A program made the position numbers and the translations under genes. Positions 1 to 64,000 of a DNA stretch of 64,000 bases are shown here, one piece after another. Where the stretch lies: contig NZ_JACGWX010000004.1 in assembly GCF_014137945.1 (NCBI RefSeq), positions 124,001 through 188,000 of the forward strand, written 5' to 3'. The stretch comes from Microcella alkalica (lineage in GTDB: Bacteria > Actinomycetota > Actinomycetes > Actinomycetales > Microbacteriaceae). How positions within the stretch are numbered: the first letter of the stretch is position 1; each line of letters begins with the position of its first letter. The notes beneath the pieces were generated by a model. It was not told the origin of the DNA, did not search any database, and saw nothing but the letters and a program-made list of their open reading frames with translations.

Positions 1-923
1 GCCGCGATCAGCTCTGCGAGCTCGTGGACCCCGGCACGCGCATCACTACGCTCACGGAAGACGCTTCGGCCGAGCTCGGCCTGCGCGTTGACACCGTCGT
101 GATCGCCGGCGCGGGCGACGGTCAGTGCGCCGGGCTCGGGGCAGGGGTCACCGAAGCGGGGCGCGCTTACCTCAACCTCGGCACCGGACTCATCGCGGGC
201 ATCGTGAGCGAGAGCTACGCGCCGAGCGCCGCGTACAGGGCGCTCACCGGCGCCGTCCCCGGCACCTTCGACTTCGAGCTCTTCATCGGCGCGGGCACCT
301 ACATGGTGACCTGGTTCGTCGACACGTTCCTCGAGCCGCCGGGCGTGGGTGGTAGCACGCCCGGCGGACTCGAGCTCCACTGGGAGCAGCAGGCGGCGAT
401 GATCGCGCCGGGCAGCGACGGACTCGTGGTGGTGCCGTACTGGAACGGCGCCATGACGCCGTACTGGGACGCCCGTGCGCGCGGCATCATGGTCGGCCTC
501 ACCGGCGCACACGGCCGCGCGCACATCTACCGCGCCATTCTCGAGGGCATCGCCTTCGAGCTGCGGCTGTGCGTCGAGCACGCCGAGGCCGGGCTCGACC
601 GCCCGGTCTCCGAGTTCGTGACGATGGGCGGCGGCTCGCGCAGCCCGTTCTGGTGCCAGTTGCTCGCCGACGTCCTCCAGCGCCCGATCGTCCTCGCGGG
701 CGAGGACGAGGCGACCTGCCTCGGCGCCGCCATGCTCGCCGCCGCCGGTGCCGGCATCCACGACGGCATCGAGGCCGCGTCGGCTGCGATGAGCGCACTC
801 GGCCGCCGCTTCGAGCCGGATGCATCGGCCCCGGCGATCTTCAACGGCCTCTACGCAGGCTACCGCGCCGTGTATCCCGCGCTCGCCCCGGTCTTCCCCA
901 CTCTCGGCGGGGTCGCCGCATGA
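1..923 (+). CDS. FGGY-family carbohydrate kinase, C-terminal part (5' end outside window)
   Basis: The reading frame is open from the window edge, so the GTG at 24 is internal and the gene starts upstream. The 300 or so visible residues are the C-terminal half of an FGGY sugar kinase, with the glycine-rich GDGQCAGLGAG loop, the GGGSRSPFWCQLLAD segment and the EATCLGAAMLAA helix that form the ATP-binding lobe. The family phosphorylates ketoses or polyols such as xylulose. The stop codon overlaps the next start (ATGA), so the two genes are translationally coupled. The substrate cannot be told without the N-terminal sugar-binding half. A xylulokinase-like role is an inference from the aldolase and phosphatase genes downstream. 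Confidence 0.88.
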   Translation, partial: RDQLCELVDPGTRITTLTEDASAELGLRVDTVVIAGAGDGQCAGLGAGVTEAGRAYLNLGTGLIAGIVSESYAPSAAYRALTGAVPGTFDFELFIGAGTYMVTWFVDTFLEPPGVGGSTPGGLELHWEQQAAMIAPGSDGLVVVPYWNGAMTPYWDARARGIMVGLTGAHGRAHIYRAILEGIAFELRLCVEHAEAGLDRPVSEFVTMGGGSRSPFWCQLLADVLQRPIVLAGEDEATCLGAAMLAAAGAGIHDGIEAASAAMSALGRRFEPDASAPAIFNGLYAGYRAVYPALAPVFPTLGGVAA

Positions 924-1783
924 ACGCCATCTCCGTAGCGGAAGTCGCGGTGCGGCTGAGCTCGCCCTCGCGCTTCTACAGCGCCTATCTCTTCGATCTC
1001 GACGGCACCATCTACCTGGGCGACGAGCTGCTCCCCGGAGCGCGTGAGCTGCTCGCGGCGCTGCGGTCCCGCGGCGCGCGCACGGTGTTCCTCTCCAACA
1101 ACCCGACCAAGGATCCGGCGATGTACGTCGAGAAGCTCCGGCGCCTCGGCATCCAGGCCGAGCTCGGCGATGTCGTCAACACGGTCGTCTCGACGGTCGG
1201 CTGGCTCACGCGGAACCACCCGGGTGCGACGGTGTTCGCGATCGCGGAGGAGCCGCTCGTCCGCGCGCTGCGCGAGGCGGGCATCCGCATCTCGGAGGAT
1301 CCGGCCGAGATCGACATCGTCATCGCGAGCTACGACCGCGCGTTCGACTACCGCAAGCTCCAGATCGCGTTCGACGCCATCTGGCAGAACAAGCGCGCGC
1401 AGCTCATCACGACCAACCCCGACCGGTACTGCCCGTTCCCGGGCGGTCGCGGCGAGCCCGACGCCGCAGGCATCGTCGCCGCGATCGAGGCGACCACGGG
1501 CATCACGTGCTCGGCCAACATGGGCAAGCCCGACCGCATCATGATCGACACCGTCCTCGCCACCCTCGGCGTGCCAGTCGAGGACGCGATCATGGTCGGC
1601 GACCGCCTCGGCACCGACGTGCGCATGGCCGTCACCGCGGGCATGAACTCGGCGCTCGTGCTCACGGGCGACAGCACGCTGCACGACGTGCAGGCGACGC
1701 CCTCCGCCGAGCGCCCCACTTTCGTGCTCGACCGCATCGACCGCCTCCTCCCCGAAGGGACGAGCCCGTGCGGCAACGACTGA
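920..1783 (+). CDS. HAD-superfamily phosphatase, NagD/AraL type
   Basis: This 287-residue protein carries the HAD nucleophile motif FDLDGT with D26 and D28, the LSNNPTK segment typical of the NagD branch (motif II Ser), a GKPD lysine motif, and the acidic motif MVGDRLGTD near the C terminus. The family hydrolyses sugar phosphates or nucleotide monophosphates. The start ATG overlaps the kinase stop. Its place between a sugar kinase and a dehydrogenase/aldolase set suggests it removes phosphate from a pathway intermediate or repairs a dead-end sugar phosphate. The true substrate cannot be read from the sequence. Confidence 0.88.
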   Translation: MNAISVAEVAVRLSSPSRFYSAYLFDLDGTIYLGDELLPGARELLAALRSRGARTVFLSNNPTKDPAMYVEKLRRLGIQAELGDVVNTVVSTVGWLTRNHPGATVFAIAEEPLVRALREAGIRISEDPAEIDIVIASYDRAFDYRKLQIAFDAIWQNKRAQLITTNPDRYCPFPGGRGEPDAAGIVAAIEATTGITCSANMGKPDRIMIDTVLATLGVPVEDAIMVGDRLGTDVRMAVTAGMNSALVLTGDSTLHDVQATPSAERPTFVLDRIDRLLPEGTSPCGND

Positions 1784-1835
1784 CCCTCATCCACCTGATC
1801 CCAGCCGGCGAGAGCGTCGGAGAAAGGGGGTTCCC

Positions 1836-2819
1836 ATGGAAACCCTGAGCATCGACACGTTGCTCGAGATGCAGCGGCGCATGCTGCGCATCCGCGCCTT
1901 CGACGAGCGCGCCTCGAAGATGGTCAAGCGCGGCCACATCCCCGGCACGGTGCACACGAGCATCGGCCAGGAGGCGCAGGTCGTCGGCGCCACGATGGCT
2001 CTGAGCCCCGGCGACTACACGACCGGCAACCACCGCAGCCACGGCCACCCCATCGGCATGGGCTCGCCCCTCGGCCCGCTCATGGCCGAGCTCGTGGGCA
2101 AGGCCACGGGCGTCTGCAAGGGCAAGGGCGGCTCGCTCCACCTGGCCGACTTCGCGGTCGGCAGCCTCGGAGAGTCGGGCATCGTCGGGTCGAGCATCCC
2201 GATCGCCATGGGGGCCGCTCTCAGCGCGAGCGTCCGCGGCACCGAGCAGGTCGCCCTCGCGTTCTTCGGCGACGGCGCCGCCAACCAGGGCGTGCTCTAC
2301 GAGTCGATGAACCTCTCGGGCGTGTGGAACCTGCCCGTGATCTTCCTGTGCGAGAACAACCAGTACGCGCTCAGCACTCCCGCGCACACGGTGACGTCCG
2401 GCGTCATCGCCGACCGCGCCGCCGGCTTCGGGATGCCCGGCATCCGCGTCGAGGACGGCCAGGACGTCCTCGCCGTCCACGACGCCGTGTCGACCGCGGT
2501 CGCGCGGGCGCGCGCCGGCGAAGGCCCCTCGCTCATCGAGGTCGTCACCTACCGCTACAACGAGCACTCCGAGGGCCTGCGGCTGGGCACCGACTACCGC
2601 CCGGCCGACGAGCGCGAGGCGTGGCTCAAGAAGGACCCGATCCAGCTGTTCCGCGAGCACCTGCGGTCGCAGGGCGTCTCGGCCGACGAGCTCGACGCCA
2701 TGGAGGCGGAGGTGCTCGCCGAGGTCGATGAGGCGGTGGCCTTCACCGACGCGAGCCCCTACCCCGATCCCTCGGTCGCGTTCGACGACCTCTACACCGA
2801 TACGGAGTACGCAGCATGA
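1836..2819 (+). CDS. TPP-dependent dehydrogenase E1 component, alpha subunit (pyruvate/acetoin type)
   Basis: At 327 residues it has the length of a PdhA/AcoA-type alpha subunit. The thiamine-diphosphate motif is clear: GDGAANQG, then NN about 25 residues later. The start ATG follows a strong ribosome binding site (gagaaagggg). E1 decarboxylates a 2-oxo acid, or cleaves acetoin, and passes the acyl group to a lipoyl domain. The alpha stop overlaps the beta start by ATGA. Because a class II aldolase lies in the same operon, an acetoin-type or small-ketone substrate is as plausible as pyruvate. Confidence 0.9.
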   Translation: METLSIDTLLEMQRRMLRIRAFDERASKMVKRGHIPGTVHTSIGQEAQVVGATMALSPGDYTTGNHRSHGHPIGMGSPLGPLMAELVGKATGVCKGKGGSLHLADFAVGSLGESGIVGSSIPIAMGAALSASVRGTEQVALAFFGDGAANQGVLYESMNLSGVWNLPVIFLCENNQYALSTPAHTVTSGVIADRAAGFGMPGIRVEDGQDVLAVHDAVSTAVARARAGEGPSLIEVVTYRYNEHSEGLRLGTDYRPADEREAWLKKDPIQLFREHLRSQGVSADELDAMEAEVLAEVDEAVAFTDASPYPDPSVAFDDLYTDTEYAA

Positions 2820-3862
2820 CCGTCATGAGCTTCCTCGGCGCGATCGGCGCCGCACAGCGCGAGGCGATGGACGCCGACGAGCGCGTGATCATCTTCGGCG
2901 AGGACGTCGAGGCGAACGTCTACGGCACCACCGGTGCGGGCAAGACGCGCTCCGACAAGGGGGACTTCCTGCAGATGTACGGCCGCAACCGCATCCGCAA
3001 CACTCCCATCTCGGAGGAGAGCATGGTGGGTGCCGCCGCGGGCGCCGCGATGACGGGCCTGCGCCCGATCGTCGACCTGTCGTACTCGTCGTTCCTGTAC
3101 ATGGCGATGGACCAGTTCGTGAACCAGGTCGCCAAGAACCGCTACATGTTCGGCGGCCAGGCCTCGATGCCGGTGGTCTTCCGCTCGGCGATGTTCTACG
3201 GCCTCAACACCGGAGCCCACCACTCCGACCGTCCGTACCCGATGTTCATGAACGTGCCGGGCCTCAAGATCATCGCGCCGGCAACGCCGACCGATGCCAA
3301 GGGCCTGCTGCGCTCCGCGATCGACTCGGACGACCCCGTGCTGACCTTCGAGGCGTGCCTGCTCTGGGGCAGCAAGGAGGACGTGCCGGAGGAGGAGTTC
3401 TGGATCCCGCTCGGTGAGGCGCGCACTGCTCGCGAGGGCACCGACGTCACAGTCGTCGCCATCTCGAGCTCGGTGCCCGAGGCCGTCGCGGCCGCCGAGG
3501 CGCTCGCCGCCTCGGAGGGCGTCTCGGTCGAGGTCATCGACCCGCGCACGCTCGTGCCTCTCGACCGCGACGCGATCCTGCGCTCGGTGCACAAGACCGG
3601 TCGGCTCGTCGTCGCCGAGCCCGCGCACCGTACCTGCGGCGCGGCTGCCGAGATCAGCGCCCACGTCGTCGAGGAGGCGTTCGGAGTGCTCAAGGCTCCG
3701 ATCGTGCGCGTGACGGCACCCGACATGCAGATCCCGTTCAGCACGGCGCTCGAGAAGCAGATGTACCCCACCCGCCACACCATAGAGGCCGCCATCCGGC
3801 GCGTCCTCGACCTCCCCGCCTCCGCCGAGGCGACCGAGCTCGCGTCCGCGAGCGCGCAGTAA
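2816..3862 (+). CDS. TPP-dependent dehydrogenase E1 component, beta subunit
   Basis: The 348-residue product is a transketolase-type beta subunit with an N-terminal pyrimidine-binding domain (FGEDVE, then EESMVGAAAGAAMTGLRPI) and a C-terminal transketolase_C domain (EVIDPRTLVPLD, then VVAEPAHRTCGAAAEI). It forms the alpha2beta2 E1 with the preceding gene, to which it is coupled by a 4-nt overlap. A 25-nt gap with a purine-rich site (agaaagagaagaag) leads to the lipoyl-domain gene. The C-terminal tail after residue 330 is Ala/Glu-rich and probably disordered. Confidence 0.9.
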   Translation: MTVMSFLGAIGAAQREAMDADERVIIFGEDVEANVYGTTGAGKTRSDKGDFLQMYGRNRIRNTPISEESMVGAAAGAAMTGLRPIVDLSYSSFLYMAMDQFVNQVAKNRYMFGGQASMPVVFRSAMFYGLNTGAHHSDRPYPMFMNVPGLKIIAPATPTDAKGLLRSAIDSDDPVLTFEACLLWGSKEDVPEEEFWIPLGEARTAREGTDVTVVAISSSVPEAVAAAEALAASEGVSVEVIDPRTLVPLDRDAILRSVHKTGRLVVAEPAHRTCGAAAEISAHVVEEAFGVLKAPIVRVTAPDMQIPFSTALEKQMYPTRHTIEAAIRRVLDLPASAEATELASASAQ

Positions 3863-3887
3863 GCAGAGCACAGAAAGAGAAGAAGAG

Positions 3888-4133
3888 ATGGCACGAGTAG
3901 AGGTTCTGCTCCCTCAGTGGGGCATGGGCATGAGCGAGGGCGCGATCGTCGAGTGGCTCAAGAGCGTCGGCGACCGCGTCACCGAGGACGAGCCGCTCGC
4001 CGAGGTCGAGGCCGAGAAGGTCGAGGAGACGCTGGAGTCGCCCGCGACCGGCACGCTCGTTGAGATCCTCGTCCCCGCCGGGGGAGACCCCGTCGAGGTC
4101 CGCACGGTCGTCGCCGTCATCGAGACCGACTGA
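3888..4133 (+). CDS. stand-alone lipoyl (biotinyl)-carrier domain protein
   Basis: The whole 81-residue protein is one lipoyl domain: LLPQWGMGMSEG at the N terminus, GDRVTEDEPLAEVEAEK in the middle with K44 as the expected lipoylation site, and the second half-repeat ending in AVIETD. In ordinary E2 proteins this domain is fused to the acyltransferase core. Here the core is a separate gene beginning at 5062. The free domain would shuttle acyl groups between E1 and E2. The lipoate-ligase-like gene at the end of the operon is the natural partner to modify it. Confidence 0.9.
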   Translation: MARVEVLLPQWGMGMSEGAIVEWLKSVGDRVTEDEPLAEVEAEKVEETLESPATGTLVEILVPAGGDPVEVRTVVAVIETD

Positions 4134-4195
4134 TCGCACAACGGAACCCGCCGGTGAAGGCCGACCGGCATCCCCTCATCGAAAGGACGACCCCT

Positions 4196-5065
4196 ATGTC
4201 AGCGGTCACCCCTCGCGAGATCGTGCTGGCCGCCCAGGCGGGCGGCTACGCGGTCGGCGCGTTCAACATGCACAACCCCGAGACGACGCAGGCGCTCATC
4301 CAGGCGGCGCAGCTCGCGGAGGCGCCCGTGTTCCTGCAGATCGGCCGCGCGATCGTGCCGCACCTCGGTCTCGCCGAGGCGTACCGCATGGTGCGCCACG
4401 AGCTCGACCGCTCGGGGCTGCAGGCGCCCATCCACCTCGATCACGGCACCTACGACGAGGTCTTCGAGGCGATCCGGCTCGGGTTCGACTCGATCATGTT
4501 CGACGGCTCGCACATGCCGTTCGAGGAGAACGTCGCCGCGACCAAGCACGTCGTGACCGTGGCGCACTCGTTCGGCATCCCCGTCGAGGCCGAGCTCGGC
4601 AGCATCCCCGATGCGAGCGACTCGATCGACTGGGAGTCGCACTACACGAAGGTCGACGAGGCAGATCGCTTCGTCGCCGAGACGGGGGTCGACTTCCTCG
4701 CGATCTCGGCGGGGGTCATGCACGGCGTCCCCGACCTCGAACCGAAGCCGCTCGCGATCGAGCTCATCGAGCGCATTCGCGACGTCACGAACGTGCCGCT
4801 CGTGCTCCACGGTGCGTCGGGTGTGCCGGCGGACGAGCTGCGCCAGGCGACCGCCGCTGGCGTGCACAAGTTCAACGCCGACACCGACCTCCGCCACGCG
4901 TTCCGCCGCGGTCTCGAGCAGGTGTTCGCCCAGGGAGACCGCCAACTGGAGGAGGCCATGGCCGAGGGCCGCCGTCAGATGATCGAGGCGACGATGGAGA
5001 AGATGCGCGAGTTCGGCGCCGCCGGTCGAGCGCGTCGCCCTGCCCCCGAGATGGCCGCGGTATGA
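4196..5065 (+). CDS. class II fructose/tagatose-bisphosphate-type aldolase
   Basis: This 289-residue zinc aldolase of the GatY/KbaY/Fba branch has the catalytic Asp and a zinc His in HLDHG (D82, H83), further zinc histidines H176 and H205 (LHGASG), and the phosphate-binding NADTDLR motif. ATG 4196 is chosen because GAAAGGA lies just before it. The enzyme would split a ketose (bis)phosphate into dihydroxyacetone phosphate and an aldehyde. The position inside a 2-oxo-acid-dehydrogenase operon is unusual and suggests that the aldehyde or its oxidation product feeds the E1/E2 complex. The end overlaps the E2 start (ATGA). Confidence 0.92.
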   Translation: MSAVTPREIVLAAQAGGYAVGAFNMHNPETTQALIQAAQLAEAPVFLQIGRAIVPHLGLAEAYRMVRHELDRSGLQAPIHLDHGTYDEVFEAIRLGFDSIMFDGSHMPFEENVAATKHVVTVAHSFGIPVEAELGSIPDASDSIDWESHYTKVDEADRFVAETGVDFLAISAGVMHGVPDLEPKPLAIELIERIRDVTNVPLVLHGASGVPADELRQATAAGVHKFNADTDLRHAFRRGLEQVFAQGDRQLEEAMAEGRRQMIEATMEKMREFGAAGRARRPAPEMAAV

Positions 5066-5736
5066 GTGCCGCGGTCGAGTTCGAGGAGGGCGTGACCACG
5101 CCGCTCACGGGCATCCGCCGCACCGCCGCGCGGCACATGGTGAAGGCGTGGGCGGCACCCGTGTTCCACCTCACGGTCGAGGTCGACATGGGCGAGGCCG
5201 CGCGCGTCAAGGAGATCTCCCCGGGCGCGACCGTCACCGACGTGCTCGTGCGCGCTGCGGCCCGCGCGCTCGTGGCCGTTCCCGAGGTGAACGTCCTTGT
5301 GGGCGAGGATGCCGTGGTCGCCTTCGCGCGCGCCAACGTCGGCATCGCGGTCGCGACCGGGAAGGGACTCATGGTTCCCGTCGTGCATGGCGCCGACGCC
5401 CTGTCGATCGATGAGATCGCCGCTCGTCGCAGCGAGATCGTCGGTCGCGCCCGCGAGGGCGCCCTCACCCGGGACGACATCACCGGCGGAACCTTCACGA
5501 TCTCGAACCTCGGCATGATGGGCGTCGCGCGCTTCGACGCGATCGTCAACGTCCCGCAGGCCGCGATCCTCGCGGTCGGCGCGACGACCGACCGCTACGT
5601 GCTCCGCGACGGCGAGGCGCAGTGGCGCCCCATCGCCGACCTGACCCTCACGTGCGACCACCGCGCCCTCGACGGCGCGACGGGCGCGCGCTTTCTGAAC
5701 GCCCTCGCGGTGGAGCTCTCCGCTCCGCTCGGCTGA
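5062..5736 (+). CDS. E2 acyltransferase catalytic core without lipoyl or subunit-binding domain
   Basis: The 224-residue product is just the chloramphenicol-acetyltransferase-like catalytic domain of a 2-oxo acid dehydrogenase E2. It has the entry motif (TGIRRTAARHM), the TFTISNLGMMG segment, and the active site CDHRALDG with H200 and D204. Normal E2 proteins have 1-3 lipoyl domains and a peripheral-subunit-binding domain before this core, about 400-550 residues in all. Both are missing, and the only lipoyl domain in the operon is the separate 3888-4133 gene. No E3 gene is in the window, so E3 must come from elsewhere. Confidence 0.9.
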   Translation: MSAAVEFEEGVTTPLTGIRRTAARHMVKAWAAPVFHLTVEVDMGEAARVKEISPGATVTDVLVRAAARALVAVPEVNVLVGEDAVVAFARANVGIAVATGKGLMVPVVHGADALSIDEIAARRSEIVGRAREGALTRDDITGGTFTISNLGMMGVARFDAIVNVPQAAILAVGATTDRYVLRDGEAQWRPIADLTLTCDHRALDGATGARFLNALAVELSAPLG

Positions 5737-5744
5737 GGCGCAAC

Positions 5745-6578
5745 GTGACGACGACCACCGCACTCCGGGCCGCGGCGCGGGGATCTGATCGGGATCCCTC
5801 GACGGTCGTCGTCAACGGTCGGCTCGAGCAGTCGCCCGACCCCGGCTCGCTCCCTGCGCGAGCGAGCCGGGGCACCCTCCTCCTCCGAGACGACTCATCG
5901 CGTGGCGCCGTCACCGACCTCGCCGACTCGGTGCGGCTGCTGAGCGCCGTCGCGCAGTCGGGTGCCCACGACCGCGTCGTCCGGGTCTACCGCCCATGGC
6001 CGACCGTCGCGCTCACGCGCCGCGAGCGTCTCATGCCGGGCTTCGACGCCGCGTGCGTCGCCGCGCGCGCCCGCGGATTCGAGCCCGTCGTGCGCCCGAC
6101 CGGCGGCCGCGCGGTCGCCTATGACCCGAGCTGCCTAGTCGTGGACGTCGTCGATAGCGAGCGAAGCGGTCGCGGGGACGCCACGAGCGCCTTCGTCTCG
6201 ATCGGCGAGCGCTTCGTCGACGCTCTCATCGAGGTCGGCGTCGACGCGCGCCTCGGCCCGGTTCCGGACGAGTACTGCCCCGGCGACTACAGCGTCAACG
6301 CGCGCGGAGCGGTCAAGCTCGTCGGCACGGCCCAGCGCGTCGTCCGCGGCGCGCGGCTCGTGAGCGGGTCGCTGCCTCTCGGGTCCGTCGACGCTCTCGT
6401 CGAGGTCCTCACGGCGGTCAACGCGGCTCTCGACTTCGAATGGAACCCTGCGACCTTCGGCTCGGTCGCGCTCGAGGTGCCCGATGCCCGACCCGTCGAC
6501 GTCGAGGAGGCCATCATCGAGAGCCTGCTCCTCGGCGATGCGGTGCCCGCCACGCTCGTCGAGCTGCTCCGCCCCTGA
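5745..6578 (+). CDS. lipoate-protein ligase / lipoyl-octanoyl transferase family protein
   Basis: GTG 5745 lies 8 nt after the E2 stop. The 277-residue protein has the BPL/LplA/LipB fold signatures: RPTGGRAV (residues 117-124, lipoyl-AMP loop), a conserved lysine K191 in the VKLVGTAQR motif, and the RGARLVSGSL strand. It most likely attaches or transfers lipoyl or octanoyl groups to the small lipoyl protein of this operon. The first 45 residues are unlike the family and rich in Arg/Ser, so a later start is possible. Whether it is a ligase (LplA) or an amidotransferase (LipL/LipM type) cannot be settled here. Confidence 0.8.
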   Translation: MTTTTALRAAARGSDRDPSTVVVNGRLEQSPDPGSLPARASRGTLLLRDDSSRGAVTDLADSVRLLSAVAQSGAHDRVVRVYRPWPTVALTRRERLMPGFDAACVAARARGFEPVVRPTGGRAVAYDPSCLVVDVVDSERSGRGDATSAFVSIGERFVDALIEVGVDARLGPVPDEYCPGDYSVNARGAVKLVGTAQRVVRGARLVSGSLPLGSVDALVEVLTAVNAALDFEWNPATFGSVALEVPDARPVDVEEAIIESLLLGDAVPATLVELLRP

Positions 6579-6617
6579 CGCCCGGCGCACCTCTCGGCGC
6601 AGGCCGCCGACCGTGCG

Positions 6618-8129
6618 CTAGGGCCGCGGGCGCCTCGGCAGCGACCGCGTGGCGGCTACGGCGTCGGACCAGCCCTCGTAGAGCCACTCGCGCTCGTCGG
6701 CGCTCATCGTCGGCTCGAACACCCGGTCGCACGACCACCGGTCGGCGATGCTCTCGACGCTCCAGAGGCCCGCACCGGCACCGGCGAGATGCGCGACGCC
6801 GAGGGCGGTGCGCTCGAGCCCGTGCGGGCGCTCGACGGGGATCCCCAGGATGTCCGCCTGGAACTGGCACAGGACGTCGTTGACGACGGCTCCGCCGTCG
6901 ACGCGCAGCGACGGGATGCTCACCCCGCCCCGTAGCAGAGCGTCGACGTTGTCCCGTGTCTGGTACGCCATCGCCTCGATCGCCGCGCGAACTACGTGCG
7001 CCGAGGTCGACTCGAGCGTGAGACCGACGATCGTCGCGCGCGCGTTCCGATCCCAGTGCGGATCGCACAGACCGGCGAATGCGGGCACCATGTACACCCC
7101 GCCGTTGTCGGGCACGCTCGCCGCGAGCGACTCGGTCTGGGTGGCGTAGGAGAAGAGTCCCAGCTGGTCGCGCAGCCACTGGATGGTCTGCCCGCTATGG
7201 AAGACGACGCCCTCGGCCTCGTAGGTGATGCGGTCGCCGATGCCCCATGCGACGCTGCTCGACATGCCGTCGAGGATCCGCGGGCGACCGCCGACGTTCA
7301 CGGTGAGGACCCCTGCAGTGCCGAAGGTGTTCTTCGCCATGCCCTCAGCGATGCACGCCTGCCCGAAGAGCCCCGCCTGCTGGTCGCCGAGGATGGCGTG
7401 GACGGGGACGGGCCGCGGCGAGGAGCCCGGCAGGACGCTCTCGGCGAGGTCGCCGAACCACGCGTTGGAGGGGCGGACCTCCGGCATCAGCGAGACGGGG
7501 ATGCCGAGCATCCCGCACAGCTCCTCGTCCCACGTGGCCGTCTCGATGTCGAGAAGCGCGGTGCGCGAGGCGGAGCTGGCATCGGTCGCGTGCGACGCGC
7601 CTCCCGTGAGGTTCCAGAGCAGCCATGTGTCGACGGTGCCGACGGCGAGGAGACCGCGCTCTGCGTCCTCGCGCACGCCCGGCACGTTCTCCAGGAGCCA
7701 GGCGATCTTGCCGGCGGAGAAGTAGGAGTCGTTGCGAACGCCCGTGCGACGGCGGAACTCCTCGTCGAGCCCAGCCTCCGACCAGCGCCGCACGATGCCG
7801 TCGGTCTGCTTCGACATCCACATGATCGCGTTGTGCGCGGGGCGACCGGTCGCGCGGTTCCAGATCACGCACGATTCGCGGTGCGTCGTGAGTCCGACCG
7901 CAGCGACGTCGGCCGCCGTCGCGCCCGCTTTCGTCATCGTCTGCCCGATCGAGAACGCGAGAGCGCCCCACAGCTCCGCAGGGTCGAGCTCGACCCACTC
8001 CGGTCGTGGGAAGAGGGGCGTGATCGGCACCGACGACTCGGCGACGGTCGCGCCGTCGAGGTCGACGAGAACGGCGCGGGCGCTGCTCGACCCTTCGTCG
8101 AGTGCCAGGACGTAGCGTGGGCTCATCAT
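6618..8129 (-). CDS. glpK: glycerol kinase
   Basis: This 503-residue FGGY kinase makes sn-glycerol 3-phosphate from glycerol and ATP. Residues known to bind glycerol in E. coli GlpK are all present at nearly the same positions: R84-E85 (THRES), W104, Y136 (SYFSAGK) and D249-Q250 (GDQQ). The N-terminal phosphate loop is altered to DEGSSSARA from the common DQGTTSSRA, and the segment after W104 (MSKQTDG) is also divergent. The start is one of two adjacent ATG codons, with GAGAGG upstream. It lies 34 nt downstream of glpD on the same strand, so the two form an operon. Confidence 0.9.
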   Translation of the reverse strand: MMSPRYVLALDEGSSSARAVLVDLDGATVAESSVPITPLFPRPEWVELDPAELWGALAFSIGQTMTKAGATAADVAAVGLTTHRESCVIWNRATGRPAHNAIMWMSKQTDGIVRRWSEAGLDEEFRRRTGVRNDSYFSAGKIAWLLENVPGVREDAERGLLAVGTVDTWLLWNLTGGASHATDASSASRTALLDIETATWDEELCGMLGIPVSLMPEVRPSNAWFGDLAESVLPGSSPRPVPVHAILGDQQAGLFGQACIAEGMAKNTFGTAGVLTVNVGGRPRILDGMSSSVAWGIGDRITYEAEGVVFHSGQTIQWLRDQLGLFSYATQTESLAASVPDNGGVYMVPAFAGLCDPHWDRNARATIVGLTLESTSAHVVRAAIEAMAYQTRDNVDALLRGGVSIPSLRVDGGAVVNDVLCQFQADILGIPVERPHGLERTALGVAHLAGAGAGLWSVESIADRWSCDRVFEPTMSADEREWLYEGWSDAVAATRSLPRRPRP

Positions 8130-8163
8130 CGAACCTCTCGCGGCTGGGGAGTCGGTCACGTGG

Positions 8164-9801
<1,638 letters not shown>

Positions 9802-9868
9802 GCGGGCGGCTCCTCGTCGAGATCGCTGTCGAGTGCTCTGCACGTTTATGCAAGCATTGTATGAGCAT

Positions 9869-9882
9869 TCAGTTTCTACTGA
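9869..9882. promoter_or_regulatory. palindromic operator TCAGT-N4-ACTGA at the glpD promoter
   Basis: A perfect 5-bp inverted repeat with a 4-nt spacer touches the -10 hexamer of the glpD promoter and covers the likely transcription start. This is a typical position for a repressor. The cognate protein, perhaps a GlpR-like regulator, is not in the window. Confidence 0.45.
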
Positions 9883-9910
9883 TTCTAAGACCGCCGCCGG
9901 GCACTGTCAA
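9882..9910 (-). promoter_or_regulatory. sigma-70-type promoter of glpD-glpK (TTGACA, 17 bp, TAGAAT)
   Basis: On the minus strand TTGACA (9905-9910) and TAGAAT (9882-9887) are separated by exactly 17 bp, a near-perfect housekeeping promoter. It lies about 80 bp before the glpD start codon, and a palindrome overlaps its downstream edge. Confidence 0.75.
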
Positions 9911-10018
9911 CACGATCGACGCCGCCCAGCGCTCGTGCCGCGACCCCTCGTCGACATCCTCGCACCGGCCCGCGGAGGCGGGCACCTGCCGCCCGGCGAC
10001 CCGTCCAGACCGCGCGAG

Positions 10019-10024
10019 TACCGT
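10019..10024 (+). promoter_or_regulatory. -10 element of a leaderless promoter (TACCGT)
   Basis: The hexamer ends 7 nt before the ATG at 10032, and no Shine-Dalgarno sequence lies between them. This fits a transcript starting at the start codon. Confidence 0.45.
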
Positions 10025-10031
10025 GGAACCC

Positions 10032-10661
10032 ATGGCCGACCGTCACCACCGACCCGTGCGCGTTCCGAGCGCGCACTTCGAGGCCTACGAGGGCGGACCC
10101 GACCCGGCCGTCGAGCTGCGCATCGCCCACGACAGCGCGCGCGCTCTCGTTCATCGGGTGCGCGCGAGCGACGACCCCGACCTCATCGAGCGCATGGTGG
10201 CCTACACCGACGAGCACGGGCTCGACACGCTAGCCGAGCTGTGGTCGCGTGCCGGAGCGCGGTCGCTGCCGGGCGCACTGTGGCGGCTGTCGCTGCTGCG
10301 CGCTCTCATCCGGGCAGACCCGGCGGGCACGGCGCTGCTGTTCCAGCGCGGCAGCGAGGTGCTCTCGACGGCGGATGTCGTGGTCGCCGGAGCGGAGGCC
10401 CCCACCGGGCCCGATCAGATCAGCGACCTCGCCGACGCCGTGCTGCGCGGCGCGTACGTCGGCGACTTCGCGATCGCCCTCGAGCGCGCCGCCGCCTTCT
10501 GCCGCACCGCCTCAGCCGGTGCCGCCGACCTCGCCGACGACTCCGACTCCGTCGACGACGCGCGAGCGGCCGACCTCACGACGCGCGCTGCGCGGCTCGC
10601 CGCCTCGGGCCGAGACTTCTCCGCGTGCGCGCGCCTCGAGCGCGCCGGCGACCTCGACTGA
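10032..10661 (+). CDS. conserved hypothetical protein of Microbacteriaceae
   Basis: The 209-residue soluble, mostly helical protein has no motif I can assign. Relatives in Microbacteriaceae are, from memory, often labelled DNA-directed RNA polymerase subunit beta, but nothing in this sequence resembles RpoB, so I treat that name as an annotation error. The sequence begins with a basic segment (MADRHHRPVRVPS), has a Trp-containing centre (LAELWSRAGARSLPGALWRL) and ends with an acidic stretch and an SACARL helix. It stands alone between the glp operon and a long gene-free region. Function unknown. Confidence 0.8.
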   Translation: MADRHHRPVRVPSAHFEAYEGGPDPAVELRIAHDSARALVHRVRASDDPDLIERMVAYTDEHGLDTLAELWSRAGARSLPGALWRLSLLRALIRADPAGTALLFQRGSEVLSTADVVVAGAEAPTGPDQISDLADAVLRGAYVGDFAIALERAAAFCRTASAGAADLADDSDSVDDARAADLTTRAARLAASGRDFSACARLERAGDLD

Positions 10662-10712
10662 CTCGTCCTGACCCGCTGGCGGCGCCGCCTGCGCCCCGTT
10701 CGGGTCGGGCCC

Positions 10713-10801
10713 GATGCGCAACTCAGGAGCCGAGTGCCCGGTCGGCCCCGGCGCGCCCGCGACGACGCGCATGTTCGTTCACCTTTTCTGAGTTGCGCAT
10801 C
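10713..10801. repeat. 14-bp perfect inverted repeat with 61-bp interior
   Basis: GATGCGCAACTCAG at 10713-10726 is exactly repeated in inverse orientation at 10788-10801. The interior is GC-rich except for a T-run just before the right arm. It contains no gene. It could be a small non-autonomous mobile repeat, a long-loop terminator after the 10032-10661 gene, or a binding site pair. Confidence 0.7.
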
Positions 10802-10912
10802 CCGAGGCCGAGAGAGACGACCAGGACCGGCCGAACATCGCTACCAACCACGCAGCCTCCCGAACCTGGACGCCCGCGGAATGCCGCAGGCGACCCCGCC
10901 GTTACACTCGTC

Positions 10913-10996
10913 AGTGCCGGTCCGCAGTAACCCCGGGCTCCAACTTCAGCCGCTTCGAGCGGCCACGCGCCGAGAGGCGTTCTGCGGGCCGGCACT
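10913..10996. ncRNA. candidate structured RNA (15-bp closing stem with two inner hairpins)
   Basis: The segment 10913-10927 pairs with 10982-10996 (15 bp with one G-U). Inside are a GCCGC/GCGGC hairpin (10949-10963) and a CGCC-GAGA-GGCG hairpin with a GNRA tetraloop (10968-10979), which together make a three-way junction. A TACACT hexamer (10903-10908) lies about 6 nt before the 5' arm and could be a -10. I could not match it to 4.5S, 6S, tmRNA or a known riboswitch class. The region 10662-11310 otherwise holds no convincing gene. Confidence 0.35.
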
Positions 10997-11211
10997 TCTG
11001 TGTCCGGATGCTGCGCCCGGCCATCTCGCCGCCCGAGCGTCCCCGTCCGCCCCTCCGGCCGCTCGCCGTCCCGGCCGGCCGCCCACCAGCCCGCCTGCCT
11101 CGTCGCGACGCTTCGCCGCGGTCACTCCTCTCTCGTGAACCCCGCTCACCCATTCCGTACTTATCGAGGCGCGGCGAAGGCGTCACCCGTTCCGCGAGCC
11201 CGATGCCCCGC

Positions 11212-11247
11212 CGCGCACCTCGCGCACCTCGCGAACCTCGCGAACCT
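11212..11247. repeat. 9-bp tandem repeat, four copies
   Basis: Two copies of CGCGCACCT are followed by two copies of CGCGAACCT without gaps. The array sits in the gene-free leader about 65 bp before the cupredoxin gene. It looks like a slippage-prone minisatellite, with no evidence of coding. Confidence 0.85.
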
Positions 11248-11310
11248 GAGAGTCCGCCGAACTCGCCCTCCACGCGCAATCCCCCGGGCCGAGGGTGCCG
11301 AATCCCTTGC

Positions 11311-11790
11311 ATGTCAACCACCACTCGGACCCTCCGCCCCGGGCGAGCACGCCTCGCCGGCCTGCTGATGATCCCTGCGGCTCTGCTCGTGCTCTCGGGA
11401 TGCGCCTCCGCGGCGCCGACCGAGGGCGCTCCAGGGCAGCAGAGCGAATCGGCTCCGGCCGACGAATCGTCGTCCCAGGGCGAGAACGAGGTGATCTCCA
11501 TCGGGCTGAAGTTCATGCCCGAGACGATCACGGTTCCCGTCGGCACCACGGTGACGTGGACCAACGACGAGACGATCGGGCACACGATCACCTCGGGTGC
11601 ATGGGGCGACATCAACGAGAGCACGGGCATCCGTGGGTCTCAGTCGGCCGACGGCCTCTTCGATCACGATCTCGCTCCGAAGGGCCAGGAGGGCGACACC
11701 TTCACGTTCACCTTCGACGAGCCGGGGGAGTATCCGTACTTCTGCGAGCCGCACCTGGCGATGAACGCCATGGTCATCGTCGAGGGCTGA
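11311..11790 (+). CDS. cupredoxin (plastocyanin-like) lipoprotein
   Basis: The 159-residue precursor has a basic N terminus, a hydrophobic core and a lipobox ending LSGC (C31), then a Ser/Glu-rich linker to about residue 60. The rest is a blue-copper domain with the four ligands H91 (GHT), C145, H148 and M151 in the order expected for type 1 copper. It would be anchored outside the membrane and carry electrons or copper. No clear Shine-Dalgarno precedes the ATG. It is followed by another lipoprotein, a membrane protein and sigK-rskA, which suggests a cell-envelope redox module. Confidence 0.88.
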   Translation: MSTTTRTLRPGRARLAGLLMIPAALLVLSGCASAAPTEGAPGQQSESAPADESSSQGENEVISIGLKFMPETITVPVGTTVTWTNDETIGHTITSGAWGDINESTGIRGSQSADGLFDHDLAPKGQEGDTFTFTFDEPGEYPYFCEPHLAMNAMVIVEG

Positions 11791-11861
11791 TCACGAAGAC
11801 GCACGACCGCACGTTCCGCAACTGCACACACAGAGCACCACTCACAATCAAGGAGCACACA

Positions 11862-12551
11862 ATGCGCAAGACCACTGCTTTCGCCGGACTCGGCCTCGCC
11901 GCCGCGCTCGTCCTCACCGGCTGCTCGGCGACCGCCGAGGAGACCGCCGAGGAGCCCATGACCTCGGAGGAGAACGAGGTGGAGGAGGCGCCCATGATCG
12001 ACACCGTGAACAGCGACGGCTCGAACCTCCGCGCTCAGCTGACCGCGCTCCTCGCCGACCACGTGTACCTCGCCGGTGCCGCGATCGACCAGGCGCTGCA
12101 GGACGGCGGAGACCTCACCACCGAGCAGGTCGGCGCCGCCGTTGCCGCGCTCGACGAGAACTCCGTCGAGGTCGCCGCGCTCGTCGGCTCCGCCTACCCG
12201 GACGCCGAGCAGCCGTTCCTCGACTCGTGGCGCTCGCACATCCCGTTCTTCGTGAACTACACGGTCGCGAAGGCCACGGGAGACCAGGCCGGCGTCGACC
12301 AGGCTGTCGCCGACCTCGGCGGCTACGCCGTCTCCTTCGGCCAGCTGATCAACTCCGTCGTCCCCGAGCTGCCCGCCGAGGCCGTCCAGGGCGAGCTGGA
12401 GATGCACGCGCAGACGCTGCTCGCGGCGATCGACGCCAACATCGCCGGTGACCCGGCGTACTTCGGACTCCTCAAGGAGGCCGCGAGCCACATGCCGATG
12501 ACCGCTGCGGCGCTCGCCGGTGGCATCGCGACGAACCTCGAGCTCCAGTAA
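11862..12551 (+). CDS. uncharacterised secreted lipoprotein
   Basis: The 229-residue precursor carries a short signal and lipobox LTGC (C21), an acidic linker (residues 22-48), and a helical domain of about 180 residues with long Ala-rich amphipathic segments. An AAGGAG site precedes the ATG. I do not recognise a named family. The mature domain lacks Cys, and its only histidines are scattered (HVYL, SHIPFF, MHAQ, SHMP), so metal or haem binding is possible but not shown. A strong terminator hairpin follows at 12583. Confidence 0.85.
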   Translation: MRKTTAFAGLGLAAALVLTGCSATAEETAEEPMTSEENEVEEAPMIDTVNSDGSNLRAQLTALLADHVYLAGAAIDQALQDGGDLTTEQVGAAVAALDENSVEVAALVGSAYPDAEQPFLDSWRSHIPFFVNYTVAKATGDQAGVDQAVADLGGYAVSFGQLINSVVPELPAEAVQGELEMHAQTLLAAIDANIAGDPAYFGLLKEAASHMPMTAAALAGGIATNLELQ

Positions 12552-12582
12552 CCCTCGAGTACCTGCAGTAACCGCACCACCT

Positions 12583-12620
12583 CGGCCGGTGGAGGTCGCC
12601 CTAGGCACCTCCACCGGCCG
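12583..12620 (+). terminator. terminator hairpin after the 11862-12551 lipoprotein gene
   Basis: A perfect 14-bp stem (CGGCCGGTGGAGGT and its complement) closes a 10-nt loop. No long T-run follows, only a pyrimidine-rich stretch, as is common in high-GC actinobacteria. Confidence 0.8.
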
Positions 12621-12667
12621 TTCCCGTTCCCGCCCGCAGCACATCGCCCGAAGGACAAGGACACCCC

Positions 12668-13123
12668 ATGCGCGCACTCCGCTGGGCGGCCACCGCCGCT
12701 CTCGCAGTGGCCCTGATCGTCAACGCCGTGATCCACTTCCGGCTCGCCACCCCGTTTGACGCCGTTGCGGGAACCCTGGTCACCCAGGGCGACCTCTTCC
12801 GCATCCAGGCCATCGCGAACCTCGCCGTCATCCCGCTCGTCGCCATCGTCCGTCGCCGTTGGGCGGATACTCTCGCCCTCGTCTTCGCAGCCGGCGGAGC
12901 CGCACTCATCGTCGTGACCGCTCTCGTCCCACTCGACCTGTCGGCGATCGGCATGCCCGTGCTCTTCGAGCCCGCCTACTACCCGGACAAGACGACAGCC
13001 CTCATCGCTCAGCTCTTCGCGGTGGCGGCTGCGGGCGCGCTCCTCGTGCTGCGACGTCGACCGGCCAGCACCGGCAATCGGTCGCGATCCGGGGAGACCG
13101 GCACCGCGGACGCCGGGTCATGA
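12668..13123 (+). CDS. small integral membrane protein, four predicted helices
   Basis: The 151-residue protein shows four hydrophobic segments at about residues 5-25, 46-62, 68-92 and 113-130, joined by short loops, with a polar Arg/Ser/Thr-rich tail after residue 133. AAGGACAAGGA precedes the ATG. The layout resembles small DoxX-like or SigK-locus membrane proteins, but no signature residues are visible. It lies just upstream of sigK, so it may belong to the same stress module. Confidence 0.8.
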   Translation: MRALRWAATAALAVALIVNAVIHFRLATPFDAVAGTLVTQGDLFRIQAIANLAVIPLVAIVRRRWADTLALVFAAGGAALIVVTALVPLDLSAIGMPVLFEPAYYPDKTTALIAQLFAVAAAGALLVLRRRPASTGNRSRSGETGTADAGS

Positions 13124-13214
13124 CCCTCCTCGCGGCTCACACGCGTCGCCATCGGGTCGCGTCCCCGGCTCCCCAGAGACCGCCGAGCAGACCGCGGGAT
13201 CAGCGTCGACCTGG

Positions 13215-13220
13215 GATGCT
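13215..13220 (+). promoter_or_regulatory. -10 element of a leaderless promoter for sigK (GATGCT)
   Basis: The hexamer ends 7 nt before the preferred GTG start at 13228. The alternative ATG at 13216 would lie inside this hexamer, which is why the GTG is favoured. Confidence 0.4.
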
Positions 13221-13227
13221 GGTACTC

Positions 13228-13815
13228 GTGAGCACCCAATCCGCGTCCGAGCGCGATCCGCTGGCCGACCTCGACGTCACCAACACGCTGCTGCAGCGCG
13301 TGGCGACCGGAGACCAGCGGGCCTTCAGCGACCTGTACGACCTGACGGCCTCGCGCATGCTCGGCCTCGTGCGGCACGTCCTGAAGGACCACTCGCAGTC
13401 GGAGGAGGTGGTTCAGGAGGTGATGCTCGAGATCTGGCAAACCGCGAGCCGTTTCGATCCGAATAAAGGGAAAGCGGTGACCTGGATGCTCACGATGGCC
13501 CATCGCCGAGCGATCGATCGCGTGCGCAGCGCGCAGTCGAGCCGTGACCGCGACACCAAGGTGGGCATCCGCGATCTGGACCGGGAGTTCGATTCCGTCT
13601 CGGAGAGCGTGGAGATCCGCGTGGAGCACGACCGAGTGGAGAAGGCGCTGTCTCGACTGACCGACCTGCAGCGACAGGCCGTCGAGCTCGCCTACTACGG
13701 AGGCTACTCGCACAGCGAGGTGGCCGAGATGCTGAGCGTGCCGATCGGCACGGTCAAGACACGATTGCGCGATGGCATGATCCGCCTGCGCGAAGAAATG
13801 GGGGTGGCATCATGA
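13228..13815 (+). CDS. sigK: ECF RNA polymerase sigma factor, SigK type
   Basis: The 195-residue protein has region 2 (AFSDLYDLTASRMLGLVRHVL, then SEEVVQEVMLEIWQ and WMLTMAHRRAIDRVR) and region 4 (AVELAYYGGYSHSEVAEML with helix GTVKTRLRDGM), joined by a short linker, as in group 4 sigma factors. GTG 13228 is preferred, and ATG 13216 (four residues longer) is possible. Its stop overlaps the rskA start by ATGA. In mycobacteria SigK controls envelope antigen genes through redox-sensitive release from RskA. Here the cupredoxin and lipoprotein genes just upstream are plausible targets, which is an inference. Confidence 0.9.
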   Translation: MSTQSASERDPLADLDVTNTLLQRVATGDQRAFSDLYDLTASRMLGLVRHVLKDHSQSEEVVQEVMLEIWQTASRFDPNKGKAVTWMLTMAHRRAIDRVRSAQSSRDRDTKVGIRDLDREFDSVSESVEIRVEHDRVEKALSRLTDLQRQAVELAYYGGYSHSEVAEMLSVPIGTVKTRLRDGMIRLREEMGVAS

Positions 13816-14570
13816 GCCGCTCTGGTACCCACGACCCGGCCGACCCGCGGCGCTCCGGCGCCGACGACGTCGACACCGACTTCGACTTCGACTACGACGA
13901 GTTCGGCGACGTCGCGACCGAGCTCGCGCTCGCCCTCCCGCCCGTCGACCCCTCGCCTGACCTGAAGACACGACTTATGGCGCAGGTGGCCGCGACTCCG
14001 CAGGTCGCACCTCTGCCCACTACGGCGCTCAGGACGGCGCCGGCAGATCCCGGGCCGTTTCCGATGACGGATGCCCGGCCCGCGTCGCCCGCCGAGGAGC
14101 GCGCTCGCGCCCGCTGGTTCACGCGCACCTCGGCGACTCTGGTCGCTGCGGCGGCCGCCGTCGCCCTGTTCTTCGGGGGAGTCGTCACCGCGAACGTCCT
14201 GTCGCCCGCCGACGACTCCGCGCAGCAGCTCGCGGCGATCGTCGCGGCGCCCGACGTGCAGACCGTCGTGGCGCCCGTCACCGAGGGCGGAAGCGCGACG
14301 CTCGTGAGCTCCGAGTCGCTCGGACTCTCGGCGATGGTGTTCGACGGCCTGCCCGAGCTGAGCGCCGACCAGGCGTACGCGCTCTGGTACATCACCGACG
14401 GCGAGCCGACGCCGGCCGGGCTGTTCACGGTCGAGGCGAACGGCGAGGTCGTCCAGGTGCTCGACGGCGACTTCCAGGCAGGCACGATCGTCGGGGTGAC
14501 CGTCGAGCCGAGCTCCGGCAGCCCGGCACCGACGACGTCCCCGATCGTGGCGATCCCGACGGAGGCGTAG
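13812..14570 (+). CDS. rskA: anti-sigma factor, RskA family
   Basis: The 252-residue protein has a cytosolic N-terminal part of about 105 residues, including an acidic stretch DTDFDFDYDEFGD and an ALPPVDPSPDLKTRLMA helix typical of RskA. One transmembrane helix follows at about residues 108-130, and an extracytoplasmic RskA domain contains YALWYITDG and the glycine-rich GLFTVEANGEVV strand. It would hold SigK at the membrane until regulated proteolysis. Translation is coupled to sigK by a 4-nt overlap. Its terminator has been split by an IS30 element. Confidence 0.9.
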   Translation: MSRSGTHDPADPRRSGADDVDTDFDFDYDEFGDVATELALALPPVDPSPDLKTRLMAQVAATPQVAPLPTTALRTAPADPGPFPMTDARPASPAEERARARWFTRTSATLVAAAAAVALFFGGVVTANVLSPADDSAQQLAAIVAAPDVQTVVAPVTEGGSATLVSSESLGLSAMVFDGLPELSADQAYALWYITDGEPTPAGLFTVEANGEVVQVLDGDFQAGTIVGVTVEPSSGSPAPTTSPIVAIPTEA

Positions 14571-14620
14571 GCGCCGCCGCAACATCCGCAGCGACGAAGG
14601 GCCCGGGAGGAGAGGCGGGT

Positions 14621-14641
14621 TCTAGCGATCCCCGCAACACC
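14621..14641 (+). repeat. left terminal inverted repeat of the IS30-family element
   Basis: Matches the complement of 16052-16072 at 18 of 21 positions, including the inner run CGCAACACC. The outermost bases contain CTAG at both ends, which may instead be the target duplication. Confidence 0.8.
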
Positions 14642-14668
14642 CTGAGGTTCAGGGAGTTGCGGGGATCG
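14626..14668 (+). promoter_or_regulatory. start-codon-abutting hairpin of the IS30-family transposase
   Basis: A 13-bp arm CGATCCCCGCAAC pairs with its complement, with an inner CCCTGA/TCAGGG stem separated by one A-A mismatch and a GGT loop. The hairpin ends on the first base of the GTG start. An mRNA reading in from outside would fold it and hide the start, whereas a transcript starting inside the element would not. Confidence 0.65.
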
Positions 14669-16044
14669 TGGTTTCTCAAGAGTTGAAGGTGCAGTTCTTT
14701 CAAGCGCTCGATCGGGAGAGCGGCAGCATCACTGCTGCGGCTCGTGTGGTGGAGGTCAACCGTCACACCGCCTACGGGTGGGCAAGGAAAGCGGGCCTTC
14801 GCGGCCTTGGGAAGTCAGGAGTGGGCCCGCATCCCGGCCGCGGGGATTACGAGCGGTTGCGCGCTGCGGGTGTTCGGCGGCGCGACGCCGCGGCGTGGGT
14901 CGGTATCAACGAGCGCACAGCGCGGGACTGGGACAAAGGGATCCGGAAAACGGGCAACGCGCGCCTGCACCCGGATGGGCGCCGGGTGGATTACAACACG
15001 GGTATGACCACCATTGTTGATGTGACGGTGCCCGTGAGGGCGCTTGAGGCGCAGTTGCATCCGCGGTTTCTGACGTTGGCCGAGCGGGAGCAGATCGCGG
15101 ACCTGCATCGGCAGAGTGCGTCGCTGCGTGAGATCGGTCGACAGTTGGGCCGGCCGGCATCGACGATCAAGCGGGAGCTGGATCGCCGGTCGGATGTTGG
15201 CTCTTACCGCCCCTACGCCGCTCACCGCTCCTGGGTCAAGAGCCGCGCCAGGCCCAAGAACAGCAAGCTCGCCGCGGACAGCGCGTTGCGCGCGTTCGTC
15301 GTCGACAAGCTGCGGGTGCGGTGGTCGCCAGAGCAGATCTGTCACGCTCTGGTGAAGGACTTTCCCGATGACGAGAGCATGCGCGTGAGTGCTGAGACGA
15401 TCTATCAGGCGATCTACGTTCAGGCCCGCGGCGGCCTGCGCCGCGAGATCGCCGCGGCGCTGCGCACTGGACGCACCCGCCGAAAGCCGCACAGACTCCC
15501 CGAGCAACGCACGCCGCGATTCACCGACCCTATGGTGATGATCTCCGACCGGCCGGCGGAGGTTGAGGATCGTGCCGTTCCCGGGCACTGGGAAGGGGAT
15601 CTGATCGTCGGCACCCGCAGCGGCTCCGCGATCGTGACGTTGGTGGAGCGAACCACCCGATATGTGATGCTGGGACACCTGCCCGGCGGACACAGCGCCG
15701 AAGAGGTTCGTGACGTTCTCGTGCCGCTGATCACGAGCCTGCCCGAGCATCTGCGCGGCTCGTTGACCTGGGACCAGGGCAGCGAGATGGCCGCTCATAA
15801 ACAGTTCTCGATCGAGACGAACGTGCCGGTGTATTTCTGCGATCCTCACTCGCCCTGGCAGCGCGGCTCGAACGAGAACACCAACGGGCTGCTGCGTCAG
15901 TACTTCCCGAAGTGCACCGACTTGTCCATCTTTGGTGCGGAGGACCTTGAGCATGTTGCACAGGAGCTCAACGGCCGCCCGCGCAAAACGCTCGGCTGGG
16001 ATACCCCAGCCGAGCGTTTGCGTGATCTGCTGACGACGCCATAA
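14668..16044 (+). CDS. IS30-family transposase
   Basis: The 458-residue protein has an N-terminal helix-turn-helix region duplicated around residues 20-90, then a second one (LTLAEREQIADLHRQSASLREIGRQL region, 136-160), and a C-terminal RNase H-like catalytic domain. The DDE triad is D311 (GHWEGDLIVG), D369 (LTWDQGSE) and E403 (RGSNENTNG), all in the standard IS30 motifs. The length is slightly above the usual 340-430. No frameshift is seen, so the element could be active. GTG 14668 is the start that coincides with the end of the 5' hairpin. Confidence 0.93.
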   Translation: MVSQELKVQFFQALDRESGSITAAARVVEVNRHTAYGWARKAGLRGLGKSGVGPHPGRGDYERLRAAGVRRRDAAAWVGINERTARDWDKGIRKTGNARLHPDGRRVDYNTGMTTIVDVTVPVRALEAQLHPRFLTLAEREQIADLHRQSASLREIGRQLGRPASTIKRELDRRSDVGSYRPYAAHRSWVKSRARPKNSKLAADSALRAFVVDKLRVRWSPEQICHALVKDFPDDESMRVSAETIYQAIYVQARGGLRREIAAALRTGRTRRKPHRLPEQRTPRFTDPMVMISDRPAEVEDRAVPGHWEGDLIVGTRSGSAIVTLVERTTRYVMLGHLPGGHSAEEVRDVLVPLITSLPEHLRGSLTWDQGSEMAAHKQFSIETNVPVYFCDPHSPWQRGSNENTNGLLRQYFPKCTDLSIFGAEDLEHVAQELNGRPRKTLGWDTPAERLRDLLTTP

Positions 16045-16051
16045 GTCGCCA

Positions 16052-16072
16052 GGTGTTGCGAGGACCCCTAGA
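16052..16072 (-). repeat. right terminal inverted repeat of the IS30-family element
   Basis: Complementary to the left terminus with three mismatches. It begins 7 nt after the transposase stop codon. Confidence 0.8.
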
Positions 16073-16114
16073 TTCCGCCAGACTCCCGGGCCCTTCGTCG
16101 TGCAGTCATGCGGT

Positions 16115-16894
16115 CTACCCGAACTTGCCGGAGACGTAGTCCTCGGTCGCCTTGACGCTGGGGTTGGAGAAGATGATGCGCGTGTCGTCGTACTCGATGA
16201 GCTTGCCGGGGTGGCCGGTGCCGGCGATGTTGAAGAACGCGGTGCGATCGCTCACTCGCGAGGCCTGCTGCATGTTGTGCGTCACGATGACGATCGTGTA
16301 GTCCTGCTTGAGCTCCTCGATGAGGTCCTCGATGGCGAGGGTCGAGATGGGGTCGAGGGCCGAACAGGGCTCGTCCATGAGGATGACTTCGGGCTCCACG
16401 GCGATCGCGCGCGCGATGCACAGTCGCTGCTGCTGCCCGCCCGAGATGCTCGCGCCCGGCCGCTCCAGGCGATCTTTGACCTCGTTCCAGAGGTTCGCGC
16501 CGCGCAGGGAGCGCTCCACGAGCTCGTCGGCGTCCGACTTGGAGATGCGCCGATTGTTGAGCTTGACCCCGGCGAGCACGTTGTCGCGGATCGACATCGT
16601 CGGGAAGGGGTTGGGGCGCTGGAACACCATTCCCACCTGCCGGCGGACGAGGACGGGGTCCACGCCCGGGCCGTAGAGGTCGTCGCCATCGATGAGGACC
16701 TGCCCCTCGACGTACGCCCCCGGGATCACCTCGTGCATGCGGTTGAGTGTGCGAATGAACGTCGACTTGCCGCAGCCGGAGGGGCCGATGAAAGCCGTGA
16801 CGCTGCGGGGCTCGATGAGCATGCTCACGTCCTCCACCGCCTTGAACTTGCCGTAGTAGACGTTGAGGTCGTTGACTTCGATGCGCTTGGACAC
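16115..16894 (-). CDS. pstB: phosphate ABC transporter ATP-binding protein
   Basis: The 259-residue ATPase has Walker [10 protein letters not shown], the Q-loop VFQRPNPF characteristic of PstB, the signature SGGQQQR, and Walker B VILMDEP. It energises high-affinity phosphate import with PstC and PstA. GTG 16894 ([12 protein letters not shown]) gives the usual length. Longer in-frame starts would overlap the pstA end and are not supported. It is the last gene of the pstSCAB operon. The operon terminator has been disrupted by the IS element 3'. Confidence 0.95.
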
Positions 16895-16928
16895 GTGGGG
16901 TCGGATTCCTATCGGGTCGATCGGTGGC

Positions 16929-17999
16929 TCAGCGGCCGAGCTTGGGGGCGAAAAAGCGGGCAATCAGTCGCGCAAGGAGGTTGAGCGCCATGACGATGAG
17001 GATCAGGGTGAGCGCGCCCGCCCAGGCGCGGTCGAGGTAGGCCTGCGTGTCGACGCCCTGGTTGGCGTACGAAGTGAAGACGAACACCGGGAGCGACTGC
17101 ATCCGATCGGCGAACATGTTCGTGTTCATGCTCGCTGTGAAACCGGCGACGATGAGCAGAGGCGCCGTCTCGCCGATGACGCGTGCGATCGCGAGCATGA
17201 TCCCCGTCGCGATGCCCGCCGCCGACGTCGGGAGCACGACGTTGAGGATGGTCAGCCACTTCGGCACCCCGAGCGCGAACGACGCCTCGCGGAGCTCGTT
17301 GGGCACGACACGCAGCATCTCCTCGCACGATCGCACGACAACCGGGATCATCAGGACGGCGAGAGCGGTCGCTCCTGCGAAGCCCATGCGGACGCCCGGG
17401 CCGAAGAAGATGGCGAAGAGCGAGAAGGCGAAGAGCCCGGCAACGATCGAGGGGATGCCCGTCATGACGTCCACGAAGAAGGTGATCGCCCGCGCGAGGG
17501 GGCCACGCCCGTACTCCACGAGGTAGATGGCCGTGAACAGCCCGATGGGGATGGAGATGATCGCGGCCGTCCCGGTCATGAGCAGCGTGCCCACGATCGC
17601 GTGGACGGCGCCTCCGCCCTCGCCGACGATGTTGCGCATCGAGAAGGTGAAGAACTCCGCGTCGAAGCGCTCCGAGCCCAGGATGACGACGGTGGAGACG
17701 AGCGAGACGAGCGGGGTCATCGCAATGAGGAACGCGCCCGTCACGAGCGCCGTGACGAGGCGGTCCGTCGCCTTCCTGGAGCCCTCGATCTGGCGGCTCA
17801 GTATGACGATCATCACGAGGTAGGCGAGCACCCCGAGCGCGACCGTGCCGACGAGGGAGAACTCCTCGCCGCTGGCCATCGAGATGAGGGAGACAACACC
17901 CGCGGCTCCGGCGATCGAGAGCCCGAGGACGACCCAGGGGGTGCGGGGATGGAGCTGACCCTGCGTGAGGGTCTTGGGCATCGAGACGGTGGTCGCCAC
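16929..17999 (-). CDS. pstA: phosphate ABC transporter permease PstA
   Basis: The 356-residue membrane protein has two N-terminal helices (about 22-42 and 48-68) before the usual six-helix permease core, with the EAA-type loop [19 protein letters not shown]. It pairs with PstC to form the phosphate channel. The GTG start at 17999 lies 1 nt after the pstC stop codon. The N-terminal extra helices make it longer than the 280-300 residues common in proteobacteria but are normal for actinobacteria. Confidence 0.93.
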
Positions 18000-18000
18000 G

Positions 18001-18954
18001 TCAATTCGCTCCTGAGAAGTCTTTGCGGCGGTTGACGATGTAGCGGGCGATCGAGTTCACGATGAGGGTGATCACGAACAGAACGAGCCCCGTGAAGATA
18101 AGCAGGTTGACGTTGACGCCGTACGACTCCGGGAAGCTCAGCGCGATGTTCGCCGCGATCGTCGAGGGGTTGGTCGACTGCAGGAGAGCGAAGGATACGA
18201 TCGCGGTCGGCGACAGCACCATCGCGACGGCCATGGTCTCGCCGAGCGCACGGCCGAGACCGAGCATGGCCCCCGAGATGATGCCGGGGCGGCCGAACGG
18301 CAGCACCGACATCGTGATCATCTCCCATCGCGTCGCGCCGAGGGCGAGGGCGGCCTCCTCGTGGAGTACGGGGGTCTGCAGGAAGATCTCGCGGCAGATG
18401 GCGGTCATGACCGGGAGGATCATCACGCCGAGCACGATGGACGCGGTGAGGATGGTGCGACCCGTGCCGGAGACGGGCCCGGAGAAGAGCGGGATCCAGC
18501 CGAGGTTTTCGGTCAGCCAGGCGTAGGCGGGCAGAACCGCCGGGGCGAGAACGCCGATTCCCCAGAGTCCGTACACGACAGAGGGCACGGCGGCGAGCAG
18601 GTCGATGATGTAGCCCAGGAACTGCGAGAGCCGCCGAGGCGCGTAGTGCGAGATGAAGAGCGCGATCCCGACGGCGAGCGGCAGGGCCATCGCCAGGGCG
18701 AGAGCAGACGACCACAGGGTCCCGAAGACGAGCGGCCAGACGTAGTCCCAGAGCGACGGCGGAGAGCCGATGAACTTCTCCGGGTCGACGACCAGGGCGG
18801 GCAGGCTCTGCGCGATGAGGAAGACCGCAACGAGGGCCAGGATGACGAGGATCGCCGCGCCGGACGCGAGCGAGGTCCGGGAGAAGACGATGTCGCCGAG
18901 GCGCTGCTTCGCTTTGAGGGGGGTCGTCTGCGGTGGCGCTTCGGTGGCTGTCAT
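18001..18954 (-). CDS. pstC: phosphate ABC transporter permease PstC
   Basis: The 317-residue permease has six predicted membrane helices and the EAA loop LHEEAALALGATRWEM. ATG 18954 is preferred because AAGGAA lies about 10 nt upstream. The remaining upstream reading frame is low-complexity and runs through the pstS-pstC spacer. Together with PstA it forms the transmembrane part of the phosphate importer. Confidence 0.93.
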   Translation of the reverse strand: MTATEAPPQTTPLKAKQRLGDIVFSRTSLASGAAILVILALVAVFLIAQSLPALVVDPEKFIGSPPSLWDYVWPLVFGTLWSSALALAMALPLAVGIALFISHYAPRRLSQFLGYIIDLLAAVPSVVYGLWGIGVLAPAVLPAYAWLTENLGWIPLFSGPVSGTGRTILTASIVLGVMILPVMTAICREIFLQTPVLHEEAALALGATRWEMITMSVLPFGRPGIISGAMLGLGRALGETMAVAMVLSPTAIVSFALLQSTNPSTIAANIALSFPESYGVNVNLLIFTGLVLFVITLIVNSIARYIVNRRKDFSGAN

Positions 18955-19030
18955 CGTCGCGTCGTTCCTTATGGGGGAGGGTGCGGGAGAGGGGGCTGGG
19001 GCGGACGGCCCGCGGTTCAGTCTGACGGCA

Positions 19031-19064
19031 GTGGGGTGCGGAGGCAACTGCGCCCGCACCCCAC
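19031..19064 (-). terminator. stem-loop between pstS and pstC, probable partial terminator
   Basis: A perfect 11-bp stem (GTGGGGTGCGG and complement) with a 12-nt loop lies 20 nt after the pstS stop. In this position it likely reduces transcription of the membrane components relative to the binding protein, or protects the 3' end of pstS mRNA. Confidence 0.65.
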
Positions 19065-19084
19065 CGATGTCATCGGCTGTCAGC

Positions 19085-20191
19085 TCAGCTGATCGCCTCG
19101 ATCGCCGCGCTCACACGCTCGAACAGCGCGTCCGAGATGGGCGCCGAGCCGGCGTCCGCCGCGGAGGCGGCCTGGCCCTCAGGGCTCGCGAGGTAGGTGA
19201 AGTAGGCCTTCACGAGCTCCGCCTTGGTCGCGTCGTTGTAGGTCTCGCACCCGATGCTGTACGCGACGAGCACGATCGGGTATGCAGCGGAGTCGGGCGT
19301 GCGGTCGAGCTCGATGCTCAGGTCGACGTCGGCGCGACCATCGATGAACGGCGAGGCGTCGACGATCGCCGCAGCGGCCTCCGGCGAGAACGGCACGAAC
19401 TCGTCGCCGATCTGCACAGCGACCGTGCCGAGTCCGCCGGCGCGCGAGGCGTCCGCGTAGCCGATCGTGCCGGTGCCGTTGGTGACGGCATCGACGACGC
19501 CCGACGTGCCCTGCGCGGCCTCACCCGACTCGAACGGCCAGACGCCGTCCGGCTCCTCGGTCCAGACCGACGGAGCGGCCTGGAAGAGGTAGTCGGTGAA
19601 GTTCTCCGTCGTGCCCGAGTCGTCCGAGCGGTGCACGGCCGTGATCGCGAGGTCCGGGAGCTCGACGCCCTCGTTCAGCTCGGCGATGGCCGGGTCGTTC
19701 CAGTTGGTGATCTGCTCAGCGAAGATGCTGGCGATGACATCGGCGCTCATGTTGAGCGACTCGATGCCTTCGAGGTTGAAGATCACGGCGATCGGCGAGA
19801 TGTACAGCGGCAGCTGCACGATCGCCGAGTCGGGGGCGCACGCGGTGAACTCGATCTCGCCGCCGAGCTCCTCGTCGTTGAACGCGCGGTCGGAGCCGGC
19901 GAAGTCGGAGCCGCCGCCAGCGAAGGTCTCGCGTCCGGCACCCGATCCGGTCGGGTCGTAGCTGACGGTCACATCGGGGTTCGCGGTCTGGAAGCCGGCG
20001 ATCCAGGTCTCCTGCGCTGCGCCCATGGACGAGGCGCCGGCGCCGACGAGGTTGCCGGAGAGGCTCGAGGGGGCCTCGCCCGACTCGGTGGGGTCGGCGG
20101 GGGCTGCGCCCTCGTTGGCGGCGCATCCGCTCAGCACGATGGCGCTGGCGGCGATGAGAGCGGTGAAGCCGCTCGCACGCGTGATGTTCAC
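19085..20191 (-). CDS. pstS: phosphate-binding lipoprotein PstS
   Basis: The 368-residue precursor has a signal peptide and lipobox ending VLSGC (C23). It also has the PstS phosphate-site motifs LVGAGASSM, YDPTGSGAGRETF, DFAGSD, and HRSDDSGTTENFTDYL. It captures phosphate outside the membrane for PstCAB. The start is GTG 20191, with a GAAGGGAAC ribosome site. A PHO box about 100 bp upstream indicates activation by RegX3 under phosphate limitation. Confidence 0.95.
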   Translation of the reverse strand: MNITRASGFTALIAASAIVLSGCAANEGAAPADPTESGEAPSSLSGNLVGAGASSMGAAQETWIAGFQTANPDVTVSYDPTGSGAGRETFAGGGSDFAGSDRAFNDEELGGEIEFTACAPDSAIVQLPLYISPIAVIFNLEGIESLNMSADVIASIFAEQITNWNDPAIAELNEGVELPDLAITAVHRSDDSGTTENFTDYLFQAAPSVWTEEPDGVWPFESGEAAQGTSGVVDAVTNGTGTIGYADASRAGGLGTVAVQIGDEFVPFSPEAAAAIVDASPFIDGRADVDLSIELDRTPDSAAYPIVLVAYSIGCETYNDATKAELVKAYFTYLASPEGQAASAADAGSAPISDALFERVSAAIEAIS

Positions 20192-20287
20192 TGTGTTCCC
20201 TTCGGGGATTGGTGACGGGTTCTGCGCGGCGCAAGGGATGCCGCACGAGGTCCGACGCTACGAAGCGCTGGTGTCCAGCGTCGGCCA

Positions 20288-20309
20288 GGTCGGTGAACGG
20301 AAGGTGAAC
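20288..20309 (-). promoter_or_regulatory. PHO box (two 11-bp repeats) upstream of pstS
   Basis: On the minus strand GTTCACCTTCC is followed directly by GTTCACCGACC, an exact 11-nt periodic direct repeat of the kind bound by actinobacterial PhoP/RegX3. It lies 97 nt before the pstS start. A matching set occurs before phoU. Confidence 0.85.
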
Positions 20310-20322
20310 GAGCGGGGAACTG

Positions 20323-21288
20323 CTACAGCGCCGACGAGTGCGTCTCGACGGCCACGAGCCACGGAGTCGCGCTCTCGAGCGAGAAGTGCAGGACCGAGTA
20401 CTCGCCCGTGCCCAGAGCCGCGCTGCGCCGCAGGTCGCGCGTGGCGGTGGCGCAGCCGAGGGATGCCGCGGCCTCGATGATCTGGGGGATCACGGGGCCG
20501 TGCGAGCACATGACGACCGACTGGCGCTTGGCGACCCGCTTCGCGACGGCCGCGCGGACGCGCCCGCCCTCCCCGGTCCACGCGTCCTGGCTGAGCGTCG
20601 TCGACGCCTTCACGTCGAGCCCGGTGACCGCGGCGGTCGGCCCGATCGTCGATAGGCACCGGGCGGCGGTCGACGAGACGAGGCGTTCGGGTCCGTAGGC
20701 GGCAATGCCGCCCGCGACTGCGAGCGACTGCTCGATGCCGCGGTGCAGCAGGGGGCGCGTGTGGTCGGGGCCGTCCCACCGCTCGGGCGGCATGGCCTTG
20801 CCGTGCCGCAGCACGACGAGCGCGAAAGTGCGCGCGTGCCCCGCCTCGACCTGCGCGGCGAAGCGGTCGAGCACGTCGGCGTCGTGCTCGTAGGTGAGGT
20901 GCTTGGCGGCCTTCGCGATCGGCAGCCACTCGAGGGCGAGGATCTCGCCGTTGGCCTCGTAGGCGTGCCGCTCAGCGGCCCCGGGGTCGACCTCCGCCGA
21001 CCAGTAGTGCACGATCTTGCGCCGCCCGTTCGGCAACGAGTACTCGACGGCGCCGAGCGGAGCGCCGAGGTCGACGTCGAAGCCCGTCTCCTCCTGGATC
21101 TCGCGCACCGCGGTCTGCGGCAGCGTCTCGCCGGGGTCGACCTTCCCCTTGGGGATCGTTACGTCCTTGTGCTGGGTGCGGTGCACGAGCAGCACCCGCA
21201 CCTTGCCGTCGACGAGCTTCCACACGACCGCCCCCGCAGCGACGACGGTGTCCGTCAGGACGTCGAGCCGAGCATCCGTCGGGCTCAT
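20323..21288 (-). CDS. Nudix hydrolase fused to a histidine phosphatase domain (MutT1-like)
   Basis: The 321-residue protein has a complete Nudix box from G48 to F70 (GKVDPGET, then REIQEETGF) in the first 140 residues, and a histidine-phosphatase domain with VLRHGKA (R161, H162) and a late SHG motif. This two-domain layout is that of mycobacterial MutT1, which degrades oxidised nucleoside triphosphates and dinucleoside polyphosphates and then removes phosphates. ATG 21288 overlaps the ppk1 stop, so it is translated with ppk1. In mycobacteria mutT1 also lies next to ppk1. Confidence 0.88.
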
Positions 21289-23486
21289 CGGGCGCCGCCG
21301 AGCCGGCGTCGCGTGGTCACGGTGGTCATCACGACATTCTGCATGTCGGCGAGGGCGCGGCCCTCGTCGTCGCGGTGTCGGCGCTCCCACTCGCCGTCGG
21401 GACGCAGAGCCCACGCGCTCGTCGAGTCGCTCATCGCGAGATCGAACATCGCGTCGACCTGAGCGAGGTGGAGCGGGTCGGTCAGTCGGACGAGCACTTC
21501 GATGCGGCGGTCGAGGTTGCGGTGCATCATGTCGGCGCTGCCGATCCAGACGTGGGGCTCGCCGCCGTTGCGGAACGAGAACACGCGCGAGTGCTCGAGG
21601 TAGCGGCCGAGCACGCTGCGCACGCGGATGTTGTCGCTCGCCCCCTCAAGCCCGGGCACGAGCGTGCAGATGCCGCGGACGACGATGTCGACTGGCACGC
21701 CGGCGTTGCTGGCGCGGTAGAGCGCGTCGATGATCGCCTCGTCGACGAGCGAGTTGACCTTGATGCGGATGCCCGACTCGCGCCCCTCCCTCGCGGCCTT
21801 GATCTCGCCGCTGATACCGCGGAGCAGCCCGCGCCGCAGGTAGCGCGGCGCCACGAGGAGGCGCTTGTACTTCTTCTCGATCGCGTAGCCGGAGAGCTCG
21901 TTGAACAGCCGCGTGAGATCCTTACCCACCTGCGGGTCGGCGGTGAACAGTCCGAGGTCCTCGTAGATGCGGCTCGTCTTCGGGTTGTAGTTGCCCGTGC
22001 CCACGTGCGAGTAGTACTTCAGCTCGCCGTTCTTCTCCTGCCGCACGACGAGCGCGAGCTTGCAGTGGGTCTTCAGCCCGACGAGGCCGTAGACGACGTG
22101 AACGCCCGCCTTCTCGAGCTTGCGGGCCCACTCGATGTTGTTCTGCTCATCGAAGCGCGCTTTGATCTCCACGAGCGCGAGCACAGCCTTGCCGGCCTCG
22201 GCAGCGTCGATGAGCGCTTCGACGATGGGGCTGTCGCCGCTCGTGCGGTAGAGCGTCTGTTTGATGGCGAGGACGTTCGGATCGCGCGCCGCCTGCTCGA
22301 GGAAGGCCTGCACGCTCGTCGCGAACGACTCGTAGGGGTGGTGGACGAGGACGTCGGAGCGCCCGATCGCGCGGAACAGGTCGGGCGTCGCGTTCGGCTC
22401 GCTCGGCTGCAGCTGCAGGGGCGTGACGGGCACGTGCTTGGGGTACTTCAGGTGCGGCCGATCGAGCTTCGAGATCTCGAAGAGCCCCCCGAGGTCGAGC
22501 GGGGCAGGCAGCCGATAGACCTCCTGCTCGGTGATGCCGAGCTCGCGCACGAGCAGCCCGAGGGTCAGGTCGTCCATGTCGTCGGTGATCTCGAGGCGGA
22601 TGGGCGGGCCGAATCGCCGGCGGAGCAGCTCGCGCTCGAGGGCCTGGATGAGGTTCTCGGTCTCGTCCTCCTCGATCTCGACGTCCTCGTTGCGGGTGAC
22701 ACGGAACTCGTGGTGCTCGAGGATCTCCATCCCGGGGAAGAGCTCGCCGAGGTGATGGGAGATGAGGTCCTCGAGGGTGAGGAAGCGCTGCAGCCCCGAG
22801 CCGTCGTCGGGCAGCGGCACGAAGCGCGGCAGTACCTGCGGCACCTTCAGCCGCGCGAACTCGACCTTCTCGGTCTTCGGGTTGCGGACGCGCACCGACA
22901 GGTTGAGCGAGAGCCCCGAGATGTAGGGGAAGGGGTGGGCGGGATCGACGGCGAGCGGCATGAGGACGGGGAAGATCTGCCGCGAGAACGTCTGATCGAC
23001 CTGGATGCGGTCGGCCTCGTCGAGGTCCGCCCAGTTCTCGATGTGGATGCCCGCATCGTCGAGCTCGGGCTTCACGAGATCGTGGAAGCAGAGGGCGTGC
23101 CGATGCTGGAGCTCGAGGGCCGTCCTGTTGATGTCGGCGAGGACATCCGTCGGGGCCCGCCCGATGTTGGTCGGCACGGCGAGGCCCGTGACGATGCGCC
23201 GCTTGAGGCCGGCGACGCGGACCATGAAGAACTCGTCGAGGTTCGAGGCGAAGATGGCGAGGAAGTTCACGCGCTCGAGCAGCGGGATGGACGGGTCCTC
23301 CGCGAGCTCGAGCACGCGCTGGTTGAAGCGCAGCCAGCTGAGTTCGCGGTCGAGGTAGCGCTCCAGCGGCAGGGTGCCGTCGTCGACGCTCGTGGTCTCG
23401 TCCCAGTCGTCGAGGAAGTCGCCACCGACGCCCCCGTCGACCTGGTAGCTCGAATCGGTGCGGTACTCCTCGTCCTGCATGCGCAC
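21285..23486 (-). CDS. ppk1: polyphosphate kinase 1
   Basis: The 733-residue enzyme has the N-terminal domain ([16 protein letters not shown]), the head domain, and two phospholipase-D-like C domains. The catalytic histidine lies in [11 protein letters not shown], and the last conserved block is [16 protein letters not shown]. It makes polyphosphate from ATP and can run in reverse. The start is GTG 23486, with ATG 23480 two codons later equally possible. No clear Shine-Dalgarno is present. The location between pst genes and mutT1-like supports a phosphate-storage role. Confidence 0.95.
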
Positions 23487-23529
23487 ATCATGCCAGGGCA
23501 GTGCGTCGGGCCGGTGTCGCGTCGCCCGG

Positions 23530-24822
23530 TCAGTTGCCGGCTCGGCGGGGGGGCTCGTCGCCCACGGCCTCGCCGGGCGCGACCGCCGTGTCGGCGGGGT
23601 CGCGCTGGGCGCGGCTCGCGGCGAGGAACGGGATCGCGATCGCCGAGATGACGCCGCCCCAGAGGAGCGAGAACCCGTAGCCGCCGACGTCGGCGGCGCG
23701 CCCGAGAGCGGGCTGGATGGCGACGCCGCCCGCGCTGCCGAGAAGGGAGTGGAACGACAGCACCGTCGCGCGCTGGGCCGAGGGGATCATGTCGTTGAGG
23801 TACGCACGCTGCGCCGGCTGCCCGATCGACGAGGCGATGCCCCACGCCGCTAGGAGTGCGATCGCGACCCACAGCTCGCGCACGAAGAAGAACGCGACGA
23901 GCACCGCGGCGGAGGCAGCGGCCGAGGCGAGCAGGAGCGTCGTGCGGCGTCGGACCAGTCGGCGCACGACGGGAGCGAGGGCTCCGCCCGCGATCGAGGC
24001 GCCGGAGATCACGGCCGCCGCGAGCCCGGCGAGCGCGTACGCCCCGTCGTCACCTCCGAGCTCGAGCAGGTAGGGCTGCAGCGCGTAGAAGGCGTAGATG
24101 CCGACGCCCGTCGTGAACGGCGCGGCGATCATCAGCCAGCGTATGGGCGGCCGCCCGAGCCCGTGCCGCCCCGAGTCCCGCATGACGTCGCGCACGGCGG
24201 CGCCCGGCGTCGCGCCGCGTACGGGCGTGAAGCCGAGGTCGCGCATGAGGACGGCGGCGATCACGAGCATCGCCACGAGTAGGCCCGCGCGCACGAGGAA
24301 CGGCACGCCGAGGTCGGTCGCCTGCGCGATCACGCCGCCCGCGACCGAGCCCGTGAGCATCGCGACGCCCGCGACGACCTGCGCGCGGCCGAAGACGGAC
24401 TCGAGCGCGCCGCGGTAGCCGGTCGCCTGGAGGGCGTCGACGAGCCAGGCGTCGACGGCGCCGGAGAAGAAGGTGAAGCCCAGGCCCAGCAGCACGGAGA
24501 CGATCGCCCAGGCCCAGAACGGCGCCTCCTGCACCCACAAGCACCAGTACATGACGGTGGTGACAGCCAGGACGACGGTGCCGAGCAGGTACGACGCGCG
24601 CCGGCCCCACGTGTCGGCGACGACCCCGGTCGGGATCTCGAAGATCACCATCCCCGCAGTGAAGAACGCGTTCGCGGCGAAGGCCTCGAGGTTCGAGAGC
24701 CCCGCGTCGAGCAGGAAGAGCGTGTTGATGCCCCAGATGAACGACGCTGCCAGGGTGCTCCCGAGAGTGAGCGCGTAGTACGTCCCCTCGACGCGGCGCG
24801 GGGTCGGCGCTCGTCGGGTCAT
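23530..24822 (-). CDS. major facilitator superfamily transporter
   Basis: The 430-residue protein has about 12 hydrophobic segments and the MFS loop motif [15 protein letters not shown] after helix 2. A charged tail follows residue 410. Its start overlaps the aquaporin stop by 4 nt (ATGA), so both are on one transcript that begins at the ars operator. That linkage suggests a role in exporting an arsenic species or a toxic metabolite, but the sequence alone does not show the substrate. It resembles drug/metabolite MFS proteins with a tetracycline-type fold. Confidence 0.85.
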
Positions 24823-25559
24823 GCGCGCGCCGTCTCAGCGGGCGGTGCCGGGGTCGCCGTGCGCGGCCCGGCGGCGCGCGGGGCGAGCGTGACCGCGAAG
24901 CCGAGCGCGATCGCCGCGCCGACGACCTGGGCGACGATGAAGGGCCCGGCGCTCGCCGGGGCGATCCCGGCGAAGGTGTCGCTCGCGACGCGCCCGATCG
25001 TGATGGCGGGGTTCGCGAAGCTCGTGGAGCTCGTGAAGAAGTACGCGGCGCCGATGTACGCGGCCACCGCCGGGGCGATGAGCGCGTCCTTCTCCTGTCG
25101 GATGAGGAGCAGGATGACCGCAATCAGTCCCGCCGTCGCGATGACTTCGGCGAGGAGGGTCGCGGGCTCGGCGCGGTCGGTCGTGCTGAGCGCGACGGCC
25201 GGCAGCCCGAACATCAGGTTCGCGAGCGCGGCTCCGGCGAGGCAGCCCGCGACCTGCGCGGGGATGTACACCGCGGCGTCGACGCGCCCGATGCGGCGCA
25301 GGGCGAGCATGACGAGGGTGACCGCCGGGTTCAGGTGCGCACCGCTGAGCCCACTGAGCGCGGCGATGAGCACAAAGAGCCCGAAGACGGTCGCGATCGC
25401 GTTCATGAGCAGCTGCACGCCGACGTCGTCGGTGAGCCGCGTCGCCATGACGCCCGAGCCGATGACGACGGCCGCGAGACCCGCGGCACCGAGACCCTCG
25501 GCGAGAGCGCGTCGCCCGAGGGCGAGCGGAGCGGGCGCGGGGTCGGCGGCGGCGATCAT
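24819..25559 (-). CDS. aquaporin/glycerol-facilitator family channel (AqpS-like context)
   Basis: The 246-residue MIP protein has six helices and both half-helix motifs, HLNPAVT (residues 75-81) and FANPAIT (181-187). The residue following the second NPA is Ile, not the usual Arg of the selectivity filter, so the pore may be wider than that of water channels. It is divergent from the ArsR-ArsC gene and shares its operator. In rhizobia an ars-linked aquaporin (AqpS) lets arsenite made by ArsC leave the cell. The same role is inferred here, since no ArsB or Acr3 pump is in the locus. Confidence 0.87.
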   Translation of the reverse strand: MIAAADPAPAPLALGRRALAEGLGAAGLAAVVIGSGVMATRLTDDVGVQLLMNAIATVFGLFVLIAALSGLSGAHLNPAVTLVMLALRRIGRVDAAVYIPAQVAGCLAGAALANLMFGLPAVALSTTDRAEPATLLAEVIATAGLIAVILLLIRQEKDALIAPAVAAYIGAAYFFTSSTSFANPAITIGRVASDTFAGIAPASAGPFIVAQVVGAAIALGFAVTLAPRAAGPRTATPAPPAETARA

Positions 25560-25580
25560 GGTGCGATGCTACGCCCGTTG

Positions 25581-25596
25581 ATAGACTGTCGTCTAT
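25581..25596. promoter_or_regulatory. ArsR-type operator ATAGAC-N4-GTCTAT between the divergent aquaporin and arsR-arsC genes
   Basis: This perfect 6-bp inverted repeat overlaps the ATG at 25595 and covers a TAGACT -10-like hexamer (25582-25587) placed 7 nt before that start. It matches the site at 26525-26542 (ATAGA-N6-TCTAT), so one regulator should bind both. Confidence 0.75.
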
Positions 25597-26488
25597 GAGT
25601 GGAGAGGCGATGGGGGATGGCGCGCTCCGCGCGCTCACCGACCCGACCCGCGCGGCGATCGTCCGTCTCCTCATCGCCGCCCCTGACGGGCGCGCCACCG
25701 TCGGGGCGCTCGCGGACGCGCTCGAGCTCACCCAGCCCACCGTCTCGCACCACATGGCGCGTCTGCGCGATCTCGGCCTCGTCACGGGCGAGCCGGAGGG
25801 GCGACGGGTCTGGTACTCCGTCGCGCCGGACGAGCTCGATCGCGTCTCAGACGTGCTCGACACCGCTCCGGCGGCGCGCATGACCGGCCATGTGCTGCAG
25901 CGCATCATCGGCGACCTTGCCGTGCGGTTCGATGGCACCTTCTCGCGAGGCACCGTCGAGCGATACGTGCTCGAGAGCTACGACCTCCTTGCGGACGGCG
26001 CGCGCATCACGCGCTTCCTGCCTTCGCTCACCGCACGGTTCGCGGCCGATCGCCTGGGGGCGCTCGCCGCCGTCGAGCGCCGCGACGAGACCGATCGGCC
26101 GCTCGAGGTGCTCTTCGTCTGCGTCCAGAATGCGGGGCGCTCTCAGCTCGCCGCAGCCATCCTGCGCCAGCTCGGCGGCGATCGGGTGAGCGTGCGCACG
26201 GCCGGCTCGGCCCCCGCCGACGCGGTGCGCGCCTCCGTGATCGCCGCGCTCGACGAGATCGGCGTGCCGCTCGGCGGTGAGTTCCCCAAGCCGCTCACTG
26301 ACGAGGCCGTGCGGGCCGCCGACGTCGTCGTCACGATGGGGTGCGGCGACGCGTGCCCGGTCTACCCGGGGCGGCGCTATCTCGACTGGGCGGTCGAGGA
26401 CCCGGTGGGGAAGCCGCTGGAGGACGTGCGTCGCATCCGCGACGACATCGACGCTCGTGTGCGGGGGTTGCTCGGCTCCATCGCGTGA
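25595..26488 (+). CDS. ArsR-ArsC fusion: winged-helix repressor joined to arsenate reductase
   Basis: The 297-residue protein has an ArsR winged helix (residues 8-88, recognition region LTQPTVSHHMARLRDLGLV), a three-helix segment (about 95-155) shared with the 26962 gene, and a low-molecular-weight-phosphatase-type ArsC domain from 170 on. The P-loop is CVQNAGRS (C176, R182), followed later by MGCGDACPVYPG. No cysteine occurs before C176, so the usual arsenite-sensing Cys pair of the ArsR part is absent, and sensing may use the reductase cysteines. The transcript is probably leaderless. ArsRC fusions are known in other actinobacteria. Confidence 0.9.
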   Translation: MSGEAMGDGALRALTDPTRAAIVRLLIAAPDGRATVGALADALELTQPTVSHHMARLRDLGLVTGEPEGRRVWYSVAPDELDRVSDVLDTAPAARMTGHVLQRIIGDLAVRFDGTFSRGTVERYVLESYDLLADGARITRFLPSLTARFAADRLGALAAVERRDETDRPLEVLFVCVQNAGRSQLAAAILRQLGGDRVSVRTAGSAPADAVRASVIAALDEIGVPLGGEFPKPLTDEAVRAADVVVTMGCGDACPVYPGRRYLDWAVEDPVGKPLEDVRRIRDDIDARVRGLLGSIA

Positions 26489-26524
26489 ACAGCCGATGAA
26501 CTCGGCGTCAGCGGACGTCAATCG

Positions 26525-26542
26525 CATAGATCACGGTCTATG
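26525..26542. promoter_or_regulatory. ArsR-type operator CATAGA-N6-TCTATG over the arsC promoter
   Basis: The perfect 6-bp inverted repeat overlaps the hexamer TATGAT (26539-26544), which ends 7 nt before ATG 26552. Binding would cover the -10 element. The half-sites are the same as in the 25581-25596 operator. Confidence 0.78.
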
Positions 26543-26551
26543 ATTACGAGC

Positions 26552-26962
26552 ATGAGCGATCAGCGCATCCCCACCGTCCTCTTCGTCTGCGTGCACAACG
26601 CCGGCCGCTCGCAGATGGCCGCCGGCTACCTGCAGCACCTCGCGGGCGACCGCGTGCAGGTGCTCTCCGCGGGATCGGCGCCGAAGGAGCAGATCAACCC
26701 CGTCGCGATCGACGCCATGGCGGAGGAGGGCATCGACATCGCGCACAACGTGCCGAAGGTGCTCACGACCGAGGCGGTGCAGGAGAGCGACGTCGTCATC
26801 ACGATGGGCTGCGGCGACGTGTGCCCCGTCTTCCCCGGCAAGCGCTACGAGGACTGGGAGCTCGACGACCCGGCCGGGCAGGGGATCGACTCGGTGCGCC
26901 CCATCCGCGATGAGATCAGGCGCCGCATCGAGGTGCTTGTCGGCGAGATCCTCCCCGCCTGA
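26552..26962 (+). CDS. arsC: arsenate reductase, low-molecular-weight phosphatase type
   Basis: The 136-residue single-domain enzyme has the P-loop CVHNAGRS (C13, R19) and the block MGCGDVCPVFPGKRYEDWELDDPAGQ. It reduces arsenate to arsenite, in actinobacteria with mycothiol or thioredoxin. ATG 26552 is preferred over ATG 26540 because the latter lies inside the operator and the -10 hexamer. It is the second of three ArsC domains in the locus, and its stop overlaps the next start. Confidence 0.92.
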   Translation: MSDQRIPTVLFVCVHNAGRSQMAAGYLQHLAGDRVQVLSAGSAPKEQINPVAIDAMAEEGIDIAHNVPKVLTTEAVQESDVVITMGCGDVCPVFPGKRYEDWELDDPAGQGIDSVRPIRDEIRRRIEVLVGEILPA

Positions 26963-27606
26963 TGAGCGAGCCCACCGGGGCGGTGCCCGACGTCGTCGGC
27001 CGCATCGGCGAGCGGCTCAGTGAACGCTACCGCGGCATCTTCAATGCCCAGACCGTGCAGGCGGTCGTCGACGGCAGCTACCTCCTGCTCGCGCGTGACG
27101 CGAAGGTGACGCAGTTCCTGCCCTCGCTCACGGCGCACTTCGCCGGTGACCGGCTCGCGGCGCTCGCCCGCGCCGACGGACTCGTCCCCTCTGAGACGCC
27201 CTCCGTCCTCTTCGTGTGCATCGAGAACTCCGGCCGCTCGCAGCTCGCGGCGGCCGCCATGCGCGCGATGGCGGGCGATGGCGTCATCGTCATGAGCGCG
27301 GGCTCGCAGCCCGCTGTCCGGATCGCTCCGGCCGTCGCCGAGGTGCTCGACGAGGTCGGCATCCCCGTCGTCGACGAGTACCCCAAGCCCCTCACGGAGG
27401 AGCTCGTCCGCGGCGCCGAGTACGTCATCACGATGGGCTGCGGGGATGCCTGCCCCGTCCTCCCGGGGCGCCGCTACGAGGACTGGCCGATCGCCGACCC
27501 GTCCGGCGCGGGCCGCGCGGGAATGCGCGTCACGCGCGACGCGATCATCGCGCACGTCGAGGGCCTGCTGGCGGAGATCCGCGCGGATCGCGCGGGGCGA
27601 GGCTGA
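26962..27606 (+). CDS. arsenate reductase with N-terminal three-helix domain
   Basis: The 214-residue protein begins with a helical domain (residues 10-75, with RYRGIFNAQTV and TQFLPSLTAHFAGDRL) that is clearly homologous to residues 95-155 of the ArsR-ArsC fusion. An ArsC domain with P-loop CIENSGRS (C86, R92) and MGCGDACPVLPGRRYEDW follows. This layout matches mycothiol-dependent ArsC proteins of corynebacteria. It starts on the last base of the arsC stop. A Pro/Arg-rich gene-free spacer follows before the converging glnR. Confidence 0.9.
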   Translation: MSEPTGAVPDVVGRIGERLSERYRGIFNAQTVQAVVDGSYLLLARDAKVTQFLPSLTAHFAGDRLAALARADGLVPSETPSVLFVCIENSGRSQLAAAAMRAMAGDGVIVMSAGSQPAVRIAPAVAEVLDEVGIPVVDEYPKPLTEELVRGAEYVITMGCGDACPVLPGRRYEDWPIADPSGAGRAGMRVTRDAIIAHVEGLLAEIRADRAGRG

Positions 27607-27775
27607 CCGCCGCCCCCCGCGTCCGCGCCCATTTCGTCCGTCCCGCCCGAGCGCACGTCGTCCTGTTCCGGGCGCCTCGTCCTCATTCGGGCGCACGGAC
27701 TGCCCGGATCAGTACGGAGTGCGTCAGGGCGCGAGCGGCACGCGGCCGGGGGCGCAAAAGCAGCGCGCAGACTCG

Positions 27776-28459
27776 CTACGAGTCGACGCGATGCGCCGTC
27801 TCCTCCTCGTGGAGAGTGAAGCGGTAGCCGACGTTGCGCACGGTGCCGATGAGCGACTCCATGTCGCCGAGCTTCGCGCGCAGGCGCCGCACGTGCACGT
27901 CGACCGTGCGGGTGCCGCCGAAGTAGTCGTAGCCCCACACCTCGCTTAGCAGCTGCTCGCGCGTGAAGACCCGGCTGGGGTTCGCGGCGAGGAAGCGCAG
28001 GAGCTCGAACTCCTTGAAGGTGAGGTCGAGCGTGCGGCCGTGCACCTTGGCCGAGTAGCTGGCCTCGTCGATCACGACGCCGGAGGCCTTGATCATGTTC
28101 GATCCGTTGTCGCGCGACTGGCGGCCGATCGCGATGCGGAGCCGGGCATCCACCTCGGCGGGCCCCGCCGCGTCGAGGATGACGTCGTCGATCCCCCATT
28201 CGGCGGTGACGGCCGTGAGGCCGCCCTCGGTGATGACGAGGAGGAGCGGCGAGCCGGCGCCCGTCGCGGTGAGGATCTTGCAGAGCCCCTTCGCGGCGGC
28301 GAGGTCGGCGCGGCCGTCGACGATGATGGCGTCGGCCGGCGGCGCGCCTACGAGGGCCGCAGGCTCCGCCGGAATGATGCGGACCCTGTGGCTGAGGAGT
28401 CCTAGCGCGGGCAGAACGTCGCTGTTCACCTGCGAGGTCAGGATCAACAGCTGAGCCAC
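27776..28459 (-). CDS. glnR: orphan OmpR-type nitrogen regulator GlnR
   Basis: The 227-residue protein matches actinobacterial GlnR across its length. It has a receiver-like N-terminal domain ([11 protein letters not shown], then [11 protein letters not shown]) lacking the normal acidic phosphorylation pocket, and a winged-helix domain ([26 protein letters not shown], then [24 protein letters not shown]). GlnR controls ammonium assimilation and nitrate genes without phosphorylation. GTG 28459 has GGAGG upstream. There is no kinase gene beside it, as usual for GlnR. Confidence 0.9.
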
Positions 28460-28497
28460 TCGTCCTCCAGGGTGTCAGGCTCAGTCTACAAGCGCTC

Positions 28498-28503
28498 TAG
28501 CAT
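28498..28503 (+). promoter_or_regulatory. -10 element of a leaderless promoter (TAGCAT)
   Basis: It ends 6 nt before ATG 28510. The intervening bases are a run of G. Confidence 0.4.
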
Positions 28504-28509
28504 GGGGGG

Positions 28510-28776
28510 ATGCGCCGGACCCTCGCGACCGCGATCCCCGTCTGGGTGGCCGTCGTCGCGGGGGTCGTCGTCCTCGTGACCGTCGGGCGGCCCGAGGTGT
28601 GGCTGCCCTCCGTCCCCGTCATCGGCGCAGGCGCATTGCTCCTGACGTTCCTCGTGCAGGTGAGCCTGCAGTCGAAGGACGGTCTCGTGAAGCGGATGCT
28701 CGTCAGCGTGACGGGCGTCGTGGCGATCCTCGCGATCGCCTCCTTCGCGATGCTCCTCTCAGTCGGCAGCGCGTAG
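28510..28776 (+). CDS. small conserved membrane protein, three helices
   Basis: The 88-residue protein has hydrophobic segments at about residues 8-25, 33-49 and 63-83, separated by a charged loop (LQSKDGLVKR). No enzyme motif is present. It is divergent from glnR and followed after 9 nt by another tiny membrane protein gene. Function unknown. The coding case rests on length without stops, composition, and a leaderless promoter at the right distance. Confidence 0.75.
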   Translation: MRRTLATAIPVWVAVVAGVVVLVTVGRPEVWLPSVPVIGAGALLLTFLVQVSLQSKDGLVKRMLVSVTGVVAILAIASFAMLLSVGSA

Positions 28777-28779
28777 ACT
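28774..28779 (+). promoter_or_regulatory. -10 element of a leaderless promoter (TAGACT)
   Basis: It overlaps the stop of the preceding gene and ends 6 nt before ATG 28786. Confidence 0.45.
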
Positions 28780-28785
28780 GAGCGC

Positions 28786-28896
28786 ATGCTGCTCGCGATC
28801 GAAATCTTCTTCCTCGGCCTCCTAGGTCTGGCGTCGCTCGCGATCGGCGGCGTCTCCATCGTGGTGCTGCGCAACCTCTACCGCGGCCAGCGCTGA
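28786..28896 (+). CDS. 36-residue single-helix membrane peptide
   Basis: ATG 28786 to TGA 28896 encodes a peptide with one long hydrophobic helix (residues 2-28) and a basic end RNLYRGQR, so it should sit in the membrane with its C terminus inside. It is preceded by a clean TAGACT element at leaderless spacing. Small size means the coding call depends on this promoter and the helix pattern. Function unknown. Confidence 0.55.
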   Translation: MLLAIEIFFLGLLGLASLAIGGVSIVVLRNLYRGQR

Positions 28897-28909
28897 CATC
28901 GGCGGCGTC

Positions 28910-29506
28910 GTGTTCAACCTCGACACGAGCCTGCCAGCCGAGCTCGCTCCGCTCTCGTGGCTCATCGGGGTCTGGGAGGGCACGGGCGTCGTCCACTACG
29001 ACGACGCCGGCACCACTCGCGAGCACGAGTTCGGCCAGCGCGTGAGCTTCAGCCACGACGGCCTGCCCTACCTCAACTACTCGTCCACGACGTGGATCCT
29101 CGACGAGTCGCTCACCCCCCTCAACGCCGAGGCCGGCTACTGGCGCTTGCACCGACCCTCGCAGCCGGGCGACCCCGGCCCCGGAATGCTGCCCGGCGTC
29201 GGAGACCGCCCCTACCCGAGCGCCGAGGCCGTCGAGACCCTGCGCACGTCGCGCGGCGACTTCGAGATCGAGGTCGCGCTCATCCACCCCGGCGGCGTGA
29301 GCGAGCTCTACCTCGGCACCGTCGACGGGCCGCGCATCGACCTGCAGACCGACGCCGTCATGCGCTCGGCGAGCGCGAAGGAGTACGCCGCCGCGACGCG
29401 CCTCTACGGCCTCGTCGACAACCGGCTGCTCTGGGCGTGGGACATCGCCGCGCTCGGCAACGACCTCCGCACCCACGCCTCGGGGACGCTGACCCGTGTC
29501 GACTGA
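28910..29506 (+). CDS. nitrobindin-like haem-binding beta-barrel protein (FABP-like family)
   Basis: The 198-residue protein has the family signature GVWEGTG near residue 20, a YLNYSSTTWIL strand and a C-terminal LLWAWDIAALG segment, consistent with the ten-strand nitrobindin barrel (DUF1794). Members bind ferric haem and can isomerise peroxynitrite. GTG 28910 is used, and the end overlaps the ygfZ start by 11 nt, so the two are co-translated. The pairing with a YgfZ protein, which supports iron-sulfur repair, hints at oxidative or nitrosative stress defence. Confidence 0.82.
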   Translation: MFNLDTSLPAELAPLSWLIGVWEGTGVVHYDDAGTTREHEFGQRVSFSHDGLPYLNYSSTTWILDESLTPLNAEAGYWRLHRPSQPGDPGPGMLPGVGDRPYPSAEAVETLRTSRGDFEIEVALIHPGGVSELYLGTVDGPRIDLQTDAVMRSASAKEYAAATRLYGLVDNRLLWAWDIAALGNDLRTHASGTLTRVD

Positions 29507-30659
29507 GTCCGCCTTCCTGAGTCTCCCCGGCGCGGTCGCCGGCGGGGCGGGCGCGGCCGACGGCATCGTCACCGCGGCCCACTACGGCGACCCCGTCTCC
29601 GAGCAGCGGATGCTCGCCGCGGGCCGCGCGATCGTCGACCTCTCCGACCGCGGCGTCGTGACCGTCACGGGCGACGACCGCCTGCGCTGGCTCGACTCGC
29701 TCACCTCGCAGGCCGTCGGGCAGCTCGCGCCGGGATCGAGCGCGGAGACTCTGCTTCTCGACCCGCAGGGGCGGCTGGAGCACAGCATCCGTCTGCTCGA
29801 CGACGGCGCGACGGCGTGGCTGCTCGTCGACGGCGAGCAGGCGCTGCCGCTTGCCGCCTGGCTCGATCGCATGCGGTTCATGATGCGCGTCGAAGTCGCC
29901 GATGCCAGCGCCGAGTGGGCGACGATCGGGCAGCTGCAGCCGGAGGGCGCCCGGCTGCTCGTCTCGCCCGCCGAGCCGAACGGCATGCCGCTCGTCTGGC
30001 GCGACCCGTGGGTCGACGTGCAGGTCGGCGGCTGGCAGTACGCGGGCGTCGAGACGCACCCCGGGGCGGAGTTCCCCGCGGTCGAGGTGCTCGTTCCTCG
30101 CGCGTCACTGCCGGGGCTCGTGGCGGGTCTGCAGGCGGGGCTCGCCCACGTCGCCGGCTCGCTCGCTCTCGACGCGCTGCGCATCGCCGCCTGGCGCCCG
30201 CGGCAGAGCGACCTCGACGAGCGGTCGATCCCGCACGAGTTCGACTGGCTGCGCTCGGCCGTGCACCTGTCGAAGGGCTGCTATCGCGGGCAGGAGACCG
30301 TCGCGAAGGTCCACAACCTCGGGCACCCGCCCCGCCGACTCGTGATGCTGCACCTCGACGGCACGCTCTCGCTGCTGCCCGCGCCCGGCTCGGCCGTGCT
30401 GCGCGACGGCGTCGAGGTCGGCCGCGTAACCGCCGCGGCGCGCCACCACGACCTCGGGCCGGTCGCGCTCGCCGTCGTGAAGCGCTCCCTCGCCGTCGAC
30501 GCCCCGCTCGTCGTCACCGCCGAGGTGCCAGGCGCCGACGGCGCCGCCACCGGCGAGACCGCCGAGATCGCAGCCGCCCAGGAGGTCGTCGTGCCGCCCG
30601 AGGCGGGCGCGACCGCCGGGGTGCCGCGCATCCCGCGCCTCGGCGCCGTCCGCCGCTAG
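29496..30659 (+). CDS. ygfZ: folate-binding YgfZ/GcvT-like protein
   Basis: The 387-residue protein has the aminomethyltransferase-like fold and the hallmark motif KGCYRGQE near residue 265, plus VVTVTGDDRLRWLDSLTSQ near the N terminus. YgfZ proteins bind tetrahydrofolate and help maintain iron-sulfur enzymes. GTG 29496 lies inside the preceding gene. The C-terminal 40 residues are Ala/Glu/Pro-rich and not part of the fold. Confidence 0.88.
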   Translation: MSTESAFLSLPGAVAGGAGAADGIVTAAHYGDPVSEQRMLAAGRAIVDLSDRGVVTVTGDDRLRWLDSLTSQAVGQLAPGSSAETLLLDPQGRLEHSIRLLDDGATAWLLVDGEQALPLAAWLDRMRFMMRVEVADASAEWATIGQLQPEGARLLVSPAEPNGMPLVWRDPWVDVQVGGWQYAGVETHPGAEFPAVEVLVPRASLPGLVAGLQAGLAHVAGSLALDALRIAAWRPRQSDLDERSIPHEFDWLRSAVHLSKGCYRGQETVAKVHNLGHPPRRLVMLHLDGTLSLLPAPGSAVLRDGVEVGRVTAAARHHDLGPVALAVVKRSLAVDAPLVVTAEVPGADGAATGETAEIAAAQEVVVPPEAGATAGVPRIPRLGAVRR

Positions 30660-30705
30660 CGTCGAGTCGTGACGGTGTCGGCGCGCGCGGCCAGCGGAGA
30701 CGACC

Positions 30706-31815
30706 GTGGCTGAGCACCGCGATGCGATGGCGCGGCTGGAGCGCAGCATCCGTCGCCGCATGGATGCCCGCATCGCCGCCCAGCGCGTCGTGCGCTCGCT
30801 GCCGGCGATCGCGCAGATCGTCGTCGCAGCGGTCGCGGCCTACGCCATCGCGACGTACGGTCTCGGGCACGAGCTGCCCCTCGTCGCCGTGACGGTGACG
30901 ATCGCGGCGCTCGGTCTCGCACGCGATGCCAGGCCGCGCCGGGTGCTGGAGACCGTCGTCGGCATCTCGGTCGGGATCGCGGTGTCCGCGGTGCTCGTCG
31001 TGCTGCTCGGCCAGGGCGTGTGGCAGATCGCGGTGATCCTCGGCGTGACGCTCGTCATCGCGCGGGCACTGTCGCCGTCGGCCGCGTTCGCGATCGCCGC
31101 GGGCGTCCAGTCGATGCTTGTCGCGGTGCTGCCCGCCCCCGAGGGCGGGGTGTTCGCGCGCGTGCTCGACGGACTCATCGGCGCGGTGGTGGCGCTCGTC
31201 GTTACCGCGCTCATCCCGCGGCTCGACGTGCTCCGCTCGCGCGGGGAGTCGCGCGCGCTCTTCTCCGTGCTCGACCAGGCGCTGACCGGGCTCGCCGACG
31301 CGCTGCGGCGCGGCGACGAGCCCGCCGCCGACCTCGCGCTCGCGCGCAGTCGTCGCACGCAGCCTCTCGTCGACGAGTGGACGCAGACCCTCGAGTCGGC
31401 GCGCGCTGTCGCCGCCTACTCGCCCTGGCTCCGCCGCGGGCGGGCGCGGCTCGCCGCCGAGGCCGACCAGCTCGCGGCCGCCGATCTCGCCACGCGGCAC
31501 GTGCGGTCGATCGCGCGGCGCGTCGACATCCTCGTGCGCGACGGCGTCGAGCGCCCCGGCCTCGCGGGGCTGCTCGACGAGGCCGCGGTGATCGTGCAGG
31601 CGCTCGGCCGCAGCGTCGACGACCCTGCCGAGCGTGACCGGGCGCGGCTGCTCGGGCTCGCGATGGCCGGCGAGCTCGCGCCCGAGCTGGTGCCCGGGGC
31701 GGTGACGGTGCCCGACCAGGTGATCGTCGTGCTGCTGCGCTCGCTCGTGTTCGACGTGCTCGTCACGGTGGGCCTCACGCCCGAGCAGGCGCGGCAGGCA
31801 CTGCCGCCGATCTAG
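30706..31815 (+). CDS. FUSC-like membrane protein with cytosolic C-terminal domain
   Basis: The 369-residue protein has about six hydrophobic segments between residues 28 and 165 and then a helical, Arg/Asp-rich cytosolic part. This resembles the half-size aromatic acid exporter/FUSC group. The start is GTG 30706 following a weak purine site. The last 30 residues (GAVTVPDQVIVVLLRSLVFDVLV) could contact the membrane again. Substrate unknown. A palindromic terminator at 31899 ends both this gene and the converging methyltransferase gene. Confidence 0.75.
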   Translation: MAEHRDAMARLERSIRRRMDARIAAQRVVRSLPAIAQIVVAAVAAYAIATYGLGHELPLVAVTVTIAALGLARDARPRRVLETVVGISVGIAVSAVLVVLLGQGVWQIAVILGVTLVIARALSPSAAFAIAAGVQSMLVAVLPAPEGGVFARVLDGLIGAVVALVVTALIPRLDVLRSRGESRALFSVLDQALTGLADALRRGDEPAADLALARSRRTQPLVDEWTQTLESARAVAAYSPWLRRGRARLAAEADQLAAADLATRHVRSIARRVDILVRDGVERPGLAGLLDEAAVIVQALGRSVDDPAERDRARLLGLAMAGELAPELVPGAVTVPDQVIVVLLRSLVFDVLVTVGLTPEQARQALPPI

Positions 31816-31898
31816 GGCGGGCGGAGTTCGCGGGCCGCGCGCCTGCCCGACCGCGCCGTGCCGCGGTGCCAAATGCAGGCGGCGGCCGCCCCTGCCTC

Positions 31899-31919
31899 GG
31901 CGTGTCGCGGCGACACGCC
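31899..31919. terminator. bidirectional terminator hairpin
   Basis: GGCGTGTCG and its perfect complement form a 9-bp stem with a 3-nt loop between the converging genes ending at 31815 and 32011. Confidence 0.65.
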
Positions 31920-31941
31920 GGCGTCGCCAGCACGGGATCCT

Positions 31942-31983
31942 GCATTCGGCATTCGGCATTCGGCACCCGGCACCCGGCATGCG
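31942..31983. repeat. 7-bp tandem repeat, five units plus a partial sixth
   Basis: Three GCATTCG units are followed by two GCACCCG units and a diverged GCATGCG. It lies between converging genes, does not code, and looks like a slippage-derived microsatellite. Confidence 0.85.
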
Positions 31984-32010
31984 CGGTGGGCCCGGTCGAC
32001 GCGAACGCGC

Positions 32011-32910
32011 CTACTCGTCGATCGCGAGCGCCCCGTCGCGCGGCGCTACCGCGGCCCACGGCAGCGTCAGCTCCCCGAGCCGCCAGCGCGTCACTCCGTC
32101 GCGCACGGGCCAACCGGCATCGCGCAGCCCCTGCACAGCGGCGACCCAGCGCTGCCGGGCCGAGAACGTCGCGAGCGGGGCCTGCCGCGCCCACTGCGCG
32201 TCGAGCGCCCGCAGCAGTTCATGCACGCGCTCGCCCGGCACGTTGCGGTGGATGAGCGCCTTCGGCAGCCGCTCGGCGACGACCGACGGACCGCCGACCT
32301 CGGCGAGCGAGTCGAGGTGCAGCGCGATCGTGAAGGTCTCGGGCCCGTTCGCGGCGACGGCTCCCGCCGAGCCCGACGAGGGCCCGGCCACTCCCGGCGC
32401 GCCGCCCGCCGCCCCCGCCGCCCCGGCGGCCCGCAGCCCGATCCAGCTCCCGACCCGGCCGACCTCGTTGCACGTGCCTTCGAGCAGCAGTCCGCCGGGC
32501 TGCAGTCGCGCGAGCATCGTTGCCCAGGCCTCGGCGACCTCGGCCTCGTCGTACTGCCGAAGCACGTTCGCCGCGCGGATCACGGCGGGCCGGGCATCCC
32601 CTGCAAGAGGCGTCTCGAAGCCGCCGACCGCGAACGCGAGCCCCTCGCGCGCGAACGGCGCCGCCGCGGCGACGCGCGCCGGGTCGATCTCGATGCCGAC
32701 GACGCGCACATCCGAGCGCACGGACCGCAGGCGCGACAGCAGCTCGAGCGGGGTGCGGTGCGAGGCGCCATAGCCGAGGTCGACGACGAGCGGGTCGGCC
32801 GCGTGCCGCAGCGCGGGGTGCGCGGTGATCCAGCGGTCCATGCGGCGCAGGCGGTTGACACCGGTCGTCCCGCGCGTGATGCGGCCGCTGGCACCGCGCG
32901 TCGCCGTCAT
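32011..32910 (-). CDS. predicted S-adenosylmethionine-dependent methyltransferase
   Basis: The 299-residue protein has a Rossmann-type motif [18 protein letters not shown], followed by motif [13 protein letters not shown] and the motif ANVLRQY. This fits a class I methyltransferase. A glycine/alanine-rich insertion (about residues 158-190) interrupts the fold. ATG 32910 is 6 nt after a GAGAAT hexamer, again a leaderless pattern, and is divergent from gpmA. Target unknown. Confidence 0.78.
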
Positions 32911-32941
32911 GCCGTCATTCTCGCGGATGCCCGGCGCTGGC

Positions 32942-32947
32942 TAGGCT
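32942..32947 (+). promoter_or_regulatory. -10 element of a leaderless promoter for gpmA (TAGGCT)
   Basis: It ends 7 nt before ATG 32955, and there is no Shine-Dalgarno sequence. Confidence 0.5.
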
Positions 32948-32954
32948 GGATGCC

Positions 32955-33698
32955 ATGTCGCACACGCTGATCCTGCTCCGTCACGGCCACTCCGTCTGGA
33001 ACGAGAAGAACATCTTCACCGGCTGGGTGGACGTCGAACTGACCGAGCAGGGCCGCGCCGAGGCGCGCCGCGCCGGCGAGCTCATCGCCGAGTCGGGCCT
33101 CGCCCCGCGCATGCTCTACACGAGCCTCCTCAAGCGCGCGATCCAGACCGCGAACATCGCGCTCGACGCCGCCGACCTCGACTGGCTGCCCGTCAAGCGC
33201 AGCTGGCGCCTCAACGAGCGCCACTACGGCGCGCTGCAGGGCCTCAACAAGGCCGAGACCCTCGAGAAGCACGGCGAAGAGCTGTTCATGACCTGGCGCC
33301 GCAGCTTCGACACCCCGCCGCCGCCGCTCGACGACGACGCCGAGTACAGCCAGGTTCATGACCCGCGCTACGTCGGCATCGACGGCGAGGTGCCCCGCAC
33401 CGAGAGCCTCAAGCTCGTCATCGACCGCATGCTGCCCTACTGGGAGAGCGACATCACGAAGGACCTCGCGACGGGGCAGACGGTGCTCGTCGTCGCGCAC
33501 GGCAACTCGCTGCGCGCGCTCGTGAAGCACCTCGACGGCATCGGAGACGACGAGATCGCGAGCCTCAACATCCCGACGGGAATCCCCCTCGTGTACGAGC
33601 TCGACGACGACTTCATGCCGATCAAGCCCGCCGAGTACCTCGACCCGGAGGCCGCCGCCGCCGGCGCCGCCGCGGTCGCGAGCCAGGGCAAGAAGTAG
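32955..33698 (+). CDS. gpmA: 2,3-bisphosphoglycerate-dependent phosphoglycerate mutase
   Basis: The 247-residue glycolytic enzyme has the phosphohistidine motif [13 protein letters not shown] (R9, H10), the [11 protein letters not shown] segment and the second catalytic histidine in [15 protein letters not shown]. It interconverts 3- and 2-phosphoglycerate. Length and motifs fit GpmA closely. The C-terminal AAAAGAAAV tail is a poorly conserved tether. Confidence 0.96.
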
Positions 33699-33717
33699 GC
33701 GAGGGGCCACCGCGCCC

Positions 33718-34206
33718 ATGCTGCGCTTCGCGGTCGTCGCCTTCCTCGACGACGTCGCGCTCGAGGCCGAGTTCGACGCCGATGAGGTGCCCCTCCACGT
33801 GAGCCTGCTGGGCGCCGCATCGACCGAGGCCGACCTCGACCAGGTCGTGTCGGCGGTCGAGGCCGCGTACTCGAGCCACGGCGTGTTCGTCGCGCGCGGC
33901 GGCGATGACGAGCTCGTGGGCGCCGACGAGATCGAGGCGACGCTCGTCGACGACGACGGCGATCTGGCGGATGCCCACCTCGCGCTCGTCGTCGACCTGC
34001 GAGATCTCGGGGTCCGCGTCGACGACCCGAGCCTCGTCGCCCGGCGGTATCGGCCGTTCGTGGCCGTCGCCGCCGAGTCGGATGACCGCGCGGGCCGCAT
34101 AGAGCGCGGCGAGCGCCTCGAGCTCCGCGCCGTCGCGGTGCTCGACCTCGCCCCCGACGGCGACCCCGACCGGGTGTGCGTCGTGGATCAGTTCCCGCTG
34201 CTGTAG
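33718..34206 (+). CDS. hypothetical protein, possibly a degenerate 2H phosphoesterase
   Basis: The 162-residue acidic protein shows one HVSLLG motif at about residue 27, like the first His-x-Ser/Thr of 2'-5' RNA ligase-like proteins. Where the second H-x-T is expected the sequence reads YRPFVAVA, so one catalytic histidine would be missing. The assignment is tentative. The last codons and stop lie inside a perfect hairpin (34191-34216). It follows gpmA by 19 nt and may be co-transcribed. Confidence 0.65.
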   Translation: MLRFAVVAFLDDVALEAEFDADEVPLHVSLLGAASTEADLDQVVSAVEAAYSSHGVFVARGGDDELVGADEIEATLVDDDGDLADAHLALVVDLRDLGVRVDDPSLVARRYRPFVAVAAESDDRAGRIERGERLELRAVAVLDLAPDGDPDRVCVVDQFPLL

Positions 34207-34216
34207 CAGCGGGAAC
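34191..34216 (+). terminator. hairpin terminator overlapping the stop codon of the upstream gene
   Basis: GTTCCCGCTGC and its complement form a perfect 11-bp stem with loop TGTA, and the UAG stop lies at the loop edge. A second, very different purine-rich leader precedes the next gene. Confidence 0.6.
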
Positions 34217-34256
34217 CATGAGTCACTGTCCGCTGCTTTAGGAGAAGGGCCCCACC

Positions 34257-34934
34257 ATGACGCGCATCGCCCGCATCGAGATCAGCGGCACCGGGCCGAA
34301 CCTCCTCGACCCCGACGTGATGGGCGCCCTCGAGCGGAGCATCCTCGACGCCGACGCCGACCCGGAGATCACGGGCGTCCTCCTCACGGGCGCGGGCGAC
34401 AGCTTCTGCGGCGGACTCGATGTCGCCGCGATCCGTGCGGGCGCCGACCCGGTCGCCTTCGCGAGCGCGCTCGTGAACCTGCTGCGGATCTTCCCGACGC
34501 TCCGCACTCCGATCGCCGCGGCGGTGAACGGGGATGCCGTCGCCTCAGGAGCCTCGATCGTCGCCGTCTGCGACTACGCCGTCGCGACCCCGAGCGCGCG
34601 TCTTGGCACCTTCGAGGTGAGCGTCGGGGTCTGGCCGATGATCGCGCAGGTCCCGCTCGTGCACCGCATCGGGCCGCGCTTCGCGATGGAGAACATCGGC
34701 TCGGGCGAGCCGTTCACGGCCGAGCGGGCGCGCGAGGTGGGCCTCGTCAACGCCGTGCGCGAGCCGGCCGCGGTCGAGTCCGCGGTCGAGTCGTGGCTCG
34801 AGGCCGCCTCGCGCGGGGGAGCCGCGGTGGCCGCGGGCCGCCGCGCGTTCTACGAGCTCGGCGAGCTCGGCTACGACGACGCGCTGCAGTCGTCGCTCGA
34901 GCGCTTCGCGGCGATGTTCCGCGACAAGGCCTGA
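34257..34934 (+). CDS. enoyl-CoA hydratase/isomerase (crotonase) family protein
   Basis: The 225-residue protein has the crotonase oxyanion-hole motifs (SFCGGLDVAAI and AAVNGDAVASGASIVAVCDY) and Glu residues in both usual catalytic positions (TFEVSVGVWP and FAMENIGSG). It is shorter than typical hydratases (about 255-265) because the C-terminal helices are reduced. AGGAGAAGG precedes ATG 34257. The CoA substrate is unknown, and no fatty-acid genes are adjacent. Confidence 0.85.
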   Translation: MTRIARIEISGTGPNLLDPDVMGALERSILDADADPEITGVLLTGAGDSFCGGLDVAAIRAGADPVAFASALVNLLRIFPTLRTPIAAAVNGDAVASGASIVAVCDYAVATPSARLGTFEVSVGVWPMIAQVPLVHRIGPRFAMENIGSGEPFTAERAREVGLVNAVREPAAVESAVESWLEAASRGGAAVAAGRRAFYELGELGYDDALQSSLERFAAMFRDKA

Positions 34935-34966
34935 CGCGCGTCCGCCCGGCTCGTCGCGGAGACTGG

Positions 34967-35620
34967 CTAGTCGCCCTGCGGCACCCAGTCGCCGGTCGCG
35001 AGGTACTGGACCTTCTTCGCGATCGACACGGCGTGGTCGGCGAAGCGCTCGTGGTAGCGCGAGGCGAGGGTCGCATCGACCGTGTCGACGGCCTGACCCT
35101 TCCACGTCTCGCCGAGGACCTTGTCGAAGACGCTCAGATGCAGGGCATCGACCTTGTCATCCTCGTTGCGGATCGCCTCGGCGATCTTGACGTCCTCCGT
35201 CGTGAGCAGCTCGACGAGCATGCGCGCGATCTGGACGTCGAGCTGGCCCATCTCGGCGAAGGTCGGGCGCAGGCTCTTCGGGACGACCTTCTCGGGGAAG
35301 CGGTATCGCGCGAGCTGAGCGATGTGCTCGGCCATGTCGCCCATTCGCTCGAGCGAGGCGCTGATGCGCAGGGCGCTCACGACGATGCGGAGGTCGCGGG
35401 CGACGGGCTGCTGCCGGGCGAGGATGTTGATCGCGAGCTCGTCGAGCTCGGCGGCGGCGATGTCGATCTTGTCGTCGTCGGCGATGACGGTCTCGGCGAG
35501 CGAGACGTTCGACTCGGTGAAGGCCCGCGTGGCGTTCTCGATCGAGATGGCGACGAGGGTCGAGATCTCGACCAGGCGCTCCTGCACCTCTCGCAGCTCC
35601 TGCTGGAAAACTTCGCGCAT
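34967..35620 (-). CDS. phoU: phosphate-signalling protein PhoU
   Basis: The 217-residue all-helical protein has the two PhoU repeats with acidic metal-binding motifs (ETVIADDDKID and EAIRNEDDKVDALH) and the conserved RMGDMAEHIA segment. It links PstSCAB activity to the SenX3 kinase and represses the Pho response when phosphate is plentiful. ATG 35620 has AGGA upstream. It is divergent from senX3, with a triple PHO box between them. Confidence 0.94.
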   Translation of the reverse strand: MREVFQQELREVQERLVEISTLVAISIENATRAFTESNVSLAETVIADDDKIDIAAAELDELAINILARQQPVARDLRIVVSALRISASLERMGDMAEHIAQLARYRFPEKVVPKSLRPTFAEMGQLDVQIARMLVELLTTEDVKIAEAIRNEDDKVDALHLSVFDKVLGETWKGQAVDTVDATLASRYHERFADHAVSIAKKVQYLATGDWVPQGD

Positions 35621-35679
35621 CGCGTCACGTCCTAGTTCTGTTTCTTCCGGGCGGCACAGTCGTCGCCCAATCTGGCCAC

Positions 35680-35712
35680 CTTCGGTGAACGCCGGGTGAC
35701 TCGAGGGTGAAC
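35680..35712 (-). promoter_or_regulatory. PHO box of three 11-bp repeats between phoU and senX3
   Basis: On the minus strand GTTCACCCTCG, AGTCACCCGGC and GTTCACCGAAG follow each other with exact 11-nt periodicity. This matches the pstS box and indicates autoregulation of the phoU/senX3-regX3 locus by RegX3. Confidence 0.85.
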
Positions 35713-35770
35713 TCTCGCGCACCGGCGACCGGCGCCCCCTCCCCGGTGATCCAGGGCGGTGAGTGGTGTC

Positions 35771-35776
35771 TAATCT
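35771..35776 (+). promoter_or_regulatory. -10 element of a leaderless promoter for senX3 (TAATCT)
   Basis: It ends 7 nt before ATG 35784, which supports that start over the in-frame GTG at 35763. Confidence 0.45.
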
Positions 35777-35783
35777 AGTGCTC

Positions 35784-36947
35784 ATGGACTCGGCACTGCT
35801 GGTGCCCCTCGCGCTGCTCCTCGGCGCGATCATCGGGGGAGGCGCCGTCGCCACGGTCGTCGCCGCAGCCCGGCGGGGCCGTGTCGCGGCCGAAGTGGTG
35901 TCGACCGCGGTGCCCGACGGCGTCAGCCACGTCCTCGAGGTCCTCGACTCCGCGGGGGTCGTGCTCGATCCGAGCAACAACGTCGTCAAGGCGAGCCCCG
36001 GCGCCCTGACTCTCGGGCTCGTCTGGCAGTGGTCGCTCGTGCACGCGCCGCTCATCGAGCTCGTCGACCGCGTGCGGCGATCGGGCGATGCCCTGACGGA
36101 GGACGTCGACATCGCGCGCGGACCTCTCAGCGATGCGAGCATCCACCTCACGGTGCGCGTCGCGCGCCTGGGCACGCGCTTCGTGCTGCTGCTCGCCGAG
36201 GACCGCACCGAGTCGGTGCGCCTGGAGGCGGTGCGACGCGACTTCGTGGCCAACATCAGTCACGAGCTCAAGACCCCGATCGGGGCGATCAGCCTGCTGG
36301 CCGAGGCGCTCGAGCAGGCTTCGGACGACCCTGAGCAGGTGCGGCGGTTCGCCAAGCGCATGAGCAAGGAGTCGAAGCGCCTGGCGCACATGACGCAGGA
36401 GATCATCGAGCTCAGCCGCCTGCAGGCGGCGGACGCGCTCACGGATCCCGAGATCGTCGACGTCGACCGCGTCATCCAGGCGGCCATCGACCAGAACCGC
36501 GTTGCCGCCGAGTCGAATCGCATCTCACTCGTCTCCGGCGCGGCGAGCGGCGAGCACGTGTGGGGCGACGAGGGCATGCTCCTGACCGCCGTGCACAATC
36601 TCATCATCAACGCCGTGCAGTACTCGCCGTCGCCATCGCGCGTCGGCATCGGCGTCACGGCGCACGACGACGTCGTCGAGATCGCGGTGACTGATCAGGG
36701 CATCGGGATCCCCGAGGAGGATCTCGACCGCGTCTTCGAGCGCTTCTTCCGCGTCGACCAGGCCCGTGCCCGCGCGACCGGCGGCACCGGCCTCGGCCTC
36801 AGCATCGTGAAGCACGTCGTGCAGAACCACGGAGGTGACGTGCGCGTCTGGTCGCAGCCGGGCCACGGCTCGACCTTCACCCTCCGGCTCCCGCGGGCGA
36901 CCGCGGACTCCCCGACCACCGCCCTCCCGTCGAAAGCACGCACATGA
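35784..36947 (+). CDS. senX3: phosphate-responsive sensor histidine kinase
   Basis: The 387-residue kinase has one N-terminal membrane helix (residues 4-28), a degenerate PAS-like domain, the phosphoacceptor box VANISHELKTP (H160), and an ATPase domain with N (LIINAVQYS), G1 (VTDQGIGIP), F (FERFFRVD) and G2 (GGTGLGLSIVK) boxes. It lacks an extracellular sensor loop, as usual for SenX3, because phosphate is sensed through PstSCAB-PhoU. Its stop overlaps the regX3 start. Confidence 0.94.
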   Translation: MDSALLVPLALLLGAIIGGGAVATVVAAARRGRVAAEVVSTAVPDGVSHVLEVLDSAGVVLDPSNNVVKASPGALTLGLVWQWSLVHAPLIELVDRVRRSGDALTEDVDIARGPLSDASIHLTVRVARLGTRFVLLLAEDRTESVRLEAVRRDFVANISHELKTPIGAISLLAEALEQASDDPEQVRRFAKRMSKESKRLAHMTQEIIELSRLQAADALTDPEIVDVDRVIQAAIDQNRVAAESNRISLVSGAASGEHVWGDEGMLLTAVHNLIINAVQYSPSPSRVGIGVTAHDDVVEIAVTDQGIGIPEEDLDRVFERFFRVDQARARATGGTGLGLSIVKHVVQNHGGDVRVWSQPGHGSTFTLRLPRATADSPTTALPSKART

Positions 36948-37624
36948 CCCGCATCCTCATCGTCGACGACGAGCCTTCGCTCAGCGAACCCCTCGCCTAC
37001 CTGCTCGGTCGGGAGGGGTACGAGACGGCCGTCGCAGAAGACGGCCCGGCCGCGCTCGCGGAGTTCGAGAGCACCGGCGCCGATCTGATCCTGCTCGACC
37101 TCATGCTCCCCGGGCTCCCCGGCACGGAGGTCTGCCGCGAGATCCGCCTCCGGTCGAGCGTGCCGATCATCATGCTCACGGCGAAGGACAGCGAGGTCGA
37201 CATCGTCGTCGGGCTCGAGCTCGGCGCCGACGACTACGTGACCAAGCCGTACTCGACGCGTGAGCTCCTCGCGCGCATCCGCGCCGTCCTCCGCCGTCGC
37301 GTCGACGACGTCGACATCGACGACGGCACCCTCGAGGCGGGGGGAGTCCGCGTCGACGTCGACCGCCACCAGGTGAGCGTGAACGGCCGCGAGATCGCGA
37401 TGCCGCTCAAGGAGTTCGAGCTGCTCGAGCTGCTGCTGCGCAACGCCGGCCGCGTCCTCACGCGGGGGCAGCTCATCGATCGCGTGTGGGGCGCCGACTA
37501 CTTCGGCGACACCAAGACGCTCGACGTGCACGTCAAGCGCATCCGCTCGAAGATCGAGGCCGACCCGTCGAACCCGCAGCTTCTGCTGACGGTGCGCGGG
37601 CTCGGCTACCGCTTCGAGGCGTAG
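36944..37624 (+). CDS. regX3: phosphate-response regulator
   Basis: The 226-residue OmpR-family regulator has the receiver residues D8, D9, D52 (LLDLMLPG), T79 and K101, and a winged-helix output domain (KEFELLELLLRNAGRVLTRGQL, then GDTKTLDVHVKRIRSKIE). Phosphorylated RegX3 should bind the PHO boxes at 20288 and 35680 to activate pst and its own locus. Coupled to senX3 by ATGA. Confidence 0.95.
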   Translation: MTRILIVDDEPSLSEPLAYLLGREGYETAVAEDGPAALAEFESTGADLILLDLMLPGLPGTEVCREIRLRSSVPIIMLTAKDSEVDIVVGLELGADDYVTKPYSTRELLARIRAVLRRRVDDVDIDDGTLEAGGVRVDVDRHQVSVNGREIAMPLKEFELLELLLRNAGRVLTRGQLIDRVWGADYFGDTKTLDVHVKRIRSKIEADPSNPQLLLTVRGLGYRFEA

Positions 37625-37678
37625 CAGGCGGCGGATGCTCGGCGCGGGTCGCCCGAGGCGCGAGCCGCGCCCGCCCGC

Positions 37679-38152
37679 CTAGGAGCTCGGGACGTAGAGC
37701 TCGTACTCGGGTAGCGCGCCGTCGAGCACGGGGACGAGCAGCTCGCTGCCCGGCTCGTCGCCGTACTGGAAGAAGACGGGGTAGAGCGCACCCGGGGTGA
37801 CCTCGACGCCCTCGATGATGATCTGCTGCTGCTCCGGGCCGCCGAGAACGGTCGAGCCGCTCCCGTCGACGAGCACGCGCTCGCTCTCGCGGCCCGACTC
37901 GCCCTCCCACTGGATGGTGACGGCCCTGTCGGAGTCGCTCTGGTTGACGAGCGAGACGACGAGATTCAGCGTCTCGCCGTCCTCCGTGATGAGCAGGGCG
38001 TTGCGGACGGCGATGTCGCCGACCACCGTGCCGGTGCCGTCGCTGGGCTCGTAAGGGATGTTCGTGGCGATCTCGGCGTCGAAGGTGCAGCCGGTCGTTC
38101 CCACCATCAGCGCCGCGGCAAGGGCAGTCGTCATCGCCCAGCGGTTTTTCAC
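37679..38152 (-). CDS. LpqE-like secreted lipoprotein
   Basis: The 157-residue precursor has a short basic start (VKNRW), a hydrophobic signal and a lipobox ending GTTGC (C22). The mature part is an Ig-like beta domain (IAVRNALLITEDGETLNLVVSLVNQS, then AVTIQWEG). GTG 38152 with GGAGG upstream is preferred over ATG 38134 because it adds the positive N region. Position beside carD matches mycobacterial lpqE. Its exact role is unknown. Confidence 0.82.
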   Translation of the reverse strand: MKNRWAMTTALAAALMVGTTGCTFDAEIATNIPYEPSDGTGTVVGDIAVRNALLITEDGETLNLVVSLVNQSDSDRAVTIQWEGESGRESERVLVDGSGSTVLGGPEQQQIIIEGVEVTPGALYPVFFQYGDEPGSELLVPVLDGALPEYELYVPSS

Positions 38153-38314
38153 GAATAGCCTCCAGAGCCCGTCGAGTCGGCGGTCGCCGGCGCGGAATCC
38201 ACGTCTGCCCAGGAGCGACCTCCCCCAGTCTAGCCAGGTCGTGCGCGCCCTACCGCGCACCGCCGCCCTACATCCGAGCGCGACCCGCCCGGGGATGCTG
38301 AGAAATGCCTGTGG

Positions 38315-38320
38315 TAGAAT
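38315..38320 (+). promoter_or_regulatory. -10 element of the carD promoter (TAGAAT)
   Basis: A near-consensus hexamer lies 27 nt before ATG 38348. The short leader contains a GGAAGGA ribosome binding site. Confidence 0.6.
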
Positions 38321-38347
38321 CGAGGTTCTGCGGAAGGACCACCATCC

Positions 38348-38830
38348 ATGATTTTCCAGGTCGGCGAAACGGTCGTGTACCCCCATCACGGGGCCGCAAC
38401 CATCACCGAAGTCAAGACCCGAATCATCAAGGGCGAAGAGAAGCTGTATCTCAAGCTCAATGTGACTCAGGGCGACCTCACCATCGAAGTCCCTGCTGAC
38501 AACGTCGACCTCGTCGGCGTTCGCGACGTGATCGGCCAGGAGGGCCTCGACAAGGTCTTCGAAGTTCTCCGCGCCCCCTTCACCGAGGAGCCGACCAACT
38601 GGTCGCGCCGCTACAAGGCCAACCTCGAGAAGCTCGCGTCGGGCGACGTGATCAAGGTCTCCGAGGTCGTCCGCGACCTCTGGCGTCGCGATCAGGATCG
38701 CGGCCTCAGCGCGGGCGAGAAGCGGATGCTCGCGAAGGCGCGACAGATCCTGATCTCCGAGCTCGCCCTCGCCGAGAAGACGGACGAGGAGAAGGCCTCG
38801 AGCGTCCTCGACGAGGTCCTCGCGTCCTGA
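38348..38830 (+). CDS. carD: transcription factor CarD (RNA polymerase-binding)
   Basis: The 160-residue protein has an N-terminal Tudor-like RNA-polymerase interaction domain ([20 protein letters not shown]) and a C-terminal helical DNA-binding domain ([31 protein letters not shown]), with W85 of NWSRR as the expected wedge residue. CarD stabilises open complexes at sigma-A promoters, including rRNA promoters. It heads a row with ispDF, cysS and rlmB, as in mycobacteria. Confidence 0.97.
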
Positions 38831-38833
38831 TCC

Positions 38834-40057
38834 GTGGCGCCAGCCGGGTCCGTGGCGATCGTTGACGCCTCCACCGCTCCGGCGGTCGGCATCGTCATCG
38901 TCGCCGCGGGCAGCGGCACGCGCCTCGGGCATCCCGAGCCGAAGGCGTTCGTCGTCGTCGGCGGCCGATCCCTCCTCGAGCGCGCCCTCGAGGCATCGTT
39001 CTCGCTGAGCGAGCCCGCCTCGATCGTCGTCGTCGCGCCCGCCTCCCACCGCGCCGGGGCCGAGGAGATCGCGATGCGCGTCGCCGGCGCCGCGCGCGAC
39101 AGCGTTCGCGTCGTCGTCGGCGGCGCGACGCGCCAGCAGTCCGTCGGCGCGGGACTCGCGGCGCTGCCGGAGGGCACGCGCGAGGTCCTCATCCACGATG
39201 CCGCGCGGGCGCTGCAGCCCGTCGCGGTGTTCGAGCGCGTCGTCGCCCGCATCCGCGCCGACGGCGTGGGAGTCGTCCCCGCCCTCCCCGTCGTTGACAC
39301 GATCGCCCGTCGGGCCGCCGACGACCGGGTCGTGGAGCCCGTCGATCGCGCGGACCTCGCGGTCGTGCAGACGCCGCAGGGGTTCCCCTTCCCGCTCTAC
39401 CGTGCGGCGCTCGCCAGCGCAGCGGCAGACCACACCGACGACATGGGCGTGCACCGCGCCGCCGGGCAGCCCGTCGTCGTCGTGGAGGGCGACGCGCGCG
39501 GCTTCAAGATCACGACCCCGTGGGATCTCCGGCGCGCCGAGCAGCTGCTCGGCGCCGAGCGGCCCGCGCTGCGCTCGGGCATCGGCATCGACGTGCACGC
39601 GTACGATGAGCGCGCTCCGCTCTGGCTCGGCGGCCTGCACTGGCCCGAGGAGCCCGGGCTCGCCGGCCACAGCGACGGCGACGCGATCAGTCATGCGATG
39701 TGCGACGCGCTGCTCTCCGCCGCCGGGCTCGGCGACATCGGCTCGCGCTTCGGTGTCGATGATCCGCGCTTCGCCGACGCGCGCGGCGAGGTGTTCGTGA
39801 CCGCGACGCTCGGGCTCGTGCGCGCCGCGGGCTTCGAGGTCGTGAACGTCGCGGTGCAGATCGTCGCGCGTCGGCCGCGCTTCGCTCCACGCCGTCTCGA
39901 AGTCGAGGCCCTCCTCAGCCGGCTAGTCGGAGCGCCCGTGAGCGTGTCGGCGACCACGAGCGACGGGCTCGGGTTCACCGGCCGCGGGGAGGGCGTCACG
40001 GCGGTCGCGACGTGTCTGCTCGTCGCGACCCCCGCCGCCGCCGACCCTCGCCGATAG
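38834..40057 (+). CDS. ispDF: bifunctional IspD/IspF enzyme of the MEP isoprenoid pathway
   Basis: The 407-residue fusion has IspD (MEP cytidylyltransferase; AAGSGTRLG at residues 24-32, TDDMGV at 201-206) followed after a short linker by IspF (MECDP synthase; metal motif GIDVHAY at 251-257, HSDGDA at 279-284). It catalyses the third and fifth pathway-specific steps. The GTG start is 3 nt after carD. In mycobacteria ispD and ispF are separate adjacent genes, so fusion here is a lineage trait. Confidence 0.95.
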
Positions 40058-40060
40058 GCT
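40055..40060 (+). promoter_or_regulatory. -10 element of a leaderless promoter for cysS (TAGGCT)
   Basis: It begins with the ispDF stop codon and ends 7 nt before GTG 40068. Confidence 0.5.
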
Positions 40061-40067
40061 GACCCGC

Positions 40068-41477
40068 GTGAGTGTGCGCCTGTACGACAGCCTGCGGCAG
40101 GCCGTCGTCGACTTAGAACCGCTCGAGCCCGGCCGTGTCGGAATGTACGTCTGCGGCCCCACCGTGCAGTCGGCCCCGCACCTCGGCCACGTGCGCAGTG
40201 CCCTCGTCTACGACCTCTGGCGGCGCTGGCTCGCCCATCGCGGTTTCGCCGTCACGTTCATCCGCAATGTGACCGACATCGACGACAAGATCCTCGCCAA
40301 CGCGACCGCCGACGAGCCCTGGTACGCCGTCGCGTACCGCGTCGAGCTCGAGTTCGCGGCCGCGTACCGCGCGATCGGGATCCTGCCGCCGACCTACGAG
40401 CCGCGCGCCACCGCATCCATCGAGAACATGCACGCGATCATCGTCGCCCTCATCGAGCGCGGGCACGCCTACGCAGCCGACGACGGCTCGGGCGACGTGT
40501 ACTTCGACGTGCGCAGCTGGCCCGCCTACGGCGAGCTCACGCGCCAGTCGCCCGACGACATGGAGGACGCCGGCGACGCGCCCACGCGCGCCAAGCGCGA
40601 CCCGCGCGACTTCGCCCTCTGGAAGGGCGCGAAGGCCGACGAGCCGACGAGCGCGCACTGGGCCTCCCCCTGGGGCGCTGGCCGGCCCGGCTGGCACATC
40701 GAGTGCTCGGCCATGGCGCAGCGCTACCTCGGGCACGCGTTCGACGTCCACGGAGGCGGGCTCGACCTGCGGTTCCCGCACCACGAGAACGAGCTCGCGC
40801 AGTCGCGCGCGGCGGGCGACGGCTTCGCGCGGCACTGGGTGCACAACGGGCTCGTGACGGTCGGCGGGCAGAAGATGTCGAAGTCGCTCGGAAACTCGGT
40901 GTTCGCCGCCGACCTGCTCGCCTCGGCGCGGCCCGCCGTCGTGCGCTACTGGCTCGGCTCGGCCCACTACCGCTCGTCGATCGACTACACCGAGGGCTCG
41001 CTCGTCGAGTCGGAGGCCGCGCTCGAGCGCATCGAGACTTTTCTCTCCCGCGCCGCGAAGCGCCTCGACGGCACGCGGTTCGCCGAGCTGCCGGCCGAGG
41101 TGCCCGAGGCGTTCGCCGCGGCGATGGACGACGACCTCTCGACCCCGTCCGCGCTCGCCGCGCTGCACGAGACCGTGCGCTCGGGCAACGCCGCTCTCGA
41201 CGCCGACGACGTGGCAGCGGCGGGTGCGGCGCGGGCCGCGGTGCTCGCCATGGTCGCCGTACTCGGGCTCGATTTCGAGGCGGCGGATGCTCGGGGCGGG
41301 GCCGATGCGACGCGCCGGGCCCTCGCATCCCTCGTCGATCGCCTCATCGTCGAACGCCGTTCCGCGCGCGATGCGCGAGACTGGAGCACTGCCGACCGCA
41401 TCCGCGACGACCTCGCGGCGGCCGGCATCGTGGTGGAAGACACCCCCACGGGAACCGACTGGAGTATCGATGGCTAA
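40068..41477 (+). CDS. cysS: cysteinyl-tRNA synthetase
   Basis: The 469-residue class I synthetase has the zinc Cys C29 and the HIGH-equivalent PHLGH (residues 37-41), the [14 protein letters not shown] zinc/active-site block and the KMSKS loop ([11 protein letters not shown]). It charges tRNA-Cys. The GTG start is fixed by the leaderless -10. The stop lies 8 nt inside rlmB. Confidence 0.97.
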
Positions 41478-42498
41478 GCCCGCACGCCCCGGAGCGAGCA
41501 AGAAGAAGAAGGGCCCGACCGTCGGTTCGGGCGGTCAGGGCAGGCAGGCGCTCGAAGGCCGCGGCCCGACCCCGAAGGCGGAGGACCGCTCCTGGCACGT
41601 CGCCGGCAAGCGCAAGGCCGCGCAGGAGCGCCTCGAGGCGGCGCGCTCGCGCACCGGGCGCGGCGGCTCCGGCGGCGGCAAGCCGACGGGCGGCAAGCCG
41701 TCGGGGGCGACCTCGACGAGCGGGGGCCCTCGATCGGCGAAGAAGTCGGGCGACGCGGAGGTGCTGAGCGGTCGCAACTCGGTGCTCGAGGCGCTGCGGG
41801 CGAAGATCCCCGCCTCGACCCTGTACCTCGCGGCGCGCGTCGAGATGGACGATCGCGTCAAGGAGGCCCTCGGCCTCGCCACGAAGCGCGGGATCCCCGT
41901 GCTCGAGATCATGCGTCCCGAGCTCGACCGGCTCACCGGGCCCGACTCGGTGCACCAGGGCATCGCCCTCACAGTGCCCGCCTACCAGTACGCGCACCCG
42001 CTCGATCTCGTCGAGGCCGCGACCAAGCGGGGGCAGGCGCCCCTCATCATGGCGCTCGACGGCGTGACCGACCCCCGCAATCTCGGGGCGATCATCCGCT
42101 CGACGGCCGCGTTCGGCGGGCACGGCGTCATCGTCCCTCAGCGCCGCTCGGTCGGCGTGACGGCGGCGGCGTGGAAGACCTCGGCCGGTGCCGCGGCGCG
42201 CACGCCCGTCGCGATGGCGCCGAACCTCACGCAGACGCTCAAGCAGCTCAAGAGCGAGGGGCTGTTCATCCTCGGCCTCGATGGCGACGGCGACGTGTCG
42301 CTGCCCGACCTCGAGCTCGCCGACCGGCCGATCGTCATCGTCGTCGGGAGCGAGGGCAAGGGCCTCTCGCGCCTCGTGACCGAGACGTGCGACGCGATCG
42401 TGTCGATCCCGATCACGGCGGCGACTGAGTCGCTCAACGCGGGGATCGCGGCGAGCGTGACGCTCTACGAGGTCGCGCGGAGGCGCTCGCTGCGCTGA
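41470..42498 (+). CDS. rlmB: 23S rRNA 2'-O-methyltransferase, RlmB/TrmH type
   Basis: The 342-residue SpoU-family enzyme has a basic disordered N terminus (about 95 residues), a substrate-binding domain ([13 protein letters not shown] to SVHQGIAL) and a knotted catalytic domain with the SPOUT motifs [35 protein letters not shown] and [17 protein letters not shown]. It methylates G2251-type guanosine in 23S rRNA. The start overlaps cysS. This is the end of the conserved core block. Confidence 0.94.
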
Positions 42499-42567
42499 GC
42501 GGTGCGTGCTCGGACGCGGGGCGACCTCCCCTCGACGGGGGCACCGTGTCACGCTACGCTCGAAAGT

Positions 42568-42584
42568 GTTCATTGATAGTGAAC
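42568..42584. promoter_or_regulatory. 17-bp operator GTTCA-N7-TGAAC, site 1
   Basis: The inverted repeat (extended to GTG/CAC at the outer ends) lies 18 nt before ATG 42602, and its centre GATAGT could be the -10. It is the best of five related sites in the accessory region. Confidence 0.75.
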
Positions 42585-42601
42585 ACCTTCGAGGGAGAAT
42601 C

Positions 42602-43639
42602 ATGGATCTCAGCGGCCTGCGCATCGCCGTCATCGGCACCGGTGCGAACGGTGCCTCCGTCGGCGCCGACCTCATCCGCGCCGGGCTCGACGTTACCTTC
42701 ATCGAGCAGTGGCCCGCGCACGTCGAGGCCATGCGCGACCACGGCCTCACCGTGCACCTGCCCGATGAGACGCAGGTGACCGAGGTCCGGCCGTTCCACG
42801 TCTGCCAGGTCGCCGAGCTGCGCGAGCCGTTCGACATCGTGCTCTCGTCGGTCAAGACCTACGACACGCGCTGGACGGCCGAGCTCATCCGGCCGCTCAT
42901 GCGCGAGACCTCCGTCTTCGTCGGCCTGCAGAACGGCATGACGATCGACGCGGTCGCCGAGATCCTCGGCCCGGAGCGCTCGATCGGGTGCGTGCTCGGC
43001 ATCGCCGCGAACATGTACGAGCCGGGTGTCGTGGTGCGCGAGTTCGCCCCCGCCGACACGTGGTTCTCGGTCGGCACGTTGTCGGGCGAGCGCACCGAGC
43101 GGCTCGAGCAAGTCGCAGCCGTCCTCTCGCACGCCGCGCACGTCGAGATCGCCGACGACATCCGCTCGGCGAAGTGGATGAAGCTCATCGCCAACATCCC
43201 CGAGATGCTGCCGTCGGCGATCCTCGGCGTGCCTCTTCTCGAGGCGGCGCGCACGCCCGGCGTGCGACCCGTCATGGACGCCATGTCGCGCGAGGCCTAC
43301 GCGCTCGCGATCGACCTCGGCATCACGATGATGCCGACCCTCGGCAAGACGGCCGACCAGGTGCCCGATTCGGACCAGTACGCGCTCGACCTGCTGGACA
43401 CGATCCTCGAGAGCTTCTCGCGCCCGACCACCCGGGTCGCGGTGCTGCAGGACTGGGAGAAGGGGCGGCGCGCCGAGCTCGACGCGTTCAGCGGGTACAT
43501 CGTCGAGCAGCGCGCGCGGCTAGGCGGGCGCGCGCCCGTCAACGAGGCCGTGTTGCGCATCGCGGAGCGCGTGGAGCGCGGGGAGCTGACGCCGTCTCCG
43601 GCGAACGTCGACCTCCTCGTCGGGGCCCTGGGCGCTTGA
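42602..43639 (+). CDS. ketopantoate-reductase-like NAD(P)-dependent oxidoreductase
   Basis: The 345-residue protein has an N-terminal Rossmann domain (IAVIGTGANGASVGADL) and the ApbA/PanE C-terminal domain with the conserved lysine in SAKWMKLIANI. The family reduces a 2-oxo or beta-oxo acid. Since it is under the shared 17-bp operator and far from pantothenate genes, it probably acts in the catabolic pathway of this region and not in vitamin synthesis. GAGGGAGAA precedes ATG 42602. Confidence 0.85.
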   Translation: MDLSGLRIAVIGTGANGASVGADLIRAGLDVTFIEQWPAHVEAMRDHGLTVHLPDETQVTEVRPFHVCQVAELREPFDIVLSSVKTYDTRWTAELIRPLMRETSVFVGLQNGMTIDAVAEILGPERSIGCVLGIAANMYEPGVVVREFAPADTWFSVGTLSGERTERLEQVAAVLSHAAHVEIADDIRSAKWMKLIANIPEMLPSAILGVPLLEAARTPGVRPVMDAMSREAYALAIDLGITMMPTLGKTADQVPDSDQYALDLLDTILESFSRPTTRVAVLQDWEKGRRAELDAFSGYIVEQRARLGGRAPVNEAVLRIAERVERGELTPSPANVDLLVGALGA

Positions 43640-43647
43640 CAGACTGC

Positions 43648-43659
43648 ATGCGATCGCAT
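43648..43659. promoter_or_regulatory. perfect 12-bp palindrome ATGCGATCGCAT
   Basis: It sits 9 nt before operator site 2, between the reductase-like gene and the bicupin gene. It may bind a second regulator such as a LacI-type protein. Confidence 0.4.
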
Positions 43660-43667
43660 TGACTTGT

Positions 43668-43684
43668 GTTCACCGTCGGTGAAC
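43668..43684. promoter_or_regulatory. 17-bp operator GTTCA-N7-TGAAC, site 2
   Basis: A perfect 7-bp-arm inverted repeat (GTTCACC-GTC-GGTGAAC), 37 nt before the bicupin start. Confidence 0.72.
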
Positions 43685-43720
43685 GAGACCGCACCACGAG
43701 CACGTCCTGAGGAGTCGAAG

Positions 43721-44632
43721 ATGACCACCCGCTACGTCGTCCGCACGTCGGAGGAAGCCGATTACCGCGACCCGGGCCCGCTGGCGCCGGACTCGAGCAG
43801 GTACACCCGCTGGTGCGCCGTCGGCTACGCGGACGGCGCGGTGCACACCGACTTCGGGATGTCCCGTCTCGAGCCCGGGGGGGTGGTCCCCACCCACCTC
43901 CACTCCTTCGAGGAGTCCTTCCACCTCGTCGAGGGCGAGGTCCTCCTCGTGACGCCCGAGGCGACCGTCCACCTCGTGGCCGGCGACTACGGCGTCATCC
44001 CGCTCGGAGTCCCGCACTCCTGGCACTCGGTCGGCGAGACCGCCGCCGTGTGGAGCGACATCTACTCGCCGCCGCCTCGCGTCGAGCACGGCTCTGACAC
44101 GTACCGCGTCGCGGACATCGAGCCGACGACGCCCATCAAGGTCGACGCGCGCGACCCGCGCACGCGATCCTTCGGCGCGATCACCACCGAGCAGATGAAC
44201 CCGGGCCGGCAGTCGCAGGAGCTCCTCGCCCAGTCGGCGAGCATGCGCACCGCGCTGCTCGTCTACAGCGGCATCTCGCTCAAGATGATGGTCGACAGCG
44301 ACCTCGGCTCGGTGCTCCACACCATGTTCATGGTGCAGTACGAGCCCGACGGCGTCGCCGGCCCCCACGATCACCCGCTCGAGGAGGCGTACCTGATCAT
44401 GGACGGCGAGGTCGACGCGACCTTCGATGGCCACGAGGTGCGCATGAAGCCGGGTGACATCGCCTGGGCCGGCGTCGGCTGCGTGCACTCGTTCAAGGCG
44501 GTCGGCGAGCCGGTGCGCTGGCTCGAGACCCAGTCGCCCCAGATGCCACCGCGCCACGCCTACCGCTTCGCGCGGGACTGGAACTACCTCACCGAGAAGC
44601 TCGGTGCCGAACAGCTCAAGGAGGAGCAGTGA
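43721..44632 (+). CDS. bicupin protein (ureidoglycine-aminohydrolase-like fold)
   Basis: The 303-residue protein has two cupin domains, each with a metal-type motif: THLHSFEESFHLVEGE at about residue 58 and PHDHPLEEAYLIMDGE at about residue 225, with later histidines (VPHSWHS, VHSF). Both keep His and Glu ligands, so two metal sites are likely. Similar bicupins include (S)-ureidoglycine aminohydrolase and cupin lyases/isomerases. TGAGGAG precedes ATG 43721. The stop overlaps the SDR start, so they are co-translated. Confidence 0.82.
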   Translation: MTTRYVVRTSEEADYRDPGPLAPDSSRYTRWCAVGYADGAVHTDFGMSRLEPGGVVPTHLHSFEESFHLVEGEVLLVTPEATVHLVAGDYGVIPLGVPHSWHSVGETAAVWSDIYSPPPRVEHGSDTYRVADIEPTTPIKVDARDPRTRSFGAITTEQMNPGRQSQELLAQSASMRTALLVYSGISLKMMVDSDLGSVLHTMFMVQYEPDGVAGPHDHPLEEAYLIMDGEVDATFDGHEVRMKPGDIAWAGVGCVHSFKAVGEPVRWLETQSPQMPPRHAYRFARDWNYLTEKLGAEQLKEEQ

Positions 44633-45336
44633 CCCAGAGAACCATCCTCGTCGTCGGCGGAACATCCGGCATCGGCCTCGAGATCGCCAGGGAGGTCGTC
44701 GCCCGCGGCGACCGCGTCATCCTGACCGGGCGCGACAAGGAGCGATCGGAGTCGATCGCCGCCTCGCTCGGGGAGGGTGCGAGCGGCCTCGCCGTCGATA
44801 TCTCGGAGCCTGAGGCGATCGTCGAGAGCCTCAAGCCCGTCGAGGAGGTGCACGGCCTCGTCCTGGCCGCGATCGAGCGCGACGCGAACAGCGTCCGCGA
44901 GTACGACATCGCCCGCGCCCGCCGCCTCGTGACCCTCAAGCTCGTCGGGTACACCGAGACCGTGCACGCACTCCTCGACCGGCTGCCGGCGACCAACGAC
45001 ACGGGCATCGTGCTCTTCGGCGGCCGCGCGAAGGACGCTCCCTACCCGGGATCGACCACGGTCGCGACGATCAACGGCGGCGTCGAGGGCCTCACGCACT
45101 CGATGGCGCTCGAGCTCGCGCCGATGCGCGTCAACGGCCTGCACCCCGGCATCATCGGCGACAGCCCGTTCTGGGCCGACAAGCCGAGCGCGGTGCTCGA
45201 GGGCTACGAGTCGCGCACGCCGGGCGGCAAGCTCGCGACCATGGCCGACATCGTCGGCGCGACGATGTTCCTGCTCGACAACAAGGGCATCTCGGGGACG
45301 AGCCTCTACGTCGACCGGGGCTGGCGCCTCACCTAG
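44629..45336 (+). CDS. short-chain dehydrogenase-like protein lacking the catalytic Tyr and Lys
   Basis: The 235-residue protein has the SDR cofactor motif VVGGTSGIG (residues 8-16) and the C-terminal GTSLYVDRGW strand. Where YxxxK is expected, the line-up with NGGVEGL places V145 and N149, so the catalytic Tyr and Lys are both absent. It may bind a nucleotide without reducing a ketone, or use other chemistry with its bicupin partner. GTG 44629 overlaps the bicupin stop. Its stop shares CTAG with the converging MFS gene. Confidence 0.82.
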   Translation: MTQRTILVVGGTSGIGLEIAREVVARGDRVILTGRDKERSESIAASLGEGASGLAVDISEPEAIVESLKPVEEVHGLVLAAIERDANSVREYDIARARRLVTLKLVGYTETVHALLDRLPATNDTGIVLFGGRAKDAPYPGSTTVATINGGVEGLTHSMALELAPMRVNGLHPGIIGDSPFWADKPSAVLEGYESRTPGGKLATMADIVGATMFLLDNKGISGTSLYVDRGWRLT

Positions 45337-46550
45337 TCGCGCGCGCCGCCCGCCGGACGTCCCGGCGGGCGCGCGCCCAGCATCCCTCGCCGGTCGGCGA
45401 CGACGGCGAGGGATGCTGCCGCCAGGACGAGCGCGACGGCGAGGATCCCGACCGCGGTGTAGCCGCCGACCGCCACGAGCTGGGCGGCGACCGCCGTCGC
45501 GATCGCGCCCGCGAAGAAGGTCGCGCCCATGAAGACCGTGTTGGCCCGGCCGTTCTCGCTCGGGTCGACCGAGGCGAGCGCGGTCGCCTGCGTCGAGACT
45601 TGCTCGCTGTTCATGCCGACGGAGACGAGGAACAGCCCGAGGAGCAGGACGGGCAGGGAGCCGGGGGCGATCGTCACGAGGGTCACGCCGATCAGCGCGG
45701 CGCCCACGCACGTCGCGAGAGAGCGACGGGGCCCGACGATCGCGTGCACCGACGCAGCCGCGATCGTGGCGACGCCGCCGGCGAGGCCGGCGAGCCCGAG
45801 GAGGGCCGCCTGCGAGACCGAGAGGCCGAGAGCCTCTACCGCGTGGACGGTCGTCATCGACCACAGCGCGATGAACGCGGCGAACACGAGGACGTGGATG
45901 CCCGTCATGATGCGCAGCGTCGAGGATCGGGCGGCGACGCGGGGGATCGACGCGAGGATGCGGCCGTAGGCGGGCGGGTCGCTCGGCGCGTCGCGCGGTG
46001 AGAACCGCAGGCTCAGCGGGACGAGCGCGAGGACGAAGAGCGCGCACGCGACGAGGGCTCCGCGCCAGCCGATCGCGTCGGCCACGGCGCCGAGAGCTGT
46101 GCGGACGATGAACAGGCCGACGATGAACGAGCCGAGGAGCACGGCCGTCGTGCGGGCGCGCACTGCGGGAGGGGCGAGCCGCAGCGCGGAGGAGACGAGG
46201 ATCTGGCCGATCGTGGCGGTTCCTCCCGCGATGAAGCACAGGGCCACGAAGAGCCAGAAGCTCGGCGCTAGCGCAGCCCCGGCGAGTGCGACGGCCGTCG
46301 CGACGAGCTGCGCGGTCACCTGCCGGCGCGCCGAGTAGCGGTCGCCGAGGGAGACGAGGAGGACGACGCCGAGGGCGTACCCTGCCTGGATCGCGATCGC
46401 GGCCGCGGCGGTGGCCGAGCCGCCGACGCCGAACTCGGCGGCCACGAGGGTCTGGATGGGCTGGGGGATGTAGATGACGGCCACACCCGTTGCCGCGATG
46501 ACCGCCATGACCGACACGCGTCGGCCCCAGTCGCGCTCGTTGTCGCTCAT
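45333..46550 (-). CDS. major facilitator superfamily transporter
   Basis: The 405-residue protein has about 12 hydrophobic helices and MFS motif A (GDRYSARRQV) after helix 2, like the DHA1 exporter group (YdhP/AraJ-like). GGAAGGA lies 8 nt before ATG 46550. It is divergent from the amidohydrolase gene, so one intergenic region with operator site 3 may serve both. It may move the pathway substrate or an inhibitory product. Direction and substrate are unknown. Confidence 0.85.
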   Translation of the reverse strand: MSDNERDWGRRVSVMAVIAATGVAVIYIPQPIQTLVAAEFGVGGSATAAAAIAIQAGYALGVVLLVSLGDRYSARRQVTAQLVATAVALAGAALAPSFWLFVALCFIAGGTATIGQILVSSALRLAPPAVRARTTAVLLGSFIVGLFIVRTALGAVADAIGWRGALVACALFVLALVPLSLRFSPRDAPSDPPAYGRILASIPRVAARSSTLRIMTGIHVLVFAAFIALWSMTTVHAVEALGLSVSQAALLGLAGLAGGVATIAAASVHAIVGPRRSLATCVGAALIGVTLVTIAPGSLPVLLLGLFLVSVGMNSEQVSTQATALASVDPSENGRANTVFMGATFFAGAIATAVAAQLVAVGGYTAVGILAVALVLAAASLAVVADRRGMLGARPPGRPAGGARD

Positions 46551-46636
46551 CCGCGGATCCTTCCTGGAGATTCGGCCCGAACACTCGATTTATGCGGACG
46601 AATGGATCTAGTATTTCATTCAGGCTGTACATAGCC

Positions 46637-46653
46637 GTACACCATCAGTGAAT
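46637..46653. promoter_or_regulatory. 17-bp operator variant GTACA-N7-TGAAT, site 3
   Basis: It has one mismatch in each half-site and the same spacing as the perfect sites. It lies 20 nt before ATG 46674, and the overlapping TGTAC-N6-GTACA repeat (46626-46641) is a second possible site. Confidence 0.5.
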
Positions 46654-46673
46654 TGCTCAACGAGGAGGAACTC

Positions 46674-48125
46674 ATGACCGATGCCGTCGCGCCCCGCGCG
46701 GAGGACTTCGTTCCCGGTCGACCCGTCGTGTTCCGGAACGCCACGGTGATCACGGTCGATTCCGCCGGCGTTCTCGAGAACGCCGACGTGCTCGTCATCG
46801 ATGACACCATCGCCGGAGTCGGGCACGACCTCGAGGTGCCGGCAGGCGCGCTCGAGATCGACGCCAAGGGCGGGATCGTCATGCCCGGCATGATCGACAC
46901 CCACCGGCACATGTGGCAGACCGCGCTGCGCGGCTACGGTGGCGACTGGGCGCTCAGCCAGTACTTCGTCTTCTACTACCTCACGTGGGGTCACGTCTTC
47001 CGCGCGGAGGACATCGCCGCGGGCAACCAGCTCAGCGCGCTCGAGTCGATCGACGACGGCGTGACGACGACCGTCGACTGGTCGCACGCCCTGCGCACGC
47101 CCGACTACGCCGATGCCGCCGTGGAGGCTCTGAAGAGCATCCCTGGACGATTCGTGCTCGCGTACGGCAACTACCTCGGGGCTCCGTGGGAGTGGATGAA
47201 CGAGCCCGGCTTCCGCACGTGGGTCGAGAACTTCAAGGCTGACGACATGATGGGCCTGCAGGTGGCCTTCGACGTCAACTCGGGGCCCGACTTCCACGAG
47301 AAGGCCGCCTTCGAGGCCGCCCGCGAGCTCGACCTGCGCGTCACGACACACGCAGGTGTCTGGGGCGTCAACGGCGACCCGAACATCGAGTACATGTACG
47401 ACCACGGCTTCATGACCGACAAGGTCACGTACGTGCACGCGAGCTCGCTCGGCCCCGACAGCTATCACAAGATCGCGGCCACGGGCGGCACGATCTCGAT
47501 CGCCACCGAGAGCGAGCAGAGCGCCGGTCAGGGCTACCCGTCGGCGTGGGTCGCCAAGAAGTACGGCATCACCGCCTCGCTCTCGATGGACACGAGCGTG
47601 TGGTGGAGCGCCGACTTCTTCTCGGTTATGCGCTCGACGCTCAGCTCGTTCCGCTCGCGCGACCACCTCGAGGCCCACAGCAAGGGCGAGACGGTCAACG
47701 TCAACCGCATGAAGGCGGAGGACGCCGTCTGGCAGGCCACGATGGGCGGCGCGCACACGCTCGGCATGGCGGACAAGATCGGGTCGATCACGGTCGGGAA
47801 GAAGGCCGACCTCGTTCTGCTCAAGAACGACGAGTCGCCCGTCATGACGCCGATCCTCAACCCGTACGCCCACGTCGTGTACCAGGTCGGCACGGCCGAT
47901 GTGCACACGGTGGTCGTCAACGGCAAGGTCGTCAAGTACGAGGGTGCCCGCATCGGACTGCCGCTCAAGCCCGTCGCCGACCGCGTGGCGGCCTCGGTCG
48001 AGTACGTGCGCGGCGAGCTCGGCGAGGAGGCCTGGAAGGAGTGGATGAACCCCGCTCTGCCCGAGGACGAGCCGATCGCCAACCCGTACCAGTACCTGTC
48101 GGAGGACGACGGGCACAAGCACTAG
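46674..48125 (+). CDS. amidohydrolase of the TrzN/cytosine-deaminase-like group
   Basis: The 483-residue metal hydrolase has the H-x-H motif THRHMW (H77, H79), further ligands H226 (TTHAG) and H255 (VHASS), and the catalytic D306 (SMDTS). A C-terminal strand, SITVGKKADLVLL, completes the composite barrel. The set of one metal and HxH-H-H-D fits deaminases and chlorohydrolases acting on N-heterocycles. GAGGAGG lies before ATG 46674. With a creatinase-like protein and a bicupin nearby, a nitrogen-containing cyclic substrate is likely but unproven. Confidence 0.87.
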   Translation: MTDAVAPRAEDFVPGRPVVFRNATVITVDSAGVLENADVLVIDDTIAGVGHDLEVPAGALEIDAKGGIVMPGMIDTHRHMWQTALRGYGGDWALSQYFVFYYLTWGHVFRAEDIAAGNQLSALESIDDGVTTTVDWSHALRTPDYADAAVEALKSIPGRFVLAYGNYLGAPWEWMNEPGFRTWVENFKADDMMGLQVAFDVNSGPDFHEKAAFEAARELDLRVTTHAGVWGVNGDPNIEYMYDHGFMTDKVTYVHASSLGPDSYHKIAATGGTISIATESEQSAGQGYPSAWVAKKYGITASLSMDTSVWWSADFFSVMRSTLSSFRSRDHLEAHSKGETVNVNRMKAEDAVWQATMGGAHTLGMADKIGSITVGKKADLVLLKNDESPVMTPILNPYAHVVYQVGTADVHTVVVNGKVVKYEGARIGLPLKPVADRVAASVEYVRGELGEEAWKEWMNPALPEDEPIANPYQYLSEDDGHKH

Positions 48126-48142
48126 GCAGCAACCGCGCCGTC

Positions 48143-48176
48143 GACGGCGGGCGGCCCATCGGGGCCGCCCGCCGTC
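48143..48176 (+). terminator. terminator hairpin of the amidohydrolase gene
   Basis: A perfect 14-bp GC stem (GACGGCGGGCGGCC) with a 6-nt loop starts 18 nt after the stop. The rest of the gap to 48431 shows no gene or clear signal. Confidence 0.8.
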
Positions 48177-48431
48177 CGCGCGCGCCGCCGGGCCTGCCGC
48201 CTGCCGCCCGGCCCGCGCCCTCTGCCCGGCGTGGCCGTGTTCGTTCGTTCGGAGTCGGGCGTCGGGAACGCGGCGTGTCGGGATGCTCGACCGGCGTGTC
48301 GTGGGCGCCGTCCGCACGACCGACAGGAGTGAGCGACAAGCGGGCGCACGCGGACGGCGCGCCGGCAGGGCGGCGCCCATGTCGAGCGGGCGGACCGGGC
48401 AGCCGTTCGGGCGATCCGCGGGCGGGCCAAC

Positions 48432-48468
48432 GACAGCGGGCGGGGCGCGTCGCGCCCCGCCCGCTGTC
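48432..48468 (-). terminator. terminator hairpin of the ribose-type ABC operon
   Basis: A perfect 17-bp stem (GACAGCGGGCGGGGCGC) with a 3-nt loop lies 30 nt after the permease stop on the minus strand. Confidence 0.82.
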
Positions 48469-48498
48469 CGTCGCCCCTCACCACAGGAGCAGGCGAGA

Positions 48499-49521
48499 TC
48501 AGGTCCGTCGGAACTTCGACCAGGCGTCGAATCCGACCGCGACGAGGATGATCATGCCGAGCGCGATGCCCTGGAAGAGCGGGTCGATGCGCAGGAGGGT
48601 GAAGCCGTTGTAGAGCATCGCGATGAAGAGGATGCCCAGCACCGTGCGCCACACGGCGCCCTCGCCGCCGAGGATGGACGTGCCGCCGACCACGATCCCC
48701 GCGAGCACGGTGAACGTCAGGGTCGTGGCGATCGCGTCGTTCTCCGGCGCCGACGGCGTGCGGGCGAGGTCGATGACCCCGGCGAGCCCCGCAGCGGTGC
48801 CGGCGAGCGCGAAGGTCGTGATGCGCACGACGTTCACGCGGATGCCCGCGAGTCGCGCAGCCTCCGCGTTGCCGCCCGCCGCGTACACGTAGCGACCGAA
48901 AGTCGTCCTCCACAGGATGACGCCGAGGACGATGAGGACGACGAGGGCGATCCAGGTCGGCAGCGAGACGCCGAGCGGCTTCGTGAGCGCGAGCCACCGG
49001 AACTCGGGCACGTCGACGCGGATCTGGCCGATGCCCTCCTTGCCGAACTGCGACACGAGCTTCGTCGCCCCGAGGATGATGAAGCTCATCGCGAGCGTCG
49101 CGATCAGCGGGTTGATCTTCAGGTACGTGCTGATGACGCCGTTCAGCAGCCCGACGATGAGACCGGCGAGGATGCCCGCGATGATCCCGAGCGCCGCCCC
49201 CGTCTCCCCGCCCACGCGCACGATGATCGTGCCGCAGATGACCGCGGTGAACATGTACGTCGCCCCGATCGAGAGGTCGATGCCGCCGGCGATCAGGACG
49301 AGCGTCGCCGCCGCCGCGACGATGAGGATGCCCGACTGGCGGTCGAGCACGTTGCCGATGTTCTGCGCCGAGAAGAACGCGGGGCTGCCGATCGTCAGCG
49401 CGATGAACACCGCGAGGAACGGAACGACGATCGCGAGCGATCGCCAGGGGATGCGCCGCATCGAGGGGCGCCCGCCGAAGGGGGCGGCGGCCCGCGGCTT
49501 CTCGAGGGTGTCGTTGCTCAT
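48499..49521 (-). CDS. ribose/galactose-type ABC transporter permease (RbsC-like)
   Basis: The 340-residue protein has about nine hydrophobic helices and the carbohydrate-uptake-2 family signatures VLIAGGIDLSIGA and YVYAAGGNAEAARLAGI. It ends with a short cytosolic tail. It follows the ATPase gene by 4 nt. The family imports pentoses, hexoses, nucleosides and some autoinducers. The solute is unknown. Confidence 0.9.
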   Translation of the reverse strand: MSNDTLEKPRAAAPFGGRPSMRRIPWRSLAIVVPFLAVFIALTIGSPAFFSAQNIGNVLDRQSGILIVAAAATLVLIAGGIDLSIGATYMFTAVICGTIIVRVGGETGAALGIIAGILAGLIVGLLNGVISTYLKINPLIATLAMSFIILGATKLVSQFGKEGIGQIRVDVPEFRWLALTKPLGVSLPTWIALVVLIVLGVILWRTTFGRYVYAAGGNAEAARLAGIRVNVVRITTFALAGTAAGLAGVIDLARTPSAPENDAIATTLTFTVLAGIVVGGTSILGGEGAVWRTVLGILFIAMLYNGFTLLRIDPLFQGIALGMIILVAVGFDAWSKFRRT

Positions 49522-49525
49522 GAGC

Positions 49526-51052
49526 TCACTCGCTCCCGTTCATGATCGGATCCGCGAAGGCCGCGGTGATGATGTTCTCCTCGGTCATGGCCCGGCCGGC
49601 GAACTCGCCGACGATCGTGCCGCCTCGAACGACGAGCACGCGGTGGGCGAGACCGATGACCTCCTCGACGTCGGAGGAGATGACGAGCACGCCGATGCCG
49701 TTCGCCGCCTGTTCGACGATGAGGTCGTAGATGGCGCGCCGGCTGCCGACGTCGACGCCGCGCGTCGGCTCGTCGGCGATGAGGAGCTTGCGCGAGCGCT
49801 GCAGGGCGCGGCCGAACAGCACCTTCTGCTGGTTGCCGCCCGACAGCGCCGAGACGTTCCGACGGTCGTCGCCCGCGACGGTGACGCGGTCGAGGAGGCT
49901 GCGCGAGGCGCGGCGCTCGACGCCCGCGGAGACCCACCCGCCCGTCGCGATCTGCCCCATGTTGGAGAGCGTCACGTTGTCGCGGATAGGCCGCCCGAGC
50001 ACGAGGCCCTGCTCCTTGCGCGACTCCGGGATGAGGAAGATGCCGCTCTTCAGCGCCCCGGGTATCGACCCCGAGGTCTCGACCCCCTCGATCTCAACGG
50101 TGCCAGCGGCGATCGCGACCGAGCCGAAGATCGCGTGAGCGATCTCGCTGCGGCCCGCGCCGACGAGCCCGGCCAGTCCGACGATCTCGCCCGCTCGGAC
50201 GTCGAAGGAGACCCCGTAGACGCCGGGCGCCACGAGATCGGTGACCCTGAGCACGACCTCGCCCTGCGACACGACGTCGGGCTTGTCGGGGAAGACGGAG
50301 CCGAGCGAGCGGCCGAGCATCCCCTCGATGAGTGACGAGTCCGTCTCCTCGGAGGCCGGGGCCGTCCTGATCAGGCGTCCGTCGCGCAGGATCGTGATCG
50401 TGTCGGCGAGGTCGAGCACCTCGCTCAGGAAGTGCGAGATGAGCACGACCGTGCGGCCCGACGCGGCGAGCTGCCGCACGACGCCGTGCAGGAGGACGGT
50501 GTCGTGCGCCGAGAGCGCCGCCGTCGGCTCGTCCATGATGATGAGGGATGCCCCGCGCGCGAGGGCGCGCATGATCTCGACCTTCTGCTGGTCGGCCGTG
50601 CGCATCCCCCCGACGGTCGCGTCAGGGTCGAGCTCGAAGCCCGTGCTCTCGGCGATCGCGAGGTAGTCCCTGCGGAGCTTGCGCCGGTTGATGAAGCCGA
50701 GCGTGCGCGGCTCGCGGCCGAGGAACACGTTCTCGGCGACGGTGAGCTCGGGCACGAGCGCGAGCTCCTGCGCGATCGTCGCGATGCCGCGGTCGAGCGC
50801 CTCCCGCGGCGAGGAGAAGCTCGCCTCCTCGCCGTCGATGAGCAGTCGACCCGACTCGATCGTGTACACGCCCGAGATGATCTTGCTCAGCGTCGACTTC
50901 CCCGCGCCGTTCTCGCCGACGAGCGCATGGACCGAGCCGGGTTCGAGACGAAGGTCGATGCCGGTGAGAACGGGAACGCCGCCGAATGACTTGCCGGCAC
51001 CCCGCAGCTCGACGAGGAGCTGCGGGGCGACGGCGGCTGCCGTGTGGGGCAT
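49526..51052 (-). CDS. ribose-type ABC transporter ATP-binding protein, two domains (RbsA-like)
   Basis: The 508-residue protein has two ATPase halves. The first has Walker A GENGAGKST and Walker B LIIMDEP. The second has the degenerate P-loop GLVGAGRSEI and signature LSGGNQQK, as is normal for RbsA/MglA. It drives uptake with the permease downstream and the binding protein upstream. It starts 3 nt after the binding-protein stop. Confidence 0.92.
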   Translation of the reverse strand: MPHTAAAVAPQLLVELRGAGKSFGGVPVLTGIDLRLEPGSVHALVGENGAGKSTLSKIISGVYTIESGRLLIDGEEASFSSPREALDRGIATIAQELALVPELTVAENVFLGREPRTLGFINRRKLRRDYLAIAESTGFELDPDATVGGMRTADQQKVEIMRALARGASLIIMDEPTAALSAHDTVLLHGVVRQLAASGRTVVLISHFLSEVLDLADTITILRDGRLIRTAPASEETDSSLIEGMLGRSLGSVFPDKPDVVSQGEVVLRVTDLVAPGVYGVSFDVRAGEIVGLAGLVGAGRSEIAHAIFGSVAIAAGTVEIEGVETSGSIPGALKSGIFLIPESRKEQGLVLGRPIRDNVTLSNMGQIATGGWVSAGVERRASRSLLDRVTVAGDDRRNVSALSGGNQQKVLFGRALQRSRKLLIADEPTRGVDVGSRRAIYDLIVEQAANGIGVLVISSDVEEVIGLAHRVLVVRGGTIVGEFAGRAMTEENIITAAFADPIMNGSE

Positions 51053-51055
51053 GGA

Positions 51056-52099
51056 CTATCCGGCCCACTCGCCGGTGAACTCGTCCGCGTTCTCCTGCGT
51101 GATGACGCCGCCACCGGGGAGGTCGGCGAACGGATCCACGTCGCCCTGGTCGACGCCGTTGCGCAGCGCGTCGACCATGGCCTCCATGCCCAGGCGGCCT
51201 TCGGTCGCGGGCACCTGCAGGACGTTGGCGTAGACGAGGCCCTCGGAGACGCGCTCCTGCGACCAGACCGATCCGCCGTATCCGACCATCAGGTAGTCGC
51301 TGAGGGCGGAGCCCGCTGACTCGATCGCCTGGACGGCGCCCTGCAGGCCCTGGTCGGACGTCGCGATGAGGTCGATGTCCGGGTTGGCTGTGAGGATGTC
51401 GCTCACCGCGGTCTGCGCGGCGGCCGGGTTGTAGAAGGTCTCGCCCTCGGCGACGATCGTCACCGGGGAGCCCTCGATGACCGCGGTGAAGGCGTCGTAG
51501 AGCGCGATGCCGATGGCCGAAGCCTTGACGTCGTGGAGGAAGGCGACGTTGCACGGGTCGAGATCCTGCGTGGCGCACGCGTCGACGACCTGCTCGCCGA
51601 GCTTCGTGCCGAGGTCGGAGGGCACGAACACGACGTTGGCGGCGAGACCCTCGAGCTGCGTCTCACCCGTGGTGAAGTCGTCGCCGAGGATCTGGTCGAT
51701 GTTGACGACCGTGATACCGGCGTCGATCGCCTGCTGCACGACGTCGACGAGGGCGGGGCCGAAGACCGGCTGCGTGATCATGCCGTCGTACTGCCCGGAG
51801 GCGATGACGTCCTGGATGAGCGTGACCTGGAGGTTGGGGTCGAGGTTGCCATCGAAGACGGTGATCTCGATGTTGTTCTCGGCCGCGACGCGCTCGATCT
51901 CCGCGAGCATCGGCTCGTCGTAGGTGTTGGCGACGGCGAACGAGATGAAGGCGACCTGGAGGGTCTCCTCGGCGGGGACGTCGCCGTCGGCGACGGGTGC
52001 GAGCTCGGCGCTCGCGCACGCCGCGAGGGCGAGAGCGGCGACGGCGGTGATGCCGACCGACAGGAGTCGGCGGAACCGCGCCGGCTGTGCATTCCTCAT
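51056..52099 (-). CDS. ribose-type ABC transporter substrate-binding lipoprotein
   Basis: The 347-residue precursor has a signal peptide and lipobox ALAAC (C28), and a type I periplasmic-binding fold (LQVAFISFAVANTYDEPMLAEIERVA, then ITQPVFGPALVDVVQQAIDAGITVVNID). AAAGGAG precedes ATG 52099. It is first in the operon with the ATPase and permease genes. The ligand pocket lacks the usual ribose residues that I can recognise, so the solute may not be a simple sugar. Confidence 0.9.
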   Translation of the reverse strand: MRNAQPARFRRLLSVGITAVAALALAACASAELAPVADGDVPAEETLQVAFISFAVANTYDEPMLAEIERVAAENNIEITVFDGNLDPNLQVTLIQDVIASGQYDGMITQPVFGPALVDVVQQAIDAGITVVNIDQILGDDFTTGETQLEGLAANVVFVPSDLGTKLGEQVVDACATQDLDPCNVAFLHDVKASAIGIALYDAFTAVIEGSPVTIVAEGETFYNPAAAQTAVSDILTANPDIDLIATSDQGLQGAVQAIESAGSALSDYLMVGYGGSVWSQERVSEGLVYANVLQVPATEGRLGMEAMVDALRNGVDQGDVDPFADLPGGGVITQENADEFTGEWAG

Positions 52100-52203
52100 G
52101 TGATTTCTCCTTTGAAATCGATGCAGGGGGAGCGACGATCGACGGCGATCGTCGGGCGGTGTATTCAGCCGCACTGTACATCTTCATGCGTTCACATGGA
52201 AAG

Positions 52204-52217
52204 AGTTTGGCCAAACT
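52204..52217. promoter_or_regulatory. 14-bp palindrome AGTTTGGCCAAACT upstream of the ribose-type ABC operon
   Basis: A perfect palindrome 105 bp before the binding-protein start, with the CG-free centre GGCC. It is a good candidate for a LacI- or TetR-type repressor. Confidence 0.5.
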
Positions 52218-52245
52218 GAATTCTGAAGCGTACTCCGACCGATCT

Positions 52246-52262
52246 GTTGAGCTTTTGTGAAC
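52246..52262. promoter_or_regulatory. 17-bp operator variant GTTGA-N7-TGAAC, site 4
   Basis: It has one mismatch to the GTTCA-N7-TGAAC consensus and lies 147 bp before the ABC operon start and downstream of the VOC gene. Confidence 0.45.
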
Positions 52263-52270
52263 ATGAAGAC

Positions 52271-52294
52271 GGCGGCGGCCCGAAGGCCTCCGCC
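52271..52294 (-). terminator. terminator hairpin of the VOC gene
   Basis: A 10-bp stem with one mismatch and a CGAA loop begins 41 nt after the VOC stop on the minus strand. Confidence 0.5.
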
Positions 52295-52334
52295 GCACTT
52301 CTCCGCCGCGGACTGAGCGCCCGCGCGGAAGCGT

Positions 52335-52784
52335 TCACCCCTTCGGGTACTGCCAGATCTCGAGCTGGATGCCGTCGGGGTCGCGGAGGTACGCCCACTG
52401 CGAACCGGCGAGATCGCCCTCGGTGAGCGTCACAGGAGGACCGTTGAACACCGCGCCGCGCTCGATGAGGTCGGCGTAGGCGGCGTCCATGTCATCGACC
52501 TCGAGGCAGATGTGGGCCGAGCCGACGTCGCCGTTCGTGCGATCCCAGTCGCGGCCCTCCGGCTGGTGGTACTCGAGGAGCTCGACGTTGACGTTCCCGA
52601 TCCGGATCATCGAGAACGACAGCTCGGCACCCGGTACCTGCACGCCGCGCTCGAGCTCGGGGCCCGAGCCGTGGTTGACGGGGCCCGGCTGCACCCCGAA
52701 CATGCGGGTGTACCACTCGAACGACCGCCGCATGTCGCGGACGGTGATGCCGACGTGATGCACGCCGGTGACGCTGAACCCCAT
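52335..52784 (-). CDS. VOC-family (glyoxalase/dioxygenase-like) protein
   Basis: The 149-residue protein has two beta-alpha-beta modules of the vicinal-oxygen-chelate fold with probable metal ligands in VHHVGITV, HICLEV and QLEIWQ. Members are glyoxalases, epimerases such as methylmalonyl-CoA epimerase, or ring-cleaving dioxygenases. GAGGAG precedes ATG 52784. It is divergent from the SDR gene at 53096 and so may share control by operator site 5. The 311-bp gap 52785-53095 holds that site and no gene. Confidence 0.85.
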   Translation of the reverse strand: MGFSVTGVHHVGITVRDMRRSFEWYTRMFGVQPGPVNHGSGPELERGVQVPGAELSFSMIRIGNVNVELLEYHQPEGRDWDRTNGDVGSAHICLEVDDMDAAYADLIERGAVFNGPPVTLTEGDLAGSQWAYLRDPDGIQLEIWQYPKG

Positions 52785-53027
52785 GGCCACTCCTCGGTCT
52801 CGGTGCCTCGACGCGCGTAGGGCGCGGATGTCCGCTGCCGCCGTCGGCAATGTACCCAGACTCAACACCACCAGCCGCCTGCTCGGCAAGGGCCCAGAGC
52901 GCTATGCAGTCCCACCGGGTCGCGGAATTTCGCACATTCGTCGCTCCGGAAGCCGCTCGCCGCCGGACGCGCGGAGGCAGGTCTGCCGGATAGGTGTTCA
53001 CTTGATTTGGATGGCGCGGGTGAGTAA

Positions 53028-53044
53028 GTTCACCTATAGTGAAC
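53028..53044. promoter_or_regulatory. 17-bp operator GTTCA-N7-TGAAC, site 5
   Basis: A perfect inverted repeat (GTTCAC-CTATA-GTGAAC) that contains a TATAGT -10-like hexamer at 53035-53040. It lies 51 nt before the SDR start. Confidence 0.75.
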
Positions 53045-53095
53045 ACGAGCGGGCAGGGCCCGCGACACCCGGAACGGACGCAAAGGAGCTTCCAC

Positions 53096-53875
53096 ATGGC
53101 GGGACGACTGCAGGGGCGCACGGTCATCGTGACCGGGGGTGCCTCCGGCATCGGCGCCGCCCTCTGCGAAGGGTTCGCCGCGGAGGGTGCGAACATCGTC
53201 ATCGCCGATCTCAATCTCGAACCCGCTCAGGCTCTCGCCGCGACGATCGCCTCGGCGGGCGGTAGCGCTCTCGCCGTCCGCGTCGACGTGACCGATCGCG
53301 CGCAGGTCGCCGCAGGCATCGCGGAGGCCGTCGCTCGCTTCGGCCGCCTCGACGCATTCTTCAGCAACGCGGGGATGAACTCGCCCATGAAGTACCTCGA
53401 TGTCACCGAGTCGAACTTCGACCTGATCATGAAGGTCAACGTCCTCGGCGTTCTCATCGGCGCTCAGGAGGCGGCGAAGCAGTTCATCGCCCAGGGCGGC
53501 GGCGGCAAGATCGTGAACACGGCATCCATCGCCGGTCGCACCGGATTCTCGAGCTTCGCGCCGTACAGCGCGGCGAAGGCCGCCGTCATCTCACTCACCC
53601 AGTCGGGGGCGCGGGCGCTCGCCGAGCACGGCATCACCGTCAACGGCTTCGCTCCCGGGGTCGTCGAGACCCCGCTCTGGACGAAGCTCGACCGCGAGCT
53701 CGACGAGATCGGCGAGGGCCAGAACGGCTTCGACTCGATGTCGAGCAGCATCCTCCTCGGCCGCCCGGCGCAGCCCGCCGACATCGTGCCGACCGGCGTC
53801 TTCCTTGCCGGCTCCGACTCCGACTACATCACCGGACAGATCATCCCCATCGAGGGTGGGATGATCCTCGTCTGA
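53096..53875 (+). CDS. short-chain dehydrogenase/reductase, catalytically complete
   Basis: The 259-residue classical SDR has the cofactor motif TGGASGIG (residues 13-20), NAG (FSNAGMN), catalytic Ser (NTASIAG) and YSAAK, and a C-terminal IPIEGGM strand. It oxidises or reduces an alcohol/ketone with NAD(P). AAAGGAG lies before ATG 53096. It heads a unit with the creatinase-like gene at 53919 (43-nt gap) and then the XRE-cupin regulator. Confidence 0.92.
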   Translation: MAGRLQGRTVIVTGGASGIGAALCEGFAAEGANIVIADLNLEPAQALAATIASAGGSALAVRVDVTDRAQVAAGIAEAVARFGRLDAFFSNAGMNSPMKYLDVTESNFDLIMKVNVLGVLIGAQEAAKQFIAQGGGGKIVNTASIAGRTGFSSFAPYSAAKAAVISLTQSGARALAEHGITVNGFAPGVVETPLWTKLDRELDEIGEGQNGFDSMSSSILLGRPAQPADIVPTGVFLAGSDSDYITGQIIPIEGGMILV

Positions 53876-53918
53876 TCGACGAGGGCATCCCCACTCCATC
53901 GTAGAGAGAGCGACCACC

Positions 53919-55301
53919 ATGAAGAGCACGGGAACCACGGGCACGAACGCCGTCGACTGGGAGGCGCGCGTCGACTTCGACCGCCTGCGCACCGAGCGGC
54001 TCATGCGGCTCAAGGCGCAGCTCGACAAGTCCGACGTCGGCGCGGTCCTGGCCTTCGACTTCTCGAACATCCGCTACATGTCGGCGACCCACATCGGCAC
54101 GTGGGCGATGGACAAGCTCATCCGGTTCTCGCTGCTGACGCGCAAGACCGACCCCATCGTGTGGGACTTCGGGTCGGCGGCGAAGCACCACTCGCTCTAC
54201 AACCCGTGGCTCGACCAGACCCACTCGGAGGCCGACGCCGACCCGCACGCCCCGCACCACGGCGCGACGCGGCCGCGGCTGGAGTCCGGCTCGCGCGCCG
54301 GCATCTCGACCCTCCGAGGCGCCTTCCCTCCCGACGCGGGCATCGCCGAGGAGGTCGCGCGCAAGGTCAAGCGCGAGCTGGAGAAGTTCGGCCTCGCGAA
54401 CGAGCCGCTCGGCGTCGACGTGATCGAGCTGCCCATCCTGTTCGCGCTGCAGAAGGAGGGCATCCAGGTCGTCGACGGCCAGCAGATCTTCCTGGAGGCG
54501 CGCCGCATCAAGACCCACGACGAGATCCGCCTGCTGACGACGGCGGCGTCGATGGTGGATGCCGCCTACGAGAACCTCTACGAGTTCCTCCGGCCCGGCG
54601 TGCGCGAGAACGAGACCGTCGGCCTCGTCGCGAAGACCCTCTACGATCTCGGCTCCGAATACGTCGAGGGTGTCAACGCGATCTCCGGCGAGCGCTGCTC
54701 GCCGCACCCGCACGTGTTCAGCGACCGGCTGATCCGCCCGGGCGACCCCGCCTTCTTCGACATCCTGCACAGCTACAACGGCTACCGCACCTGCTACTAC
54801 CGCACCTTTGCGGTGGGCTCGGCGAGCCAGGCGCAGAAGGATGCCTACACCCGGGCCCGCGAGTACATGGATCGCGCCATCGCCCTCGTGAAGCCCGGCG
54901 CGACGACGGCCGATGTGGTCGCGGTCTGGCCGAAGGCGGAGGAATTCGGGTTCCCGAACGAGGAGGCAGCCTTCGCGCTCCAGTACGGCCACGGCGTGGG
55001 CCTGTCGATCTGGGAGAAGCCGATCTTCTCGCGCCTGACCTCATTCGACCACCCGGAGGTGCTGCAGGAGGGCATGGTCTTCGCTCTCGAGACGTACTGG
55101 CCGGCGGCCGACGGCTGGGGGGCCGCGCGCATCGAGGAGGAGGTCGTCGTCACCGCGACCGGGTGCGAGGTCATCACGAAGTTCCCGGCGGAGGAGCTTC
55201 TCGTCGCGGGCAAGCGCTACTACTCGGTCGGCGGCGAGCTCAGCACTCTGCGCGACTCCCAGTCGCACCTCAACACGGTCGACGGCCGCGGCGGGAAGTG
55301 A
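53919..55301 (+). CDS. creatinase/prolidase-fold (M24) protein with altered metal site
   Basis: The 460-residue protein has an N-terminal creatinase-like domain (AVLAFDFSNIRYMS) and a C-terminal pita-bread domain. Of the five M24 metal ligands, D281 (FFDIL), H358 (GHGVGL), E391 (ALETY) and an E in RIEEEVVV remain. The second Asp is replaced (the RTCYYRTF segment in place of xDIxRT). It is therefore either metal-free like creatinase or has a rearranged site. The N-terminal part also resembles the DMSP lyase DddP. GAGAGAG lies before ATG 53919. Confidence 0.85.
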   Translation: MKSTGTTGTNAVDWEARVDFDRLRTERLMRLKAQLDKSDVGAVLAFDFSNIRYMSATHIGTWAMDKLIRFSLLTRKTDPIVWDFGSAAKHHSLYNPWLDQTHSEADADPHAPHHGATRPRLESGSRAGISTLRGAFPPDAGIAEEVARKVKRELEKFGLANEPLGVDVIELPILFALQKEGIQVVDGQQIFLEARRIKTHDEIRLLTTAASMVDAAYENLYEFLRPGVRENETVGLVAKTLYDLGSEYVEGVNAISGERCSPHPHVFSDRLIRPGDPAFFDILHSYNGYRTCYYRTFAVGSASQAQKDAYTRAREYMDRAIALVKPGATTADVVAVWPKAEEFGFPNEEAAFALQYGHGVGLSIWEKPIFSRLTSFDHPEVLQEGMVFALETYWPAADGWGAARIEEEVVVTATGCEVITKFPAEELLVAGKRYYSVGGELSTLRDSQSHLNTVDGRGGK

Positions 55302-55383
55302 CCCGCGAGCGTTCCGCGCTCGTCAGCACGTATCCTCGACTCGACGGGATGGAAGCGATCATGAGCACGTCACGAGAGGGTCA

Positions 55384-56127
55384 ATGATGCAGTTCGACGT
55401 GGGCGCCGAGCTGCGCAGAGTCCGCGAATCCCGACAGCTCAGCCTCCGGGCTGTCGCATCCGCCGTCGGCGTGTCGGCGAGCATGCTCTCGCAGGTCGAG
55501 ACGGGGAAGACCCAGCCCTCGGTGAGCACCCTCTACGCGCTCGTCAACTACCTCGGAATCTCCCTCGACGCCCTCATGGGGCATCGGCCGCCCGGTCCGC
55601 CGCCCCTCGGGCTCGGCGCCTCCACGGCGCCCTCGGACCAGTCAGGCAGTCGCCGCAGCGACTCCGTCGTCCAGCGGCGGGAGGACAATCCCGTGATCGA
55701 GATGGAGAACGGCGTCACGTGGGAGCGCCTGGCGGTCGGCGAGTCGGCGATCGCCGACCCGCTCATCGTGACGTACGAGCCGTCGGGCTCGTCCTCGATC
55801 GAGGGCAAGATGATGCGGCATGCGGCACTCGAGTACGGCGTCCTGCTCGAGGGCCGGCTCACCCTGCGCATCGAGTTCGAACGCTACGAGCTCGAGCCCG
55901 GCGACTCCTTCTGCTTCGAGGCCATCCGCCCCCACATGTACCTCAACGAGGGCGACACGCCCGCGCGCGGCATCTGGTTCGTGATCGCGCGCAGGGAGGC
56001 CGGCGGTGAGTCGCTCGAGGACTTCGGCCATGAGCACGACACGGGGTCATCCCCGGCCGTTGCGAAGGCCCCGGCATCGGCCGTCGATGTCCTTCAGATC
56101 ATGCGCGGCCTCCAGGCCGAGCGCTGA
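55384..56127 (+). CDS. XRE-family regulator with C-terminal cupin domain
   Basis: The 247-residue protein has an N-terminal Cro/CI helix-turn-helix (residues 5-63; LSLRAVASAVGVSASMLSQVETGKTQPS), a Pro/Ser-rich linker, and a C-terminal cupin (about 130-215) with LEYGVLLEGRLTLRI and PGDSFCFEAIRPH. Such regulators sense a small metabolite in the cupin pocket. It is the best local candidate for the protein that binds the 17-bp operators, though no direct evidence shows this. GAGAGG precedes the two adjacent ATG codons. Confidence 0.9.
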   Translation: MMQFDVGAELRRVRESRQLSLRAVASAVGVSASMLSQVETGKTQPSVSTLYALVNYLGISLDALMGHRPPGPPPLGLGASTAPSDQSGSRRSDSVVQRREDNPVIEMENGVTWERLAVGESAIADPLIVTYEPSGSSSIEGKMMRHAALEYGVLLEGRLTLRIEFERYELEPGDSFCFEAIRPHMYLNEGDTPARGIWFVIARREAGGESLEDFGHEHDTGSSPAVAKAPASAVDVLQIMRGLQAER

Positions 56128-56155
56128 CCGCTCCGCCCCTGCCGCTCCGCAGCGC

Positions 56156-57046
56156 TCAGTGCGCCGCGAGGAGCGCTGCGAGCTGATCGTCCGTCGGGGC
56201 GTACGCGCCGACCGACGTGCGGATGTCGGCGAGGACGCGAAGCTGCTCGAGCGAGACCGACGCGTCGGCGACGCATCCGAACTCCGTCGACTGCAGCAGG
56301 GCGACGTAGGCGGGGGTGGCGAGCGCAGGTGCGGATGCCCCGAGCAGTTCGGAGACTCGTGCAGCGGGGGCCGAGGAGATGAAATCCGTCGCCTCCTGCC
56401 AGAGCGCGAGCAGGCCATCGACGCCCTCCGTGTCGCGATCGGCCATCGTCACGAGCACCGTGCCGAGGTAGTCGTCGCTCACGTCGACCGAGGCGAGCCA
56501 GCGCGTCAGACCGGACTCCTCGGCTCTGACGGCCGTCTCGGCGTTGAGGATCGTGCCGACGACCGTGCCGTCGAGCACCGCGCCGAGCCGCTTCGGTGTG
56601 GCGCCAATGGCCTCGAAAGCCATCGTGGTCGCATCGAGTCCGGCATCGCGGAGCATGCGGAGGAGCAGCAGCGCGAAGCCTGAGTTCATGACGTCGACAC
56701 CGAGCGGGCGCCCCTCGAGCTCGGTGAGGGCGCGGATGCCCGGGTCGGTGTACAGCGCGAGCCCGAGTCCGCGGTCGATGGGGCGCAGGAACCGGACGGG
56801 CAGCTGCTCGCCGAGCGGATTGCGGTCCGTGGTCGCGTAGAGGATGACGTTGTCGGGGCTCGTGATCGCCACATCCATCTCGCCGTCGCGGAGCGAGGCG
56901 AACTGCGCGGGCGACGACGGCACGCGCTGCGTGGTCCAGCTCACACCGAACCGCTCGTCGAGGCCCAGTACGGCGGCCACGGCGAGCACGGGCGACTCGC
57001 TGAACTGTCCGATCCGGAGCGTGATCGAACTCGAGGTGTGCGTCAT
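56156..57046 (-). CDS. periplasmic-binding-fold protein without signal peptide (NMT1/SsuA-like)
   Basis: The 296-residue protein looks like a type II substrate-binding protein (LRIGQFSESPVLAVAAVLGLDERF, then AITSPDNVILYA and GRPLGVDVMNSGFALLLL). It begins directly with the domain and has no signal peptide or lipobox, so it should stay in the cytoplasm. It might be a ligand-sensing or enzyme-like relative of Thi5 proteins. AAGGAGA lies before ATG 57046. It is divergent from the oligopeptide-type ABC operon, with a LacI-type site in its leader. Confidence 0.8.
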   Translation of the reverse strand: MTHTSSSITLRIGQFSESPVLAVAAVLGLDERFGVSWTTQRVPSSPAQFASLRDGEMDVAITSPDNVILYATTDRNPLGEQLPVRFLRPIDRGLGLALYTDPGIRALTELEGRPLGVDVMNSGFALLLLRMLRDAGLDATTMAFEAIGATPKRLGAVLDGTVVGTILNAETAVRAEESGLTRWLASVDVSDDYLGTVLVTMADRDTEGVDGLLALWQEATDFISSAPAARVSELLGASAPALATPAYVALLQSTEFGCVADASVSLEQLRVLADIRTSVGAYAPTDDQLAALLAAH

Positions 57047-57057
57047 CGTCGTCTCCT

Positions 57058-57071
57058 TGCAATCGTTCGCA
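57058..57071. promoter_or_regulatory. LacI-like operator TGCAATCGTTCGCA
   Basis: A near-palindrome with the TGCAATCG half-site, just upstream of the ribosome binding site of the gene ending at 56156. It is related to the 57236-57249 site. Confidence 0.5.
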
Positions 57072-57235
57072 GTGTACGCGACTTGCCGCGTCTGACATCC
57101 GCCGCCCGCGCTACGGGCGCACTCTCGTGGGTGTCATCCGCGCAGTCCGAGCGGGCCTCGCGGTAGACGGCGGTGCCGTGACCGAATCGTTACCCGGCGT
57201 CGTTGTCCCATCGAATGCCGCGGCTTACGTTGGCC

Positions 57236-57249
57236 TACAACCGATTGCA
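57236..57249. promoter_or_regulatory. LacI-like operator TACAACCGATTGCA
   Basis: A near-palindrome of the TGCAA-YCG-TTGCA type, 45 nt before the ABC operon start. It is a likely target of the LacI regulator that begins at 63639. Confidence 0.55.
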
Positions 57250-57294
57250 TCGGGGCGCAGGAACAGACGCTGATTTCGCCAATGGAGGCAGAAC

Positions 57295-58308
57295 ATGCAA
57301 GTCCGAGACTATTTGTTGAGGCGACTGGCCCTGCTGCCGCTGATCATGCTCGGCGTGAGCATCGTCGTGTTCACCCTCACGCGATTCACGGGCTCTCCGG
57401 TCGGCATCTATGCGAGCCCCAACATGACGCCCGACCAGGTCGCCGCTCTCGAGGCGCGCTACCTGCTCGACGAGCCCATCCCCGTGCAGTACATCGCCTG
57501 GCTGGGTGGGCTGTTCCGCGGGGACTTCGGCTGGTCCGGCGTCTCCGTCGCTCCCGTGACCGATGTCATCTGGGTGAAGATCGCGGCCACGCTCGAGCTC
57601 GCGCTCGCCGCCGGTGCCATCGCGATCTTCGTCGGGATCGCGATCGGCACGATTGCCGGCGTCCGGCAGAACAAGTGGCCCGACCATAGCGCGCGACTGT
57701 TCTCCATCCTGGGGGCCAGCACGCCGACGTTCTGGTTCGGTCTTCTCCTGCTCGTCCCGTTCTACCTCTGGCTCAACTGGTTCCCGCTCGGCCGCGCGAC
57801 TCCGGACATCTACGACTCGGTCACCCACCTGACCGGGATGTACACGCTCGATGCGCTGCTGAACGCCAACCCAGTGGCGTTCGTCGACGCGCTGCGGCAC
57901 ATCGTGCTCCCAGCTACCGTTCTCGCCTTCGGCGCCATGGCCACGATCGTGCGCATGATGCGCTCCTCCATGGTGGAGACGATGTCGGAGGAGTACGTCG
58001 ACGCCGCCCGCGCCAAGGGGCTGCCGGAGAGCGTCGTCGTCAAGCGCCACGCGCGCCGGAACGCGCTCGTGCCCACCTCGACCGTGATCGGGCTGAGCTT
58101 CGGCTTCCTGCTGCAGGGAGCGGTCGCGGTCGAACTCATCTTCCGCTGGCCCGGCCTCGGCCAATGGGTCTCCAGCGCGATCCTCGCCGGCGACCAGGCG
58201 ACGATCATGGCCTACGTCCTCGTCACGGCCTTCATCTTCATGACCGTCAACCTGGCGGTCGATGTCGCCTACGCCTACCTCGACAGAAGGGTGGTGCTCG
58301 GAGGATGA
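57295..58308 (+). CDS. oligopeptide-type ABC transporter permease 1 (DppB-like)
   Basis: The 337-residue protein starts with the typical YLLRRLALLPLIMLGVSIVVF membrane helix and has about six helices in all and the permease loop EEYVDAARAKGLPESVV. AATGGAGG precedes ATG 57295. It is first in a five-gene operon. The family carries di- and oligopeptides, nickel or glutathione-like solutes. Confidence 0.92.
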   Translation: MQVRDYLLRRLALLPLIMLGVSIVVFTLTRFTGSPVGIYASPNMTPDQVAALEARYLLDEPIPVQYIAWLGGLFRGDFGWSGVSVAPVTDVIWVKIAATLELALAAGAIAIFVGIAIGTIAGVRQNKWPDHSARLFSILGASTPTFWFGLLLLVPFYLWLNWFPLGRATPDIYDSVTHLTGMYTLDALLNANPVAFVDALRHIVLPATVLAFGAMATIVRMMRSSMVETMSEEYVDAARAKGLPESVVVKRHARRNALVPTSTVIGLSFGFLLQGAVAVELIFRWPGLGQWVSSAILAGDQATIMAYVLVTAFIFMTVNLAVDVAYAYLDRRVVLGG

Positions 58309-59237
58309 CCGCCCTCGCCAGCCCACGGATCTCACTTCCCACCGACCCCAATCATCGCACCGCCGCCGGTGTGCGGTGGGAGCGTCGGCTCCAGCTCGCG
58401 CGCGAGGTGCTCCGCAATCCGCTCACGGTGTTCGGTCTCGTCATCATCGGCTTCTTCCTCCTGATGGCGGCAGCCGCACCGCTGCTGACCGAGCAAAATC
58501 AGCCGGATGCCTACCAGGCCCCGCGCGACTGGTCGAACATCGACGTCCCGCCCGGCACCGACGGACACGTCCTCGGCACCGACTCGACGGGCGGCGATGT
58601 GCTCTACGGCATCATCTGGGGCTCGCGGCTGTCGCTCCAGCTCTCGTTCACCGTCGTGTTCACCACCCTCGTCATCGGGACGATCGTCGGGAGCATCGCA
58701 GCGATGCGCGGCGGCCGCGTGGACAACGTCCTCATGCGGATCGTGGACATCTTCCTCGCGATCCCCGAGCTCATCTTCGCTCTCGCCATCGCCGCTGTGC
58801 TCGGCCCGTCGTTCGAGAACATCATCCTCGCGCTGGCGTCCGTCTTCTGGGTCAAGTACGCCCGCATCGTGCGCGGCGAGATCATCCGGGTGAAGCAGTC
58901 GGAGTACGTCGCAGCAGCCCGCGTCGTCGGTGACTCGACCTGGAACATCTACCGCAAGGACGTCCTGCCCAACTCGCTCACCCCGCTCATGGTGCAGGCG
59001 ACCCTCGACATGGGAAACGTCGTCCTCATCGGCGCGACGCTCAGCTACCTCGGCCTCGCCCAGGCGGGCCTCACCGAATGGGGCGCGATGGTGAGCGCGG
59101 GGCAGTCGGGCCTGCTCGCCGGAGAGTGGTGGGTCTCCACCTTCGCCGGCCTCGCGATCGTCCTGTGGGCTCTCGCGTTCAACCTCGTCGGAGACGGTCT
59201 CCGCGACGTCCTCGACCCGAAGATGGAGGGCCGCTGA
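58305..59237 (+). CDS. oligopeptide-type ABC transporter permease 2 (DppC-like)
   Basis: The 310-residue permease has the DppC N-terminal helix (NPLTVFGLVIIGFFLLMAAAAPLL), the LGTDSTGGDVLYGIIWGSRLSL segment, and the loop SEYVAAARVVGDSTW. Its start overlaps the first permease stop (ATGA). It forms a heterodimer with it. Confidence 0.93.
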   Translation: MTALASPRISLPTDPNHRTAAGVRWERRLQLAREVLRNPLTVFGLVIIGFFLLMAAAAPLLTEQNQPDAYQAPRDWSNIDVPPGTDGHVLGTDSTGGDVLYGIIWGSRLSLQLSFTVVFTTLVIGTIVGSIAAMRGGRVDNVLMRIVDIFLAIPELIFALAIAAVLGPSFENIILALASVFWVKYARIVRGEIIRVKQSEYVAAARVVGDSTWNIYRKDVLPNSLTPLMVQATLDMGNVVLIGATLSYLGLAQAGLTEWGAMVSAGQSGLLAGEWWVSTFAGLAIVLWALAFNLVGDGLRDVLDPKMEGR

Positions 59238-59238
59238 C

Positions 59239-60426
59239 GTGGCTGACAGCACACTGCTCACGGTCGAGGACCTCAGCGTCCACTTCTCGACCTCGAGGGG
59301 GACGGCGCACGCCGTCGACCGGGTCTCGTTCTCCATCGAGAAGGGGGAGACGCTCGCTCTCGTCGGCGAGACCGGCTGCGGAAAGAGCGTCACGGCACGG
59401 TCCATCCTCAAGCTCGTGCCGGAGCCTCCCGGCCGATACGCCTCGGGGTCGATCCGGCTCGCCAATCCGGACGGTTCGTCGACGGACATGCTCGCAGCGC
59501 CCATGCGGGAGGTGCGCGCCATCCGCGGCGAGCGGATCTCGATGATCTTCCAGGACCCGGGGAAGGCCCTCAACCCGGCGCTGACGATCGGTCGCCAGCT
59601 CGCCGAGGTCTTCGGCGAGCACCGACTCGGCATGATCCTCGAGCGGGCGGGTCTCGACCCGGACAAAGCCCGGCCGACAGCGCGGCGGATCGCGCAGCAG
59701 CGCGCGGGCGCGACGCGTCGACGCGTCTACTCGCTCACGAACCGCGTCACGTCGCGCGCCCTCCAGCGCTCGATCGACGAAGCGGTCATGGCGGCGCTCG
59801 CCGACACGGGCATCCCCAACACCCGCAAGATCATGGCCAGCTACCCCCATGAGCTCTCGGGGGGGATGAAGCAGCGCGTGATGATCGCCCAGGCGCTCGC
59901 ATGCGACCCTGACCTCCTGGTGGCGGATGAGCCGACGACCGCTCTCGACGTCACGATCCAGGCCAGGATCCTCGAGCTCATCCACGAGATGCAGCAACGA
60001 CGAGGAACGGCGATCCTGTACATCACTCACGACCTCTCGATCGTGCGGCAGTTCGCGGACCGGGTCGCCGTCATGTATGCGGGACGGATCGTCGAGTCCG
60101 GTCGTGCCATCGACGTCCTCACCGCGCCGCAGCATCCGTACACGCAGGGCCTGCTCGCCGCGATCCCGCGCCCCGGCACCCCGCGCGGGCAGCTCGAGGC
60201 GATCCCGGGATCCGTTCCTCAGCTCATCGACCCGCCGGCGCAATGCCACTTCGCGAGTCGGTGCAAGTGGGCCGCTCCTGCGTGCTCCGCCGCCGTGCCG
60301 CGCCTGCTCGCCGTGCGCCCGATGCACGAGACCGCGTGCTTCCGATACGAGTCGGCCGAATCGGTCGGCATGCCGCAAGAGGACATGCCCGCGCGCATCC
60401 ATCACGAAGGGGCAACCGCCGAATGA
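59239..60426 (+). CDS. oligopeptide-type ABC transporter ATPase 1 (DppD-like)
   Basis: The 395-residue ATPase has Walker A GETGCGKS, Q-loop FQDPGKALNP, signature LSGGMKQR and Walker B LLVADEPT, and a C-terminal oligopeptide-transporter zinc/Cys region (HFASRCKWAAPAC). An insertion of about 55 residues (roughly 128-180, Arg-rich) lies between the Q-loop and the signature, beyond the usual 330 residues. The start is GTG 59239, 1 nt after the permease stop. Confidence 0.93.
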   Translation: MADSTLLTVEDLSVHFSTSRGTAHAVDRVSFSIEKGETLALVGETGCGKSVTARSILKLVPEPPGRYASGSIRLANPDGSSTDMLAAPMREVRAIRGERISMIFQDPGKALNPALTIGRQLAEVFGEHRLGMILERAGLDPDKARPTARRIAQQRAGATRRRVYSLTNRVTSRALQRSIDEAVMAALADTGIPNTRKIMASYPHELSGGMKQRVMIAQALACDPDLLVADEPTTALDVTIQARILELIHEMQQRRGTAILYITHDLSIVRQFADRVAVMYAGRIVESGRAIDVLTAPQHPYTQGLLAAIPRPGTPRGQLEAIPGSVPQLIDPPAQCHFASRCKWAAPACSAAVPRLLAVRPMHETACFRYESAESVGMPQEDMPARIHHEGATAE

Positions 60427-61796
60427 ACCAGCACCAGCCCACGATCATCCGGGATCGCACTCCTGTGAGTGATGCCGTCCTGACCCTCCATGACGTGAAA
60501 GTGCACTACCCGGTCAAGGAAGGTCTACTGCAGAGCGTCACGGGGCACGTGCGCGCGGTCGACGGCGTGGATCTCACGATCGGACGCGGTCAGACGCTCG
60601 GCCTCGTCGGCGAGTCCGGCTGCGGGAAGACCACTCTTGGTCGCGTGATCGCCGGTCTCGTCGAGCCGACCGGCGGCGACCTCTGGGTCAATCTCACCGC
60701 CGAGCAACAGCGCGACGTCGACCGACTCCGGGCCGTCGAGCCCGCAAGCATGACGGCGGCCGACAGGGCGGCGTGGCAGTCGCTGCAGACGGGCCACCGG
60801 CTCGGGTCGATGTCAAGGGAGAACCAGAGGGCGTACCGACGCAACTGCCAGGTCGTCTTCCAGGACTCCTTCGCCTCCCTCAACCCTCGTCAGCTCGTGA
60901 GGGACATCGTCGGTCGTCCGCTGAGAGTGCATCAGGGGCTCTCGGGAGACAGGCTCAACGCGAAGGTTGGCGAGCTGCTCGACATGGTGGGCCTCGGCTC
61001 CCAGCACATGTACCGCTACCCGCACCAGTTCTCCGGCGGGCAGCGGCAGCGCATCTCGATCGCCCGCGCGCTCGCACTCAACCCCGAGTTCGTCGTGCTC
61101 GACGAGCCGACGAGCGCGCTCGACGTGTCCGTCCAGGCCCAGATCCTGAACCTCCTGGTCGACCTCCAGGGGGAGCTCGGGCTCACCTATCTCTTCATCA
61201 CCCACGACCTCGGCGTGGTCCAGCACCTCTCGACAACGATCGCCGTCATGTACCTCGGGCAGATCGCCGAGTACGGACCGACGGATCTCGTCTTCAACGA
61301 TCCGCTCCACCCGTACACGCGCATCCTCCGCGACTCGAACCCGAGCCTCGATGGCGAGAACGACGCGACCGAGTGGGAGCTGACCGGCTCCGTGCCCAAC
61401 CCCATCTCGCCGCCGCACGGGTGCCGGCTGCACCCGCGATGCCCCGTGGCGAGAGCGGAGTGCGGCTGGTCGGTGGACGACGTGCTGACGGACATCGAGG
61501 ACCGTGCGCCGCTCCTCTTCGAGACAATCTCGCGCGTCGAGCGCCAGGACGACTTCACGGCGGACGTCACGTTCGACACCGAGGTCTCGGCACGGGCGTT
61601 CGCCGATCGCCTGCAGGCATCGCGCGCGCACGACGCGGTGGACCGGCCGCTCGAGATCGCGGACGCCACGGTGAGCGTCAGCTTCCGCGAGGTGCCCGAC
61701 GCGACTCTGCAGCAGCTTCGCGAAGGCCGTCTCACATCCTGCACGCGCACGCAGAACCTGGGTGCGCTCCCGCCGATCCACGAAACCCGTCGATAA
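60423..61796 (+). CDS. oligopeptide-type ABC transporter ATPase 2 (DppF-like), enlarged
   Basis: The 457-residue ATPase has Walker A GESGCGKT, Q-loop FQDSFASLNP, signature SGGQRQR and Walker B VVLDEPT, and the oligopeptide C-terminal motif (HGCRLHPRCPVARAEC). It is longer than normal (about 330-350) because of an insertion of about 50 residues between Walker A and the Q-loop and a C-terminal extension of about 70 residues after the Cys motif. Coupled to the first ATPase by ATGA. The added domains may bind a partner or the solute. Confidence 0.92.
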   Translation: MNQHQPTIIRDRTPVSDAVLTLHDVKVHYPVKEGLLQSVTGHVRAVDGVDLTIGRGQTLGLVGESGCGKTTLGRVIAGLVEPTGGDLWVNLTAEQQRDVDRLRAVEPASMTAADRAAWQSLQTGHRLGSMSRENQRAYRRNCQVVFQDSFASLNPRQLVRDIVGRPLRVHQGLSGDRLNAKVGELLDMVGLGSQHMYRYPHQFSGGQRQRISIARALALNPEFVVLDEPTSALDVSVQAQILNLLVDLQGELGLTYLFITHDLGVVQHLSTTIAVMYLGQIAEYGPTDLVFNDPLHPYTRILRDSNPSLDGENDATEWELTGSVPNPISPPHGCRLHPRCPVARAECGWSVDDVLTDIEDRAPLLFETISRVERQDDFTADVTFDTEVSARAFADRLQASRAHDAVDRPLEIADATVSVSFREVPDATLQQLREGRLTSCTRTQNLGALPPIHETRR

Positions 61797-61813
61797 CAGT
61801 GAAGGTGACCACC

Positions 61814-63523
61814 ATGATCACGACTCCCAGCGGCACGCCGAGCGCTCCTCGCGCCCGGCGCCGCATCATCCCCGCGGTCGCGGGGGCGGCCGCACTGACC
61901 CTGCTCGTCTCCGCCTGCGGCGGAGCGACTCAGACCGGCACGAACTCCGGCGACGAGCTGCGGAACGCCGGCGTCATCGTCCACCACCAGAACGGCGAGC
62001 CGCGAAGCCTCGACCCCGCGCGCACCGAGCAGGGCGAGAAAGGCGAGGCCTTCATCGACAACGTCTACGAGCGACTCGTCGACGTCGGCCCGGACGGCCC
62101 CGATCTGATCCCGTCGCTCGCGACCGAGGTCCCCACGGTGGAGAACGGGCTCGTCACCGAGGACCGACTCACCTACACGTTCCCCCTCCGCGAGGGGGTC
62201 GTCTTCCATGACGGCACCGAGTTCACCGCCGACGACGTCGTCTACTCGTGGGAGCGCGTCATGACGATGAACCTGCCCGAGGGGCAGGCGTCCGTGCTGG
62301 TCGACTCGGTGGAGTCCCTGCGGGCGGTCGACGAATTCACGTTCGAGGTGACGATCCAGGAGCCGGACGCCTCCTTCCTCTACTCGGTCGTGCTCAACAC
62401 GGTCGCTTCGGTCGTCAGCCCCGACGCCGTGGAGTCCAACGGCGGCGTCGAGGCCGACGCTCCGAACGAGTGGATGGACGCCAACATGGTCGGGACGGGC
62501 CCCTACCGCTTCGGCGAGTGGAACCGGGGCCAGTCGCTCACGATGGTCATCAACGAGGACTACTGGGGCGAGCCGGCCAAGGCCGAGGTGCGGTGGGACA
62601 TCACGCCGGAGGAGAGCTCGCGCGTCATCGCTCTCCAGGCGGGCGACGCGGACATCATCGACATCTCGCCCTCCAACGTCGACGACCTGGACGGCGTCGA
62701 CGGAGTCTCGATCTCGGCGGAGGGGCTACTTCTCGAGCCCATCCACCTCGGGTTCAACATGCGCGCTGACGAGCTCCCATCGGGAGACACCATCCCATCG
62801 GACTTCTTCGCCGACAAGCGCATCCGACAGGCCTTCAGCCACGCCTTCGACTACGAGACGTACATCGCCTCTTTCCTCGACGGCTACGGAGCCCGCTACA
62901 GCGCCTACATCCCGCAGGGTGTGTTCGGCTACGACGAGACCGCCCCGGTGTACGAGTACGACCTCGAGCGCGCGGCGGAGCTCATGGAGGAGACCACGTA
63001 TTGGGATGAGGGATTCACAGTCTCCGTGCTTGTGCAGGCCGGCGAGCCGGAGTTCGAGGGCGTCGCGCTCCTCATGAAGGACGGCATCGAGAAGGTAAAC
63101 CCCAACTTTCGGGTCAACGTCGTCAACCAGGCAGAGACGCAGTTCGACGACAACCTCGGCGAGGACCCCGTTCCCTACGCGCTCTGGGTGAAGAACGCCG
63201 ATCCCGGCGCCGACCCTCATCAGTTCTTCGACCCCTACCAGCACCCAGACGGGGATTGGGGAGCCAAGCACGGGATGCGCGACGCATACGAGGATCCGGA
63301 CCTCATCGCCGAGCTCATCGACGCGGGGAAGTCGACGGTCGACCCGGACGAGCGCGCGGAGATCTACGCCGAGCTGCAGCGGATCCTGCACGATGACCCG
63401 ATGTGGGTCTACGCCGCTCAGGAGGGCCTCGCGTACCCCTACCGGTCGTGGCTTGACGGGTTCACCGTGAACCCGCTCTGGCGCGGACCGCACTATGAGT
63501 ACTACTCGAAGCCGACCGGCTGA
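61814..63523 (+). CDS. oligopeptide-type ABC transporter substrate-binding lipoprotein
   Basis: The 569-residue precursor has a basic N terminus, a hydrophobic core and a lipobox LVSAC (C35). A family 5 solute-binding domain follows (SLDPARTEQGEKGEAFIDNVYERLV, then YTFPLREGVVFHDGTEFTADDVVYSWERV). ATG 61814 with GAAGGTG upstream is chosen. In-frame GTG codons at 61799 and 61805 would add up to five residues. It lies last in the operon, after the ATPase genes. Solute unknown. Confidence 0.92.
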   Translation: MITTPSGTPSAPRARRRIIPAVAGAAALTLLVSACGGATQTGTNSGDELRNAGVIVHHQNGEPRSLDPARTEQGEKGEAFIDNVYERLVDVGPDGPDLIPSLATEVPTVENGLVTEDRLTYTFPLREGVVFHDGTEFTADDVVYSWERVMTMNLPEGQASVLVDSVESLRAVDEFTFEVTIQEPDASFLYSVVLNTVASVVSPDAVESNGGVEADAPNEWMDANMVGTGPYRFGEWNRGQSLTMVINEDYWGEPAKAEVRWDITPEESSRVIALQAGDADIIDISPSNVDDLDGVDGVSISAEGLLLEPIHLGFNMRADELPSGDTIPSDFFADKRIRQAFSHAFDYETYIASFLDGYGARYSAYIPQGVFGYDETAPVYEYDLERAAELMEETTYWDEGFTVSVLVQAGEPEFEGVALLMKDGIEKVNPNFRVNVVNQAETQFDDNLGEDPVPYALWVKNADPGADPHQFFDPYQHPDGDWGAKHGMRDAYEDPDLIAELIDAGKSTVDPDERAEIYAELQRILHDDPMWVYAAQEGLAYPYRSWLDGFTVNPLWRGPHYEYYSKPTG

Positions 63524-63544
63524 CCCGGTCTGGCACGCAGCAGG

Positions 63545-63587
63545 GGCGCGGCCACGCGGGGAGAGATCCTCACGGCGTGGCCGCGCC
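63545..63587 (+). terminator. terminator hairpin of the oligopeptide-type ABC operon
   Basis: A perfect 13-bp stem (GGCGCGGCCACGC) with a 17-nt loop begins 22 nt after the binding-protein stop. Confidence 0.75.
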
Positions 63588-63638
63588 GCCGCGAACCACG
63601 ACGCCGACGCTACGGTAGCGGGGGAAAGCGGGTGTGAT

Positions 63639-64000
63639 GTGTCCAAGCGAGTGACGATCGACGATGTGGCCAGGCTCGCCAAGGTGCACAAGGCCACGGT
63701 CTCCCGGGCGCTCAACGAGCAGACCGCGGATATGGTGCACGGCGCGACGGCCGAACGGGTGAGGCAGGCCGCCCGCGAGCTGGGCTACGTGCCGAACGCC
63801 ATGGCCCGCGCGCTGCGGGTGAACGTCTCCATGACGATCGGGATCGTGGTCCCCGACCTCATGAACCCGATCTTCCCGCCCATCGTCCGGGGCATCGAGA
63901 GAGTGCTGCAGCCGCGCGGGTACACCGTTCTCGTCGCCAACACCGACGGGCATGCCGATGTCGAGGCGGCCGCGATCGAGTCCCTCACGCGGCGCCGGGT
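63639..64000 (+). CDS. LacI-family transcriptional regulator, N-terminal part (cut by window edge)
   Basis: The first 120 residues show a LacI headpiece (VTIDDVARLAKVHKATVSRALN), the hinge helix region (PNAMARALR) and the start of the effector domain (TIGIVVPDLMNPIFPPIVRGIE). GTG 63639 is used, and GGGGGAAAG lies upstream. The protein continues beyond the window. It likely represses the ABC operon before it through the TGCAATCG sites at 57058 and 57236, which is an inference from position. Confidence 0.9.
   Translation, partial: MSKRVTIDDVARLAKVHKATVSRALNEQTADMVHGATAERVRQAARELGYVPNAMARALRVNVSMTIGIVVPDLMNPIFPPIVRGIERVLQPRGYTVLVANTDGHADVEAAAIESLTRRR

Follow-up and report, generated by a model that had tools for sequence, protein, structure and literature searches.

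A cysteine-less class of ArsR-ArsC fusions with its own predicted operator, and a possible route of arsenic sensing through the fused reductase

Results

The arsenic locus

We analysed a stretch of 64,000 nucleotides (the window) from a genome of 2.74 Mb, which holds an arsenic locus built around a fusion of an ArsR-type repressor and an arsenate reductase. The ArsR part of the fusion has no cysteine, and a palindromic operator, ATAGA-N6-TCTAT, accompanies this class of fusions. The architecture, the absence of cysteines and the operator layout are read directly from the sequence; DNA binding, repression and, above all, sensing at the reductase site are what we infer from them. On balance, we lean towards a fusion that would serve as the local repressor of the arsenic locus and would receive its arsenic input via the fused reductase site. 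The features of the locus are as follows (positions in the window):

23530..24822, minus strand: MFS transporter gene (PF07690), with a 4-base overlap with the aquaporin gene
24819..25559, minus strand: aquaporin (MIP) gene, divergent from the fusion (PF00230, 75.9 bits; two NPA motifs)
25581..25596, no strand: predicted operator 1, ATAGACTGTCGTCTAT; TAGACT at 25582-25587 reads as a -10 element, and the final AT plus the next G give the fusion start codon
25595..26488, plus strand: fusion of ArsR, three-helix domain and ArsC, class II (297 aa; C176, C250, C254)
26526..26541, no strand: predicted operator 2, ATAGATCACGGTCTAT; TATGAT at 26539-26544 would be the -10 element for the arsC unit
26540..26962, plus strand: stand-alone arsC (Cys 17/91/95; alternative start ATG 26552)
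26962..27606, plus strand: three-helix + ArsC gene (Cys 86/160/164), with one base common to the arsC stop

The earlier note on this DNA had counted three ArsC domains and an aquaporin at the locus, and we arrive at the same count: the ArsC domains are those of the fusion, of 26540-26962 and of 26962-27606, and the aquaporin gene lies just beyond the segment which that note described. The stand-alone arsC possibly starts at its alternative ATG, on a leaderless transcript. The MFS and aquaporin genes are probably transcribed together. The best PDB sequence match of the aquaporin is Aquaporin NIP2-1 (E 4.7e-8), with Aquaporin-4 a close second, and the protein is a candidate arsenite channel that may have an AqpS-like role. 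Downstream of the arsenic locus, a protein with a THAP4-like heme-binding domain is encoded (28910-29506; PF08768, 148 bits).

Domains and cysteines of the fusion protein

The fusion consists of an ArsR-type helix-turn-helix (HTH) domain (residues 14-65; PF12840, PF01022), a three-helix segment of the Phosphatase-like_N type (residues 101-158; PF21234) and an LMWPc/ArsC domain (residues 172-293; PF01451). The winged-helix ArsR/SmtB domain scores 51.9 bits for PF12840, 46 bits for PF01022 and 79.5 bits for NF033788 (cut-off 55). For the three-helix segment there is a match to an NCBIfam model that bears the name of a dimerization domain. There are three cysteines in all, C176, C250 and C254, and these form the reductase triad. 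Two claims made earlier thus hold: no cysteine precedes C176, and the ArsR part would be unable to bind arsenite via a cysteine pair, since residues 1-175 contain none. Where a classical ArsR has CVC the window fusion has TVG, and the classic CxC pair before the recognition helix is missing. The CX5R nucleophile loop, the redox cysteine pair and the DP motif of thioredoxin-type ArsC are all present, and arsenate reduction with thioredoxin is the predicted activity of the fused ArsC domain.

A structure model of the fusion (mean pLDDT 91.8, pTM 0.69) is confident inside the domains and says little on how they are coupled. Residues 90-292 of the model match Cg_ArsC1' (PDB 3t38) with a Z of 27.7 and an rmsd of 2.3 over 195 aligned residues, at 48% identity.

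Conservation among related fusions

A scan of genome contigs gave at least 557 confirmed relatives, of which the best 80 loci, holding 84 full-length fusions, were kept (the 80 best loci of at least 557, below simply the 80 best loci). Among the matches listed, the closest named relatives of the window fusion are from Microcella (Microbacteriaceae), with 92% identity for L026. For the 80 best loci, 83 fusions were aligned, namely the window protein and 82 relatives; L084 and one minus-strand paralogue of L104 were omitted. Both alignments (A1 and A2) begin at 25610, five residues short of the preferred start, and there is no cysteine among these five.

No cysteine precedes the triad in 80 of the 83 aligned fusions from the 80 best loci and the other three have one, so the Cys-less N-terminal part is more than chance. 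The L084 sequence, outside the alignment, likewise has no cysteine before the catalytic one. The triad (C171/C245/C249 in M6 numbering, equal to C176/C250/C254), CX5R and the DP motif are invariant in all 83 aligned fusions, yet other ArsCs are encoded near fusions of this set. The same constancy would be expected of an ordinary reductase fused by chance. Among 28 further genes of the window type (class II), 26 encode no cysteine in the N-terminal part; L109 and L166 have one each, in L109 where the pair would begin, in L166 further along. In four loci (L035, L051, L092 and L104) a Cys-less stand-alone ArsR adjoins a second fusion (about 50% identical).

Within residues 1-160 (M6 numbering), the ligand-capable residues conserved in at least 80% of the aligned fusions from the 80 best loci are D11, H47, H48, D102 and one glutamate position. 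The last of these is E in 73 of the 83 fusions and G114 in the window protein, and D11, H47 and H48 fall in the common ArsR signatures DPTR and QPTVSHH. No conserved substitute set of His, Asp or Glu ligands is visible in the ArsR part of the 83 sequences. This argues against a reading in which the ArsR part binds arsenic via non-cysteine residues, or does so together with cysteines from the ArsC domain of the opposite subunit. The model, which says little on how the domains are placed in the dimer (pTM 0.69), leaves it some room; we regard it as the least probable of the readings weighed here.

A full-length fusion was found in 20 of the 26 genomes of a genus sample; five had ArsC-type matches alone and one had no match at the threshold. 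Samples of the phylum (396 genomes) and the order (297 genomes) were searched with a limited number of candidates scored per genome, and the matches at E 1e-47 or better in these two samples all came from the same family. Within the order sample, 11 genomes of this family matched at E 1e-47 or better, three matched more weakly and nine listed genomes had no match. Class II is thus common within the family, though not found in every genome. Species recur across the relative-scan, phylum, genus and order sets, and the counts are not independent.

The predicted operator

The pattern ATAGA-N6-TCTAT, with spacers of 4 to 8 allowed, occurs at two places in the 2.74-Mb genome, both at the arsenic locus. 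The reversed pattern, used as a control, occurs at one place in the genome, and 100 shuffled versions of the window gave no ATAGA-N6-TCTAT match. Around the related fusions, positions -160 to +30 were searched, and a strict operator was found at 66 of the 84 fusions of the 80 best loci. Seven of the remaining 18 have a site with one mismatch (L063, L064, L080, L081, L085, L097 and L098), the L049 site has two mismatches, paralogous fusions in L092 and L104 have a site some 400 bases upstream, and eight of the 84 have no good site in this set. The strict operator is also found at all 28 further class II genes. L092 and L104 hold, in addition, paired variant sites that start with ATAGAAG.

In total, 142 strict sites were found in 79 of the 80 best loci, of which 67 are at the fusion, 71 at arsC, one at an aquaporin gene alone and three elsewhere; 138 of the 142 are thus at fusion or arsC promoters. 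The two kinds of site differ in their layout. The fusion-type site reads ATAGACT-N3-(G/A)TCTAT, with TAnnnT on the 5' half in 65 of 66 strict sites from the 80 best loci, and its 3' end supplies an ATG in the open frame, again in 65 of 66. The arsC sites have TATnnT at site positions 14-19, on the 3' half, in all 69 examined from these loci. Judged by position and consensus, we infer that one and the same palindrome would overlie the -10 element in two ways.

Because 65 of the 66 related sites supply an ATG that opens the reading frame of the fusion, a start at 25595 on a leaderless transcript is preferred for the window fusion. The ATG at 25610, preceded by GGAG, was rejected, as a Shine-Dalgarno-like stretch with a start is found at just 29 of 67 sites in the 80 best loci.

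An arsC gene lies behind an ATAGA-N6-TCTAT operator in 71 of the 80 best loci. The aquaporin gene is present in 53 of the 80 best loci, in 21 divergent from the fusion, in 11 downstream on the fusion strand, in 17 beside a CxC ArsR and in 4 elsewhere, and it was not seen in 27. In all 26 of the 80 best loci with an aquaporin but without a CxC ArsR, the aquaporin gene is either divergent from the fusion or downstream on the same strand. Within the same set, a relative of the MFS gene adjoins the aquaporin gene only in L026, L027 and L028 (Microcella); a relative with 63% identity is present in the Cryobacterium locus L058, placed elsewhere in the locus.

The genes under the operator also bear on what the triad might report. 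It could be a thiol-redox switch, set off by disulfide stress or when reducing power from thioredoxin/mycothiol is lost, arsenate being one of several inducers. A triad of the thioredoxin-type ArsC kind (best structure match Cg_ArsC1') and thioredoxin reductase matches near several fusions fit such a role, but the labelled genes behind the operator in the 80 best loci are arsenic genes, and we consider the switch improbable.

Other ArsR proteins and their operator

The 80 best loci contain 49 stand-alone ArsR matches, 38 of them with a CxC pair. In these loci, a different palindrome, ATCGA-N6-TCGAT, lies upstream of 28 of the 38 CxC ArsRs, and ATAGA-N6-TCTAT lies upstream of none of the 38 even with one mismatch allowed. 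In the 200 bases that follow ATCGA-N6-TCGAT, the search of the 80 best loci gave no ArsC; two fusions (L039 and L060) are found there. The half-sites of the two operators are one base apart, so cross-binding is possible, and from these patterns the fusion and the CxC ArsRs are likely to recognise separate operators.

The window genome has eight PF01022 matches besides the fusion, seven above the cut-off and one below, and a CxC pair at the classic place is present in none of the seven. Two of the open frames contain closely spaced cysteines elsewhere: in L007 a CVCKC precedes the HTH match by 25-29 residues, perhaps in a stretch ahead of the real start codon, and in L008 a CWC is located close to the C-terminal end. 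Such proteins, together with the single-base difference per half-site from the CxC ArsR operator of relatives, are what would speak for another ArsR-family protein of the genome binding ATAGA-N6-TCTAT and giving arsenic control. We hold this to be very unlikely: all seven proteins examined lack a cysteine pair in the classic position, the genome has no further copy of the palindrome, and no CxC ArsR among the 38 of the 80 best loci has an ATAGA-N6-TCTAT site, with up to one mismatch. Recognition by another ArsR was the outcome that the earlier note had named as speaking against its own reading; it is disfavoured because the operator goes with the fusion class, and the CxC ArsRs of the relatives have another, albeit with half-sites one base apart.

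Alternatively, the fusion may be a repressor or autoregulator blind to arsenic, in which the ArsR part does no more than limit reductase expression, the fused ArsC provides a third copy of the enzyme and the fusion fixes dimerisation and dosage. The ArsR part without an arsenic site, the co-located further ArsC genes and the match of the three-helix segment to a dimerization-domain model all agree with it. Nevertheless, operator and fusion are retained together in most relatives (the 80 best loci and the 28 further genes), and with no classic CxC ArsR seen in the genome the operon would be left without evident arsenic input. We therefore judge an arsenic-blind repressor unlikely, though it carries some weight.

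Two other gene arrangements were observed in passing. At L019 5764-8582, in the window genome, a Cys-less ArsR/SmtB gene has as neighbours an SBF-superfamily gene and one for a flavin oxidoreductase whose tail is rich in cysteine, possibly another metalloid or thiol-stress unit. In L063 (3831-5159) and L058 (4089-5402), a flavin oxidoreductase with a Cys-rich end is encoded between the CxC arsR operator and the fusion; by eye, both look like ArsO.

Two classes of ArsR-ArsC fusions

The matches in the order sample form two score groups, and the strong ones that were examined are Cys-less or have a single cysteine. The 18 weaker full-length matches that were examined all belong to another class, class I, which keeps the CVC pair. 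It is present in all 20 class I proteins examined in full (2 from plasmids, 18 from the order sample), the cysteines standing twelve and ten residues before the recognition helix, and several of these proteins are about 340 aa long. Of the 18 from the order sample, 17 are from other Micrococcales families and one (L110) is from Microbacteriaceae. A search of 380 plasmid records gave three matches with at least 80% query coverage (L157, L158 and L159). The L157 and L158 fusions keep CVC, as does the interrupted L159 frame in the part before the stop. Genes for trxB-trxA and arsC are near the L157 and L159 fusions, and acr3 is near those of L157 and L158. The frame-broken class I fusion of L159 (3668-4594), on a Microbacterium plasmid, has no listed gene in the PLSDB table. 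On the Cellulosimicrobium plasmid L157, a strict ATAGA-N6-TCTAT is present at 7127-7142, beside a winged-helix regulator and near pstB, away from the arsenic operon.

The layout of these plasmid loci resembles that of Microbacterium sp. A33, in which an ArsR-ArsC fusion reportedly stands beside acr3 and ArsRC2 is said to be a negative regulator. Fusions of such a layout (L157, with trxB-trxA, and L158) keep CVC, whereas the window type is without it; compared with L157 and L158, the window type also has its own operator. Class I genes lie inside operons, so that the absence of an operator directly upstream of them is weak evidence.

Trees were built for the ArsR part (70 rows, 84 columns, midpoint root) and for the helix + ArsC part (50 rows); the class counts omit L156, L171 and L179, and the trees omit L158. 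The two classes are apart in both. The 16 class I rows form one side of a branch with a support of 100/99 in the ArsR-part tree and 100/100 in the helix + ArsC tree, with the window protein outside. The class I ArsR part lies with stand-alone CxC ArsRs (35 rows, 100/100), and the class I reductase part is separated from class II (99/99). The separation in both domain trees is most simply explained if the ArsR-ArsC fusion arose twice, as it probably did. The midpoint-rooted ArsR-part tree leaves the order of the pair-present and pair-absent states undirected. Six divergent stand-alone ArsRs beside the window branch in this tree were taken for an artefact.

The three-helix + ArsC gene at 26962-27606 groups with the class II reductase half in the helix + ArsC tree (27 rows, 99/99), and may therefore be a copy of a class II fusion that lost the HTH. 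The sampled Microbacterium three-helix ArsCs group nearer class I in the same tree.

Arsenite pumps and exporters

No ArsB or Acr3 gene is present in the arsenic locus. In the whole window genome there is no PF02040 (ArsB) match, and the best match to TIGR00832 (Acr3) has 36 bits, versus a cut-off of 282.8. Three SBF-superfamily genes are present, all on contigs other than that of the window. As Acr3 genes they were rejected: one is bass-like (TIGR00841, 209 bits, cut-off 326), one has no NCBIfam match and one has the 36 bits for TIGR00832. Among the 80 best loci, one has an Acr3 match (L084; one query, E 1e-8). The earlier statement that the locus lacks an ArsB or Acr3 pump stands for these canonical families. 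The MFS protein of the aquaporin unit (23530-24822) is a possible further exporter, and the distant SBF proteins elsewhere in the genome might also carry arsenite.

Discussion

Relation to known systems

ArsR-ArsC fusions have been published before. A review (PMC6205960), in the text available, names them in L. ferriphilum, Microbacterium and Sinorhizobium, and a network of 357 actinobacterial ArsCs (PMC6514093, likewise in part) has two ArsR-ArsC fusion clusters, C4 and C7; a figure legend of that paper (figure 4) refers to Microbacterium sp. A33 and an ArsR-ArsC2 fusion. As far as the accessible parts of these sources tell, the actinobacterial fusions (C4/C7; A33 ArsRC2) share with the window protein an ArsR domain fused to a thioredoxin-type ArsC. 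TtSmtB of Thermus thermophilus (PMC5658604, partial text) is also an ArsR/SmtB repressor of arsC for which arsenate was proposed as the preferred effector, but it is a separate, unfused protein with three cysteines (Cys10, 62 and 64). Cg_ArsC1' of Corynebacterium glutamicum (PDB 3t38) has the same three-helix N-domain and ArsC; its chain of 213 residues corresponds to the C-terminal two thirds of the fusion, the DNA-binding part being missing.

An aquaporin in an arsenic locus is likewise known from AqpS-type ars operons (Sinorhizobium; the Salinispora AqpS-ArsC fusion), in which, according to the parts of PMC6205960 at hand, it was proposed to replace ArsB. From the same parts, the window differs in that its regulator is an ArsR-ArsC fusion and in that an MFS gene follows the aquaporin gene. 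The literature on fusions and arsenate sensing (including PMC6205960 and PMC6514093), in the partial and mostly open-access text available, has no mention of a Cys-less class, its operator or sensing by the reductase. The Cys-less class with its own operator looks new.

Proposed mechanism

We propose that a dimer of the fusion would act as a dedicated repressor of the arsenic locus, bound to the ATAGA-N6-TCTAT palindromes. When bound, these would cover the -10 elements of the fusion and arsC promoters and adjoin the divergent aquaporin-MFS promoter, and RNA polymerase would be blocked. The ArsR part itself would have no arsenic site; the arsenic signal would enter via the fused arsenate reductase, be it as arsenate binding, as turnover, or as the arsenic or disulfide state of C176-C250-C254. 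The change at the reductase site would alter the dimer, the DNA would be released, and the freed genes would provide more reductase and a channel which, with the MFS protein, would let arsenite out. If arsenic acts on the reductase triad, and through it on the dimer and on DNA release, the enzyme that meets arsenate would also report it.

ArsC enzymes of the Cg_ArsC1' kind move their redox segment during catalysis, as does S. aureus pI258 ArsC, and this motion makes coupling to the DNA-binding dimer plausible by analogy. With the customary arsenic-binding cysteines missing from the repressor, the fused enzyme part would be the likeliest place for its arsenic sensor. The earlier interpretation is supported in part, in that the ArsR part shows neither cysteine pair nor substitute ligands and the operator is tied to the fusion class. 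The repressor may, as was proposed there, sense turnover or arsenite at the reductase site, or else arsenate, and the absence of a pump is restricted to the canonical families.

Significance

More tentatively, and with rather less assurance than for the single locus, the class may represent a family-wide trigger enzyme, in which an ArsR without an arsenic site would sense arsenate via the cycle of its fused reductase and act at its own operator, distinct from the one that the classical arsenite-sensing ArsR has in those genomes, giving an arsenate circuit (the reductases) beside an arsenite circuit (the channel). The prevailing picture of bacterial arsenic repressors is that they sense arsenite through thiols. 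The fusions offer an example of two apparently separate ArsR-ArsC fusions of which one alone keeps the cysteine sensor, and an arsenate-specific biosensor part would be a possible use. If the proposal is true, a class of repressors met within one bacterial family, lacking such thiols, fused to the enzyme that makes arsenite and equipped with its own operator, would detect arsenate or the turnover of that enzyme.
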